Notes under the pieces: model-generated
What the model was told of the DNA's origin: nothing
Databases searched by the model: none
What the model saw: only the letters and a program-made list of their open reading frames with translations
Assembly (NCBI RefSeq): GCF_944324525.1
Contig: NZ_CALUWS010000012.1
Span: 1 to 59,575 of the forward strand
DNA length: 59,575 nt
Source of the DNA: an uncultured Desulfovibrio sp.
GTDB lineage: Bacteria; Desulfobacterota; Desulfovibrionia; Desulfovibrionales; Desulfovibrionaceae
Reading direction: 5' to 3'
Part shown: positions 1-59,575 of the stretch, one piece after another
Layout of the letters: each line of letters starts with the position of its first letter
Position numbering within the stretch: the stretch's first letter is position 1
Translations under genes and position numbers: made by a program

Positions 1-78
1 AAAAATAAGTATTTATTTTACAACAAGTTATAAAAATATCTCAGTCAGAACATATTGCCTGATAATGAGTCCTGACCC

Positions 79-225
79 TAGAGCATTTTGCCTTTGAAAA
101 GGCAAAATGCGAGGCGGCGGCACAGCGCCGCCCGGCCCAAAGTGAGCGGAAAAACCGCGCTTTTTCCGCGAAACGCCAGGCCGTATGGTTTGAAACGCCA
201 AGCGTTTCAAACCAAAAATGCTCTA
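79..225 (+). repeat. Family A four-hairpin repeat, copy 1
   Basis: This is the best-preserved copy. It starts TAGAGCATTTT and ends AAAATGCTCTA, so a 9-bp inverted end (GAGCATTTT) is flanked by TA on both sides. Inside are four hairpins in a row: GCATTTTGCC...GGCAAAATGC, GGCGGC...GCCGCC, GCGGAAAAA...TTTTTCCGC and GGTTTGAAACG...CGTTTCAAACC. Related copies lie at 7092-7239, 12946-13082, 13601-13736, 16511-16656 and 52507-52648. Confidence 0.85.
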
Positions 226-291
226 TGATAATTCGCGTACGTATAAAACCAACAAAAAAGTCCAGTCAAGGTTCCTCGTGCGACGTCAGCC

Positions 292-348
292 CTTTTCGCC
301 CTTGAGCCGCGCGACGAGGCATGCGGCTTTCCTCTCCACGCCGCATCC
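292..348 (+). repeat. Direct repeat flanking the radical SAM gene, left copy
   Basis: The segment matches 1884-1944 closely. The core CTTGAGCCGCG-N2-ACGAGGCATGC is common to both, followed by similar TTTC and CACG-CG-ATCC blocks. The two copies bracket the radical SAM gene, and the right copy sits just upstream of dnaE. It may record insertion of the gene or duplication of the dnaE upstream region. Confidence 0.6.
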
Positions 349-442
349 ATGACAGGGAACACCGCATCTTGCCGCAGGGCGTGTCCGTCAGGGGCCGTTG
401 CCGCCATTCGCCGTGTGTCCGGGGGAAAGGGCGCGGGCTAGC

Positions 443-1696
443 CTACAATTCGATGCGCTCCGGGAATGCGTTCCCGCGCAATATTCCCCACATCTTGTCG
501 ATATAGGCCAATGTGTAAAAATTTTCATAATAATGGTAGAAGAACGCTCCTTTCAGGGTCAGGGCGTACGTTCCGCCGGCTTCCGTCACAAAGCCCAGCA
601 GTTTTGCCAGCCGGAGTTCGCCGCCATACATCTTTTTCAGCGGCACGCCGAAAAAGCGTTCAAAGTCCGCTGCCCGCACGCGGGTGCCGTATGCCGTCCA
701 GAACAGCCAGTACAGCATCCGCTGCCGCCGCGTGAAGCGAAGGGTGAGGGACGTGGGGAGCTTTCCGTCGGCAATACGCGCGCAATAGGCCTCCACATCA
801 AAGGTGTTGATCTTGAACTGTTCGTTAAGCAGAGTCGTTGCGGAACAGCCGAAACCGAGGAAGTTGTCCCGCGTCATGGAGGAGTACGCGACGTCCGGCG
901 AGCAGGAGAACGTCCAGATGGAATTGCGGCGCCAGCCCTTGCCCAGACAATAGCGGGTGATGGCGTCCAGCAGCTCGCGCTTCTCCCGTTTGGGCATGGC
1001 GGGGACAGGGCTCGACGTACAGGTGAAATCGATGAAGGGGTATATGGCCACATGATTTGCCCCGCACGCGACGGCTTCGTCGATATCCGCGCGCAAGTCC
1101 TCGTACCGCTGGCCGGGAAGCGCGAAGATGAGGTCCACGGATACGGTCGCAAAGGGCACCGCATCCAGCGCCTGCCGCAACATCTTTTTGTCCACGGGCT
1201 TCCGGCCCAGAAGCTTCTGGTACGTAGCCTGGAAGGACTGGATGCCGATGCTGATCCTGGTGACGCCCGCTTCCTTCAGCCTGCGCAGGACGTCCGGCGT
1301 CACATCGTCGGGATGCAGTTCCAGCCCCACGCCATCGGTGATGAGAAAATGCCTTTCCAGCGCTTCCCTGATCTCCCCGATGCGGTCAACGGCCAGAGCG
1401 GGCGTGCCGCCGCCGAAATACAGGCTCGTCACACGCTTTCTTCCCGGCTGCCGGCCGCCCACCATCTCTATCTCTTTGAGCAGGGAATCGATATACCTTT
1501 CGCAAAGCTCCCTGACATATGGCCGTTTGCAATACGGGCAAAAATTGCAGACGCTTCTGCAGAACGGGATATGGACATACAGGCCAAGGTCGGCGCATTC
1601 GGCATAGGGAAGCGTCTGGTCGTATTCCTTTGTGAAGGTGAACGGGCGTGTCGATCGTGTAAGCCACATCCGCGTCAGATCCGTAATGATGCTCAT
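443..1696 (-). CDS. Radical SAM protein of the HemN/HemW (coproporphyrinogen III oxidase-like) family
   Basis: A 417-aa protein. VHIPFCRSVCNFCPYC (about residues 41-56) gives the radical SAM cluster C46-X3-C50-X2-C53 with an extra Cys at 56. LYFGGGTP and SIGIQSF motifs follow, as in the HemN/HemW family. Its C-terminal region resembles the HemN_C domain. HemW proteins act as haem chaperones and HemN as the anaerobic oxidase; which applies here cannot be told from sequence. It stands alone, downstream of its own AT-rich promoter region with a palindrome at 1837-1856, and is divergent from dnaE. It is bracketed by a direct repeat (292-348 and 1884-1944), which hints at acquisition. The start follows a GGGGG-rich ribosome binding site. 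Confidence 0.8.
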   Translation of the reverse strand: MSIITDLTRMWLTRSTRPFTFTKEYDQTLPYAECADLGLYVHIPFCRSVCNFCPYCKRPYVRELCERYIDSLLKEIEMVGGRQPGRKRVTSLYFGGGTPALAVDRIGEIREALERHFLITDGVGLELHPDDVTPDVLRRLKEAGVTRISIGIQSFQATYQKLLGRKPVDKKMLRQALDAVPFATVSVDLIFALPGQRYEDLRADIDEAVACGANHVAIYPFIDFTCTSSPVPAMPKREKRELLDAITRYCLGKGWRRNSIWTFSCSPDVAYSSMTRDNFLGFGCSATTLLNEQFKINTFDVEAYCARIADGKLPTSLTLRFTRRQRMLYWLFWTAYGTRVRAADFERFFGVPLKKMYGGELRLAKLLGFVTEAGGTYALTLKGAFFYHYYENFYTLAYIDKMWGILRGNAFPERIEL

Positions 1697-1831
1697 ACTG
1701 CCCCCTGTCGCCGCCGGTCATGTGCGAGTTGCCTTCCCGCCCATGCCGCACGGCATGTAAGATGGAGCTTTCCCGCCTCTGGCCTGCGCCTGCTTTGCCG
1801 ACGCCGGGGCGTTCAGGGAGAAGCCTTTGCA

Positions 1832-1861
1832 ACAATAAAACTAGTTAAATAGTTTTGTAAA
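1832..1861 (-). promoter_or_regulatory. Candidate promoter and palindromic operator of the radical SAM gene
   Basis: On the minus strand, TTTACA (1861-1856) lies 18 nt before TATTGT (1837-1832), a fair sigma70 pair. Over the spacer lies a perfect inverted repeat, AAAACTA-N6-TAGTTTT (1837-1856), placed where a repressor would act. The regulator is not identifiable. The surrounding AT-richness is unlike the GC-rich neighbours. Confidence 0.45.
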
Positions 1862-1883
1862 GTTTTTTTCGGCGGACGGACCG

Positions 1884-1944
1884 CTTTTCCCGCGCCTTGA
1901 GCCGCGGAACGAGGCATGCTAATTTCTTTCCCCACGGCGTATCC
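1884..1944 (+). repeat. Direct repeat flanking the radical SAM gene, right copy
   Basis: Partner of 292-348, with about 24 of 26 bases identical over the central part. It ends roughly 60 bp before the dnaE start. The rest of 1697-2001 (305 bp) holds the divergent promoter region; no small gene is evident. Confidence 0.6.
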
Positions 1945-2001
1945 GCGCCGCCTTTCCCCTTCATCCCCAGCCGCCGGGAAAATCCGGCCGAGGAACGCCG
2001 C

Positions 2002-5000
2002 ATGTCCGATTTCGTGCATCTGCACTGCCATACCGAATACAGCCTGCTGGACGGGGCCATCCGCCTCAAGGATCTGTGCAACCGCGCCAAGGATTTCGGC
2101 ATGCCCGCCTGCGCCATCACCGATCACGGCAACATGTACGGCGCGGCCTACTTCGCCAAGCAGTGCGCCGACGTCGGCATCAAGCCCATCTTCGGCTGCG
2201 AGGTCTACGTCTGCCATGACCATTTCGACAAGACGTCCGAACTGGCCCGCAAGCGGAACCATCTCATCCTGCTGGCCCAGAACGAGACGGGCTATCACAA
2301 CCTCGTCAAGCTGGTGACCAAGGGCTTTCTGGAGGGCTTCCATTACAAGCCGCGCGTGGACAAGCCGCTGCTGCGCCAGTATGCCGAGGGGCTCATCTGC
2401 CTTTCGGCCTGCATCGCGGGCGAAGTGCCGCGCGCCATCCAGGCCGGCGACATGGACAAGGCCCTCGCGCTGGCCCGGGAATACGCGGACATCTACCCCG
2501 GCCGCTTCTATCTGGAACTGCAGTCCAACGGCCTGCAGGAACAGGTGACGGTCAACAACGGCCTCATGGAGATCGCCGAACAGCTCCATCTGCCGCTGGT
2601 GGCCACCAACGACTGTCACTACCTCGATGCCGGCGACGTGGAGGCCCACGAGGTGCTGCTCTGCATCCAGACGCAGACCACCATGGACGATCCCAAGCAC
2701 ATGCGCTTCGAGACCACGGAACTCTATTACAAGAGCGCCGAGGAGATGGAAGCCGCCTTCGGCCATGTGCCGGAAGCGCTGGCCAATACCATGCGCATCG
2801 CCGAACAGTGCAACGTGGAGCTGGATTTCGGCCACCACTATTTCCCGGTCTATCCCCTGCCCGAAGGGGCCACGCTGGAGTCGGAATTCCGCCGGCTGGC
2901 CGAAGAAGGCCTGGAACTGCGCCTGCAAAAGCATCCCGACCCGGCCTCCGTGGATGCGGATGCCTACCGCGAGCGCCTGCGCTACGAGCTGGACGTCATC
3001 TGCAACATGGGCTTCCCGGGCTATTTCCTCATCGTGCAGGAATTCATCAACTGGGCCAAGGACCACGGCATCCCCGTGGGGCCGGGGCGCGGTTCGGCGG
3101 CGGGCAGCCTCGTGGCCTGGGCTTTGCGCATCACCAACCTCGACCCCATCCCCTACAATCTGCTGTTCGAGCGCTTCCTCAATGCCGAACGCGTGAGCCT
3201 GCCCGATATCGACGTGGACTTCTGCGAACGCCGCCGCGTGGAAGTCATCCAGCACATGGTCGATACCTACGGCAAGGACAGCGTGGCCCAGATCACCACC
3301 TTCGGCACCATGAAGGCCAAGGGCGTGGTGCGCGACGTGGGCCGGGCCCTGGGCATGAGCTTTGCCGAGACCGACCGCATCGCCAAGATGGTGCCCGACG
3401 ACCTCAAGATGACCATCAACAAAGCGATGGAGGCCGAGCCGGAGCTGCAAAAGCTCTACGACAGCGACCCGCAGGTCAAAAAGCTGCTGGATACGGCCCG
3501 GCGGCTGGAGGGCCTTGCGCGGCACGCCTCCACCCATGCGGCGGGCCTTGTGGTGTCGGACAAGCCCATGGACGAATATCTGCCGCTCTACACGGGCAAG
3601 CGCGGCGAACTCGTCACCCAGTTCGACGGCCCCATGACCGAGCAGACCGGCCTTGTGAAGTTCGACTTCCTCGGCCTCAAGACCATGACCCTCATCCAGG
3701 ACACGCTGGACAACATCAGCCTGCAGGGGCAAACGCCGCCGGACCTCGACAACCTGCCGCTGACCGACGCCGCCACCTACGAACTTTATTCGCGCGGGGA
3801 CACGGACGGCGTCTTCCAGGTGGAAAGTTCGGGCATGCGGCAGTACCTGCGCATGCTCAAGCCCTCCTGCTTCGAGGACGTCATCGCCATGCTGGCCCTC
3901 TACCGGCCCGGCCCGCTGGGCTCGGGCATGGTGGACGAGTTCATCAAGCGCAAGCACGGGCAGGTGCCGGTCGTCTATCCGCACGACTCCCTGAGCGACT
4001 GCCTGCGGGACACCTACGGCGTCATCGTCTATCAGGAACAGGTCATGCAGATCGCGCAGATCATCGCCAGCTACACCCTCGGCGGCGCCGACCTGCTGCG
4101 GCGGGCCATGGGCAAGAAAAAGGCCGAGGCCATGGCCAAGGAGCGCGTCAAGTTCGTGGAGGGGGCCAAGGCCAACGGCATCGGCCGGGAAAAGGCCGAC
4201 GAGATCTTCGACCTCATGGAAAAATTCGCGGCCTACGGCTTCAACAAGTCCCATTCGGCCGCCTATGCGCTGGTGTCCTACTTCACGGCCTACCTCAAGG
4301 TGCACCACAAGGTGGAATTCATGGCCGCGCTCATGACCTCGGAAATGGGCAATCAGGACAAGCTGCTCAAGTACGTCTCCTGCTGCAAGGACATGGGCAT
4401 CGACGTGGTGCAGCCGTCCATCAACGACAGCCAGCGGGCCTTCTCGGCCAAGGACGGCAAGGTGGTCTTCGGCCTTGGCGGCATCAAGAACGTGGGGGAC
4501 GAAGCCATCCGCGAGATCATGGAGGCCCGCGCCGAGGGCGGCGCGTACGCCTCCCTGCTGGATCTCTGCTGCCGGGTCAACCTGCGCAAGGTCACCAAGC
4601 GCGTGCTGGAATCGCTCATCAAGGGCGGGGCCTGCGACTGCCTCGGCGTGAGCCGCGCCGCCATGATCGCCACCCTGGACGGCGTGGTGGCCCGGGCCCA
4701 GAAAAAGGCCAGGGAAAAGGAATCCAATCAGGTCTCCCTGCTGGCGCTGGCCCCCCGCACCGAAGCCGCCCCCCTGCCCGGCATCGGCATGGACTGCCCG
4801 GAGGCCGCCATGCCCGAATGGGACAATGACGAGAAGCTGCGCTTTGAGAAGGAGGCCCTGGGCTTCTTCCTCACGAGCCACCCCTTGCAGCCCTTCAGCC
4901 GCGAGATCCGCCGCATCGGCCTGAGCACGCTGGAAGACGCGCGCGACCTCTTCCCCGGCGCGGAGATTTCCTGCCCGGCGCTGGTCACCGGCATCAAGGA

Positions 5001-5478
5001 GGTCATCACCAAATCCAAGGGCGAGCGCATGGCCTTCGTGAGCATCGAGGACCTTACCGGGCATGCCGAGGTGACCTTCTTCCCCAAGCCCTATGCCGAG
5101 GCGCGCGAACTGCTGAAAAGCGAGCAACCCCTTTGCCTGCGGGCCCGCCTGGACAAGCAGGAGGACAGCGCGCGCGACAGCGACGAGGACGGCGAGGAGG
5201 CCCCCCGCGACGTCAAGCTGCTTGGCCAGAGCGTGCGGCTTTTGCGCGAGGCCTGCGGCCAGAGCGATCAGCCCATTTGCGTGCAGATCCCGGCCCAGCG
5301 GCTGGGACGCGAGCATATCCTGAGCCTGAAGAACATCCTGGCCGCCCATCCCGGCGAGGTGGAAGCGCAGGCCGTCGTCCTGCTGGACGGCTACCGCTGC
5401 CTCCTGCAGCTCGGGCCGCAATTCCGGGTGGCCCCCGGCCCGGAACTGGACAGGGCCCTGGCGGCCTGGGCGTCATGA
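2002..5478 (+). CDS. dnaE: DNA polymerase III subunit alpha
   Basis: Replicative polymerase catalytic subunit, 1158 aa, the usual length of the DnaE1 type. The N-terminal PHP domain opens with HLHCHTEYSLLDGA. The catalytic PDIDVDF motif carries D402 and D404, equivalent to the D401/D403 pair of E. coli. An OB-fold-like stretch (LVTGIKEVITKSKG) lies near the C-terminus. The open frame extends upstream, but ATG 2002 is preferred because AGGAA sits 6-7 nt before it and the PHP domain begins at once. It is the first gene of a plus-strand series and ends 84 bp before the next small gene. Confidence 0.97.
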   Translation: MSDFVHLHCHTEYSLLDGAIRLKDLCNRAKDFGMPACAITDHGNMYGAAYFAKQCADVGIKPIFGCEVYVCHDHFDKTSELARKRNHLILLAQNETGYHNLVKLVTKGFLEGFHYKPRVDKPLLRQYAEGLICLSACIAGEVPRAIQAGDMDKALALAREYADIYPGRFYLELQSNGLQEQVTVNNGLMEIAEQLHLPLVATNDCHYLDAGDVEAHEVLLCIQTQTTMDDPKHMRFETTELYYKSAEEMEAAFGHVPEALANTMRIAEQCNVELDFGHHYFPVYPLPEGATLESEFRRLAEEGLELRLQKHPDPASVDADAYRERLRYELDVICNMGFPGYFLIVQEFINWAKDHGIPVGPGRGSAAGSLVAWALRITNLDPIPYNLLFERFLNAERVSLPDIDVDFCERRRVEVIQHMVDTYGKDSVAQITTFGTMKAKGVVRDVGRALGMSFAETDRIAKMVPDDLKMTINKAMEAEPELQKLYDSDPQVKKLLDTARRLEGLARHASTHAAGLVVSDKPMDEYLPLYTGKRGELVTQFDGPMTEQTGLVKFDFLGLKTMTLIQDTLDNISLQGQTPPDLDNLPLTDAATYELYSRGDTDGVFQVESSGMRQYLRMLKPSCFEDVIAMLALYRPGPLGSGMVDEFIKRKHGQVPVVYPHDSLSDCLRDTYGVIVYQEQVMQIAQIIASYTLGGADLLRRAMGKKKAEAMAKERVKFVEGAKANGIGREKADEIFDLMEKFAAYGFNKSHSAAYALVSYFTAYLKVHHKVEFMAALMTSEMGNQDKLLKYVSCCKDMGIDVVQPSINDSQRAFSAKDGKVVFGLGGIKNVGDEAIREIMEARAEGGAYASLLDLCCRVNLRKVTKRVLESLIKGGACDCLGVSRAAMIATLDGVVARAQKKAREKESNQVSLLALAPRTEAAPLPGIGMDCPEAAMPEWDNDEKLRFEKEALGFFLTSHPLQPFSREIRRIGLSTLEDARDLFPGAEISCPALVTGIKEVITKSKGERMAFVSIEDLTGHAEVTFFPKPYAEARELLKSEQPLCLRARLDKQEDSARDSDEDGEEAPRDVKLLGQSVRLLREACGQSDQPICVQIPAQRLGREHILSLKNILAAHPGEVEAQAVVLLDGYRCLLQLGPQFRVAPGPELDRALAAWAS

Positions 5479-5562
5479 GTCGCAAAGGGGTACGGTTTTT
5501 GAATGCAGTCCCCGCAGGACGACTTTTTGACGATTTCCCCCCTTTAGCCGAAGGAGCCTGCC

Positions 5563-5721
5563 ATGTCCCTGTTTTCCTGGTTGCAGAACCTTGTCTCCCC
5601 GCCGCTGGACGACGATCCCGACAGCGACGCCAGTTATGAATGGGATCAGAACGCGCGCATCATCCTGGCCATCATCGTCATGATCATGGCGGCCATCGTC
5701 ATGTACTGGATCCTCCAATGA
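5563..5721 (+). CDS. Small single-pass membrane protein, 52 aa
   Basis: Starts MSLFSWLQNL and has an acidic segment (DDDPDSDASYEWDQ) followed by one strongly hydrophobic helix (about residues 32-51) rich in Ile and Met. A good AAGGAG site lies 6 nt before ATG 5563. Its stop overlaps the queD start in an ATGA junction, indicating translational coupling. No family is recognised. The acidic N-terminus with a C-terminal helix suggests a tail-anchored peptide, but no role is evident. Confidence 0.7.
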   Translation: MSLFSWLQNLVSPPLDDDPDSDASYEWDQNARIILAIIVMIMAAIVMYWILQ

Positions 5722-6131
5722 ACAGAAAAAAATGCTGGCGTCTCACCGTACGGGACGAATTCTGCTCCGCCCATGCCCTGCGGCACTACGAGGGCAAGTG
5801 CGAACATCTGCACGGACACAACTTCGGCGTGGAACTCACCGTTCAGGGCGAAGAACTGCTGCCGGACACGGAACTGCTGCTGGACTTCAAGGTGCTGCGG
5901 CAGGTGCTCAAGGAAACGCTGGACACGCTGGATCACAGCGTGCTCAACGAAACGCCGCCCTTCGACGCCGTCAATCCCTCGTCGGAGAACCTGGCCCGCC
6001 ACATCTGGCGGAGCGTGGCCGAGCGGCTGCGGCGGCACCCCGACCCGCAGGCCCGCAAGGTCGCCGTGGCCGGCGTGTCCGTTTCCGAAAAGGGCCGGCA
6101 GACGGCCACCTATCTTGAGTGGGACGAATAG
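5718..6131 (+). CDS. queD: 6-carboxytetrahydropterin synthase (6-pyruvoyl tetrahydropterin synthase family)
   Basis: 137 aa. QueD converts 7,8-dihydroneopterin triphosphate to 6-carboxytetrahydropterin in preQ0/queuosine synthesis. FCSAHALRHYEGKCEHLHGHNF carries the zinc histidines (SAH and HGH) and the catalytic cysteine region; LDHSVLNE and the terminal SEKGRQTATY strand are also typical. ATG 5718 is preferred over upstream in-frame ATGs because the conserved domain begins right after it and it overlaps the preceding stop by four bases. Confidence 0.88.
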   Translation: MNRKKCWRLTVRDEFCSAHALRHYEGKCEHLHGHNFGVELTVQGEELLPDTELLLDFKVLRQVLKETLDTLDHSVLNETPPFDAVNPSSENLARHIWRSVAERLRRHPDPQARKVAVAGVSVSEKGRQTATYLEWDE

Positions 6132-6145
6132 TCCCGTCCGCAGCC

Positions 6146-6994
6146 ATGCCGCGCGCACTCTGCCTCCTGCACGCCAATTGCCAGGGCGAGGCCCTGCGTC
6201 CCCTGCTGGAAGCCACTCCGGCCTTTGCCCGGCGGTTTCGCGTGCTGCATGTGCTCAACTACACGCGTGCCGCCCTGCCGGAAGATCTGCTGGATGGCTG
6301 CGCCCTCTATCTGCATCAGGAGCTCGGCGCCAAATGGGGCGAACTCTCCAGCGCCGAGATCCTGCAGCGCCTGCCGCCTTCCTGTCAGGCGCTGCGGCTG
6401 CCCAATCTCTTCTTTCAGGGATACTGGCCCACCTGGACGCGCCTGCCGGGCGTGGACTTTGCCGACACCCTGCTGGAAGGCCTGCTGCAGCGCGGTCTTT
6501 CCCCGCTGGAAGCCAGCCTGGTCTATGAACGCTCCCGGCCGTCCTTCTTCGGCGCGACGGCCGACATCGCCGAGGCATCCCTGCGGCGGGAAGAGGCGAA
6601 GGAGCGGAACGCGCCCATTCGCTGCGCGCCGCTGCTGCGCGAGCACTGGCGCACGGAACAGCTCTTCATCACGGTCAACCATCCGGCCCGGCGGCTCGTG
6701 CTGCATGTGGCCGACAGCGTGCTGCGCCTGCTGGGCCTTGGAGGCCTGCCGGACAGCGTGGCCCGCGACTATGCGCATCCGCAGGAAGATTTCTGGCTGC
6801 CCCTGCCGCCCGCCCTGGGCCTGCCGGAAAGCGAAGGCGGCCTTGCCCTGCCCTTTGCCGGCCGGCAGCGCCGCTACCGGGTCTTCGCCCGCCAGATGAC
6901 CGCCGCCGATTACGCCCGCTGCTATCTGAGCTGCCGCGCCGCGGGCGAAGGCAACCTGCTGGCCTTCCTGGCCCATCTGCCGCCCGAGGCCTGA
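6146..6994 (+). CDS. WcbI-like polysaccharide biosynthesis putative acetyltransferase
   Basis: 282 aa. The N-terminal LLHANCQGEALRPLL is the signature of the WcbI family (SGNH-like fold), known from capsule gene clusters where it is thought to acetylate polysaccharide. The middle LFITVNHPARRLVL also fits the family. It begins 14 nt after queD and probably shares its transcript. No glycosyltransferases are nearby, so the substrate is unknown. ATG 6146 was chosen because the Asn-Cys-Gln motif follows closely. Confidence 0.7.
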   Translation: MPRALCLLHANCQGEALRPLLEATPAFARRFRVLHVLNYTRAALPEDLLDGCALYLHQELGAKWGELSSAEILQRLPPSCQALRLPNLFFQGYWPTWTRLPGVDFADTLLEGLLQRGLSPLEASLVYERSRPSFFGATADIAEASLRREEAKERNAPIRCAPLLREHWRTEQLFITVNHPARRLVLHVADSVLRLLGLGGLPDSVARDYAHPQEDFWLPLPPALGLPESEGGLALPFAGRQRRYRVFARQMTAADYARCYLSCRAAGEGNLLAFLAHLPPEA

Positions 6995-7091
6995 TCCCCG
7001 GCCCGGCTCGCCGGGGGCGCTCTCCTCCTGTGCCGGCGGCCGCCGTCATCCCTTGACTTTGCGCGCGTCTTTGCGGAAAATCATCGCCTTA

Positions 7092-7239
7092 TAGAGCAGG
7101 CCCAGTTTGAAACACTTGGCGTTTCAAACCATACGGCCTGGCGTTTCGCGGAAAAAGCGCGGTTTTTCCGCTCACTTTCGGCCGGGCGGCGCTGTGCCGC
7201 CGCCTCGCATTTTGCCTTTTTCAAAGGCACAATGCTCTA
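7092..7239 (-). repeat. Family A four-hairpin repeat, copy 2
   Basis: Reverse-orientation copy between the WcbI-like gene and ileS, with TAGAGC at the left and GCTCTA at the right. All four hairpins are retained; the left inverted end has decayed to GAGCAGGCC. It fills most of the 408-bp gap 6995-7402. The remainder (7240-7402) shows a possible weak promoter, TTGTCG then CATAAC, but no gene. Confidence 0.85.
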
Positions 7240-7402
7240 AAACAGGCAGGGTCAGCCTTTGCGGCGGCCCGACGCCAACGTCATGACAGCCGCCCCCGAC
7301 GGAATGGCCGGTCGCGCCCTGTGCGCGGCCTTGTCGGCCATACGCGGGAGGCGACATAACAAGGGAACCGCACGGAGCACCCCATCCGCTTCGGGAGCCA
7401 GC

Positions 7403-10216
7403 ATGAGCGACTACAAGAAGACCCTGAATCTGCCCCAGACCGCCTTCCCCATGAAGGCCAATCTTGCCCAGCGCGAACCGCAGATGCTCAAGCACTGGGA
7501 AGACATCGACGCCTGCCGCGCCATGATCGAGCGGGATACCCACATGGGTCCCTTCGTGCTGCATGACGGCCCGCCCTACGCCAACGGCCACATCCACATG
7601 GGCACGGCCCTCAACAAGATCCTCAAGGACATCATCATCAAGGCCCGCAACATGCAGGGCCATGAAGCCCGCTATGTGCCCGGCTGGGACTGCCACGGCC
7701 TGCCCATCGAACTCAAGGTCGAGCAGGAACTCAAGGAAAAGAAGAAGGAACTGCCCGCCCATGTGGTGCGCAAGCTCTGCCGGGAATACGCCGGCAAGTG
7801 GATCGACACTCAGCGCAAGGAATTCAAGCGCCTCGGCGTGCTGGGCGACTGGGAACATCCCTACATGAGCATGGCCCCCGCCTACGAGGCGGCCACCGCG
7901 CGCGAACTCGCCAACTTCGTGGATGCGGGCAACGTCATCCGCGCCAAGAAACCCATCTACTGGTGCTGTTCCTGCCACACGGCGCTGGCCGAGGCGGAGG
8001 TGGAGTACGCCGACCACACCTCCCCTTCCGTCTTCGTACGCTTCCCCCTGACGGACGCCCGGCTGGCCGAGGTGCTGCCCGGGGCCGATCCGGCGCGGGC
8101 CTTCGTGGTCATCTGGACGACCACGCCCTGGACCCTGCCGGACAATATGGCCGTCTGCCTGCATCCCGAATTTGAATACGTGCTGGTGGAGGCCGCGGGC
8201 GCGCAGTATCTGCTGGCCGCCGAACTGCTGGAAGGCTGCGCCCGCCGCTTCGGCTGGGAAGATGTCCGCGAGATCGCCCGCACCACCGGCGAGAAGCTGG
8301 AACGCCTCACGGCCCGCCATCCCTTCTATGACCGCCCCTCGCCGCTGGTGCTGGGCCGCCACGTCACCCTGGACGCCGGTACGGGCTGCGTGCATACCGC
8401 GCCGGGCCACGGTCGGGAGGACTACGAGGTGGGCCTGGCCTACGGGCTGGACATCTATTCGCCGCTGGACGACGCGGGCCGCTTTTTGCCCAGCGTGGAA
8501 TTCTTCGCGGGGCTCAACGTCTTTGAGGCCAATGCCCCGGTCATCGACAAACTGAAGGAAGTGGGCAACCTGCTGGATGCGGGGACCATCTCCCACTCCT
8601 ACCCGCATTGCTGGCGCTGCAAGAAGCCGGTCATCTTCCGGGCCACCACGCAGTGGTTCATCAGCATGGAAAAGAACGACCTGCGCCGCCGCGCCCTGAC
8701 GGCCATCGACGAGAAGGTGCGCTGGATCCCCGCCTGGGGCCGGGACCGCATCTACAACATGATCGAATCCCGCCCGGACTGGTGCATCTCGCGTCAGCGC
8801 CAATGGGGCGTGCCCATCATGGCCCTGCTCTGCGAGGACTGCGGCGAGGCCTGGAACGACGCCGCCTGGATGCGCGACATGAGCGAACGCTTCGCCAAGC
8901 ATCCCACGGGCTGCGACTACTGGTACGAAGCCCCGCTGGAGGACATCGTGCCCGCCGGGCTGACCTGCCCCAAATGCGGCGGCAACCACTGGAAGCGGGA
9001 GACCGACATCCTCGACGTCTGGTTCGATTCGGGGACGAGCTGGGCCGCCGTGCTGGAGGCCCGTCCCGAACTGTCCTTCCCGGCCGATCTCTACCTTGAA
9101 GGCTCGGACCAGCATCGCGGCTGGTTCCACAGCTCGCTGCTGGCGGCCGAGGGCACCCGCCGCACGCCGCCCTACCGGGCCGTGCTCACCCACGGCTATG
9201 TGGTGGACGGCAACGGCCGCAAGATGTCCAAGTCCGTGGGCAACGTCATCGCGCCGCAGGAACTCATCGACAAGTTCGGGGCCGAGATCATCCGTCTGTG
9301 GGTCAGCTCCGTGGAATACCGGGAAGACGTCCGCATCTCCGACGAGATCCTCGGCCGGCTGGTGGACGCCTACCGCCGCATCCGCAATACGGCCCGCTTC
9401 ATGCTCGGCAACCTGTCCGACCTGCACCGCAAGGATCTGCTGCCCGCCGCCGACCTGCTGCCGCTGGACCGCTACGCCCTCGACGTGGCGGCCCGCCTGC
9501 ATCAGCGCATCCAGCAGGCCTATACGGACTACGAGTTCCACAAGGTCTACCACTCCCTGCACAATTACTGCACCACCGACCTGTCCGGCGTCTATCTGGA
9601 CGGCCTCAAAGACCGGCTCTACGCCTCGGCGCCCCACAGCCGGGAACGCCGCTCGGCGCAGACGGCACTCTACCACCTGACCTGCCTGCTCATGCGGGAC
9701 ATGGCCCCGGTGCTCTCCTTCACCGCGGAGGAGATCTACCTTGCCCTGCCCAATGACCTGCGCGACGAAGCGCCCACCGTCTTCGCTCTCTCCGAGCCGG
9801 ACATCAGCCCCTTCCTGCTGGAAGACGGCGTGCGCGACGACTGGAACGTGCTCATGGCCGTGCGCGGCGCCATGACCCGCGCCATCGAGCCGCTGCGCCG
9901 GGACGGCGTGGTCGGGCATTCGCTGGATACGAGCGTCACGCTCTATGTGAGCGACGAACTGCGTGAACGGGTGGAGAGCCTGCACGCGGACCTGCGGGAA
10001 TTCTGCATCGTCTCGCAGATCCGGCTGGCCCCGCTGGCCGAAGCGCCCGCCACGGCCCCGCAGGACGGCGACGTGCCCGGGCTGGCCGTGGGCGTGGCCA
10101 AGGCGGAAGGCGAGAAGTGTGAACGCTGCTGGATCTACAGCACGGAACTGGGACAGGATGCCGCCCATCCGACCCTTTGCCCCCGCTGCACGGCGGTCAT
10201 GAAGGAACTGTCCTAG
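7403..10216 (+). CDS. ileS: Isoleucyl-tRNA synthetase
   Basis: 937 aa, a bacterial-type class I aminoacyl-tRNA synthetase. Visible are the HIGH-type motif HIHMG (from H63), the [11 protein letters not shown] editing-domain motif, the KMSKS loop at about 607-611, and a C-terminal zinc finger (CERCWIYS...CPRC). ATG 7403 follows GGGAG and begins the canonical start [11 protein letters not shown]; the frame is open upstream but without family-like sequence. It ends in TAGTG overlapping the lspA GTG start, so the two are co-translated, a common ileS-lspA pairing. Confidence 0.97.
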
Positions 10217-10716
10217 TGCGAACCCGCTACCGACTGCTTGGCGGCTACGCCCTGCTGGCGCTGCTGCTCGATCAGCTCACCAAGTTCTGGGTGCTGGCCG
10301 CCATTCCTGAACACAAGAGCATCACCGTCATCCCCGGTCTGCTGGATCTCGTGAACATCCGCAACCGGGGGGCGGCCTTCGGCTTCCTCAACCGCTCGGA
10401 CATCGAATGGCAGTTCTGGCTCTTCCTGCTGGCCACGCTGGTGGCGGCGGTCGCCATCATCCTGCTTGTCCGCACCGCGCAGGAACAGCCCTGGCTCTTC
10501 CGGGCGCTGGGGCTCGTCATGGGGGGAGCGCTGGGGAACCTCGTCGACCGTATACGCTTCCGGGCCGTGGTGGACTTTCTGGACATCTATGTGGGGGACT
10601 GGCACTGGCCCGCCTTCAACGTGGCGGACATGGCCATCTGCATAGGGGCGGGCCTGGCCTGCCTGCTGCTCTGGCGGTCTCCCCGCCCCGACCCGGGAAA
10701 AGAGGATCGCCCATGA
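10216..10716 (+). CDS. lspA: Lipoprotein signal peptidase (signal peptidase II)
   Basis: 166 aa inner-membrane aspartyl protease that cleaves prolipoprotein signal peptides. [22 protein letters not shown] and VVDFLDIY...FNVADMAI are the conserved boxes with the two catalytic Asp residues. Four transmembrane helices are visible. GTG 10216 is taken as start: it overlaps the ileS stop and AAGGA lies about 9 nt upstream. Several lipoprotein substrates are encoded in this window (cpoB, 55874, 56234). Confidence 0.95.
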
Positions 10717-10916
10717 CCTTCGCCTGGTGGCATATCCCGCTGGCCCTGCTGCCCATGTTGCCGACCTTCTGGAGCATCATGCACATCTGGCGGCATCAGT
10801 TTTCCAGTCCGCTGCAGCGGTCCCTCTGGCTGGTTTTCGTGGTATTCGTGCCCGTGATTGGCGGGCTGGCGTACATTTTTACCGGTCGCCGCAAGGCCGG
10901 CGACCCCTTTCCGTAA
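10713..10916 (+). CDS. PLDc_N-domain small inner-membrane protein, 67 aa
   Basis: Two hydrophobic helices separated by a short polar loop ([16 protein letters not shown]), ending [20 protein letters not shown]. This matches the phospholipase D N-terminal membrane-anchor module (PLDc_N), here standing alone with no PLD catalytic domain. It overlaps the lspA stop by four bases (ATGA) and sits 14 nt before cpoB, so it belongs to the same transcript. Its function is unknown. Confidence 0.75.
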
Positions 10917-10930
10917 ATTCGAGGTGCTTC

Positions 10931-11914
10931 ATGAAACACAGTCGACTCCTTACCGCCCTTGGCTTCCTGTGCAGCGCATCGCTCATCAGCGGCTGCGTGG
11001 CGGGCAGCTCGTCCTCCTCGTCCTCGCTGGATCTGGAACAGCGCGTGCAGCAGCAGGATTCCCAGCTGCGCCAGCTCCAGCCCGCGCAGGCGGAGATGTG
11101 GAATCAGGTGCAGGCCCTGCGTCAGGAAGTCCAGGCCCTCAAAGGGCAGGTCTACGACCTGCAGCAAGTGGGCGGCGCCCGTGCCGTGGTGGAACGCCTG
11201 AACAAGCATGACGCCGCCCTGCGTCAGGTGGAAACCAGCATGGCCCTCAATCTGAACCTGGGCGACCCGCTGCCCGCCCTGCCGGCGGCTTCGGCCGCGC
11301 CCGCGCCGGCCCCGGCGTCCGCTCCCGCCCTGTCGGACGGCTGGGGGCAGACCTCCGCCACCGCGCCGCAGTCCGCCGCGGCTGCCGGCACCGGCGAGAC
11401 CTGGGGCCAGCCCAGCACCGCCCTCACCGCCACGGCGACCACCGGCGCGGCCGCCGCGGGAACCGCCGCCGCCGTGGATCAGGGCTCTACCTGGGGCCAG
11501 CCCACGCCGCAGCCCCAGCAGGCCCCGGTAGCGAAGAAGGACGTTTCCACGGCCCTGTATGACGCCGGGATCAACGCCTTCACCAACCGCAAATACGAGG
11601 AAGCTCAGCGGTCCTTCTCGGACTTCGTCAAGAACTACCCCAATCACACCATGACCGCCGAGGCGCAGTACCATCTGGCGGAATGCTACTTCCAGCGCAA
11701 TCAGTTCGCCGATGCCGCCCTGGCCTACGATACGGTCATCACCAAATACGGCAAGTCCTCGCGCGCGCCGGGCGCCTACCTCAAGCAGGGCATCTGCTTC
11801 AGCAAGATCAAGCAGACGGCGGCCGCCAAGGCCCGCATGCAGGAACTGATCAAGAAGTATCCCAATTCGCCGGAAGCGGCCCGCGCCAAGACCTTCCTCA
11901 AGACCAACAAGTAG
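10931..11914 (+). CDS. Tol-Pal system protein CpoB/YbgF-like lipoprotein
   Basis: 327 aa. The signal peptide has a lipobox LISGC with C22. Residues 30-90 form a coiled coil (the YbgF trimerisation-type region). A low-complexity Ala/Pro/Thr linker with repeated TWGQP units follows, then TPR repeats (about 205-320) starting YDAGINAFTNRKYEEAQRSF, the YbgF/CpoB hallmark. CpoB coordinates peptidoglycan synthesis with outer-membrane constriction. Most family members are soluble, so the lipobox is a variation. The linker and absence of neighbouring tol genes leave the exact role open. Confidence 0.8.
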   Translation: MKHSRLLTALGFLCSASLISGCVAGSSSSSSSLDLEQRVQQQDSQLRQLQPAQAEMWNQVQALRQEVQALKGQVYDLQQVGGARAVVERLNKHDAALRQVETSMALNLNLGDPLPALPAASAAPAPAPASAPALSDGWGQTSATAPQSAAAAGTGETWGQPSTALTATATTGAAAAGTAAAVDQGSTWGQPTPQPQQAPVAKKDVSTALYDAGINAFTNRKYEEAQRSFSDFVKNYPNHTMTAEAQYHLAECYFQRNQFADAALAYDTVITKYGKSSRAPGAYLKQGICFSKIKQTAAAKARMQELIKKYPNSPEAARAKTFLKTNK

Positions 11915-11926
11915 CGGAGGCATGCC

Positions 11927-12562
11927 ATGAGCGGAGCAGAGCATCAGAGCGTCTACCGTCAGCTCAACGACGATATGCGCGAAGGACTCAAGCGCATCTA
12001 TCAGCAGATTTCCGAAGCCACCAGCGGCCAGCTGCTGGGCTGTGACGAGGCGGACCATCTTTTCAACGAAGCCTCGGATCAGCTGCGGGAAGTCATGGAG
12101 GCCACGGAAAAGGCGACCATGAGCATCCTGGAAGTGGTGGAAAAACAGCTGGAACGGCAGATGGAGTCCGCCGAACTCATCGAGGCGCTTCTGAACGGCA
12201 GCGCCAGCGCCGAGCAGAAAGAACGCCTCAAGGCCATCAATACCGATCTGGGCGACGACCTGACCAACGTGATCACCACCCTGAGCTTTCAGGACATCAC
12301 CGGCCAGCGCATCAAGAAGGTCGTGGAGGCCCTCAACCGCATCGAGGGCACGGTGGTGGAACTCTACGTCTCCTCAGGCCTCTTCCTCGACGGCGCGGAA
12401 AAGAACCCGACCAAGGACGCGCAGGAACTGCGTGAGGAGGTCAACAAGGCCGTGGAGGACTTCCGCAACTCCCGCCAGACCAACAGCCATCTCAAGGGCC
12501 CCAGCGCCGACGGCTGCTCTCAGGGCGCCATCGACGACATGCTGGCCCAGCTTGGCCTGTAA
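11927..12562 (+). CDS. cheZ: CheZ-family chemotaxis phosphatase
   Basis: 211 aa. CheZ dephosphorylates CheY-P. LSFQDITGQRIKKVV holds the catalytic region with the conserved Gln, in a long helical hairpin. The extreme C-terminus IDDMLAQLGL matches the CheY-binding peptide of CheZ. It lies 12 nt after cpoB, away from other chemotaxis genes except the receptor at 50822. It is followed by a clear intrinsic terminator. Confidence 0.85.
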   Translation: MSGAEHQSVYRQLNDDMREGLKRIYQQISEATSGQLLGCDEADHLFNEASDQLREVMEATEKATMSILEVVEKQLERQMESAELIEALLNGSASAEQKERLKAINTDLGDDLTNVITTLSFQDITGQRIKKVVEALNRIEGTVVELYVSSGLFLDGAEKNPTKDAQELREEVNKAVEDFRNSRQTNSHLKGPSADGCSQGAIDDMLAQLGL

Positions 12563-12666
12563 GCCCGAAAAGGCACTACGGCGGCAGCCGCTGCTGGCCG
12601 GCTGCCGCCTGTAACGTCGTCAGGCCCCGCATCCTTGCCCGCCATAGCGTGATGCCTGACACTGCG

Positions 12667-12696
12667 GAAAAGCCGCCGGTCACCCCGGCGGCTTTT
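12667..12696 (+). terminator. Intrinsic terminator after cheZ
   Basis: GAAAAGCCGCCGG and CCGGCGGCTTTTC form a 13-bp perfect stem with a 4-nt loop. The symmetric A/T ends let it work on both strands. It closes the ileS to cheZ transcript. Confidence 0.8.
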
Positions 12697-12724
12697 CTGC
12701 ATATGGCGTGCTGCCTCTGTGTGC

Positions 12725-12830
12725 AGTTTTTTTTGGGGGGAAGGGGAACCCCTCCGCCGGCGCGGGAGGGGTTCCCCTTCCCCCCAAGCCCCCCATCCCT
12801 TCCCCAGCGCGCTTTTACCAGGGGGCGAAC
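12725..12830 (+). repeat. Family C G-rich hairpin repeat, copy 1
   Basis: T8 then GGGGGGAAGGGG, a palindromic core folding to CCCCTTCCCCCC, then a tail with CCCCCCATCC and CCCAGCGCGCTTTTACC. The same layout is at 33384-33505 and, reversed, at 13889-13975. Adjacent at 12882-12920 is a short block (CACGGCC-N2-CGGCCGCCCG then GGGTCGCCGCT) that recurs at 43941-43974. The 517-bp gap 12563-13079 holds only these repeats and the terminator. Confidence 0.75.
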
Positions 12831-12945
12831 CATGCAAAAAACATTTCTCCACAAAATACAGAACGTTTTATGAGTAAACTCCAACGGGCACGGCCTCCGG
12901 CCGCCCGTTGGGTCGCCGCTGGCGCGGGAGGGCCTTGGGCATTTC

Positions 12946-13082
12946 CTGTTTGAAACGCTTGGCGTTTCAAACCATACGACTTAGCGTTTCGCGGAAAAAA
13001 CGCGGTTTTTCCGCTCACTTTTGGCCGGACGGCGCTGTGCCGCCGCCTCGCGTTTTATCTTTTTCAAAGATAAAACGCCCTA
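12946..13082 (-). repeat. Family A four-hairpin repeat, copy 3
   Basis: Contains hairpins 4 to 1 read left to right. The right end reads AAAACGCCCTA and the left end GGGCATTT, so the terminal GAGC/GCTC pair has become GGGC/GCCC, a matched change. The right-end CTA is the TAG stop codon of the DUF457 gene on the minus strand. Confidence 0.85.
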
Positions 13083-13580
13083 AAAGCGCAGCACATGACC
13101 GGCCCAGCGTTCGGCCTGATGCAGGATGTCCCAGAAACGCGGCCCCAGAAAGAGCACGAAACAGCCCAGCATGGCCGCCAGAAAGACATACTCCCCGACG
13201 CTGCCCGTAGAGCAGAGCCGCAAGGAAAAACGATTCTTGCGGCTGAAGGGATGCAGCGGCACCCCGGTGGGATTGAGCATGTCCAGCACGATATGGCTCA
13301 AGGCCCCAAACCCTACTCCCAGCACCAGCGCACGCCCGTGCGGCGGCAGCGGCAGCAGGCTCGCCACCAGAAAAAGCCCCAGCCACCAGCCGAACCAGTG
13401 CGTCACCCCTCGATGGATGCGGTTGAATGTCCGCTGCGGATTACGCGTGAACCGGGCGGCACGCTGATCCAGCATGTCCGGCAGCACGGCCCCAAAACAG
13501 GAGGCAAGCACCCCCTCCACCGGCAAATGCAGCACCAGGGCCATACCGACCGCCGCCGCCTGATGTGTCATCCATTTCAT
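13080..13580 (-). CDS. Metal-dependent hydrolase-type membrane protein (YdjM/DUF457 family)
   Basis: 166 aa. HRGVTHWFGW and LSHIVLDMLNPTGVPLHPFS carry the His/Asp residues typical of the LexA-regulated YdjM (DUF457) inner-membrane family. At least four hydrophobic helices are visible. The biochemical activity of the family is not established. The gene sits alone between two family A repeats in the same orientation (12946-13082 and 13601-13736), and its stop codon is formed by the end of the first. The start is ATG 13580. Confidence 0.8.
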   Translation of the reverse strand: MKWMTHQAAAVGMALVLHLPVEGVLASCFGAVLPDMLDQRAARFTRNPQRTFNRIHRGVTHWFGWWLGLFLVASLLPLPPHGRALVLGVGFGALSHIVLDMLNPTGVPLHPFSRKNRFSLRLCSTGSVGEYVFLAAMLGCFVLFLGPRFWDILHQAERWAGHVLRF

Positions 13581-13600
13581 GCGTTTTCCTTTATAATATT

Positions 13601-13736
13601 CTTAGTTTGAAACGTTTTGCGTTCCAAGCCATACGGCCTGTCGTTTCGCGGAAATGCGCGGCTTTCCGCTTGCTTTTGGCCCAATGGAACTGTGCGCCGC
13701 CTCGCGTTTTGCCTTTTTCAAAGGCAAAACGCTCTA
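13601..13736 (-). repeat. Family A four-hairpin repeat, copy 4
   Basis: Degraded copy upstream of the DUF457 gene, lacking the left inverted end and with mismatches in hairpins 2 and 4. Its right end GCTCTA shares its TA with the left end of the family B repeat that follows, forming GCTCTAGAGC at 13731-13740. Confidence 0.8.
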
Positions 13737-13885
13737 GAGCGGATTCGCATTGGCATTGTATCCAATTTCCCTGCTGACGCTGCCCTCACACTGCGGAAAA
13801 AGCGTGATTTTTCCGTGTGTTCGGTTGCGGGTAGTCGCTCTCGCGACTACCAGAGCAATCCACATTTTCAATGTGGATTGCTCTA
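13735..13885 (+). repeat. Family B repeat, copy 1
   Basis: Starts TAGAGCGGATTCGC and ends GATTGCTCTA. It contains a GCGGAAAAA...TTTTTCCG arm pair, a GTAGTCGC...GCGACTAC hairpin and a terminal 15-bp stem, AGAGCAATCCACATT paired with AATGTGGATTGCTCT. A second copy lies at 24320-24472. Both are flanked by TA. Confidence 0.85.
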
Positions 13886-13888
13886 AAG

Positions 13889-13975
13889 CGCGCCGGGGAG
13901 GGGTTGGGGGTGCAGGGGGAAGGGGGACTCCACCCGCGCGAGGCGGGGGGTCCCCCTTCCCCCTGCGGAAAACGC
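13889..13975 (-). repeat. Family C G-rich hairpin repeat, copy 2 (reversed)
   Basis: Reverse complement of the family C plan: a GCGCGCC block, a G-rich tail, and a palindromic core AGGGGGAAGGGGGA...TCCCCCTTCCCCCT. It lies directly after family B and just past the nrdJ stop codon, so 13581-13993 is filled entirely by three repeat families. The core could act as a terminator for nrdJ. Confidence 0.7.
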
Positions 13976-13993
13976 ACAGTATCACACCAGGCC

Positions 13994-16252
13994 CTAGCCG
14001 CAACGGGAAAAGCCGCAGGTGGGGCAGATGAGGCAGCCTTCCTGAAAGACCAGCACGGCGTTGCATTCCGGGCAGTGCTGTTGTTCGATGTCCGTCACGC
14101 CGATACCGAGCTGTTCGTCCTTGAGGTAACGCCGTTCCAGAACCCAGGCGATGGCGTCGGGGATGGAGAGCAGGAGGCCCTTGCCGCGGAAGACGGGATG
14201 CTCGCCGCCGATGCCCTTGATCTGGGCCACGATGTCGCGCACTTCCACGCCGGAGCGCAGCGCAAGGGAGACCAGACGGCCGATGGCTTCGGCCTTGGCG
14301 GTGATGGAACGACCGGATTTGCCGATGGTGGCAAAGACTTCAAAGGGTTTGCCGTCCACCTCATTGACGGTCAGGTACATGGCGCCCAGACCGGTCTGTA
14401 CCTTCTGGGTGAAGCCCTGCACCACGTCGGGGCGCTTGCGCACAGCGGAGACCGGCGACTTTGCCGGTTCGCCGTCCATTTTGCGCTGGCCTTCGCCGGT
14501 GGCCAGGACCTGTACGGCCTTGCAGCCGTCCCGGTAGACCGTCACGCCCTTGCAGCCTTCCTTGTAGGCCAGCCAGTAGATGTCGTGGATATCCTGCTCA
14601 GTGGCGGAATGGGGCAGGTTGACGGTCTTGGAGACGGCGTTGTCCGTATGCCGCTGGAAGGCGGCCTGCATGCGCAGGTGCCAGACGGGCTCTATGTCCA
14701 TAGCGGTCACGAACACGCGGCGCATGGCCGCGGGCAGACTGCCCATGCCGCGGATGGAGCCCTTTTCCAGCACCTGCTCCATGAGTTCGTCCGAATCGAG
14801 CCCCGCCTCACGCACTGCCGCCTCGAAGTGGGGATTCACTTCCAGCAGGCGTTCCCCATCGAGGATATTGCGGGTGAAGCAGAGGGCAAAGAGCGGTTCC
14901 ACCCCGGAAGAACAGCCCGCGATGAGCGACAGCGTGCCCGTGGGGGCAATGGTCGTCACCGTGGCGTTGCGGTACGGCCCTTCGCCACGGGCGGCGTAGG
15001 TGGAGTGCGCATAGGCCGGGAAGGGCCCGCGCAGACGCGCCAGCTCCGCCGAAGCCTTGTGGCCCTCGTCGTTGATGAAGGCCATGATGCGCTCGGCAAG
15101 CGCCGTTCCCTCTTCGGAATCGTACGCGATGCCCAGCTGATAGAGCAGATCGGCAAAGCCCATGACCCCAAGGCCGATCTTGCGGTTACGCCGCACCGTC
15201 TCGGCGATGCGCTCCAGCGGGAAGCGGGAAGCGTCCACCACATTGTCCAGGAAATGCACGGCCAGATGCACCACCTCGCGCAGCGCATCCCAGTCTATGC
15301 CGCCGTCGGCGGGCACGGCATCCTCATTGTGGCCGGGCCGGTAGAAACAGGCCAGGTTGATGGAGCCGAGGTTGCAGGCCTCATACGGCAGCAGGGGCTG
15401 CTCGCCGCAGGGATTGGTGGACTCGATCTCTCCCTGCTCCGGGGTCGGGTTGTCACGATTGATGCGGTCCAGAAAAATTATGCCCGGATCGCCGGATTCC
15501 CAGGCCTTGCGTACGAGCAGGTCGAAGATCTCTCGCGCGCGCAGGCGCTTGAACACCTCGCCGTTTTGCGGGGAGCGCAATTCGTATTCCCCGTCCGCCT
15601 CCACCGCCTGCATGAAGGTTTCGGTCAGGCCCACGGACAGATTGAAGTTGTTGAATTCCCCGTCTTTTTCCTTGGCGCGGATGAATTCCACGATGTCGGG
15701 ATGATCCACGCGCAGGATGCCCATGTTGGCGCCGCGCCGCGTGCCGCCCTGCTTGACCTGCTCCGTGGCCGTATTGAAGATGCGCAGGAAGGACACCGGC
15801 CCGGACGCCACGCCGCCCGTGGAGCCCACCCGGCTGGCCTTGGGCCGCAGGCGCGAGAAAGAAAACCCGGTGCCCCCGCCGGACTTGTGGATCATGGCCG
15901 CGTACTTGACGGCATCGAAGATCTCCTCGATGGAGTCGCCCACCGGCAACACGAAGCAGGCGGAAAGCTGCCCCAGCTCCGTGCCCGCGTTCATGAGCGT
16001 GGGCGAATTGGGCAAAAAGCGCCAGGAAGTCATGAGGTCATAAAAGCGACGGGCCAGAGCGGACTGCTCTTCCAGCGTGGCCTTGTAGTCTCCGTCCACG
16101 GCGGCGATGGCTGCGGCGACCCGCCAGAAGAGATCGCGGGGTTCCTCGATGGACAGCCCGTCAGGGCTTTTGCGCAAGTAACGCTTTTTCAGAACAACCT
16201 CGATATTGGGCGTAAGCTGCGGATGCGGCAGCTGTTCAGGCATGGGAATCAT
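13994..16252 (-). CDS. nrdJ: Adenosylcobalamin-dependent (class II) ribonucleotide reductase
   Basis: 752 aa from the preferred start, reducing ribonucleotides to deoxyribonucleotides with coenzyme B12 and so independent of oxygen. FLPNSPTLMNAGT, the GGGTGFSFSRLRP loop, STNPCGEQPLLPYEACNLGS with the active-site Cys (about 282), and a C-terminal zinc ribbon (CPEC...CLICPTCGF...C) are all present. An ATG at 16258 exists, but ATG 16252 is better placed: AGAAGG lies 7 nt before it and only 1 nt before the upstream ATG. A long leader with palindromes and a T10 tract lies upstream. Confidence 0.93.
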   Translation of the reverse strand: MIPMPEQLPHPQLTPNIEVVLKKRYLRKSPDGLSIEEPRDLFWRVAAAIAAVDGDYKATLEEQSALARRFYDLMTSWRFLPNSPTLMNAGTELGQLSACFVLPVGDSIEEIFDAVKYAAMIHKSGGGTGFSFSRLRPKASRVGSTGGVASGPVSFLRIFNTATEQVKQGGTRRGANMGILRVDHPDIVEFIRAKEKDGEFNNFNLSVGLTETFMQAVEADGEYELRSPQNGEVFKRLRAREIFDLLVRKAWESGDPGIIFLDRINRDNPTPEQGEIESTNPCGEQPLLPYEACNLGSINLACFYRPGHNEDAVPADGGIDWDALREVVHLAVHFLDNVVDASRFPLERIAETVRRNRKIGLGVMGFADLLYQLGIAYDSEEGTALAERIMAFINDEGHKASAELARLRGPFPAYAHSTYAARGEGPYRNATVTTIAPTGTLSLIAGCSSGVEPLFALCFTRNILDGERLLEVNPHFEAAVREAGLDSDELMEQVLEKGSIRGMGSLPAAMRRVFVTAMDIEPVWHLRMQAAFQRHTDNAVSKTVNLPHSATEQDIHDIYWLAYKEGCKGVTVYRDGCKAVQVLATGEGQRKMDGEPAKSPVSAVRKRPDVVQGFTQKVQTGLGAMYLTVNEVDGKPFEVFATIGKSGRSITAKAEAIGRLVSLALRSGVEVRDIVAQIKGIGGEHPVFRGKGLLLSIPDAIAWVLERRYLKDEQLGIGVTDIEQQHCPECNAVLVFQEGCLICPTCGFSRCG

Positions 16253-16379
16253 GGACATCCCTTCTTTGTTCGTAAGGTGGTGGAAGCAGCCTTGCCCCTG
16301 CCGATAAACCGCACGACGCCTGCCGACGCATTTCCCGGCAGAGGCCGCGCAGGCCGGTCACGGCAGCGGAAGGCTGCGG

Positions 16380-16425
16380 CATTATGCAAAAAAAAACCCT
16401 CCTCCCAGGCGGATGACCCAAGAGG
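16380..16425 (-). terminator. Terminator or attenuator in the nrdJ leader
   Basis: On the minus strand, TTCCTCTTGGG can pair with CCTGGGAGGAG (11 bp, several wobble pairs), followed by GG and ten T residues. It lies about 130 nt before the nrdJ start and downstream of a candidate promoter (TTTTCA-N17-TATACA, within 16431-16460), so it may attenuate nrdJ. It may equally end transcripts from the upstream TRIC/rny operon. Confidence 0.55.
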
Positions 16426-16450
16426 AAGCTCCCCTCTGTATACTCTCCTG

Positions 16451-16485
16451 CGGGCAGGTTGAAAAGCACTGCCCGCAGGAGAAGT
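16451..16485 (-). promoter_or_regulatory. Strong hairpin in the nrdJ upstream region
   Basis: CTCCTGCGGGCAG and CTGCCCGCAGGAG form a perfect 13-bp stem around an A/T-rich loop. One arm overlaps the candidate nrdJ promoter spacer. No U-tract follows, so it looks like a structural or operator element rather than a terminator. Confidence 0.5.
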
Positions 16486-16491
16486 GTGACA

Positions 16492-16518
16492 GACATATAT
16501 GTCAATACTCAGAGTATT
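16492..16518. promoter_or_regulatory. Two adjacent perfect palindromes upstream of nrdJ
   Basis: GACATATATGTC (16492-16503) is followed directly by AATACTCAGAGTATT (16504-16518). The ATATAT core of the first resembles an NrdR box, which is plausible before a ribonucleotide reductase gene but unproven. The second overlaps the left edge of the family A repeat. Confidence 0.4.
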
Positions 16519-16656
16519 TTCAGTTTGCAACGCTTTGCGTGCCAAACCATCCGGCCTGATGTTTCGCGGAAAAACGCGGTTTTTCCGCCTGGTTTCGGCC
16601 GGGCGGCGCTGTGCCGCCGCCTCGCATTTTGCCGTTGTCAAAGGCAAAATGCTCTA
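16511..16656 (-). repeat. Family A four-hairpin repeat, copy 5
   Basis: The right end AAAATGCTCTA carries the TAG stop codon of the TRIC-family gene (16654-16656). The left inverted end is GAGTATTTT. The whole gap 16253-16653 is accounted for by this repeat plus the nrdJ leader elements. Confidence 0.85.
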
Positions 16657-17298
16657 CCAGGACGACAGCTTGCCCCTCCCCTGCCGCAAAAGCCAGCCGC
16701 AGCGAAGCAGCAAGGGCAGCAGGGCCGCCCCCCAGAGCATGCCCAACTGCGCGGCAGGCGCGGCAGCGGGCCACTGCAGACGGGCCGCCAGCAGCAGGAG
16801 GGCCGCCAGCGCCATGCCCGTGGCATAGACCTGCTCTTCCATGATGCGGGGACTGTCCGCATTGAGCGTATCACGCAGCAGCACGGTCAGGCCGGCCGCC
16901 AGCCAGGCCAGCAGGGCCAGCCCCACATCCTGCGGCGCGTACAGACCGGAAGCCAGTCCGGCATGAACCATGAGCGCGGAAAACAGGAACACGCCCAGCG
17001 AGTCCGTGAGCATGAGCAACGGAGCCGCACGCCGCCCCCGCGAGGCCGCATAGCCCAGCAGGCCGCCGGCCAGCATGCAGGCCAGCACTTCCCGAGGGTG
17101 CACGAGGAAGAGGTACTGACCGCTGCGCAACAGAAGATGCCGCAGCACTTCCGCGGCCAGCGGCGTCATGACGGCCGTCAGCAAGGCCGCGCCGCGCCGC
17201 GAGCCGCCCATACCGGCCCGGCAGGCGGCGGCAAAGGCCAGCAGGAAAACGGCGGGCAGCTCGGAGCCCAGCAGGAACAGCAGCCAGACGGCGTTCAC
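16654..17298 (-). CDS. TRIC cation channel / UPF0126-family membrane protein
   Basis: 214 aa, almost entirely hydrophobic with about seven helices in two repeated halves. The second half, TDSLGVFLFSALMVHAG...LTVLLRDTLNADSPRIMEEQVYATG, fits the TRIC/UPF0126 repeat (D-LG-F, then RD-L and YA motifs); the usual Pro and Gly spacing is partly degenerate. Some family members transport glycine or cations. GTG 17298, 7 nt after the rny stop, is preferred; ATG 17337 would overlap rny by 32 nt. It is therefore in an operon with rny. The stop codon is supplied by the adjacent repeat. Confidence 0.6.
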   Translation of the reverse strand: MNAVWLLFLLGSELPAVFLLAFAAACRAGMGGSRRGAALLTAVMTPLAAEVLRHLLLRSGQYLFLVHPREVLACMLAGGLLGYAASRGRRAAPLLMLTDSLGVFLFSALMVHAGLASGLYAPQDVGLALLAWLAAGLTVLLRDTLNADSPRIMEEQVYATGMALAALLLLAARLQWPAAAPAAQLGMLWGAALLPLLLRCGWLLRQGRGKLSSW

Positions 17299-17305
17299 AG
17301 CCGCC

Positions 17306-18865
17306 CTACTTGGCAAAGCCGGAGGCCCGGCGCTCACGGATGACCGTCACCCGGATCTGTCCGGGATAGGTCAGGTTCTTTTCGATCTTCTCCGCGATGT
17401 CCTTGCACAGCAGGTAGGTCGTGTCGTCATCCACGCTCTCGGGATTGACCATCACGCGGATCTCGCGGCCGGCCTGGATGGCGTAGGCCTTGGAGACGCC
17501 GTCAAAGGAGGTGGCGATATTCTCCAGATCCTCAAGCCGCTTGACGTAATTTTCCAGCAGCTCCTTGCGTGCGCCGGGCCTGGCTCCGGAAATGGAGTCC
17601 GCCGCCTGCACGAGCACGGCCAGCGCCGTGGACGGCCGCTGATCCTCGTGGTGGGCCGCAATGGCGTGGACGATATCCTTGGCTTCGTTGTATTTCTTGG
17701 CGATATCCGCGCCAATGAGCGCATGGGGGCCTTCCACCTCGTGGTCCACGGCCTTGCCGATGTCGTGCAGCAGCCCGGCGCGCTTGGCCTTCTTGACGTC
17801 CATCCCCAGTTCGGCGGCCATCATGCCGCAGAGGGCCGACACTTCCAGCGAGTGCTGCAGCACGTTCTGGGTGAAGGAGGTACGGTAGCGCAACTGCCCC
17901 AGCAGACGGACGATCTCGGGATGGATGCCGTGCACGCCGGCATCAAAGGTGGCCTGCTCGCCCACTTCCCGCACCTGCGCGTCGAGCTCCTGCTCGCACT
18001 TCTGCACGATGTCTTCGATGCGGGCGGGATGGATGCGGCCGTCCTGGATGAGGCGTTCCAGCGCCATCTTGGCCACCTGACGGCGCAGGGGGCTGTAGGC
18101 GGAGAGGATGACCGTCTCGGGCGTGTCGTCGATGATGAGGTCCACGCCGGTCGCCGCTTCCAGCGCGCGGATATTGCGGCCCTCGCGGCCGATGATGCGC
18201 CCTTTCATGTCTTCGCTGGGCAGGCTGACCGCCGTCACCGTCTGTTCGTTGACGTAGTCGCCGGCATAGCGCTGGATGACGCTGCAGAGGATTTCCTTGG
18301 CCTTGCGGTCGGCCGTCTCGCGGGCTTCGGTCTCGATCTGGCGGATCATGCGCGCGGACTCATGCCGCGTGCGGGCCTCGATGTCGGCAAGCAGGCGCTC
18401 GCGGGCCTCGTCCGCCGTCAGGCCGGCGATCTCCGACAGGCGCTGTTCCTGCTCCTCGATGCGGCCCTGGAGGTATTCCTCATTTTCGGCAAGCTGGCGT
18501 TCCTTGCGGGCAAGCTCCTTCTCGGTGGCGAGCAGCTCGTGCTCTTTTTCCGTGGCCTTGCCCAGACGCTCTTCCAGCCTGTCGCCCATTTCCTCAAGCT
18601 TGCGCTCGCGGTTCTTGACTTCCCGCTCGCGTTCCTTGAACTCGTTTTCCAGCTCGCGCTTCTGGTTATAGAGATCATCCTGCCCCTGCAGGAGAATTTC
18701 CTTTTTCTGCGCCTGAGCTTCCTTGCGCGCCTCCTCGACGATGCGCTTGGCCAGCTCGTCGGCATCCCCGATACGCTTGGTCGTCGCCCGGCTCTGCAGC
18801 ACATAGCCGAACGCCGCGCCCACAAGCAGCGCCAGCACCGCCGACACGATGGTCAGTATGTCCAT
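17306..18865 (-). CDS. rny: Ribonuclease Y
   Basis: 519 aa membrane-anchored endoribonuclease that starts mRNA decay. The order is an N-terminal transmembrane helix (about 4-24), a long charged coiled coil (30-200), a KH domain with [15 protein letters not shown], and an HD domain with [15 protein letters not shown] 18865 is chosen over an upstream in-frame ATG because the hydrophobic anchor begins immediately and a GGGGGAA site precedes it. It follows the 6S RNA gene. Confidence 0.95.
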
Positions 18866-19007
18866 AGATTCCCCCCGAAATGGCGGCAAAGCCGCCCAAC
18901 GCCGCACCACAAGGCGCAGCGGTCAGCGTGTAACCACGGCGGGGGCAGGTAGAGACGCGCCCGAACGGCGCAGGACAGGCACACCCGGAGGTGTCCGGGG
19001 CAAATGC

Positions 19008-19172
19008 CCCAGGGTGCCGTGTCATGACTTCGGTGCAGAACCTGGTTTCCCAGGTGGGCGCCGAGGCGCTCCCTTCAGGCTTCCCTTGCGGGCATGCTCA
19101 CCGGTAGCGGGTACGGCTCCCTTTTGTATGCTTGTAAGGTCAGCACCGAGACATAAATCACGCACACCCCAG
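19008..19172 (-). ncRNA. ssrS: 6S RNA
   Basis: On the minus strand the central segment GGTGAGCATGC, then GAAGCCTGAA, is the 6S RNA hallmark around the open bubble that binds sigma70 RNA polymerase. A long irregular closing stem forms between GGGGTGTGCGTG...CTCGGTGC (5' side) and GCACCG...CATGACACGGCACCC (3' side), and an apical hairpin ACCTGG-GAAA-CCAGGT lies within. It directly follows zapA, the same synteny as in enterobacteria, and lies before rny. The ends are approximate. Confidence 0.85.
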
Positions 19173-19176
19173 GGAT

Positions 19177-19458
19177 TTAAAGAGGTTGCGACTCTTCTAT
19201 TTGCGTAAGCAGGTTCTGGATGCGATCCTGCACATCCGCCTGCTTTTTCTGCGCTTGCAGTAAATCGTCCGCCAGCCCAAGGGCCAAGTACGTCAGCAGA
19301 ATATCTTTGGTCTGCGCGCCGTGGGACCTCAGTTTCAAATCGGCGAACCGTTCTTCCACCAGAGCGATGGTTGCCCGGAACTTTTCCAGATCCGCGCCGG
19401 GACGAAAAAAGATATCGGTCCCGAGGACGGTCAGCCTGCTCGCGTTTTCCGAGCTCAT
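19177..19458 (-). CDS. zapA: Cell division protein ZapA
   Basis: 93 aa. ZapA binds and bundles FtsZ filaments. The N-terminal beta segment SRLTVLGTDIFFRPGAD and the long C-terminal coiled coil LADDLLQAQKKQADVQDRI fit the family. It begins 6 nt after the zapB-like gene and is followed by the 6S RNA gene, the classical zapA-ssrS arrangement. Confidence 0.9.
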   Translation of the reverse strand: MSSENASRLTVLGTDIFFRPGADLEKFRATIALVEERFADLKLRSHGAQTKDILLTYLALGLADDLLQAQKKQADVQDRIQNLLTQIEESQPL

Positions 19459-19464
19459 GGGCGT

Positions 19465-19710
19465 CTACTCCGCGCTGTCATGCTCTTCAACAGCCTGTAT
19501 CAGGGCATCCAGTCGGGCCAGTGCCTCGGCCCGCCATGCCCGCTCCTGAGCTAAAGCCTGCTGCAACGCATCGTTTTGGGCCACAAGAGCCTCGTTTTCC
19601 CTGGCAGCCGCCGCCATTTCGGCCTGTTGCCGCTCACTGTCGGCCTGCATGGCCTCCAGCTTGCGCAAAAGCTCCGAAACGCGGACTTCAAGCTGCTCAA
19701 GAACATCCAT
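19465..19710 (-). CDS. ZapB-like coiled-coil cell division protein
   Basis: 81 aa, one continuous coiled coil (MDVLEQLEVRVSELLRKLEAMQ onward) rich in Glu, Ala and Gln, of the length of ZapB. ZapB interacts with ZapA at the division ring, and the immediate zapA neighbour supports this role. ATG 19710 is chosen because the coiled coil begins there; upstream in-frame codons lie in the fliQ terminator. Confidence 0.72.
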   Translation of the reverse strand: MDVLEQLEVRVSELLRKLEAMQADSERQQAEMAAAARENEALVAQNDALQQALAQERAWRAEALARLDALIQAVEEHDSAE

Positions 19711-19761
19711 GAACCTGTTTATAGCATTGCCGGGCCGGTTACGCAAGATGCCCGAAAGCAA

Positions 19762-19824
19762 AAAGCCTGCCCGCGCAACGGGATAGCCGCCCATAGAGGA
19801 CGCTCCCGTGCCGCGGGCAGGCTG
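19762..19824 (-). terminator. Terminator downstream of fliQ
   Basis: On the minus strand AGCCTGCCCGCG pairs with CGCGGGCAGGCT across a loop of about 35 nt that itself can extend the stem (CACGGG with CCCGTT). TTTTGCTTTC follows. It ends the fliLNOPQ transcript before zapB. Confidence 0.7.
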
Positions 19825-19830
19825 CGGAGA

Positions 19831-20100
19831 CTACTGGACGTAGTTGGGGATATTGATGAAGACCTCGCGGGTGAAGGAGACCACACGCTCCATGATCCAC
19901 GGCAGGGCCAGCAGGAGCGCGATGAACATGCTGATGATCTTGGGGATGAAGCTCAGGGTGGTCTCCTGGATCTGGGTGGCCGCCTGGATGATGCTCACCA
20001 CCACCCCGACGCCGAGTCCCACGGCCAGCATGGGCAGCGCCATCATGAGGCAGAGCTCGATGGCCTGCCGCCCGAAACCGATGACAAAATCCGTCGTCAT
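19831..20100 (-). CDS. fliQ: Flagellar export protein FliQ
   Basis: 89 aa, two transmembrane helices, with the FliQ-type sequence VVSIIQAATQIQETTLSFIPKI. It is part of the FliPQR export gate of the flagellar type III secretion system. It follows fliP by 13 nt. fliR and flhB are not next in the window, so the block is split. Confidence 0.95.
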   Translation of the reverse strand: MTTDFVIGFGRQAIELCLMMALPMLAVGLGVGVVVSIIQAATQIQETTLSFIPKIISMFIALLLALPWIMERVVSFTREVFINIPNYVQ

Positions 20101-20113
20101 GCCTGCCCTCCCG

Positions 20114-20911
20114 TCACAAGAGATAACTGTTGACCAGCGAACCGACCAGCAGGTTCCAGCCGTCCACCATCACGAAGAGCAACAGCTTGAACGGCATGGA
20201 GACCATCATGGGCGGCAGCATCATCATCCCCATGGCCAGCAGCACGCTGGAAATGACCATATCCAGCACGAGGAAGGGGATGTAGATGAGGAAGCCGATG
20301 GTGAAGGCCGTCTTGAGTTCGCTGATGACGAAGGCGGCGGCCAGCATCACGGTCGGGACTTCATTTTTGTTCTTGGGCGCTTCCATGCCCGAAATGGCGT
20401 AAAAGACCGAGATGTCCTTTTCGCGGGTGTGCTTGAACATGAAGACGCGCAGCGGTTCCTGGGCCCTGTCCAGCGCGACCTTGTAGTCGATCTGCTCCTG
20501 CAGGTAGGGCTGCAGGGCTTCGTCGTTGATGCGCTTGCCCACAGGGAACATGATGACCACCGTCATGAAGATGGCAAGACTGGCCAGCACCTGCGTGGGC
20601 GGCAGCTGCTGCACGCCCATGGCCTGCCGCAGAAAGCTGAAGACGATGATGATGCGCGTGAAGCTGGTGACCGTGAGCATGATGGACGGCGCCACCGACA
20701 GGACGGTCAGGAGGAAAAGGATCTCCAGCAGGACGGAGACCTTGCTCGGTTCGGTCGCTCCGCCGGAGAGGGTGAGCTGCATGCTGGGCAGGGTAAGATC
20801 CTGCGCGGCTCCCACCTGCTCAGGGACGAGAACCGTCAGCGCCAGCGCCGTGAGCAGAAGCGGCAACGCTCTGCTCCAGGATGTGCTGAAAATCCTGACA
20901 AGGCGTTTCAT
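20114..20911 (-). CDS. fliP: Flagellar export protein FliP
   Basis: 265 aa with a cleavable signal peptide (about 1-35, ending VGAAQ), as usual for FliP, then four membrane helices. SFTRIIIVFSFLRQAMG and FLIYIPFLVLDMVISSVLLAMGMMMLPP are the family signatures. It forms the pentameric core of the export gate. Its start lies 92 nt inside the fliO reading frame; the signal peptide requires this upstream start, so the long overlap is real. Confidence 0.96.
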   Translation of the reverse strand: MKRLVRIFSTSWSRALPLLLTALALTVLVPEQVGAAQDLTLPSMQLTLSGGATEPSKVSVLLEILFLLTVLSVAPSIMLTVTSFTRIIIVFSFLRQAMGVQQLPPTQVLASLAIFMTVVIMFPVGKRINDEALQPYLQEQIDYKVALDRAQEPLRVFMFKHTREKDISVFYAISGMEAPKNKNEVPTVMLAAAFVISELKTAFTIGFLIYIPFLVLDMVISSVLLAMGMMMLPPMMVSMPFKLLLFVMVDGWNLLVGSLVNSYLL

Positions 20912-21317
20912 GATCTAGGCTTTCCTCCGTCAGCAGGCTGATCTGCTGTTCGGTCACGGCGAGCAGCAGTCTGCGATTCATGAAGCGGACCACCATAAGG
21001 CCCTTGCGGGGCCCCAGGGGCATCTGCGCTTCCATCAGCAGCGCGTCACGCGGCAGATTGCCGGGGCGCGGAATAAAGTTGAAGCGTCCGTAGCGGCGCA
21101 GAAGCCACACCCCGACCCAGAGGAGGCCCAGCAACAGACACAAAACAGCCAGCGCCTGCGCATAGCTGCCCCAGGAAAACATGGGCTGCCCGAGCGCGCC
21201 CGCCGCCGGAGCCGCTTCCTCAGCGGCCAAGGCGACCGGGGTCAGTCCCCCGGTCGCCCAGATTCCCGCACAAGCTGCCGTCAGTATGGCGCGGCAGCGT
21301 ACAGACAGGCTAGCCAA
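20820..21317 (-). CDS. fliO: Flagellar biosynthesis protein FliO
   Basis: 165 aa. An N-terminal signal-like segment is followed by one transmembrane helix (about 52-74, LAVLCLLLGLLWVGVWLL) and a cytoplasmic domain with LMEAQMPLGPRKGLMVVRFMNRRLLLAVTEQQISLL, typical of FliO. It assists assembly of the FliP complex. The C-terminal 30 residues overlap fliP, and it overlaps the fliN stop by 8 nt. Confidence 0.88.
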   Translation of the reverse strand: MASLSVRCRAILTAACAGIWATGGLTPVALAAEEAAPAAGALGQPMFSWGSYAQALAVLCLLLGLLWVGVWLLRRYGRFNFIPRPGNLPRDALLMEAQMPLGPRKGLMVVRFMNRRLLLAVTEQQISLLTEESLDHETPCQDFQHILEQSVAASAHGAGADGSRP

Positions 21318-21858
21318 GCTGCTTCACCCGCTCGATGGGACTGATGATGTCCGTCAGACGGACGCCGAACTTTTCGTTGATGACCACGGCTTCGCCGCGG
21401 GCCACCAGTTTGCCGTTCACGAAGACTTCCAGCGGTTCGCCGGCCAGCTTGTTCAGCTCCACCACCGAGCCCTGGCCCAGCTGCAGCAGCTCATTGATGA
21501 GCAGCCGGGTACGTCCCAGCTCGGCGGACACATCCAGCGGGATGTCCAGGATGAAATCCAGCTCGCGCTTGAGCTTCTGATCATGCGGCTGGCGGGCCGC
21601 CTCCGTCATGTTCTTGAACTGGGCATCCGTGGCCTGCTCGGCAAAGCTGGTCAGCTTGTCCGTACCGCCGTTCTTTTCGTCATTGGCAAGGGACTCGGCC
21701 CACTCCGAAGCCAGCGCCTCGTCTTCGCCGCCCGCGGACGCGGAAGCATCCCCCCCGAGGTCAACGTCGGCGAGCAGGTCGTCCGCTCCTCCACTACCAT
21801 CCAGCTGAGCCGCCCACTGTGCGGCCATATCGTCCTGTTCGTCCTGCGACATGCTCAC
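21310..21858 (-). CDS. fliN: Flagellar motor switch protein FliN
   Basis: 182 aa. The C-terminal SpoA domain (about 100-182) has LDIPLDVSAELGRTRLLINELLQLGQGSVVELNKLAGEP and the ending IISPIERVKQLG. The N-terminal 95 residues are acidic, low-complexity and longer than in E. coli FliN. It forms the C-ring switch that binds CheY-P. It lies between fliL (24 nt) and fliO (8-nt overlap). Confidence 0.94.
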   Translation of the reverse strand: MSMSQDEQDDMAAQWAAQLDGSGGADDLLADVDLGGDASASAGGEDEALASEWAESLANDEKNGGTDKLTSFAEQATDAQFKNMTEAARQPHDQKLKRELDFILDIPLDVSAELGRTRLLINELLQLGQGSVVELNKLAGEPLEVFVNGKLVARGEAVVINEKFGVRLTDIISPIERVKQLG

Positions 21859-21882
21859 ATCCTCGTTTCAGACGTGGGGAAG

Positions 21883-22530
21883 CTATTCCACCACAAAGTT
21901 GGTAAAGTAGACTCGAATGACCCGCGGCGCGCCCAGGATCTGGTTGAGCCGCGCGGCGATCTCATGCTTGAGCGACACCTTGCCCTCCGGCGTGGAGATC
22001 TCGCCGTAGGTCTTCCCGGCCAGCAGCATGATGATGGTGTCGTTGATGCGGGCGCTCTGCGCCTTGAGCTCCTTCGACACGTCGCTGTTGACCTCGATCT
22101 CCATGCCGACGGTGAGATAACGCCGTCCGCTGGGATCGGTCAGGTTGACCCGAACGGGCGGCAGCGGCAGGACGATGCCTGTGCTGCGCAGCGCTTCCGG
22201 CTGCGCCTCGATGCGGGCCGAATCCTTGCCGGAAGCCGTCGCGGCAGGCGTCTGCCCGGACTTGCCGCCGGCCTGTGCGGCGGGCTGCGCCGCTGCCGGC
22301 GCCGCCGTGGCCTCTGCCGGCGCGGGGGCCGCCGGGCTTTCCTGCGCCACACCCTCAGCCGTCCGCAGGTACAGCCACCAGTAGGCCGCGCCTCCCGCGG
22401 CGCTCAAGGTAATGAGCAGGATCGCCAAAAATATGACGATCCGTTTGGCACGGGACTTCTTCTTGGGGGTGTCTCCCGCAGCGCCCGGGGGAAGGGCCTG
22501 CGATTCCTTGCTGCCGTCTTTGGCTGCCAT
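21883..22530 (-). CDS. fliL: Flagellar basal body-associated protein FliL
   Basis: 215 aa. A Lys/Arg-rich cytoplasmic tail (KKKSRAKR), one transmembrane helix (about 32-55), an Ala/Pro-rich periplasmic linker, then the FliL domain (about 125-215) with YLTVGMEIEVNSDVSKEL and the terminal VIRVYFTNFVVE. FliL associates with stator units. It is the first gene of the block and follows the sigma54 promoter. Confidence 0.93.
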   Translation of the reverse strand: MAAKDGSKESQALPPGAAGDTPKKKSRAKRIVIFLAILLITLSAAGGAAYWWLYLRTAEGVAQESPAAPAPAEATAAPAAAQPAAQAGGKSGQTPAATASGKDSARIEAQPEALRSTGIVLPLPPVRVNLTDPSGRRYLTVGMEIEVNSDVSKELKAQSARINDTIIMLLAGKTYGEISTPEGKVSLKHEIAARLNQILGAPRVIRVYFTNFVVE

Positions 22531-22628
22531 AGCTGCTCCTTGCCGTTAGCGGTGTCCCGAAAAGCGTCCTCAACGATGCGCCGCCGGTCTGCCGCGCCGC
22601 CGTCGTGTTCCGGACCCGCGTAACTTAT

Positions 22629-22644
22629 TGCAATAACCGCGCCA
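22629..22644 (-). promoter_or_regulatory. Sigma54 promoter of the fliLNOPQ operon
   Basis: The minus strand reads TGGCGCGGTTATTGCA, matching TGGCAC-N5-TTGCA with the invariant GG (-24) and GC (-12) correctly spaced. It lies about 100 nt before the fliL start and just 3 nt off the yggS stop. RpoN control of flagellar genes is common; the activator (an FlrC/FleQ-type protein) is not in the window. Confidence 0.85.
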
Positions 22645-22646
22645 CG

Positions 22647-23354
22647 CTAGACTTTTGGCGGTCGCGGACCAAAAATATCCGTCCCGATGCGGACGATGGT
22701 CGAACCTTCGGCCACGGCCGCCGGGAAATCGCCGGACATGCCCATGGACAGATGCGGCAATGCCAGCCCGGTGCGCGTCCGCAGATCCTCGCACAGGCAG
22801 CGCAGGCGCGCGAAATACGGGCGCGCGGCGTCCCCGGCGTCAAAGACCGGCGGCAGACACATAAGCCCCTGCACATCCAGATGCGGGCAGTGCTCCAGAA
22901 CATAATCGGCAAGTTCCGGCAAATCTTCAGCCATGATGCCGGATTTTTGCGGCTCGGCCCCCACATTGATCTCGAAGAGCACGGGCTGACGGGCATCCAG
23001 CGCGACCAGGCGCTTTTCCAGACCGTCGGCCAGCTTGCGGGAATCCAGCGTATGCAGCAGGGTGAAGGCCCCGGCCACCAGCGGCGCCTTGCGGCTCTGC
23101 ACGTGGCCGATCATATGCCAGCGGATATGGGCGCAGGCCGGATCGGCAGCCAGATCCTGCCGTTTCTGCAGGGCCTCCTGCACATAGTTCTCGCCAAAAT
23201 CCACCTGCCCGGCCGCGGCCACCTGGGCCACGTCTTCCGCCGCATGCAGCTTGGAGACGGCCACGAGGGTCACTTCCTCCCGCTTGCGGCCGGCGGCGGA
23301 GACGGCCTTGTCCAGCCGTTCCAGCACGGACGCGTAACGCGCGCGAATATCCAT
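22647..23354 (-). CDS. yggS: YggS-family pyridoxal phosphate homeostasis protein
   Basis: 235 aa, an alanine-racemase-like TIM barrel that binds PLP. VTLVAVSKLHAAED carries the PLP lysine; DFGENYVQEALQK, HMIGHVQSRK, INVGAEPQKSG, LMCLPP and LSMGMSGDFPAAVAEGSTIVRIGTDIFG are family motifs. ATG 23354 overlaps the era stop by one base (TGATG), so it is translationally coupled to era. Confidence 0.94.
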   Translation of the reverse strand: MDIRARYASVLERLDKAVSAAGRKREEVTLVAVSKLHAAEDVAQVAAAGQVDFGENYVQEALQKRQDLAADPACAHIRWHMIGHVQSRKAPLVAGAFTLLHTLDSRKLADGLEKRLVALDARQPVLFEINVGAEPQKSGIMAEDLPELADYVLEHCPHLDVQGLMCLPPVFDAGDAARPYFARLRCLCEDLRTRTGLALPHLSMGMSGDFPAAVAEGSTIVRIGTDIFGPRPPKV

Positions 23355-24283
23355 CACAGCACCTCCCCGACCCGGGTCATCTCCTGCACGAAGGCCGGGT
23401 CCTCGGTCCAGTTTTCCCGCACCTTGACCCAGAGCTCCAGATGCACCTTGCCGCCCAGAAGCTCCTGGATGTCCTTGCGGGCTTCCATGCCCACCTGCTT
23501 GAGCACCTTGCCGCCCTTGCCGATGACCATCCCCTTGTGCATGGAGCGGGCCACATAGATGACCGCATGGATGACGGTCTGCCCTCTTTCCGCGTCTTCC
23601 TCCCAGTGCTCCACCTCCACGGCGATGCAGTAGGGAACCTCCTGCCGCAGCTGCAGGAAGAGCTTCTCGCGGATGATCTCCGCCGCCATGAAGCGCACCG
23701 GGGCCGTGGAGATCTGGTCTTCGGGGAACTGGGCCTCGCCTTCGGGCAGGCGCGAGCGGATGAGCTCCATGAGGGCGGGCAGGCCGTCCTTCATGAGGGC
23801 CGATACCGGAAAGATCTCCGCCGAGGGCCACATCTCGCTCAGGCGGGTCAGGAGGGGCAGCATGCGGCTCTTGTCCGCAAAAAGATCCACCTTGTTGACC
23901 ACCACGATCATGGGGCGCGTCTCGCTGGCCAGCGCTTCGGCCACCGGCGCAAGGTCGCGCTCCAGATAGTCGGGATGACGGATATAAAGATGGCTGTCCA
24001 GCACGGGCATGATGACGTCGGCCTGATTGAGGCTCTGCCATACGGCCTGGAGCATGGCCTTGCTCAACCTTCCCCGCACCTGCGAAAGCCCCGGCGTGTC
24101 CATGAAGACGGTCTGCGCCGCCTCGTCGGTATGGATGCCCACGATCTGGTTCCGCGTGGTTTGCGGCTTGGGCGTCACGATGGTGACTTTCTGCCCCAGC
24201 AGCGCGTTGAGCAGGGTGGACTTGCCCGCATTGGGCGGCCCCATGAGCGCCACCCAGCCGCAGCGATAGCTTTGCGCGGTCAT
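23354..24283 (-). CDS. era: GTPase Era
   Basis: 309 aa. The GTPase domain has G1 [10 protein letters not shown]3 DTPG and G4 NKVD; a C-terminal KH domain contains [12 protein letters not shown]. Era binds the 3' end of 16S rRNA and helps 30S maturation. It is first in an era-yggS pair; the family B repeat lies just upstream (24320-24472). Confidence 0.97.
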
Positions 24284-24319
24284 TTGATGCCTCGTCTTTC
24301 GTTATCGGGAATGATGGTC

Positions 24320-24472
24320 TAGAGCGGATTCGCAGGGAAATCGTGTCCACTCTCCCTGCTGACGCTGCCCTCACACGACGGAAAAAGCGTGGTTTTTCCG
24401 TGTGTTCGGTTGCGGGCAGTCGCTCGCGCGACTACCGGAGCAATCCACATTTTTCAATGGGGAATTGCTCTA
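24320..24472 (+). repeat. Family B repeat, copy 2
   Basis: Starts TAGAGCGGATTCGC and ends AATTGCTCTA, matching 13735-13885 along its length, including the GACGCTGCCCTCACAC block and the GTCGC...GCGAC hairpin. The terminal stem is less perfect than in copy 1. The rest of the gap (24473-24656) has a GGGGCGTTTGCC...GGCAGACGCCCC hairpin (24574-24609), possibly the metQ terminator, and nothing else recognisable. Confidence 0.85.
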
Positions 24473-24656
24473 TGTCTTCCACAACACGGCCGCGCGGTCA
24501 AGCCCGCCCGTCGGGAGGCCGCCGGATGCGGACCGCCCGCGGGCCGGAGTCCCGCCGTCAGCCCCGGCAACGGCAAGGGGCGTTTGCCTCCAACGGCAGA
24601 CGCCCCCTTCCTTCCGTCATCCGGCCGCCCGCAGGCGGACAGCCCGGCCGACGTCG

Positions 24657-25448
24657 CTACTTGTGGGCCGGCAGCACCGCGCCCGCGTACTTCTTCTTCA
24701 TGAACTCGGCCAGTTCGGGGCTGGTCAGCACCTTGTAGAGCGCCTGCAGCTCGGGACGGCTCTCGTCGCCGGCCCGCACGGCCAGGATGTTGGCATAGGT
24801 GGCGGCGGCCACGGAATCGGCGGCTTCCACAGCCAGGGCGTCGGCCACCTTCAGGCCGCCCAGGATGGCGTAGTTGCCGTTGATGATGGCCACGTCCACG
24901 TCGGGCAGGGCGCGCACGAGCTGGGCGGCCTCGATCTCTTCGATCTTGAGCTTCTTGGGATTCTCGGCGATGTCGCGGCGGGTGGCGGCGAGACCGGCAT
25001 CCTTCTTCAGCTTGATGAGCCCCTCGGCTTCCATGAGCAGCAGGGCGCGGCCTTCGTTGGTGGCGTCATTGGGCACGGCCACCATGGCACCGTCCTTCAG
25101 GTCCTTGAGGCTCTTGCACTTGCCCGCGTAGATGCCGAACGGCTCATAGTGCACGCCGCCCATGCTGGCGAGCTTGGTGCCCTTCTGGGCATTGAAATCG
25201 TCCAGATAGGGCTTGTGCTGGAAGTAGTTGGCGTCCAGTTCCTTGCTGTCCAGCGCCACATTGGGCTGCACATAGTCGGAATACTCCACCACCTTCAGGG
25301 TGTAGCCGTCCTTCTTGAGGATCTTGGCGGCCTCGGCCAGGATCTCGGCATGCGGCGTGGGCGAGGCCCCCACCACGATGGTATTGCCCGCATGGGCGGA
25401 AAGGGGCAGCAGCAGCAGCGCCGCCAGCGTCAAAAGCAGTTTTTTCAT
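24657..25448 (-). CDS. metQ: Methionine ABC transporter substrate-binding protein (MetQ/NlpA family)
   Basis: 263 aa. The signal peptide ends LSAHAG, a signal peptidase I type site with no lipobox cysteine, so this MetQ is predicted to be soluble in the periplasm, whereas many are lipoproteins. VGASPTPHAEIL, DYVQPNVAL, DANYFQHKPYL and VAVPNDATNEGRALLLM are family motifs. It is last in the metNIQ operon. ATG 25448 is used because it starts the signal peptide. Confidence 0.93.
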   Translation of the reverse strand: MKKLLLTLAALLLLPLSAHAGNTIVVGASPTPHAEILAEAAKILKKDGYTLKVVEYSDYVQPNVALDSKELDANYFQHKPYLDDFNAQKGTKLASMGGVHYEPFGIYAGKCKSLKDLKDGAMVAVPNDATNEGRALLLMEAEGLIKLKKDAGLAATRRDIAENPKKLKIEEIEAAQLVRALPDVDVAIINGNYAILGGLKVADALAVEAADSVAAATYANILAVRAGDESRPELQALYKVLTSPELAEFMKKKYAGAVLPAHK

Positions 25449-25488
25449 GGCTGTGTCTCCCACAGGCTAAAGGGTGTCACGCGGCCCG

Positions 25489-26143
25489 TCAGGAGCCGCG
25501 CTTGTCGCTGCGTCGGGTGGCCCAGTTGCCGAAGCTCTGGAAGGCCTGGACGATGATGATGAGCAGCACCACGGTCATGACCATGATGTCCGTCTGATAG
25601 CGGTTGTACCCATACATGATGGCCAGCTTGCCCAGACCGCCGCCGCCCACCGCGCCGGACATGGCCGAATATCCCAGGATGGTGATGGCCGACACGGCGC
25701 TGCCGTTGATGAGCGAAGGCAGGGCCTCGGGCAGCAGCACCTTGCTGATGATCTGCCAGGTGGACGCGCCCATGCTCTGGGCGGCCTCCACCACGCCGCC
25801 GTCCACCTCCAGCAGGGAGGACTCCACCAGACGGGCCACGAAGGGCGCGGCCGCCAGCACCAGGGGCACCACGGTGGCGTTGTTGCCGATGGTGGTCCCC
25901 ACCAGGAAGCGGGTGAAGGGGATGACCGCGATCATGAGGATGAGGAACGGAAAGGAGCGGGTGAGATTGACCACCACGTCCAGCACCCCGTACACGAGGG
26001 CATTGGGCCGGATGCCGTCCTTGCGGCAGATGACCAGCACCACCCCCATGACCAGACCGAAGACGTAGGAAAAGAAGGTCGCCACCAGCGTCATGTAGAG
26101 GGTGTCCCACACGCCCACGAGCAGCATCTCGACGGTTTGCTGG

Positions 26144-26151
<8 letters not shown>
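25489..26151 (-). CDS. metI: Methionine ABC transporter permease
   Basis: 220 aa with five or six transmembrane helices. The EAA-type loop EAAQSMGASTWQIISKVLLPEALPS contacts the ATPase, and YSAMSGAVGGGGLG is characteristic of MetI. ATG 26151 overlaps the metN stop by 8 nt, consistent with coupling. Confidence 0.94.
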
Positions 26152-27148
<997 letters not shown>

Positions 27149-27292
27149 AGCACCTCCCCGCGCGCGGCACTTCCCGTGCGTCGGCGCAGCCCGCACGCCG
27201 GGCGGCTGCACGCGGACGCCATGCCGCGTCCCGCCCTGCAGAGACGGGATGCGGACGGCCGCGCCTGCGGCCATCCGGTACGCTTCCTTCAA

Positions 27293-27306
27293 AGTGGAAC
27301 CGCTCT
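27293..27306 (-). repeat. Family B left-end remnant
   Basis: The minus strand reads TAGAGCGGTTC, matching the first bases of family B (TAGAGCGGATTC). Only the end is recognisable. Confidence 0.4.
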
Positions 27307-27370
27307 AGCATATTTTCCGCCGGGCGCAAAGAGGGCACGTCCCCGTTCCCCGGCGGCTCCCCGAGACGGC

Positions 27371-27405
27371 AAACGGGAGGGCCGCCCCGCAGGGCCTCCC
27401 TCCCG
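27371..27405 (-). terminator. Hairpin downstream of secA
   Basis: On the minus strand CGGGAGGGAGGCC pairs with GGCCCTCCCG with a small bulge, followed by TTT. It probably ends secA transcription ahead of metN. Confidence 0.5.
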
Positions 27406-27407
27406 CC

Positions 27408-27447
27408 ATATGGTGTGAAACGCAACGCGTTTCACACGGAAAATGCT

Positions 27448-27450
<3 letters not shown>
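27408..27450 (-). repeat. Family A partial copy at the secA stop codon
   Basis: Only hairpin 4 (GTGTGAAACG...CGTTTCACAC, both arms changed in step) and the end GGAAAATGCTCTA remain. The end CTA is the TAG stop codon of secA. Confidence 0.75.
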
Positions 27451-29970
<2,520 letters not shown>

Positions 29971-30055
29971 CGGGACTCCTGGGATGCGCGGCCGCATGCG
30001 TGCGGCCGAAAGGGAATGGGTTCACGGAGAGGGGCGCGCCCCGGCCTGTCCCCAT

Positions 30056-30083
30056 AGTATAGGCAGGCTTTGCCGTTTGGCAA
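30056..30083 (-). promoter_or_regulatory. Candidate sigma70 promoter of secA
   Basis: On the minus strand TTGCCA lies 16 nt before TATACT, about 85 nt upstream of the secA start. Confidence 0.6.
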
Positions 30084-30169
30084 TGCCGTAAATCTTTGCA
30101 GAAAAAGGAAAGCGGCGCTAATGTCCCTTCCCGCCGTGCCGATAAGAGGAAAGGAACTGACGGGTTGCG

Positions 30170-30183
30170 GCGATCCGCTCTAG
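30170..30183 (-). repeat. Family B left-end remnant at a stop codon
   Basis: The minus strand reads TAGAGCGGATCGCC, and its TAG is the stop codon of the MoaE-like gene. It resembles the family B start TAGAGCGGATTCGC. Confidence 0.45.
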
Positions 30184-30545
30184 GCAGGCGGCAGCTCTTC
30201 CTTGATGACGGCCTCGGCCTTGATGCGGTCCAGCAATTCCGCGAAAACGGCTTTCACGTTCTCGCGGATGTCGCCGGCCACCACGAGGAAAAGCAGATCG
30301 TCCCCGGGGCGGAGCTCGCCCTCGGCGGCTTCCGCCAGGATGGCGAAGATGCCGGGACGGCCTTCCATCTCGCGGCGGATGGCTTCCATCCGTTCGCGGT
30401 CGGGACGGACGATGACCCGCCCGACGGCCGCATGTTCCTTGCGGGACCAGCCCCGCACGACGCCGTTGTGCACCAGCATCATGCCTACATGATCGCTGAA
30501 GCCGGGGCGCTGTTTCAGTTCCTGGAGCGTTTTGGTGATGTCCAT
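30180..30545 (-). CDS. MoaE-like protein (molybdopterin synthase large-subunit fold)
   Basis: 121 aa. GMMLVHNGVVRGWSRK matches the MoaE core strand, and EGELRPGDDLLFLVVAGDIRENVKAVFAELLDRIKAEAVIKEEL matches the C-terminal half, including the terminal lysine/Glu motif. The usual HR pairs of MoaE (HRxG, HR) are absent and the protein is shorter than typical MoaE. No moaD or other cofactor genes adjoin. It may be a divergent synthase subunit or a paralogue with another role. ATG 30545 follows GGAG and is divergent from the 916-aa gene. Confidence 0.6.
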   Translation of the reverse strand: MDITKTLQELKQRPGFSDHVGMMLVHNGVVRGWSRKEHAAVGRVIVRPDRERMEAIRREMEGRPGIFAILAEAAEGELRPGDDLLFLVVAGDIRENVKAVFAELLDRIKAEAVIKEELPPA

Positions 30546-30630
30546 AAGTCGAGCTCTCCTGTTGTGCGCGGGACGGATGTCCTGACGCAGCAGTCTACAT
30601 GTATCGCCGCCCGGCATAAAGGATTTTTTC

Positions 30631-33381
30631 ATGGCCAATCTGTCGCAGCTTCTCAATCGTCTGCCCGATATCCCTGTGGTCCGCATGAGCACCATGGGGC
30701 ATGCCGTCTGGGTGTGCTGGCAAAAGACCCCGCCCGCGGCCGTCAATCAGACGCTGCTCAACTACGGCGGCATGCTGCTGACCGAAGAGGGCGACCAGGC
30801 GCTGTGGTTCTTCTTTACCGATGACGCCTTCCTTGCGCTGGCGCGCCTTTCCGTCTGGGGCAACTTCAACGAATTGTCCGTCGCCATCGAGATCTTCCCC
30901 GGCCGCCTGCAGTTCGGCGCGCGCCGGGAGATGAACCTCTGGGTGGACGGCAAGCTGGCCGCCCAGTCGATGATGGTGCGCGAGAATCTGGAAGTCTGGG
31001 TGCACCCCAAGAGCCGCGAGGGCAAGAACACCCTGCCCGGCATCGACTTTGAAAAGGCCGCGCCCCGTCAGGGCGTCGCCCAGCTGGATTGGGCGCTGCT
31101 CAAGGCGGACGTGCGCATGCCCTATACGTCCACCCAGTCGTGGTTCGCCATCCTGCACCCGCTGGGCAGCCCGCTGGACAAGGAATACCAGACCGGCTGG
31201 CCCGCCATGTTCGAGCGGCTGGAGAGCCTCTTCCAGGAACACAAGATGCGCTTCATCGTCCACGAGACCTTCGTCATGGTCGCCGTGGAGAACCTGCTCA
31301 TGCTGCGCACCTTCCTGCGGGACTATCTGCAGACCTTCGACCGCGAAAGCGACCAGAAGGCCCCCTGCTGGCCCTGCGTCTGCGTGGTGACGGACCGCAA
31401 GAACTTCAACTTCAATAACGATCTGCCCAAGAAAGTCGGCTTGAAGTGGGACAGCCTCATGCCCGACTTTCCTTACCTGAGCTACCGCAACGCCTATCTG
31501 CTGGGCGAGGGCTTCACCATCCGCGACATCGCCTTTTCCGGCGATCAGTCGAGCATCGACAGCTGGTGCAACATCATCCTTGACGAGAACAGCGTCAGCC
31601 ATCGTTCCATACCGCTGCTCATGGCCGGCCATCTGGCTGCCAGCGGGACTTCCGACGCCGGCTGCTTCTACTGCGGCATTCGCACCCACACCGCGGCCCA
31701 GTGCCCCACCCGCACCTACGCCCCCAGCCGTCCCCAGATCTGGGACGAGCTGGCCGCGCTGGACCTGGACACCATCAACGAGGGCTTCCGCCAGATAGAA
31801 CATGTGCTGGTCGCCAAGGGCCTGAACGGCTACAGCGAACTGCTGGCGACTCCCGGGCCCACCGCCACCCTCCTGCAGGCGGTGCTCGATCTCAACGGGG
31901 CCGGCCAGCTGCGCAACGTGCCCCGGCAGTGGCTCTACCGCATGCGCGACGTGGACGAGGACGAGACCGTCCAGCGCGACGACAGCCCGGCCTGGGATTT
32001 CCTCGACAAGCTGACCCAGACGCCGCCGGAAGGCCTCCTTTCGCTGGAAAAGGCCATCAACGACTCCATCACGCGGCATTCGCGCGATCCCCGGCTGCGG
32101 ACGGTGCTGGGCTTTTTGCAGGTGGAACGCGGCGACTACGCCCATGCGCCCCAGTCCTTCCGGGAGGCCGCCAGTCTCACCCCCTCGCCCGCTCTGCAGG
32201 CCTGGAACGAATATCTGCAGGGCCGCCTGCACGAGGAGCTCGGCCACTACGCCCAGGCCCTCGAACAGTACGCGCAGGTGCTGCGCCTCATGCCGCAGTG
32301 GCATGATCTGCGCTATCGGGAGATCGTCTGCAAGGTGAAGATGGGCTTCGGCGAGCAGGTGCTCGACCAGATCGCCAGGCTGGTCAAGGAAGAGCCGGCC
32401 TTCTTCAACCGCATCCTCATCGACCCGGCCCTGGAGCGCGGCCGCCTGCTCATCCTGTCCTCGCTCTATGATCTCTGGGACGCCGCCCACAGCCGCGCCC
32501 TGGATGAGACCGGACGCATCAACGAAATGGAGGAACGCCTCGGCCAGTGGTTCGAGGAAGACCACCCCGTCCATATCAAACTCGGCAAGCGCATCACCCA
32601 GCTCAAGCACATGAGCGAGGTCAAGAACTACACGGCCTTCCTGCGCGTGGTCGAGGAAACGCCGCCCCTGGAAAAGGAACTCGACGAGTGCATACAGCAC
32701 GAAGTGGACGACTTGCGCGAACGCTACAAGGGCTATCTGGAACGCCTGCAGGAAGTGCGCGACGAGGCCTCGTGGTTCCCCTTCCCCTCGGCGCTCAAGG
32801 AATTCAGTCAGGAATTCAACGAGTGCGCGGGCATCATCAACTGGGCCTTCGCCTGCAACTTCAATGACGCCGCCACCTTCAAGCGCGCCCAGAGCACGAC
32901 GCCGCGCCTCAACCAGCTGCTGCGCGACCTGCGCAAGCGCCTCAAGTTCCTGCGCATGGTGCGTGACGTCACCCTCTTCGTCATGACCATGGGCAAGACC
33001 TTCCTCTGGGTCGAGCTGGTGGGCCTGCTGCTCTGCTTCCTCGGCGTGCCCGCGGTGGTGCTCTGGGGCCAGCATTTCTACATGGGCTGGCTGCGCGACC
33101 TCATCGGCGAGAACCAGTGGGGCATCCAGAAGGTGCTGGTCTTCATCATCTCGGTCATCGCCCTCGGCGTCGCCGCGCTGCGCTCCACCCTGGTCTTTGA
33201 CTCCAAGCGGGAAAAGCTGCTCAACGAGGCCCGCGAACAACGCGAAAAGGCCCAGCAGATGCGCCTTGACCGCATCCGCCGCCAGCGCCAGATGGAAGCG
33301 GAGAACGCCCGCCGCATGCAGGAGGCCGAAGCCGAACGCCAGCGGCAGGAAGAACTTCGCCGCCGCATGGAAGACAACTAG
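30631..33381 (+). CDS. Large membrane protein with CCHC zinc knuckle and TPR-like repeats
   Basis: 916 aa, of no named family that I recognise. Residues 345-358 read CFYCGIRTHTAAQC, exactly C-X2-C-X4-H-X4-C, the zinc-knuckle spacing, which is rare in bacteria. Residues about 490-595 resemble TPR units (FLQVERGDYAHAPQSFREAA, RLHEELGHYAQALEQYAQVL). Two transmembrane helices lie at about 790-814 and 835-857, then a highly charged Arg/Gln/Glu coiled-coil tail to the end. The N-terminal 340 residues are unassigned. The topology suggests both ends in the cytoplasm. It is divergent from the MoaE-like gene and is followed by family C repeat. Confidence 0.85.
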   Translation: MANLSQLLNRLPDIPVVRMSTMGHAVWVCWQKTPPAAVNQTLLNYGGMLLTEEGDQALWFFFTDDAFLALARLSVWGNFNELSVAIEIFPGRLQFGARREMNLWVDGKLAAQSMMVRENLEVWVHPKSREGKNTLPGIDFEKAAPRQGVAQLDWALLKADVRMPYTSTQSWFAILHPLGSPLDKEYQTGWPAMFERLESLFQEHKMRFIVHETFVMVAVENLLMLRTFLRDYLQTFDRESDQKAPCWPCVCVVTDRKNFNFNNDLPKKVGLKWDSLMPDFPYLSYRNAYLLGEGFTIRDIAFSGDQSSIDSWCNIILDENSVSHRSIPLLMAGHLAASGTSDAGCFYCGIRTHTAAQCPTRTYAPSRPQIWDELAALDLDTINEGFRQIEHVLVAKGLNGYSELLATPGPTATLLQAVLDLNGAGQLRNVPRQWLYRMRDVDEDETVQRDDSPAWDFLDKLTQTPPEGLLSLEKAINDSITRHSRDPRLRTVLGFLQVERGDYAHAPQSFREAASLTPSPALQAWNEYLQGRLHEELGHYAQALEQYAQVLRLMPQWHDLRYREIVCKVKMGFGEQVLDQIARLVKEEPAFFNRILIDPALERGRLLILSSLYDLWDAAHSRALDETGRINEMEERLGQWFEEDHPVHIKLGKRITQLKHMSEVKNYTAFLRVVEETPPLEKELDECIQHEVDDLRERYKGYLERLQEVRDEASWFPFPSALKEFSQEFNECAGIINWAFACNFNDAATFKRAQSTTPRLNQLLRDLRKRLKFLRMVRDVTLFVMTMGKTFLWVELVGLLLCFLGVPAVVLWGQHFYMGWLRDLIGENQWGIQKVLVFIISVIALGVAALRSTLVFDSKREKLLNEAREQREKAQQMRLDRIRRQRQMEAENARRMQEAEAERQRQEELRRRMEDN

Positions 33382-33383
33382 GG

Positions 33384-33505
33384 CTGTTCACACTCTTCGC
33401 TGCCTGTTTTTTGGGGGGAAGGGAAACCCCTCCGCCAGCGCGGGAGAGGGTTTCCCTTCCCCCCAAGCCCCCCATCCTTTCCCCAGCGCGCTTTCACCGG
33501 GAAAG
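33384..33505 (+). repeat. Family C G-rich hairpin repeat, copy 3
   Basis: Begins right after the stop of the 916-aa gene with CTGTTCACACTCTTCGCTG, shared with 46381-46405. It continues with the G6-A2-G3 hairpin and the CCCCCCATCC...CCCAGCGCGCTTTCACC tail. Confidence 0.75.
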
Positions 33506-33560
33506 GGTCAGGAACACGAGGCGACCCAGCTCCAAAGGCAAGCGAAGCGTACAGAGTTTA

Positions 33561-33664
33561 TTGACTTTATCTATTGAAATTGTTTTTAAAATTTGTGTTA
33601 GCACGTCCTAGGCCCCGCCCCAACGATCCCGACCGCCTGCCACCCGGCAGGCGGTTTTCTTTTG
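33561..33664 (+). ncRNA. Candidate small RNA: promoter, short transcript and terminator
   Basis: TTGACT (33561-33566) is followed 18 nt later by TTTAAA (33585-33590), and a strong intrinsic terminator CCGCCTGCC-ACCC-GGCAGGCGG-TTTTCTTTT lies at 33639-33664. The predicted transcript is about 70 nt with no open frame. No family is recognised. The terminator may simply serve the upstream gene. Confidence 0.35.
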
Positions 33665-33710
33665 GACCGGGCGGCGCTATGCCGCCGTCCCGGGTGTTGC
33701 TTTTTTTCAT
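33663..33710 (-). repeat. Family A fragment (hairpin 2 region)
   Basis: GACCGGGCGGCGCTATGCCGCCG followed by a T-rich stretch aligns with the hairpin 2 and hairpin 1 junction of the full repeats, with many changes. Confidence 0.55.
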
Positions 33711-33763
33711 GCCCCCCTCATTCGCCGTCCGTGTCTTTTCCCAGTTTTTCACTCGGAAAAGTC

Positions 33764-33792
33764 TTGACTTTCTTCTTAGGAATAGTTACTAA
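33764..33792 (+). promoter_or_regulatory. Sigma70 promoter of the 114-aa gene
   Basis: TTGACT, 17-nt spacer, TACTAA, placed about 22 nt before the ATG with AAGGAGG in between. It is the strongest sigma70-type match seen in the window. Confidence 0.7.
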
Positions 33793-33814
33793 TGAATCAA
33801 CAAGGAGGCACACC

Positions 33815-34159
33815 ATGTCGAGCCTGAAGGATTTTGCCTTGTACGATATATCGTGGAACCTGTCGCCGGAACATGCCGTGACCATGTATCTGGAATGGGG
33901 CAACAACGACTGGCATGCGGAATATCCGCCGGTGCGTTCCAAGGAAGACGTGTCCTACTACTTCGTGGTGGACAACTGGGGTGAAAAACCCGTGGTACGC
34001 CTTGTGCGCCGCAACTCCGAAAATGCGGAAGATTTGATCTCCGTACCGCTGCCCGACGCCCTTCTGGAAGATTTTCAGGCTGTGCACGGCACCTGCCGGG
34101 GCATCAGCGAACCGACGCCCGCCATCAAGAACTGGCTGCGTCACGAAATGGGCCAATAA
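33815..34159 (+). CDS. Conserved small protein typical of Desulfovibrionales, function unknown
   Basis: 114 aa, soluble and acidic, with no signal peptide. It begins MSSLKDFALYDISWNLSPE, has VTMYLEWGNNDWHAEYPPVRSK and ends PTPAIKNWLRHEMGQ. I recall similar proteins in other Desulfovibrio genomes (a DVU0772-like group), but that is memory, not a search. The combination of consensus promoter, AAGGAGG site and terminator suggests high expression as a single gene. Confidence 0.75.
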   Translation: MSSLKDFALYDISWNLSPEHAVTMYLEWGNNDWHAEYPPVRSKEDVSYYFVVDNWGEKPVVRLVRRNSENAEDLISVPLPDALLEDFQAVHGTCRGISEPTPAIKNWLRHEMGQ

Positions 34160-34256
34160 CCTCCCGGCGGATCCCCCCTTTTTCCGTCGGAGATAGCATA
34201 CCCTCCCACTCCTCGCGGCATGACGCATGCCGTTGCATCACACCATCTGCCTCGCG

Positions 34257-34287
34257 AAAAGGGCTCGTCGACGGACGAGCCCTTTTC
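34257..34287 (+). terminator. Intrinsic terminator after the 114-aa gene
   Basis: AAAAGGGCTCGTC-GACG-GACGAGCCCTTTT, a perfect symmetric stem with A and T tracts, active in either direction. Confidence 0.85.
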
Positions 34288-34374
34288 CTTACCGCTCCGC
34301 ACCGTCTGTCATCCGCCATGCGGATCAGGCTGGACATCATGCCAACTTTCGGAAAGAATGAAATTTTTTTAGCC

Positions 34375-34403
34375 TTGTTTACGGCCGGCACTTCTGTTAG
34401 GCT
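34375..34403 (+). promoter_or_regulatory. Candidate promoter of the autotransporter gene
   Basis: TTGTTT, 17-nt spacer, TAGGCT. It would give a leader of about 200 nt before the start at 34613. I could not match that leader to a known riboswitch; no gene is otherwise seen in 34160-34612. Confidence 0.4.
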
Positions 34404-34612
34404 CCGCCCCCCCATGCGCGCTCTCCGCAAGCGGCAGCGGCTTTCCGCAGGACACGGCCATGGAACAGATCCGACACGCGGCCCATGCCGCAAGGGCAGT
34501 GCCTGCGATGACGCCAGCCCAAATGACGGCCCCGCCACAGGCAAGCGATGCGTACAGCCCAAGGCTGCCGCGTGCCGCAGCGGATACGCACCAGACGTAC
34601 AGGAGGTCCACC

Positions 34613-37600
34613 ATGCTCTCGAAGGAAGCCCGCGCCGGTCTGCGGCGCTGGAAAAACATCACGCTTGCCGCGCTTTTCGCCGGACTGCTTGGCAGCGCCA
34701 TACCGCTTCTCCCCTTGCAGACCGCCACAGTAGAGGCCAGTGAACTGCGCATCGTCCCCCGTCCAGACGGATCGCCGCTTTTTGCACTGCACTTCTTCGA
34801 TGCGGGTGAACGGTACGGGAACTATGAGGATCCGGACATGCCGGGGTACTCCCCCTGGCAGCTCAGCAAGGCGCAGAAAGATGCCGTGACCCGGGCCGCC
34901 GCCCTCTGGGCGGAGGTACTCGGCCCCGGCAGCCGCAACACCGCCCCCATCCCCATCACTGTGGGCACCTATCTTTTTGAGAACGCCGATGCCTCAAGCG
35001 AACCCAACGGCAACCCCGGTTCCGGCGATCACTTTTTCCCCACCGGCGTGCAGGATGCCATCATCAACGGCAACGCTCCCGATTCGCCGGGGATCATCCG
35101 TATCGGCAAGCTCGATTTTGCCATCCAGGAAAACCTTTCGCCTCTGCCCACCGTCAACGGCTTCAATCTCGTCGCGACGCTCTATCACGAGATCGGCCAT
35201 GCCCTCGGAGTGTCGTCTCTGGCTTCGGTCATGGACAGCAAATATCTGAGCACATGGGATGCGCACCTCAGGGATCAGTACGGCACCTGGCTCAGGCCGG
35301 GCATGAGCATCGTCAAGCCGGGCCAGGGTACGCCGGGTACGGACTTCATCGTGGGGGACGAAGCCCAGAGCGGCGTCACCTTCCAGGGGGAGCATGTGGC
35401 CGAAGTCATGGGAGCCGGTGCGGGCCTGCCCATCAACGGCTACGAGGGCGATGATCCCGAGCTCTCGCACATCGAGCTCGAGCACAGCCTCATGAGCCAC
35501 CAGAACTACCGCAATTACACCACCTTCATGGAGGCCGAGCTGGCCGCCCTGCAGGATATGGGCTATGCCATCGATCGCCGGAACTTCTTCGGCTTTTCCG
35601 TCTACGGCGATGGCGGGACCATCATCAACCACAACGGCTACTTTGCCCGCAATGCCGCCGGGGATGCCTATCTGACGGGACAGGCCAATACGGCCACCCT
35701 GGGCGTCGGCCTGCACATCTACGGCAAGGACAACGACGTGACCCAGGCCGCCGACCTGCTGGCCGACGGCGTCGCGGGGACCGGCATACGCGTGGACGGC
35801 AGCGGCAATACCCTGCGCATAGCCTCCGGGGTGCGCGTGAGCGCCAACGGTCTGGGCGGCACCGGCCTGCTGGTGGCCTACGGCAAGGAACAGAACATCA
35901 TCAGCGGCGGGAACATCGAGGCCAACGGCGCAGGCGGCGTGGCCGTCCGTTTTGACTTCGGACACAACCTGCTCGGTGATGCCACGGAATACCGCGGCTC
36001 CTGGATCTGGACGGCGGATGGACGGCAGCAGTCCATCGCCCACGGCAACCTCGATCACAGCGGTCTGCCCCTCAATCTCGACGGGGCGCTGGTCTCGACC
36101 TTCGACGTGAGCGGCAGCCTGAGCGGCAGCGCGGCCGCCATCTACATTTCGGAAAACGCCCTCGTCGAACGCATCAACATCCTTTCCGGGGCCTCCATCA
36201 CCGGCGACATCATTTCCGACTGGGACCCTCAGAATCCCGATATCCAGTACACCGGCTCTCGTGACGACCTGCACACCGCACTGACCTTCGGTCTTGCGCC
36301 GCAGGCTGACGGCAGCGCCGGCGTCAACCCGGATGCCGCCTTCACCATGACCCTCAACGGCGGCGTTTACGGGCCGGACAGCATCGACATGACCCTCAGC
36401 GCGGGCCGCCTTTCCGTCACCGGGCCGCTGAGCGTCTACAGTCTTGCCAACTCCGGCTATCTGGCCCTTGGCGGCATGACGCCCGACGGCACGGCCGCCG
36501 ACGTCGCCACCACCTTCGTCAACGGCCCCGACGCCACACTGGAGACCGCCGTCATGGCTGACGGCAGCGTGGCCGGCATCGAGGCCGAAACGGCCACTCT
36601 GGCCGGCAACTGGACGTTGCGTCCCCTGCGGGACTTCTACGCCGGCAATGCCGTCATCACCCCGCAAGCGCCGGTGGAAGCCGACACCATCAACGGCGGC
36701 TTCTCGTCGGTCAGCCTCGTCGCCGGCCAGTCGCCCACGCTGGACTTCAGCCTGCGCGACCCCGACCCCTCCCGTCCGCAGCTGTACGTCTCCCGCCCCG
36801 GCGATGCCTACAGCCGCTATGCCGACACCACCGGCACGGCCTCGCTGGGGCACGCGCTGCACGGCATCGCCAATGTGGCGCAAGGCGACATGCGGCAGCT
36901 GCTCGCCGCCATCGACTGGACGCCCCGCGACGGCAGCGGCGTGCGCCGGGCCCTGCATCAGCTCGGCCCGGAAGCCTACGATGCTTCCGCCCGCGCCTCA
37001 CTGGGGCAGCAGAGCGAGTTCACCGTCCTGCTCCTGCGGCGCATGCTGGCAGGCGAACAGGCCCGGCAGGCGGCGCGTGCCGCCGGCAGCGTGCAGGACT
37101 CCCCGGAGGCGGGCCTCTGGCAGGCCTGGGCAACGCCCTACGGCGCTGCCTCCTGGCAGGGCGATCACGGCGGCGCTTCCGGCTGGAACAGCGCCGGCGT
37201 GGGCCTGCTGGCCGGGATGGACCGCCATTTCGACTCCGGCCTGAGCCTTGGTTTCCATCTGGCGCTGGCTGCCCGCCGCACCACCATCAACGGCGCGCAC
37301 GACGCCAGCGCCGACACCCAGTCCGCCCTTGCGGGCCTGCAGGGCCTGCTGGCCCCCGAACAGTGGGACGGCTTCTATCTCACGGCGCAAGCCCGCCTCG
37401 GCATGGAACAGGGCGAAATGGACCGTAACGTCAACATCGGCGATGCCTACCTTCGCCACAACGAAAGCCGCTGGACGGGCCTCACCGGCAGCGCCATGCT
37501 GGGCGGCGGCAAGGACTGGAGCCGGCAGTTTGAAAGCGGCTCCCTCAGTGCCGGGCCGCTGGGCTGGCTGGAATACGCCTTCCTGCGCCGCCCCGGCTTC

Positions 37601-37978
37601 ACGGAAGAGGACGGGCAGGCCAGCCGCTTGCGTGTGGACGACAGTCTGTACGATTCCCTGCTGCTCTCCCTGGGCGCGCATGCCGGCTGGAACGTCGCGC
37701 TGGAAAACGGTTCGACCCTGGGGCTGGATATGCTTGCCGCCTGGCGGCATGAGCTGCTGGACGGCACCTTCCGCACCACGGCGGCCTTTCAGGGCTATGG
37801 CCCCTACCGTTTCGATTCCGCCACCGAACTGGTGGGACGTGACGCCCTGCTCCTGCAGGGCAGTCTGCGCCTGCGGCATGCCAACAGCTTCTTCACGCAG
37901 GTCGATGTGGGTGGGGAGTTTTTCCGTCCGGAAGCCACGGCCGTCAATGCCGGTCTCAGCTTCGGCTGGGAATTCTGA
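34613..37978 (+). CDS. Autotransporter with metzincin-like (M10-type) passenger
   Basis: 1121 aa. The signal peptide is long (about 1-44, ending VEASE). The passenger has LYHEIGHALGVSS at H192-S202: the HExxHxxG part of a metzincin zinc site is intact, but the third ligand position is Ser, not His. EHSLMSHQNY (M294) looks like the Met-turn. Beta-helix-like repeats rich in Gly and Asn follow (about 350-830), then an autotransporter beta-barrel (about 840-1121) ending GLSFGWEF with the terminal Phe needed for barrel insertion. ATG 34613 has AGGAGG upstream, so the in-frame upstream ATGs are less likely. Target and activity are unknown. Confidence 0.85.
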   Translation: MLSKEARAGLRRWKNITLAALFAGLLGSAIPLLPLQTATVEASELRIVPRPDGSPLFALHFFDAGERYGNYEDPDMPGYSPWQLSKAQKDAVTRAAALWAEVLGPGSRNTAPIPITVGTYLFENADASSEPNGNPGSGDHFFPTGVQDAIINGNAPDSPGIIRIGKLDFAIQENLSPLPTVNGFNLVATLYHEIGHALGVSSLASVMDSKYLSTWDAHLRDQYGTWLRPGMSIVKPGQGTPGTDFIVGDEAQSGVTFQGEHVAEVMGAGAGLPINGYEGDDPELSHIELEHSLMSHQNYRNYTTFMEAELAALQDMGYAIDRRNFFGFSVYGDGGTIINHNGYFARNAAGDAYLTGQANTATLGVGLHIYGKDNDVTQAADLLADGVAGTGIRVDGSGNTLRIASGVRVSANGLGGTGLLVAYGKEQNIISGGNIEANGAGGVAVRFDFGHNLLGDATEYRGSWIWTADGRQQSIAHGNLDHSGLPLNLDGALVSTFDVSGSLSGSAAAIYISENALVERINILSGASITGDIISDWDPQNPDIQYTGSRDDLHTALTFGLAPQADGSAGVNPDAAFTMTLNGGVYGPDSIDMTLSAGRLSVTGPLSVYSLANSGYLALGGMTPDGTAADVATTFVNGPDATLETAVMADGSVAGIEAETATLAGNWTLRPLRDFYAGNAVITPQAPVEADTINGGFSSVSLVAGQSPTLDFSLRDPDPSRPQLYVSRPGDAYSRYADTTGTASLGHALHGIANVAQGDMRQLLAAIDWTPRDGSGVRRALHQLGPEAYDASARASLGQQSEFTVLLLRRMLAGEQARQAARAAGSVQDSPEAGLWQAWATPYGAASWQGDHGGASGWNSAGVGLLAGMDRHFDSGLSLGFHLALAARRTTINGAHDASADTQSALAGLQGLLAPEQWDGFYLTAQARLGMEQGEMDRNVNIGDAYLRHNESRWTGLTGSAMLGGGKDWSRQFESGSLSAGPLGWLEYAFLRRPGFTEEDGQASRLRVDDSLYDSLLLSLGAHAGWNVALENGSTLGLDMLAAWRHELLDGTFRTTAAFQGYGPYRFDSATELVGRDALLLQGSLRLRHANSFFTQVDVGGEFFRPEATAVNAGLSFGWEF

Positions 37979-38005
37979 TCTCTGTTGCCGTCACGGCGTT
38001 TTCTT

Positions 38006-38030
38006 GGGGGGAGCGATCCCCCCTTTTTTT
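38006..38030 (+). terminator. Intrinsic terminator after the autotransporter
   Basis: GGGGGG-AGCGAT-CCCCCC followed by TTTTTTTT, 28 nt after the stop. Confidence 0.8.
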
Positions 38031-38085
38031 GTTTTGCCGCTGGGCAGAGGCTTCAGCCCGGCGGATGGAGAAGGGGTCTCTTCCT

Positions 38086-38520
38086 TTTTTTGTTTTTGCC
38101 CCGCTGGATGGCGGCTTCAGCCCGGTATCCGGGCGGGGTCGCCTGCGCGGCGGGCGGCAGGGGATAAGGGGCCTGGGCGGCCCCTTACCCCCTACGACCC
38201 CCAACCCCGCCTTGGGACAGCCAACCCTGACGAACATCCGGCAAGCGACAGGCTTCTCCTGCTCTCCTCCCTGCCGCGCGCCATAAGGCATCGCCCTCCC
38301 GCTGTCCCGCGCTCACACGGGACGAGCGTCCGGGCGGCGTCGGAGCTTCCGCGCCTCCGGCGCGGCGATCTCCTCCGCGCCATGACGCGCTTACGACGGC
38401 AAACAGGATGATGGAATACGCATGCGCTGGAGGACGTCGCTCCGATAAGGAGTTGGGACAAAAAGCTGCCCCCTTCCGAGTCGTCGCAAAGACTTACAGC
38501 CAGCGAGAACAGTAAGAGAA
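38086..38520 (+). repeat. Family D long direct repeat, copy 1
   Basis: Pairs with 38571-39005 at a fixed offset of 485 bp, with roughly nine in ten bases identical by eye; the stretch at about 38313-38418 is the same in both. It begins with a T-rich run and GCCCCGCTGGATGGCGG, then a hairpin AAGGGGCC...GGCCCCTT with a C-tract tail like family C, then about 330 bp of unknown sequence. Both copies keep an open 89-codon minus-strand frame, but no protein family is recognised. Confidence 0.85.
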
Positions 38521-38570
38521 AAACTTCTCGCAGGTGTTCTCAAATGCGGCTCAACTGAAAGAAAAGTGGC

Positions 38571-39005
38571 TTTTTTGTTTTTGCCCCGCTGGATGGCGGC
38601 TTCTGCCCGGTGTCCGGGCGGGGTCGCCTCCCGGCGGGGGGCAGGGGATAAGGGGCCTGGGCGGCCCCTTACCCCCTACGACCCCCAACCCCGCCTTGGG
38701 ACAGCCAGCCCTGACGAACATCCGACAGGCGACAGCCTTCCCCTGCTCTCCTCTCTGCCGCGCGCCATAAGGCGTCGCCCTCCCGCTGTCCCGCGCTCAC
38801 GCGGGACGAGCGTCCGGGCGGCGTCGGAGCTTCCGCGCCTCCGGCGCGGCGATCTCCTCCGCGCCATGACGCGCTTACGACGGCAAACAGGATGATGGAA
38901 TACGCATGCTGTGGAGGACATCGCTCCGGTAAGGGGTTGAGACAAAAAGCAGCCCTCTTCCGAGTCGCCACAAAGGCTGACGGACAGCGAAAACAGTCAG
39001 GAAAA
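38571..39005 (+). repeat. Family D long direct repeat, copy 2
   Basis: Second copy of the preceding block. In the TCCCG...CGGGA hairpin this copy has one extra base pair. It runs into a partial family A element at 39000. The region 37979-39293 (1315 bp) therefore holds no supported gene, only duplicated and hairpin sequence. Confidence 0.85.
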
Positions 39006-39076
39006 ACCGCGTTTTTCCGCGAAACGCCGGGCCGTGTGGTTTGAAACGCAACGCGTTTCAAACGGAAAATGTCCTA
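39000..39076 (+). repeat. Family A partial copy (hairpins 3 and 4)
   Basis: GGAAAAACCGCGTTTTTCC, then GTTTGAAACGC and GCGTTTCAAAC, then the degraded end GGAAAATGTCCTA. Hairpins 1 and 2 are missing. Confidence 0.75.
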
Positions 39077-39222
39077 AAGATATGGCGGGAAAACAGCACG
39101 GAACACTTAATTTCCCGGTTTTTTATCACACTGCCGGGGGACCATCGGTCTGGGAACGGTCTATGCGGGCCAGCGATCTGTCATCCTCCCGAACAAAGTT
39201 TTTTGCGGGATGGATGGGGGGT

Positions 39223-39276
39223 ACGGGGGGAAGGAAGGGGGCTTTTTTACAAAAAAGCCCCCTTCCTTCCCCCCGT
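39223..39276. terminator. 26-bp perfect hairpin downstream of the YkgJ gene
   Basis: Two 26-nt arms (39223-39248 and 39251-39276) are perfect reverse complements with a 2-nt loop. The arms run ACGGGGGGAAGGAAGGGGG then CTTTTTT. It lies 17 nt past the minus-strand YkgJ stop and resembles the family C core, so it may be both terminator and repeat. Confidence 0.7.
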
Positions 39277-39293
39277 CTCAAAACCATTCCCCG

Positions 39294-39971
39294 TCACACG
39301 CCGGGGCGGGACAGGTCGCGCAGGGGGCGACCCAGCACCAGCGGCAGCAGTTCCGGCTCCAGAGCGCCGCGCTCGATGCAGAGCTGGCGAAAGGCCTCGT
39401 CGTAGCGTTCCAGCTCGGCAAGTTCCCGGCGGACGGCCGCCACGTTCGGCGTTGCCGCCAAGTCCTGCCAGAGGCGGAAATAACCGCCTGCCGGACAGGC
39501 TTCCTCATGGGCTTCGGCCAGTTCCCGCCAGAGGGAGGCGCGGGGCTCCACGGGGGCCAGCCGGGCAAAGAGTTCCGCCCGAGAAAGGAAATCCCCGCCC
39601 GCCAGCAAGTCTTCTACCGCCTGCGGGGCCTCGCAGAAGAGCGCGCGGCATTGCAGGGGGCGGCTCTCGTGGATGGCGCAGGCGGCTTGTCCGGCGGTCT
39701 CCCGCAGGTATGGGCATTGCCAGGGATGAGGGCCGGCGCCCGCTCCGGCGAGCTTGAGCATCTCGCGGGCCAGCGGAGCCAGATTGTCGCCACGCGGAGC
39801 GGCGTCAGCCGTCGTGCCCCGGCTGCCGTCATGACGGGCCCATTCGCCGCGCCGCAGACAGACAAGAGCGGACAGGGGCAGGCTCCCGTCGAGCAGCCTG
39901 TCCGCATCCCCGCGCATGAGGGTGGGGCCGCCGAGACGGCAGCACTGCCCGCAACGGCGGCACTCAGGCAT
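39294..39971 (-). CDS. YkgJ-family cysteine cluster protein
   Basis: 225 aa. The N-terminal CRRCGQCCRLGG and later CPYL...CAIHESRPLQCRALFC give the Cys pattern of the YkgJ (zinc- or iron-chelating) family; the ligand and function are unknown. The start overlaps the RND transporter stop by 8 nt, so the two are coupled, an unusual pairing. Confidence 0.8.
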   Translation of the reverse strand: MPECRRCGQCCRLGGPTLMRGDADRLLDGSLPLSALVCLRRGEWARHDGSRGTTADAAPRGDNLAPLAREMLKLAGAGAGPHPWQCPYLRETAGQAACAIHESRPLQCRALFCEAPQAVEDLLAGGDFLSRAELFARLAPVEPRASLWRELAEAHEEACPAGGYFRLWQDLAATPNVAAVRRELAELERYDEAFRQLCIERGALEPELLPLVLGRPLRDLSRPGV

Positions 39972-42900
39972 GGGGGACCTCTTCGGGCTGCTGATGGAAA
40001 CGGCCGCCGTAGCGGCGTCCCAGCCACTGCGAGAACTTTTCCATATAATAATAGTAGACGGGCGTGATGTAGAGCGTCACCAGCTGGGAGAAGCAGAGCC
40101 CGCCCACCACGGCCAGACCGAGGGGACGGCGGGCGTCCGCGCCCATGCCCATGCCGACGGCCAGCGGCACCGCGCCCATGAGGGCGGCCATGGTCGTCAT
40201 CATGATGGGACGGAAGCGCACATGGCAGCCCTGCGTGATGGCCTGCAGGGGGGTGCAGTTCGGGTCATGGCGCTGGGCCTCCAGCGCGAAGTCCAGCATC
40301 ATGATGGCGTTCTTCTTGACGATGCCCAGGAGCATGATGACGCCCACAAAGCCGTAGAGGTCCAGCGGCTGCCCGAAGATCCAGAGCGTGAGCAGCGCCC
40401 CGAAGCCCGCCGAGGGCAGACCGGAGAGGATGGTCAGCGGATGGATGAAGCTTTCATAGAGGATGCCCAGCACAAGGTAGATGACCACGATGGCCAGCAG
40501 GAGCAGCCAGCCCATGCCGGAGAGCGAATCCTGAAAGGCCTGGGCCGTGCCCTGGGACTCGGCGCTGACCGAATCGGGCAGGAGCGGCAGACTCGCGCGC
40601 TCCACGGCGGCCACGCCTTCGCTGAGGGCCACGCCGGGACGCAGGTTGTAGGAGATGGTCACGGCCGGGAACTGGCCGGAATGGCTGACGGAGATGGGGC
40701 CCACGCCGGGCTTCACGCTCGCCACGGTGGAGAGCGGCACGAGGTCCCCCTGACTGGAACGCACATAGAGGCGGGAGAGCGCATCCGACGACTGCTGGAA
40801 GGACTTGAGCAACTCCACGAAGACCGTGTAGTCGTTGCTCGGCGCGTAGATGGTGGAGATCTCCCGCGAGCCGAAGGCCGACTGCAGGGCCAGCTCGATC
40901 TGCCCGGCGCTCACGCCGAGGGCGGCGGCCCGGTTGCGGTCGATCTGCACGCGCAGCTCGGGATTGCGCAGCTGCAGGTCGCTGTTGACGTCCTGGATCT
41001 CGGGCACGCGCCGCAGGGCCTGCTCGACCTTTTGCGCGCAGTCGAAGAGCTCTTCCATGTTGGGGCCGGAGAGCGTGTACTGATACAGCGCCTTGGAGGA
41101 ACGGCCGCCGATGTTGATGGACGGCGGCACCCGCAGGAAGACCCGCAGGGCGGGCGAGGTATTGAGCGTACGGCGCAGGCGTTCGGCCACCTCGTTGATG
41201 CCTTCGCGCTCGTTGTAGGGCTTGAGGCGGATCATGAGGTTACCGTTGCTCATGCTCTGGCTGCTGCCCACGATGCCCACCACGGAGTTGAAGCTCTCCA
41301 CTTCCGGGTCATTGCGCAGGAGCTCATCGAGCGAATGCTGCGCCTCCACCATGCCCTGGAAGGAAATGCCCTGCTCGGCCTCGGTGGTGGCGCTCATGAA
41401 GCCCATGTCCTCGGTGGGCAGGAAGCCCTTGGGGATGACCGCCCCCAGCCAGGCCGTGGCCAGCAGGAGCAGCAGGGAGCCCAGCAGGGTCAGCCGCCGG
41501 TGCCGCAGCACCACGTCCAGCGAGGCGGCGTACTTGTTCGCCAGCCAGTCGAAGGCCCGTTCCATGCGGCCGTACATGCCCTCGTAGCCTGCGCGGTGCT
41601 GGGGCTGGGCCCGCAGGAAGTAGGCGCAGAGCATGGGCGTAAGCGACAGCGAGACCACGCCGGAAAAGAGGATGGCCGTGATGATGACCACCGCGAACTC
41701 GTAGAAGAGCCGCCCCACCACGCCGCCCATGAAGAGCACGGGGATGAAGACCGCGGCCAGAGAGATGGTCATGGAGATGATGGTGAAGCCGATCTCCCGC
41801 GAGCCGTCATGGGCCGCGGTGAGCGGATCCTTGCCCATCTCCTGATGGCGGACGATGTTCTCCAGCATGACGATGGCGTCGTCCACCACGAAGCCCACGG
41901 CCAGCGTCAGCGCCATGAGCGAAAGGTTGTCCAGGCTGAAGCCCATGCCGTACATGACGGCGAAGGTGGAGATGACCGACATGGGCAGGGCCAGGCTGGG
42001 GATGACGGTGGCCGGCAGGTTGCGCAGGAAGAGGAAGATGACCAGCACCACCAGAAAGACCGTCAGCACAAGGGTGAACTTCACCTCGGCCACGGATTCG
42101 CGGATGGTCTCGGAGCGGTCATAAAAGATGTCCACGCCCACCGAGGGCGGCACCTGCCGCCGCAGTTCGGGCAAAAGCGCGCGGATGGCGTCCACCACTT
42201 CCACGGTGTTGGCCCCGGGCTGGCGCTCCACGGCCAGGGTGATGCAGGGCGCGCCGTCATTGCTCCAGGAGAGCTGCTTGTCCTGCTCCACGCTGTCGAT
42301 GACCCGGCCGATGTCGCGCAGGCGCACCGGCGCGCCGTCCCGATAGGCCACGACGACGTCCCGGAAGGCCCGCGCGTCCTCCAGCTGACCGGAAGCCTTG
42401 ATGGACTGCGAACGCCGCGCCCCGTCCAGCGATCCCGTGGGCAACTTGCTGTTGGCGGCCATGATGGCTTCGGACACCTCGTCGATGCCGAGGCCGCGCG
42501 TGGCCAGGGCGTCCGGGTCGAGCTGCACGCGCACGGCGTACTTCTTCTGTCCGTAGATGACCACCTGCGCCACGCCCTTGACCATGGAAAGCCGCTGGCC
42601 GATGAGCGTATCGGCGTATTCGTTGAGCTGGTAGAGCGGCAGGGTCGGCGAACTGACGCGCAGGTAGAGAATGGGCAGGTCGGCGGGATTGACCTTGCGG
42701 AAGCTGGGGTCATTGGTCATGTTGGTGGGCAGCCGCCGCCGGGCAAGGCCGATGGCCGCCTGCACGTCCAGGGCCGCGGCGTCGATGTCCCGGTCCAGCG
42801 CGAACTGGATGGTGATGCGCGTGCGCCCCGTGGCATTGACCGAGGTGATGGAGTCGATGCCCGCGATGGTGAAGAATTCCTTTTCCAGCGGCGTGGCCAC

Positions 42901-43086
42901 CGAGGCGGCCATGGTCTCAGGGTCCGCGCCGGACAGGTCGGCGGATACCTGGATGGTGGGAAAGTCCACGTTGGGCAGCTGGTTCACCGGCAGGTTGACG
43001 TAGCCCGCGGCGCCGAAAAAGAGCAGGCCCAGCATGACGAGCACCGTGGCCACCGGGCGGCGGATGAAGAGGGAGGCGATATTCAT
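39964..43086 (-). CDS. RND efflux permease (HAE1/MdtB-MdtC-like)
   Basis: 1040 aa. The N-terminus MNIASLFIRRPVATVLVMLGLLFFG, the two large periplasmic loops, GFVVDDAIVMLENIVRH with the proton-relay Asp residues, and the second-half GIVKKNAIMMLDFALEAQR are classical for the HAE1 family and closest to MdtB/MdtC. Twelve helices are expected. No membrane-fusion or outer-membrane factor gene adjoins. It starts directly after the TauE gene stop (0 nt) and overlaps the YkgJ gene. Confidence 0.93.
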   Translation of the reverse strand: MNIASLFIRRPVATVLVMLGLLFFGAAGYVNLPVNQLPNVDFPTIQVSADLSGADPETMAASVATPLEKEFFTIAGIDSITSVNATGRTRITIQFALDRDIDAAALDVQAAIGLARRRLPTNMTNDPSFRKVNPADLPILYLRVSSPTLPLYQLNEYADTLIGQRLSMVKGVAQVVIYGQKKYAVRVQLDPDALATRGLGIDEVSEAIMAANSKLPTGSLDGARRSQSIKASGQLEDARAFRDVVVAYRDGAPVRLRDIGRVIDSVEQDKQLSWSNDGAPCITLAVERQPGANTVEVVDAIRALLPELRRQVPPSVGVDIFYDRSETIRESVAEVKFTLVLTVFLVVLVIFLFLRNLPATVIPSLALPMSVISTFAVMYGMGFSLDNLSLMALTLAVGFVVDDAIVMLENIVRHQEMGKDPLTAAHDGSREIGFTIISMTISLAAVFIPVLFMGGVVGRLFYEFAVVIITAILFSGVVSLSLTPMLCAYFLRAQPQHRAGYEGMYGRMERAFDWLANKYAASLDVVLRHRRLTLLGSLLLLLATAWLGAVIPKGFLPTEDMGFMSATTEAEQGISFQGMVEAQHSLDELLRNDPEVESFNSVVGIVGSSQSMSNGNLMIRLKPYNEREGINEVAERLRRTLNTSPALRVFLRVPPSINIGGRSSKALYQYTLSGPNMEELFDCAQKVEQALRRVPEIQDVNSDLQLRNPELRVQIDRNRAAALGVSAGQIELALQSAFGSREISTIYAPSNDYTVFVELLKSFQQSSDALSRLYVRSSQGDLVPLSTVASVKPGVGPISVSHSGQFPAVTISYNLRPGVALSEGVAAVERASLPLLPDSVSAESQGTAQAFQDSLSGMGWLLLLAIVVIYLVLGILYESFIHPLTILSGLPSAGFGALLTLWIFGQPLDLYGFVGVIMLLGIVKKNAIMMLDFALEAQRHDPNCTPLQAITQGCHVRFRPIMMTTMAALMGAVPLAVGMGMGADARRPLGLAVVGGLCFSQLVTLYITPVYYYYMEKFSQWLGRRYGGRFHQQPEEVPHA

Positions 43087-43824
43087 CTAAAACTCCAGGA
43101 TCTGACGCAGCAACAAAAATACCCCCAGTCCCGTGCAGAGCACGCCGATGGCCTTGCGGGCCAGCTCGGAAGAGATGCGCTTGGCCACCTGAAGGCCCAC
43201 GAGACAGCCTGCCAGTTCCATGATCATGACCCACGGCAGGATATTCCAGTCGATGAAGCCGGAGCAGGCATTGCCCCAGCTGCCGGAGAGGATGGTGCCC
43301 AGCTGCATGAACATGGAGGAACCCACGGCATAGAAGGGCGTATAGCCCACAGCCACCATCCAGGGGATGGAGAGCACCGGCCCCCCCGCCCCGGTCAGGC
43401 CGGCCGTCAGGCCCGTGGCCAGCCCGATGCAGAACAGCCCCCGGGCCGACAGCCAGAAGGCGTTCCCCTGTCCCTGCCGGTGGGGACGCAGTGCCGCCAG
43501 TCCCGCAAAGATGATGATGCCGGCCAGCAGACAGACCAGCGGCGGCCCCGGCACATAGGCATTGAGCAATCCGCCGATGATGCCCCCGATGATGCCCCCG
43601 ACAAGGAAAACCACCGCGGTGCGGGGCTGATACCAGCCCCGGCGGGCATAGATGACCGCGCCCAGCAGGCTCAGGGGAAAGAGGGAGGCCAGCGCCGTGC
43701 CCATGGCCACATGGGTCTCCTGCCCTCCCGCGAACATGAGCACCACCGGGATGAGCACGCCGCCCACGCCCGTGACGGCTCCCAGGAAGCCCACCAGAAA
43801 ACAGACCGCCGCAATAGCCAGCAT
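43087..43824 (-). CDS. TauE/SafE-family anion exporter
   Basis: 245 aa with about eight transmembrane helices and the two family motifs FLGAVTGVGGVLIPVVLM and LTAGLTGAGGPVLSIPWM. The family moves sulfite, sulfoacetate and related anions, plausible in a sulfate reducer but not shown here. The start follows GGGGAGG. It leads a three-gene operon with the RND permease and the YkgJ protein. Confidence 0.88.
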   Translation of the reverse strand: MLAIAAVCFLVGFLGAVTGVGGVLIPVVLMFAGGQETHVAMGTALASLFPLSLLGAVIYARRGWYQPRTAVVFLVGGIIGGIIGGLLNAYVPGPPLVCLLAGIIIFAGLAALRPHRQGQGNAFWLSARGLFCIGLATGLTAGLTGAGGPVLSIPWMVAVGYTPFYAVGSSMFMQLGTILSGSWGNACSGFIDWNILPWVMIMELAGCLVGLQVAKRISSELARKAIGVLCTGLGVFLLLRQILEF

Positions 43825-44149
43825 CGCCGCCTCCCCACTTCGTGAAAGATCTTCCCGAGCCCAGGCTCCGGGACCCTTTACGTTTTTTTGCGGAAGAAAG
43901 CCCTTCGCTCCGCTGTCCGCAAGGTTCCTGCGACCAGACGGACACGGCCCGCGGCCGCCCGCCGGGTCGCCGCTCGCGACAAAAGGAATTTCTTCCCCCC
44001 GTGAACGCCCCTATCTTCCCTCACTCCCGCCGCCCGTGCGCGGGGCGTGAGGGACGAAACACCCTTTCACGGGAAATAGTGTTCTATTTTACAGAAAGTT
44101 ATGAAAAATACCCTCTCGGGACGGGCGGTCCGATGCTGCGTCCAAGCCC
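43825..44149. other. Intergenic region between the TauE gene and trmL
   Basis: 325 bp with no gene. It includes a short recurring block (43941-43974; also 12882-12920 and within 46427-46590) and an AT-rich segment (44089-44122) that resembles the window start (5-45); a promoter for the TauE operon is probably there. Confidence 0.5.
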
Positions 44150-44632
44150 TCAGCACCAGCCCGGCGCATCCAGCTCGCCGCAGGAGGCCAGCGCGGCATA
44201 AAGCACGATGCCCGCGGCCGTGGACATGTTGATGCTGCGCACGCCGCCGGGCTTCATGGGGATACGCACCGCCTCCCCCTTCGCCAGCAGGGCGGCGGGC
44301 AGGCCGCGCGTCTCCGGCCCCATGACCAGACAGTCATCCGGCGCAAAGGCGAAATGATGCAGCGGGGTCCCGCCCCGGGCCGAGGTCATGATGCAGCGGG
44401 GCGCACGTCCTCCGCGGGCCTCGCGCGCCGCCGCCAGCCAGCTTTCCCAGTCCGGCCAGACCTTCAGGCGCACATTGGGCCAGTAGTCCAGCCCGGCCCG
44501 ACGCAGGTAGCGGTCCTCCAGACGAAAGCCCAGCGGTTCGATGAGATGCAGGGGGGTGTCCGTCGCCGCGCACAGGCGGGCCACATTGCCGGTATTGGGC
44601 GGTATCTCCGGCTCGTACAAAACTAGTTCCAC
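44150..44632 (-). CDS. trmL: tRNA (cytidine/uridine-2'-O-)-methyltransferase TrmL
   Basis: 160 aa SPOUT methyltransferase acting on the wobble nucleotide of tRNA-Leu. LYEPEIPPNTGNVARLCAAT, HLIEPLGF, GPETRGLP and VRSINMSTAAGIVLY are the conserved boxes that form the trefoil knot. It overlaps the hydantoinase stop by 10 nt and is second in that transcript. Confidence 0.93.
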   Translation of the reverse strand: MELVLYEPEIPPNTGNVARLCAATDTPLHLIEPLGFRLEDRYLRRAGLDYWPNVRLKVWPDWESWLAAAREARGGRAPRCIMTSARGGTPLHHFAFAPDDCLVMGPETRGLPAALLAKGEAVRIPMKPGGVRSINMSTAAGIVLYAALASCGELDAPGWC

Positions 44633-46362
44633 GCGCTCTCCCCCGCCGCGCCCCGCAGACGGCCGGCGATGCCCGGCACCACCTGACAGCTCACCCGCAT
44701 GTCCCGCGCGCCGTAGCCGCCGTCATCCAGCGTGGCGAAGGAATCGGCCTCCAGCACTTCCAGCCGGGCCGTCCCGTCCACGGCCTCGTCCGCGCCGTTG
44801 GCCGCCAGATGGCCGCGCAGCAGCTCCAGCGCCCGCGCTTCCACCTGCGGCAGACGGGCAGAAGCGGCAAGCCGCTCTTCATGTTCAAGGGAGGGCGCCC
44901 GCAGCAGGCCGCGCCCGGTATCGGCATAAATCTCAAGCGTGGCCGTGGGCAGGGTCAGGGCCGCGCCTACGGCATTGGCCACGTCCGCATGGGGCGGACA
45001 ATCCACCGGCAGCTCCAGGAAGCGCGCCAGCCGCGGCCGCAGACGATCCGCCGGGCCGCCCACCAGCCAGACGCGGCCGGGGCGCAGCGTCCGCATGCCC
45101 TTGAGCGCCGCCAGCGTGTAGACCGGGCGCTCATTGCAGCCGCGCAAGAGCCTGTCCGCGGCCTCGCCGATCTGCCGCAGGGCGTCCGCCACGGCCTGTT
45201 GCGCCAGCGTCGCGCAGGAACGCCCGCTTGCCGCCGCCAGCGCCTCAAGCGCCCGGCGCGAAGCCGCCGCGTCGCCGGAAAGCGGACAGCCCGGCGTGTC
45301 GGCATCCAGCACATTGAGCGCGTCCAGCAGGGTCGGCCGCGTGCCGCCGAAGGCGCAGGCCGGGCCTTCGCGCAACGGCCCCACCCGTACGCCGTCCTCC
45401 ACGGGGCTGAGGAGCGAATCCCCGCCCACGCCGATGGACAGCGAGGCCAGCGCCCGCACCAGCGTACGCCGCCCGCCGAGCAACATGCCGTCCCTGTCCA
45501 CCACCGGCGATCCGTCCACGAAGACGGCCAGGTCGGTGGTGGTGCCGCCCATGTCCATGAGCAGGGAACACGCGTCCTCCTCCACGGGCGCAAGGGCCAT
45601 GACGCCCATGACGCTGGCCGCCGGGCCGGAAAGGATGGACTGCACCGGCTCCCGGCGCGACAGCGCCGCCGGGACGGCCCCGCCGTCGGCCTTGAGCAGG
45701 CGCACGGGGGCGTTGATGCCCGCCCGGGCAAGCTCGCCCTCCACGGCATCCAGGAAGGCGGCGTGCAGACGGGCCACGGCCGCATTGTAATAGGCGGTGG
45801 CGACGCGACGCGGGAAATTGAGCTGCCCGGAAAGGGCATGGCCGCAGGTCACGGGCAGGCCGCAGGCACGGGCGGCCACCTCCCGCATGGCGTTCTCGTG
45901 CGCGGGATTGCGGGGCGAGAACTTGCCCACGCAGGCCACGGCCCGCACGCCCTCCTCCTTCCAGCGGGCGGCGGCCCGGGCAAGGGCCTCCGGCGCAAGG
46001 GGCGTCACTTCCGTCCCCCGATGATCCAGCCCGCCGGGGACCACGCAGACATGCTCCCCGAGGGCGAAGCGTTCCGGCGCGAGCCCCGGCCCGGCGGAAA
46101 GGGCGAGCCCCACCCTGTCGGCCTTGTTCTGCACGATGGCGTTGACGGCCAGCGTGGCCCCCAGCGTCACCCGGCGGATCTTCTCCGGAGCGAAGGCCCG
46201 CCCCGCCGCCTCTCGCAGCCGCCGCAGCACCTCGGCCACGGACGACGGCAGATCCTCATGACAGGTCGCCGTCTTGGCCGCCGCCACCAGACCTTCCGGC
46301 CCGCACAGGACGGCATCGGTATGCGTACCCCCGGCATCTATGCCCAATACATATTCGGTCAT
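44623..46362 (-). CDS. Hydantoinase/oxoprolinase family protein (HyuA-type)
   Basis: 579 aa. The N-terminal GIDAGGTHTDAVL is the ASKHA phosphate-binding motif; ATLAVNAIVQ and LLMDMGGTTTDLAVF follow, as in the HyuA subunit of N-methylhydantoinase and oxoprolinase. Such enzymes usually pair with HyuB, which is absent; trmL follows instead. The substrate cannot be named. Confidence 0.85.
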   Translation of the reverse strand: MTEYVLGIDAGGTHTDAVLCGPEGLVAAAKTATCHEDLPSSVAEVLRRLREAAGRAFAPEKIRRVTLGATLAVNAIVQNKADRVGLALSAGPGLAPERFALGEHVCVVPGGLDHRGTEVTPLAPEALARAAARWKEEGVRAVACVGKFSPRNPAHENAMREVAARACGLPVTCGHALSGQLNFPRRVATAYYNAAVARLHAAFLDAVEGELARAGINAPVRLLKADGGAVPAALSRREPVQSILSGPAASVMGVMALAPVEEDACSLLMDMGGTTTDLAVFVDGSPVVDRDGMLLGGRRTLVRALASLSIGVGGDSLLSPVEDGVRVGPLREGPACAFGGTRPTLLDALNVLDADTPGCPLSGDAAASRRALEALAAASGRSCATLAQQAVADALRQIGEAADRLLRGCNERPVYTLAALKGMRTLRPGRVWLVGGPADRLRPRLARFLELPVDCPPHADVANAVGAALTLPTATLEIYADTGRGLLRAPSLEHEERLAASARLPQVEARALELLRGHLAANGADEAVDGTARLEVLEADSFATLDDGGYGARDMRVSCQVVPGIAGRLRGAAGESAWN

Positions 46363-46380
46363 GCCTGTTCTCCCCAGGAC

Positions 46381-46426
46381 CTGTTAACACTATTCGCTGT
46401 TTGTTTGGGGGGAAGGGAAACCCCTC
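46381..46426 (+). repeat. Family C partial copy
   Basis: CTGTTAACACTATTCGCTG, then GGGGGGAAGGGAAACCCC, as at 33384, cut off by the tandem repeat at 46427. Confidence 0.65.
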
Positions 46427-46590
46427 GCTCTGCTGTCGATGCCTGTAAGGCCTTACGGCCTAACAGGCACGGCCTTCGGCCGCCTTTCGGTCGCGCTCTG
46501 CTGTCGATGCCTGTAAGGCCTTACGGCCTAACAGGCACGGCCTTCGGCCGCCTTTCGGTCGCGCTCTGCTGTCGATGCCCGTAAGGCTCC
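46427..46590 (+). repeat. 68-bp tandem repeat, about 2.4 units
   Basis: Units begin GCTCTGCTGTCGATGCC at 46427, 46495 and 46563, with an exact 68-bp period. The first two are identical over their length. Each contains GCCTGTAAGGCC...GGCCTAACAGGC and GGCC-TTC-GGCC hairpins. The third unit is truncated by a family A fragment. Confidence 0.9.
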
Positions 46591-46670
46591 GCGGAAAAAC
46601 CGCGTTTTTTTTCGCGAAACGCCAAGCCGTATGGCTTGGGACGCAACGCGTCTCAAACGGAAAATGCTTT
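46589..46670 (+). repeat. Family A partial copy (hairpins 3 and 4)
   Basis: CCGCGGAAAAACCGCG, then the degraded hairpin 4 (GGGACGC...GCGTCTC), then GGAAAATGC. With the tandem repeat it fills most of the gap 46363-46833; the remaining 160 bp before ilvE hold no recognisable gene. Confidence 0.7.
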
Positions 46671-46833
46671 CTTGAAGGCGGCCCCGCGGCCGCGCCCTCT
46701 TTTTGTAGCTTCCGGCGGCGGCTCTGGCAAGCGGCCGCCAGCATGGCCCTTGCCTTATGCCGCGCTTTTCAGTAATTTTTTCCCTCGCGCGGCCAGACCG
46801 CGACAACCCGTACCGGCACAGAAGGATACTCAC

Positions 46834-47754
46834 ATGGAGAAAACGAAATTTATCTGGTTTGACGGCAAGTTGGTCCCGTGGGAAGAGGCTCAGGTACATG
46901 TGCTGACCCACGCGCTGCATTACGGCAGCGCCGTTTTTGAAGGTATCCGCGCTTACGCCTGTGCGGACGGCACCTCCTCGGTCTTCCGTCTGGCCGAGCA
47001 CAGCACCCGTCTCATCAACTCCGCCAAGATCCTTCGTCTGGAACTGCCGTACACGGCCAAGCAGATCTCCGAAGCCGTTGTCGAGACCCTCAAGGCCAAC
47101 AAGCTGCGTGAAGGCTACATCCGTCCCCTCTCCTTCGTGGGCGAAGGGGAGATGGGCGTCTACCCCGGCAGCAATCCCGTGCATACCATCATCGCCGTCT
47201 GGCCCTGGGGCGCCTACCTCGGCCCCGAGGCGCTGGAAATGGGCATCCGCGCCAAGACCAGCTCCTTCGCCCGCATGCACGTCAACACGCTCATGAGCAA
47301 GGCCAAGGCCGCGGGCAACTATGTGAACTCCATCCTGGCCAAGGTGGAAGCCAAGGAAGAAGGCTATGACGAAGCCGTCATGCTGGACACCAACGGTTTC
47401 GTGTCCGAAGCCAGCGGGGAGAACATCTTCATCGTGCGGGACGGCCTCATCAAGACCACGCCGTGGACGTCCATCCTCGGCGGCATCACCCGTGACGCCG
47501 TGATGACCGTGGCCCGCGACCTCGGCTACCGCGTGGAAGAACAGCAGTTCACCCGCGACGAGCTTTACATCGCCGACGAGGCTTTCTTCACCGGCACGGC
47601 CGCCGAACTGACCCCCATCCGCGAGGTGGACCGCCGCGTCATCGGCGCGGGCAAGGCCGGCCCGGTGACCAAGCATCTGCAAAAGGAATTCTTTGCCGTC
47701 GTCAAGGGCGAAAACCCCAAGTATGCCGGCTGGAGCACCCACTACACCATCTAG
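46834..47754 (+). CDS. ilvE: Branched-chain amino acid aminotransferase
   Basis: 306 aa, fold-type IV PLP enzyme that transfers the final amino group to make Leu, Ile and Val. [54 protein letters not shown] (PLP lysine about K158) and [21 protein letters not shown] are conserved. ATG 46834 is used with AAGGA upstream. A GGGGCGCGCC...GGCGCGCCCC hairpin (47768-47794) separates it from dnaX. Confidence 0.95.
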
Positions 47755-47805
47755 TTTCGCCGTCCGCCGGGGCGCGCCCGCAGCGGCGCGCCCCCATCCT
47801 GCCGC

Positions 47806-49680
<1,875 letters not shown>

Positions 49681-49690
49681 GGAGAACTCC

Positions 49691-50002
49691 ATGCGCAACA
49701 TGAACGACATTCTGCGCCAGGCGCAGGTCATGCAGAACAAGCTCGCCAAGCTCCAGCAGGAAGCGGCCGAACGCAGCTATGAAGCCAGCAGCGGCGGCGG
49801 CATGGTCAAGGCCGTGGTCAGCGGCAAGCAGGAGCTGCGCAGCATCGCCATCGATCCCAAAGCCCTGGAAGGCGGCGACGTGGAGATGCTCCAGGATCTC
49901 ATCCTGGCCGCGGTCAACGAGGCCGGCCGCATCGCCCGCGAAACGCTGGAACGCGAAATGAGCGCCATTTCCGGCGGCATCAAGCTGCCGGGCATCTTCT
50001 AG
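49691..50002 (+). CDS. ybaB: YbaB/EbfC-family nucleoid-associated protein
   Basis: 103 aa. MNDILRQAQVMQNKLAKLQQEA forms the dimerising helix and VSGKQELRSIAIDP the conserved sheet. It binds DNA and is usually found between dnaX and recR, as here (10 nt after dnaX, 3 nt before recR). Confidence 0.93.
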   Translation: MRNMNDILRQAQVMQNKLAKLQQEAAERSYEASSGGGMVKAVVSGKQELRSIAIDPKALEGGDVEMLQDLILAAVNEAGRIARETLEREMSAISGGIKLPGIF

Positions 50003-50005
50003 CCC

Positions 50006-50614
50006 ATGTCCGCACGCATACCGGAACCGCTGCGTGAGCTGGTGGAACAGCTCTCGCGCCTGCCGGGACTTGGCCCCAAATCCGCCATGCGCGTGGCCAT
50101 GACCCTGCTCAAGTGGCCGGAAGCCGAGACCCGCCGCCTCGGGCGCAATGTGCATGACCTGCGCGACAGGCTGCATCTCTGCTCCCGTTGCGGCGGTCTT
50201 TCGGGCACGGATCCCTGCGCCATCTGCGGCGACCCCGCCCGCCAGCGGGACACCCTCTGCCTCGTCGCGGAGTGGGACAGCATGCTGGCCCTTGACGAGG
50301 GCGGCTTCTACCACGGGCAGTACATGATCCTCGGCGGCCTGCTGGCCCCGCTGGAAAAGGTTGACTCGGAAAGCCTCGATCTGGAACGGCTCGTCCGCCG
50401 TCTGGAGGAAGGGGAGATCGCCGAACTCATCCTGGCCCTGGGCGCAACCCTGGAGGCCGAAAATACGGCCTCCTTCATCAAGGGGCTGGTGCGGCAACGC
50501 TTTCCCGGCGTCAAGGTATCCCGTCTGGCGCAGGGCATCCCGCTTGGCGCGGAAGTCAAGTACATGGACAAAGAGACCCTCCGCCAGTCCCTGCAGTACC
50601 GCCAGAACCTTTGA
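50006..50614 (+). CDS. recR: Recombination protein RecR
   Basis: 202 aa. The helix-hairpin-helix region LSRLPGLGPKSAMRVAM, the zinc finger CSRCGGLSGTDPCAIC and a Toprim domain (LCLVAEWDSMLALDEGGFYHG) are clear. It works with RecO and RecF in gap repair. Confidence 0.95.
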   Translation: MSARIPEPLRELVEQLSRLPGLGPKSAMRVAMTLLKWPEAETRRLGRNVHDLRDRLHLCSRCGGLSGTDPCAICGDPARQRDTLCLVAEWDSMLALDEGGFYHGQYMILGGLLAPLEKVDSESLDLERLVRRLEEGEIAELILALGATLEAENTASFIKGLVRQRFPGVKVSRLAQGIPLGAEVKYMDKETLRQSLQYRQNL

Positions 50615-50752
50615 GCCGCAGGCCCTGCATCCGGTACGGGAGGCACGGAGTGCCCCTTCCGGCATTCCGCCTTCCGCCCCGGACAAGGCCCTTTCTCCGA
50701 CAACAGCTTTCCCTTCGCGCGCAAAAACGCTGGAAGGGGGCGGCACCTCCTC

Positions 50753-50779
50753 TAAATAATGCGCACAACCTGCCGATAA
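50753..50779 (+). promoter_or_regulatory. Sigma28 (FliA) promoter of the chemoreceptor gene
   Basis: TAAA, 15-nt spacer, GCCGATAA: an exact match to the FliA consensus. It lies about 43 nt before the receptor ATG and puts the receptor in the late flagellar regulon. Confidence 0.9.
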
Positions 50780-50821
50780 GTCTTACCGTCCCGTATCCCC
50801 CGTGCTTTCCGGAGGCGTAGC

Positions 50822-52384
50822 ATGCAAGCCCTGAGTATCAAGCTGACCGCCCTGCTTTTCATCGCCCTTGCCCTGACGGCGGGAGTATCGCTGGCCGCGG
50901 CCTCGCCTCTGGCGGGTCTGGCCACGGCACTTGTCCTGCTTCTTGCGGGCGCGTTCCTCATCCACCGCCTGCTGGCGCCGGTCAGTGCGGCCTGGGAGCT
51001 TATCCGGCAGGCCAATGAGGCCCCCGAAGATCTGGATCTGAGCCCGCGCGAGGAGGACTCCCTGTCCGCCGCCATTCGCGAGTACGTCCGCAAGCGTGAA
51101 GAACGGGCCTACTGGTACGAGAGCATCCTCAATACGGTCCCCTACGGCATTTCCGTAACGGATATGGACATGCGCTGGACCTTCTGCAATACCGCCGCGC
51201 TGCGTTCCATGCAGAAAACGGACATGCAGCAGGTGCTGGGCCAGCACTGCTCGGCCAAGAACGGCTCCACCTGCAATACGCCCAACTGCGGCATCGAACG
51301 CCTGCGCCGGGGCGAGCACGAGTGTCTCAATGTCCTGAGCAACGGCCATGCCATGCGCGTCCATCTTGAATTCCTCAAGAACCGCGCCGGGGAGAACATC
51401 GGCCATGTGGAACTGAGCCAGGACGTGACCGAAGAACTCAGCCTCAAGCGGGAAGCGGGCATCTCCTCCCGCAAGGCGCGCATGGATACCGTCGAACAGC
51501 TCAAGGATGTGGTGGATAAGCTCAATGCCATGACCAGCACGCTTTCCAATGAGGTCAACAAGGTACGGCAGGATGCGGAGCACGCCTCGGCACGCCTTGC
51601 GGAAACGTCCGCCGCCATGGAGGAAATGAACTCCACCGTGCTGGAAGTGGCCAAGAATGCCGAAGATGCGGCCCAGGCCTCGGATTCCGTGCAGAAGGAA
51701 GCCAACCACGGCATGGAGATCATGAACAATACCGTCAACGGCATGAAGAACGTCCAGCAGCGCTCCATGAGCATCAAGGACGATATGGAACACCTTGACG
51801 GGCAGGCCCGGGCCATCGGCGCCGTGCTGACCATCATCCGCGACATCGCGGATCAGACCAACCTGCTGGCCCTCAACGCCGCCATCGAGGCGGCCCGCGC
51901 CGGGGAAGCCGGCCGCGGCTTCGCCGTAGTGGCTGACGAGGTGCGCAAGCTGGCAGAAAAGACCATGAGCGCCACCAAGGAAGTGGAAGATTCCATCGGC
52001 GCCGTGCAGGCCGGGACCCGCCGCAATACCGATACGGTGGAGGCCGCCGTGGGCGACATCGAAAAGGTGGCGGAGATGGCGCAGACCTCCGGGCAGGCCC
52101 TGGCGCAGATCCAGTCGCTGGCTGGCGACTCCAGCCGTCAGGTGCAGGCCATCGCCGCCGCGGCCACGCAGCAGTCCGCCGCCTCGGAAGAGATCGCCCG
52201 CGCCATTTCCGAAGTCAATGTCCTTGGCGGCACCATCTCGGAGAGCATGATCACCGCCAGCGGCACCGTGGAAATGCTGGCCGAGCAGGCCCATACCATC
52301 CAGAGCGTGCTGGAAGGCATCCGCGTTCATGTGGCCCGCGAAGCGGAACAGGCCGCTTCCGAGCTCACCAGCCTGCGCCGTTGA
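50822..52384 (+). CDS. Methyl-accepting chemotaxis protein with Cys-rich PAS domain
   Basis: 520 aa. The N-terminus has two close hydrophobic helices (about 4-28 and 30-48) with almost no periplasmic part, so sensing must be internal. A PAS domain (about 95-205) carries [18 protein letters not shown], a compact set of three cysteines spaced C-X6-C-X4-C. The signalling domain has the hairpin tip [44 protein letters not shown]. No C-terminal CheR-docking pentapeptide is seen. Redox, metal or haem sensing is possible. Confidence 0.93.
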
Positions 52385-52412
52385 GGCCGCAAGCTGTCCT
52401 TTCCGCAACACG

Positions 52413-52437
52413 ACCGCCCTTCGGGGCGGTTTTTTTC
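52413..52437 (+). terminator. Intrinsic terminator after the chemoreceptor
   Basis: ACCGCCC-TTCG-GGGCGGT followed by TTTTTT, 28 nt past the stop. Confidence 0.85.
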
Positions 52438-52506
52438 TTGGGAAAAGGGCACGCGGCAAGCCGCGCCCAAAGCCGACGCCGAAAAACCATCGCAAGGAAA
52501 CAGTCG

Positions 52507-52648
52507 CGCATTTTCCGTTTGGAACGCTTCCCGTTGCGAACCATACGGCTGGCGTTTCGCGGAAAGATCGCGGTCTTCCCGTTTGGTTTGGACGAGGCGG
52601 CGCAATGTCGCCGCCTTGCGTTTTACTTTTTCACAGGCAAAATACTCA
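52507..52648 (-). repeat. Family A four-hairpin repeat, copy 6 (degraded)
   Basis: Retains all four hairpin positions, but with many changes and decayed ends (GCATTTT at left, AAAATACTC at right). It lies between two convergent genes. At 52648-52680 an extra hairpin AACGGCG...CGCCGTT follows, a probable two-way terminator. This accounts for the gap 52385-52719. Confidence 0.7.
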
Positions 52649-52680
52649 AACGGCGGCATCCTTCACGGATGTCGCCGTTT
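52648..52680. terminator. Terminator hairpin between the chemoreceptor and cytochrome genes
   Basis: AACGGCGGCATCC pairs with GGATGTCGCCGTT around TTCAC, and TTTCTTC follows on the plus side. It can serve both convergent genes. Confidence 0.55.
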
Positions 52681-52719
52681 TCTTCAGCTCCCGATACGGG
52701 GCGGCTCGCGCCCTCCCGC

Positions 52720-53547
52720 TTACGGATGATCCTTGAACTTGTCGGCCAGGGCCTTGCTGCCGTTGTGGCAGGGGGTGCAGTCCATGACGCCCTTGGCCCA
52801 GTTGGCTTCGTTGCCCTTGGTCTGGTGACAGGAACCGCAGGTCTCCACGGCGTCCTGCTTGGCGAAGGTCCCCTTGAAGTTCTTGCCCTGATCGATCTTG
52901 GCGTTGAAGATCTCGGCGGCCTTGCCGGCCACGTCGGCCGTGAGACGTCCGCAACGTTCGTTGCGCTTCTTGCTGGTGGCCTCGATCTTGTTGGCATAAC
53001 ACCACTTGGAGACGGAGATGTGGCAAAGCACGGACTGGGAGGCGCTTTGCGGCAGCTCGCCCTTCACGCCCTTGGCCGCGTCGCCGGGCTGGTAAATGGG
53101 CAGCTTGGTGGTCTCGTACCAGCGATAAAGCTCATTGACCATCGGGGTGCGTTCGTCACGTCCCCAGAACAGGGCAAAGGCCGCCGCCGCGCCGTACAGC
53201 GCGCCGCAGATGGTGCCCCAGTCGGAGATGCCGCCCTTGTTGGCCTCCAGCATGGAGAAGGGGAACTGGCTGTACGGCGCGCCGTATTTTTCGGCCAGCA
53301 GCCCCACGATGCTGTAGAACGAACCATACCCACAGGCGTACCCCTTGTGCCAGTAGCCGTCATAGGCCACGGCGGCGCATTCTTTCGGGTCCAGCTTGTG
53401 CGGCGTCCAGCTGAAGTCGCCGCCGGCTTGCGCAAAGCGCTTCATCTTTTCCGACGCCGCCACGGCCGTTGCCGCCATGCCCGAAAACGCCGTCCCGGCC
53501 GCCAGGCCGCCAAGCCCCATCATGAGTTGCCTTCTGCTGAAATCCAT
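52720..53547 (-). CDS. Split-Soret cytochrome c
   Basis: 275 aa. The N-terminus MDFSRRQLMMGLGG is a twin-arginine signal. The middle (about 70-130) has GYACGYGS and GTICGALYGA, typical of the C_GCAxxG_C_C family. Two haem sites, CGSCH (237-241) and CTPCH (257-261), lie near the C-terminus. This is the layout of the dihaem split-Soret cytochrome known from Desulfovibrio desulfuricans, a periplasmic redox protein of unsettled role. A TAT signal suggests that a cofactor is fitted before export. The start follows GGGAGGAG. It is divergent from dnaK. Confidence 0.88.
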   Translation of the reverse strand: MDFSRRQLMMGLGGLAAGTAFSGMAATAVAASEKMKRFAQAGGDFSWTPHKLDPKECAAVAYDGYWHKGYACGYGSFYSIVGLLAEKYGAPYSQFPFSMLEANKGGISDWGTICGALYGAAAAFALFWGRDERTPMVNELYRWYETTKLPIYQPGDAAKGVKGELPQSASQSVLCHISVSKWCYANKIEATSKKRNERCGRLTADVAGKAAEIFNAKIDQGKNFKGTFAKQDAVETCGSCHQTKGNEANWAKGVMDCTPCHNGSKALADKFKDHP

Positions 53548-53580
53548 AGCTCCTCCCTTGGATGAAAACAGGTGCAACAT

Positions 53581-53618
53581 CCCCGTACCCTACGGGGGCT
53601 TTGTTCAATATTTCACTA
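53581..53618. promoter_or_regulatory. Palindromes in the cytochrome/dnaK divergent region
   Basis: CCCCGTA-CCC-TACGGGG (53581-53597) is a perfect palindrome. Next to it TTGTTCAATATTTCACTA (53601-53618) resembles a Rex operator (TTGTGAA-N4-TTCACAA) with three mismatches out of fourteen defined bases. Redox control of the cytochrome gene is possible but unproven. Confidence 0.35.
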
Positions 53619-53667
53619 CGCCCATCCTTCGGCAAGGTCAACGCACGAACAGAATTTTCAAAAAAAA

Positions 53668-53700
53668 TCTTTCCGACCTCTGGACGACGGTCAGGAAAGA
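53668..53700. promoter_or_regulatory. Inverted repeat upstream of dnaK
   Basis: TCTTTCCGACC and GGTCAGGAAAGA form an inverted repeat with a one-base bulge and about 10 nt between the arms. It lies about 80 nt before the dnaK ATG. It is not the CIRCE operator, and no certain sigma32 promoter was found. Confidence 0.35.
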
Positions 53701-53777
53701 CTTACCTTTGCCTCACGACCGGATGCGGCATCGCCCCCGGTCCCGCTATGAGTTATTTCCGCTGGGAGGATTCAGAT

Positions 53778-55694
<1,917 letters not shown>

Positions 55695-55727
55695 ACCTCC
55701 CGACGCATGAGCGTCAGCGTCTGTGCC

Positions 55728-55754
55728 AAAGGCGGGCTTCGGCCCGCCTTTTTG
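55728..55754 (+). terminator. Intrinsic terminator after dnaK
   Basis: AAAGGCGGGC-TTCG-GCCCGCCTTTTT, a perfect stem with a UUCG loop. Confidence 0.85.
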
Positions 55755-55873
55755 CGTCTGTCCAGCCGCCTCCCTTCCCGCCCTGCCCGCGCCGTCCGCG
55801 CGTCCGGCAAGGCTTGCCTCATGCTGCGCCCTGTATTATTCTGAACGGGAACAACTGTTCCGCGGGAGGGAAC

Positions 55874-56113
55874 ATGAAAAGAATCCTGCTTTTTTCGCTG
55901 CTCATGTCGGCTGTTCTGCTGGCAAACGGCTGCGTGAACGGTTCTTACCACGATTACGATTCGCGGCACCGCCCACCGCCCCCTCCGGGGCATCGCCCGC
56001 CGCCGGACCACAGGCCTGATCTCCGCCCGGACCACAGACCGGGCCCGCCGCCGGCCGCACATCCCGATTCGCGCCCTGATCCACGCCCTGACAGACCGGC
56101 CCACCGGCCGTAA
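55874..56113 (+). CDS. Small lipoprotein with Pro/His/Arg/Asp repeats, 79 aa
   Basis: The signal peptide MKRILLFSLLMSAVLLANGC has a lipobox at C20. The mature part is low-complexity with recurring RPD/HRP units (GHRPPPDHRPDLRPDHRPG and similar) and no expected globular fold. GGGAGGG lies just upstream. No family is recognised. The His/Asp-rich repeats could bind metal or span the cell wall, but both are guesses. Confidence 0.7.
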   Translation: MKRILLFSLLMSAVLLANGCVNGSYHDYDSRHRPPPPPGHRPPPDHRPDLRPDHRPGPPPAAHPDSRPDPRPDRPAHRP

Positions 56114-56233
56114 CCACATGATAGGAACGACGGCGGGCGGCATCCTTTGCTGATGATCGCCCGTCGCATGACCGGCGAACCCGCCGCGAATGGCGGTCGT
56201 TCGCCCTTCTTCTAACGCTGGGATTGGTGTTAC

Positions 56234-57658
56234 ATGACTTTGCCGCGCCCCTTCTCCTCTGCCGGATTTCTCCTCCTCCTCTGTCTTGCCCTGAGCGGGT
56301 GCAAATTCTCCTCCACGAGCAGCAAGGAAGAGCCCAAGCCTGCCGTCAAGCAAGGCCCCTGCATCGTGCTGGCCCTGCCCTCGAGCGGCCCTTATGCGGG
56401 CATCTCCAACAAGATCCGCCGCGGCGCGACCGTTGCTGCGCAGGAAATGAAGACCAACGGTATCGACGCCCGCCTGGAACAGCTCAATACCAGCGCCGCC
56501 GACTGGCTGGTCAAGCTGGATGCCCTGCCTGAAAGCTGCGCCGTGGTGGGCGGCCCCCTGCAGGCCCCGGTCTATGCCAAGGCCAGAGAGGCGGGCGCTC
56601 TGCAAAAGCGCGCCTTCTTCACCTTCATGCCCGCCCTGGATGACGGGGAGGAAGGCGTGCAGGCCTGGCGCTTCTTTCCCAGTCCGCAGGACCAGATCGA
56701 TGCCCTGCTGACCTTTGCCACCGACGGCATGGGCATCTCCACCTTCGGGGCCTTCCACCCCAGCGACGCCTTCGCCCTGCGCATGACCGGGCTCATGGAA
56801 CAGACGCTTGCCAAGCGCGGCCTCAGCCTGCAAAAGGCCTCCTATGACGCCGCCAATCCCAACTCCTGGGTCAATGCCGTCGCGCCGCTCATCAACCCCA
56901 CCCAGAGCCAGGACGGCAGCAGCGCCACCCCCATCCCGCAGACGGCCTTTGAAGCCCTCTTCCTGCCGGACTCCTGGCGCAATATGCCCATGCTGACCAC
57001 CGCCCTCGCCTACAACGGCGAGGACCGGCTCGTGCTCATGGGGACCACGCTCTGGGAGCAGGGCCTTTCCGGCAAAAGCGTTGTCAATACGGAGCGCTTC
57101 GCGCTTGCCGTCTTCCCCGGCGCCTGGAACCAGGCCCGGGCCCCCAAGGCCCTGCAGGGCGCGGGGCATGACTTCTGGACCGCGCTGGGCTATGACTTCG
57201 CCCGCTTCACCGTGCAGCTCGGCTTTGCCAAGCGTCCCCCCAGCCCGGACGTCACCGCCGCCTGCGCCCGGCTGCGCATGGTCTGGGGCATGGCCCCCAT
57301 CAAGTGGGACGGCAACGGCATCGCCCATCAGCAGCTCTACCTCTTCCAGCCCGCCGCCAACGGCATGAAGCCGCTCTCGCTGGACGAATACAAGGCCGCC
57401 CGTCAGGCCATCCTCGAACGCGCCGCCCTGCGCATGCAGGGCCTGCCCAGTGTGGACGCTCAGGGCAACCCCCTTGTGCCCGGCACGCAGCCCGGTGTAC
57501 AAGCCGGCATGCCCGGACAGCCGGTGCAGCTGGACGCCAACGGCCAGCCCGTCGCCCAGCCCGCCGTGCAACCCGCCGGACAGCCGGCCCGGCAGCCGGT
57601 CATCGGCACCACGCCGATCCCCTCTTACAAACTGCGGCTGCCCGGATCGGCCAACTAA
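56234..57658 (+). CDS. Lipoprotein of the periplasmic-binding/LpoA-like (PBP activator) fold
   Basis: 474 aa. Lipobox LALSGC gives C23. The main body (about 40-390) resembles a type I periplasmic-binding fold: [47 protein letters not shown], and [20 protein letters not shown]. That fits LppC/LpoA-type penicillin-binding protein activators or an ABC-type Leu/Ile/Val receptor. The C-terminal 80 residues are Pro/Gln/Gly-rich repeats (QPV, QPA). The start follows a weak ribosome site. Confidence 0.65.
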
Positions 57659-57722
57659 CTCCTGTCCTTCCGCCGGACGCGGCCCCGCCGCGTCCGGCCT
57701 TTTCAAGCTCAAAGGAAACCAC

Positions 57723-58016
57723 ATGTCCGAAAAAACCATCTCGCAGGCTGACGTGGCCCACATGGCCACGCTCTCGCGCCTGCATGTCTCCCCGGATGAG
57801 CAGGCCCTCTTTGCCCGTCAGTTCGGCGACATCCTGGCCTATATGGATGTGCTTGCCGAAGTGGATACCACCGGCATCGAGCCGCTTTACAGCCCGGTAC
57901 AGCATGAAGGCGCTCTTCGCGAAGACGAGGCCCGCCACCTCCGCAGCCGTGAAGCCGTCCTTGCCAACGCCCCGCATGGCGACGGGGAATATTTTGTCGT
58001 GCCGCGCATCGTCTAG
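57723..58016 (+). CDS. gatC: Aspartyl/glutamyl-tRNA amidotransferase subunit C
   Basis: 97 aa. [40 protein letters not shown] and [17 protein letters not shown] are typical GatC. It stabilises GatA in the GatCAB complex that converts Glu-tRNA(Gln) and Asp-tRNA(Asn). ATG 57723 has AAAGGAAA upstream and is the natural start; gatA follows after 16 nt. Confidence 0.93.
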
Positions 58017-58032
58017 TCCGACGGAGACCCCC

Positions 58033-59508
58033 ATGACCGATTTCCACACCCTCAGTCTGGGCGACGCCCTGGACGCCCTGCATTCCCGACGCATGACCGC
58101 CGAACAGGCCACCCAGGCCTGTCTTGACCGCATCGCCGCCACGGAGCCGGTGGTGGACGCCCTGCTCCATGTCGATGCCGAAAAAGCCCTGGCCCGCGCC
58201 CGCGCGTTGGATGCTCAGGGCCCGGATACGTCCAAGCCCCTCTGGGGCATCCCCGTTACCGTCAAGGACGCCCTCTCCACCGAAGGCATGCCCACCACCG
58301 CCGGTTCCCGTATCCTGGAAGGCTTCACCCCCATCTATGACGCCTTCGTGGTGGAACGCCTCAAGGAAGCCGGGGCCGTCATCCTCGGCAAGAACAATCT
58401 GGACGAGTTCGCCATGGGGTCCGGTACCGAGAACTCCGCCTACAAGGCCAGCCGCAACCCCTGGGATCCCCAGCGCGTGCCCGGCGGCTCCAGCGGCGGT
58501 TCCGCCGCCTCCGTGGCCGCGGGCCAGTGCTTCGCCTCCCTCGGTTCGGATACCGGCGGCTCCATCCGTCAGCCCGCCGCCCTCTGCGGCTGCGTGGGCC
58601 TCAAGCCCACCTACGGCCGCGTCTCCCGCTACGGCCTCATCGCCTACGGCTCTTCTCTGGATCAGGTAGGCCCCCTGGCCCGCAGTGTGGAAGACTGCGC
58701 CCGCGTCCTCTCCGTCATCGCCGGCTACGACGAACGAGACACCACCTGCGCGCCCGCGCCCCTCGACGACTACGTGGACGCCGCCCGTAACGGCAAAAGC
58801 TCCGCCAGCCTCGACGGCGTGCGCCTCGGCCTGCCCCGCGAATTCTACGGCGACGGCCTCGCGCCCGAAGTCCGTGAGGCCTGCAACAAGGCCATAGAGG
58901 CCGCCCGCGCCGCCGGGGCCGACATCGTGGACGTGAGCCTGCCCCACACCCACGCGGCCATCGCCACCTACTACATCATCGCCATGGCCGAAGCCTCGTC
59001 CAACCTCGCCCGCTTCGACGGCGTGCGCTACGGACGCCGCGCCGAGAACGTGGAAAATCTGGAAGAACTCTACTTCCGCTCCCGCAGCGAAGGCTTCGGG
59101 CAGGAAGTCAAGCGCCGCATCATGCTGGGCACCTACGTGCTCTCCTCCGGCTACTATGACGCCTACTACCGCAAGGCCGCGCAGGTCCGCCGCCTCATCC
59201 GCGACGAATACCACGCCGCCCTCGGCCAGTGCGACGCCCTCTTCTGCCCCGTCTCCCCGGTGACCGCCTGGAAGCTCGGGCACAAGAACGACGACCCGCT
59301 GCAGATGTACCTCATGGACGCCTATACCCTGTCCCTCAACCTCGCCGGCCTGCCGGGCCTCTCCCTGCCCGTGGGCCTCGGCTCGGACTCCGGCCTGCCC
59401 GTCGGCATGCAGCTCATGGGCCTCCCCTTCTCCGAAGCCGGCCTGCTCCGCACCGGCGCCGCCCTCGAAGCCGTCCTCCCCGCCATCGGCGCCCCCGCCG
59501 GGCTGTAG
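58033..59508 (+). CDS. gatA: Aspartyl/glutamyl-tRNA amidotransferase subunit A
   Basis: 491 aa amidase. The Ser-cis-Ser-Lys signature [14 protein letters not shown] and the [15 protein letters not shown] segment with the catalytic Lys are present. ATG 58033 has GGAG upstream. gatB is not in the window. A hairpin at 59542-59571 follows. Confidence 0.96.
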
Positions 59509-59541
59509 GCGCAGGCGAGCGATCATTTATGTGAGGGGGAC

Positions 59542-59571
59542 AGGGGAACCGTTTTGAAAAACGGTTCCCCT
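59542..59571 (+). terminator. Hairpin after gatA at the window end
   Basis: AGGGGAACCGTTTT-GA-AAAACGGTTCCCCT, a perfect 14-bp stem. The G-rich lead-in resembles family C. The element is cut by the window edge. Confidence 0.65.
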
Positions 59572-59575
59572 CTCC

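Follow-up and report, generated by a model that had tools for sequence, protein, structure and literature searches.

A modular hairpin element at TA sites in Desulfovibrio, probably a MITE moved by an IS630-type transposase

The closest known counterparts of the element described here are RUP and BOX of Streptococcus pneumoniae. RUP is 107 bp long and present in 108 copies; it targets TA, and its ends are like those of IS630-Spn1, its proposed mobiliser (PMC2229807, PMC3049150). BOX (boxA-boxB(n)-boxC) is modular, with a variable number of internal modules, inverted ends, a target duplication and a predicted RNA fold (PMC3049150). Correia/NEMIS and ERIC also have TA at their ends, and their transcripts form stable stem-loops (PMC2229807). 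According to that review, IS similarity in bacterial repeats other than RUP had been neither looked for nor found. No earlier description in Desulfovibrio came up in searches of open-licence papers, and the main text of a 2024 MITE review contains no word beginning with 'Desulfo' (PMC10969869).

The DNA analysed, called the window below, is a whole stretch of 59,575 nt, contig C12 of the genome G000 of an uncultured Desulfovibrio sp. (2.9 Mb, 93 contigs). Its family A element is 148 bp long and has no long open frame; most copies aligned have the terminal inverted repeats TAGAGC/GCTCTA. The parts follow in the order TA, inverted end GAGC, hairpins H1 and H2, a stem P round hairpin H3, hairpin H4, inverted end GCTC and TA. 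In the copy at 79-225 (all parts on the forward strand), the left TA of the presumed target duplication is at 79-80, the duplication being shown at the copy 7092-7239. Sequence and structure place the left inverted end plus H1 at 81-110 (hairpin 83-110), H2 at 113-132 and H4 at 187-213, and structure places the 5' strand (CGGCC) and 3' strand (GGCCG) of the long-range stem P at 133-137 and 179-183, and H3, whose loop CCGCG is largely kept in other lineages, at 146-169. The right inverted end and right TA, taken from the sequence, occupy 214-225. The 5' arm of H1 is the left inverted end itself, and the right end adjoins H4. The original prediction had described four perfect hairpins between inverted ends flanked by TA. 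This plan held, with the five pairs of stem P enclosing H3 as an addition; the hairpins are less than perfect, 86-96% of cells being paired, by helix and with the end stem included, in 66 G000 copies. Intact copies do end in TAGAGC...GCTCTA, and by eye the ends bound the unit in most of 30 aligned copies. In six of these (L007, L008, L010, L011, L020, and L021) one of the ends is GAGAGC, the same replacement of T by G each time. No Rfam family was found at the element, either in the window at the gathering score or in eight related loci at E 0.1. A role as intrinsic terminator was rejected, as no T-run was seen by eye after H1-H4 on either strand.

Copies were sought with R1, a covariance model of 148 positions made from 29 copies, three of which lie in the window and match by construction. 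All six window copies predicted to be full or nearly full were recovered (E 5e-31 to 1e-49): 79-225 on the forward strand (E 1.1e-49, model positions 1-148 of 148; a training copy) and, on the reverse strand, 7092-7239, 12935-13082, 13592-13736, 16510-16656, and 52504-52649, the last with degenerate ends. The predicted starts at 12946 and 13601 fell ∼10 bases inside those given by R1. Four predicted fragments are partial copies at 28-68 bits, the outer parts of their matches being forced. They comprise H4 and the right end at 27408-27450 (forward; match 27329-27450, 44 bits), part of H2 at 33661-33710 (reverse; match 33587-33721, 28 bits), and H3, H4, and the right end at both 39000-39076 (forward; match 38929-39076, 68 bits) and 46589-46671 (forward; match 46512-46671, 60 bits). 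A second subfamily of similar plan and with TAGAGC ends occurs on the reverse strand at 13735-13885 (33 bits by R1), which has an H3-like hairpin with loop ACCACGC or similar, and at 24320-24472 (39 bits by R1). The two are 90% alike over 136 nt, and the former adjoins the family A copy at 13592-13736, with one TA common to both. The whole-genome search that had been proposed gave at least 151 R1 matches at E ≤0.001 in G000, with 150 of 3233 candidates scored, and TAGAGCRTTTT occurs there 101 times, against 2 for a reversed-pattern control. Head-to-tail pairs exist, with one common TA between the units of L069 and a common CA between those of L067 and L068, and H1 alone was found by eye between two ends at G000:C23:2996-3032.

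The starts of several G000 contigs, C12, C51, C2, and C75 (L001, L004, L010, and L028), lie 71-78 bp ahead of an element. Both L001 and L004 have AATGAGTCCTGACCC beside TAGAGC, which would suit the insertion of a different IS at the CTAG made by the element's end. Elsewhere, the window contains 6S RNA at 19002-19178 on the reverse strand (Rfam RF00013, 105 bits), a 68-bp perfect tandem duplication at 46426-46561, and 300-nt direct repeats, 96% identical, at 38148-38447 and 38632-38931.

Among the sites compared, one place gave a clean empty site. The copy at 7092-7239 sits between a promoter-like TTGACT-N17-GAAAAT (by eye) and ileS (Pfam), and the element is absent there from four of four sister loci (L097, L098, L099, and L100). 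L097 has CCTTATAAAACAG in place of CCTTATA-GAGC...GCTC-TAAAACAG in the window; L098, L099, and L100 depart from this sequence at one to a few positions and keep the single TA. The single TA at all four empty loci means that the TA duplication at 7092-7239 is real; it had been suspected from the ends of the element, and empty sites in relatives had been named as a check. The closest named loci come from three uncultured Desulfovibrio and Candidatus Desulfovibrio gallistercoris, with ileS proteins 94-96% identical. L100 has the copy at 12935-13082 as well, in the orthologous position, which dates this insertion to before the split of the two. For the site at 13592, three alignments (L097, L098, and L100) end at the element edge, after which other repeats follow, and L099 aligns through; at 16510 the element is unaligned in the three loci compared, with flanks too diverged to set a boundary. 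In locus L326 of genome G002, one copy is nested in the H1 of a second copy and flanked by TA at either end; H1 is intact in L082 and L089. This nested insertion is a second case of TA duplication.

Some of the target TAs are stop codons. A GC-position heuristic was applied to the 44 ends of 22 of the 30 G000 loci: at 8 ends, a coding-like frame stops at the TAG (or TAA) of the element's end, the other two frames account for 1 and 3, and 32 ends have no clear frame. When an intact element enters a TAA or TAG stop, the frame is again closed by TAG, so such an insertion should be mild.

A scan for an IS630-type element with matching ends, also proposed at the outset, was positive in the sister genomes G064 and G022 and negative in G000. 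DDE_3 matches occur in 23 of 61 genomes of the genus (nine in G002); the same profile search gave no match in G000. TAGAGC ends delimit a unit of 995 bp around the match at G022:C286 and one of 993 bp around that at G064:C4, and the matches in G016, G002, and G041 also have TAGAGC-like ends. The 993-bp G064 element has an open transposase frame (311 aa from the chosen ATG) that scores 193 bits with NF033545 (IS630; cut-off 100) and 116 bits with DDE_3, and weakly matches Sleeping Beauty in PDB (E 8e-8); in the G022 copy the frame is split into two overlapping pieces. On these profile scores, the candidate transposase is assigned to the DDE-type IS630 family. The consensus left end of family A equals the G064 IS end at 18 of 18 bases and the G022 IS end at 17 of 18. 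The consensus right end agrees with the IS ends of G022 and G064 at 13-14 of 18 bases, and better with one G002 IS end (15/18). One G064 copy is equal to the G064 IS end at 23 of 23 bases, and window copy 79-225 differs from it at 3 of 18. The best G002 copy end reaches 15 of 18 against the IS ends of its own genome, and one G002 end matches a G022 IS end better (16). In G064, a family A copy adjoins the transposon itself, with a TA common to both. A search with the IS DNA found no cognate transposon in G000 (40 of 49 candidates scored) and no match in G008, G007, or G017. These last three genomes have R1 matches (5, 7, and 75, respectively, with at most 150 candidates scored per genome) in the absence of a DDE_3 match, so transposon and element are not always together. 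G020, G022, and G064 also contain many copies of another short repeat (∼117 bp; e.g., G064:C4:12771-12887 and G022:C219:11204-11321), which has 73-81% similarity to the final 116 bp of the IS630 element; two of these copies adjoin a family A copy on a common TA. Carriage by phage or plasmid was rejected for lack of a match, the viral contigs having been searched with one exact 27-base pattern.

The family extends across the genus. At E 0.001, R1 gave at least 150 matches each in G022 and G020 and, among the at most 150 candidates scored per genome, 115 in G002, 75 in G017 (best E 7e-15), 7 in G007, 5 in G008, and 2 in G004. At E 1e-5, it gave at least 150 in G064 and, with the same limit on candidates scored, 55 in G041, 16 in G062, 6 in G010, 1 in G006, and none in 7 of 12 genomes. 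The plan persists between lineages despite great difference in sequence. Among the arms of H3 are GCGGAAAAA, GCGTCCAGA, and GCCTGAAAA, which pair with their complements and enclose a loop near CCGCG (variants CCACG and TCGCA, and ATTTA in G004), and stem P is CGGCC/GGCCG or CGCGC/GCGCG, with CGCGCC/GGCAGCG in another register in G002. By eye, G002 and G017 have elements of ∼141-152 bp with five hairpins. Among 38 G002 copies, found by pattern in 52 loci (two with H1 unclassified, and seven H3 arms picked by eye), all four combinations of variants are found for two of the six module pairs, H1 with H3 and H2 with H3, and for none of the remaining pairs. Such combinations point to exchange between copies or to repeated change, and hairpins appear to have been swapped like modules between copies in G002. 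An extra hairpin is present in 4 of the 40 G002 loci listed, once in each of L358-L360 and twice in L352. A copy of the G002 type, by eye a few bases from L089, was also seen in Desulfovibrio sp. ZJ369 (L155:8960-9110).

The original prediction held that changes in hairpin arms tend to be matched on both sides, implying selection on RNA or DNA structure, and substitutions that preserve pairing are indeed present between lineages. Of 29 copies screened by a script requiring H3 arm pairing, 21 passed, and 16 of these formed the H3 alignment (A4); L018, L225, L207, L219, and L155 were omitted, each being identical to another row or one base different. The screen inflates the percentage paired and is not the source of the both-side changes, and the eight rows that failed it pair in 67 of 72 cells. 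Five of nine H3 pairs change on both sides in the 16 core segments, a number not reached in any of 500 shuffles, and two of five pairs do so in stem P (12 segments; alignment A5, with four G002, G041, and G019 rows out, P being in another register). For H3 and P together, the both-side-change cells and the covariation score were reached by 0 of 500 shuffles, the number of both-side pairs by 18, and the pair types by 150. The matched arm changes are also real in H1: three of its pairs have them in 8, 5, and 8 of 29 copies, and three more pairs (one in H1) have them in 2, 1, and 1. Most are shared among copies and private double changes are few. The inference of selection thus calls for qualification: covariation is present between lineages, and the private changes of 66 G000 copies show no constraint on stems, with 80 substitutions in 6835 paired positions against 32 in 2884 unpaired ones (p 0.84).

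This contrast bears on the reading that family A is a structured RNA or regulatory element of benefit to the host, which would have spread on account of its usefulness at the sites it occupies. The stable folds, the both-side changes between lineages, and the position at gene ends would agree with that, as would the finding that all changes pooled, shared ones included, are rarer in stems (C to T 73/3321 vs. 48/964 outside; G to A 81/3312 vs. 73/1525). RNA selection on one strand should clearly favour G-U over A-C pairs. The resident copies tell a different story, with 127 copies with single-sided transitions to G-U at well-kept pairs and 107 to A-C, amounting to 37 and 34 site-events, of which 19 and 18 are private. 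These statistics, like those on private changes and nearest-neighbour divergence, draw on the 139 copies with a length of 140-152 bases, out of 159 distinct copies (166 matches); of 100 stretches searched, L298, L301, L319, and L323 gave no match at 1e-12. Within each genome taken singly, G-U is slightly above A-C (84 vs. 70, 17 vs. 8, and 14 vs. 10), and the G022 and G020 copies had been ranked with a model in which G-U is favoured. As the lean to G-U is only slight, selection on the RNA strand in resident copies was rejected. With private substitutions equal in and out of stems, sister loci that do without the element at the one clean site, and no Rfam family, we consider a benefit to the host in place very improbable. 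Since private changes show no constraint on the stems, any selection would act on the copies that spread; it seems to be the lineages that spread, and not every resident copy, in which structure is maintained.

A different account keeps the MITE and does away with selection: template switching could repair imperfect palindromes and so yield matched arm changes. Each hairpin is a near-perfect palindrome, a substrate for such repair, the H3a and H3b variants differ in both arms together, and private matched double changes number 15 against a null mean of 2.6. However, 11 of the 15 come from two rows, L305 (6) and window 38929-39076 (5), which are divergent or badly bounded, and we set the excess aside; both-side variation is seen in stem P too, where 41 columns separate the strands. 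We regard template switching as a possible but doubtful source of the matched changes. As to the mover, a RAYT (IS200-like) enzyme or the IS427-type transposases of the genome might be invoked, since G000 has DUF4096 genes at C19 and C45. Where the IS427-type ends were read, in the C19 copy of G000 itself (TAGGAGCTGTTTCTAAAAA) and the repeated copy of G006, they differ from those of the element, so the IS427 partner was rejected. A search of C45 and most other DUF4096 loci for TAGAGC-like sequence gave two finds, neither belonging to a DUF4096 element. RAYT enzymes are not known to make a TA duplication. Movement by either enzyme seems very improbable.

Copies differ in age between genomes. 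Median nearest-neighbour divergence is 8.1% in G000 (66 copies), 4.8% in G020 (22), and 2.0% in G022 (43), the G020 and G022 copies being the top of the covariance-model ranking, which flatters their stems and lowers their divergence. With copies this diverged, the family looks idle in G000 and its copies old, probably because no cognate transposon is left. In G002, 18 of 37 copies are identical to another copy elsewhere, in groups of 7, 5, 4, and 2 (the count took in 37 of 40 loci; G002 has 75 matches in another scan). Identity at different sites makes recent movement likely, and we conclude that the family was likely active recently in G002.

The single-TA empty site, the bounded ends, and the IS630 transposon with matching ends support the MITE hypothesis of the original prediction. 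We think it very probable, from sequence comparison, that family A is a non-autonomous transposon moved to TA by an IS630-type DDE transposase made elsewhere. Such a transposase, supplied in trans, would act on the TAGAGC-type inverted ends and move the element into TA dinucleotides with duplication of the TA, presumably by cut-and-paste, the mode established for the IS630/Tc1 group. The interior is a row of hairpin modules. The matched changes in H3 and P between lineages, where the H3 loop and the linkers stay largely the same, together with the new module combinations of G002, suggest that source elements keep the folded design, and resident copies seem to decay freely. The likeliest reason for this design may be that the folded form helps the element to spread or makes its insertion tolerable, as single-stranded DNA or cruciform or as RNA in host transcripts. 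A bolder idea, which we hold to be rather unlikely, is that the hairpins are part of the transposition machinery, with a folded single-stranded or cruciform state recognised by the IS630 transposase or a host partner and the H3 loop as recognition site. If true, family A would be a hairpin-cassette transposon, its modules free to recombine provided that every one of them folds.

Within a single genus, the family may serve as a natural experiment on the reason for folding in bacterial MITEs. Several lineages have retained the plan of four or five hairpins, their arms differing and their loop mostly conserved, and the private changes of resident copies show no constraint. This contrast could separate selection for spread from function in place, a matter unsettled for RUP, BOX, ERIC, and Correia. 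G002, with its identical copies, and G064, with its open transposase frame, are candidates for a direct study of transposition.

Set beside the known repeats, with likeness judged from published descriptions, family A resembles RUP as a MITE-like element with a TA target and IS630 ends; RUP is termed simple, not modular, and its host belongs to another phylum. Correia/NEMIS and ERIC are alike in their TA ends, again by description. With BOX, compared in architecture only, family A has modularity, inverted ends, and target duplication in common, whereas BOX ends resemble ISSpn2 (PMC3049150) and those of family A resemble IS630. In contrast to BOX, the modules of family A are whole hairpins with differing arms, and an extra hairpin is rare. 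A MITE with IS630 ends is of a known kind, represented by RUP, and BOX is the precedent for modularity. What is new is the modular make-up of this element, with swappable hairpins of which the arms change and the loop is largely kept.
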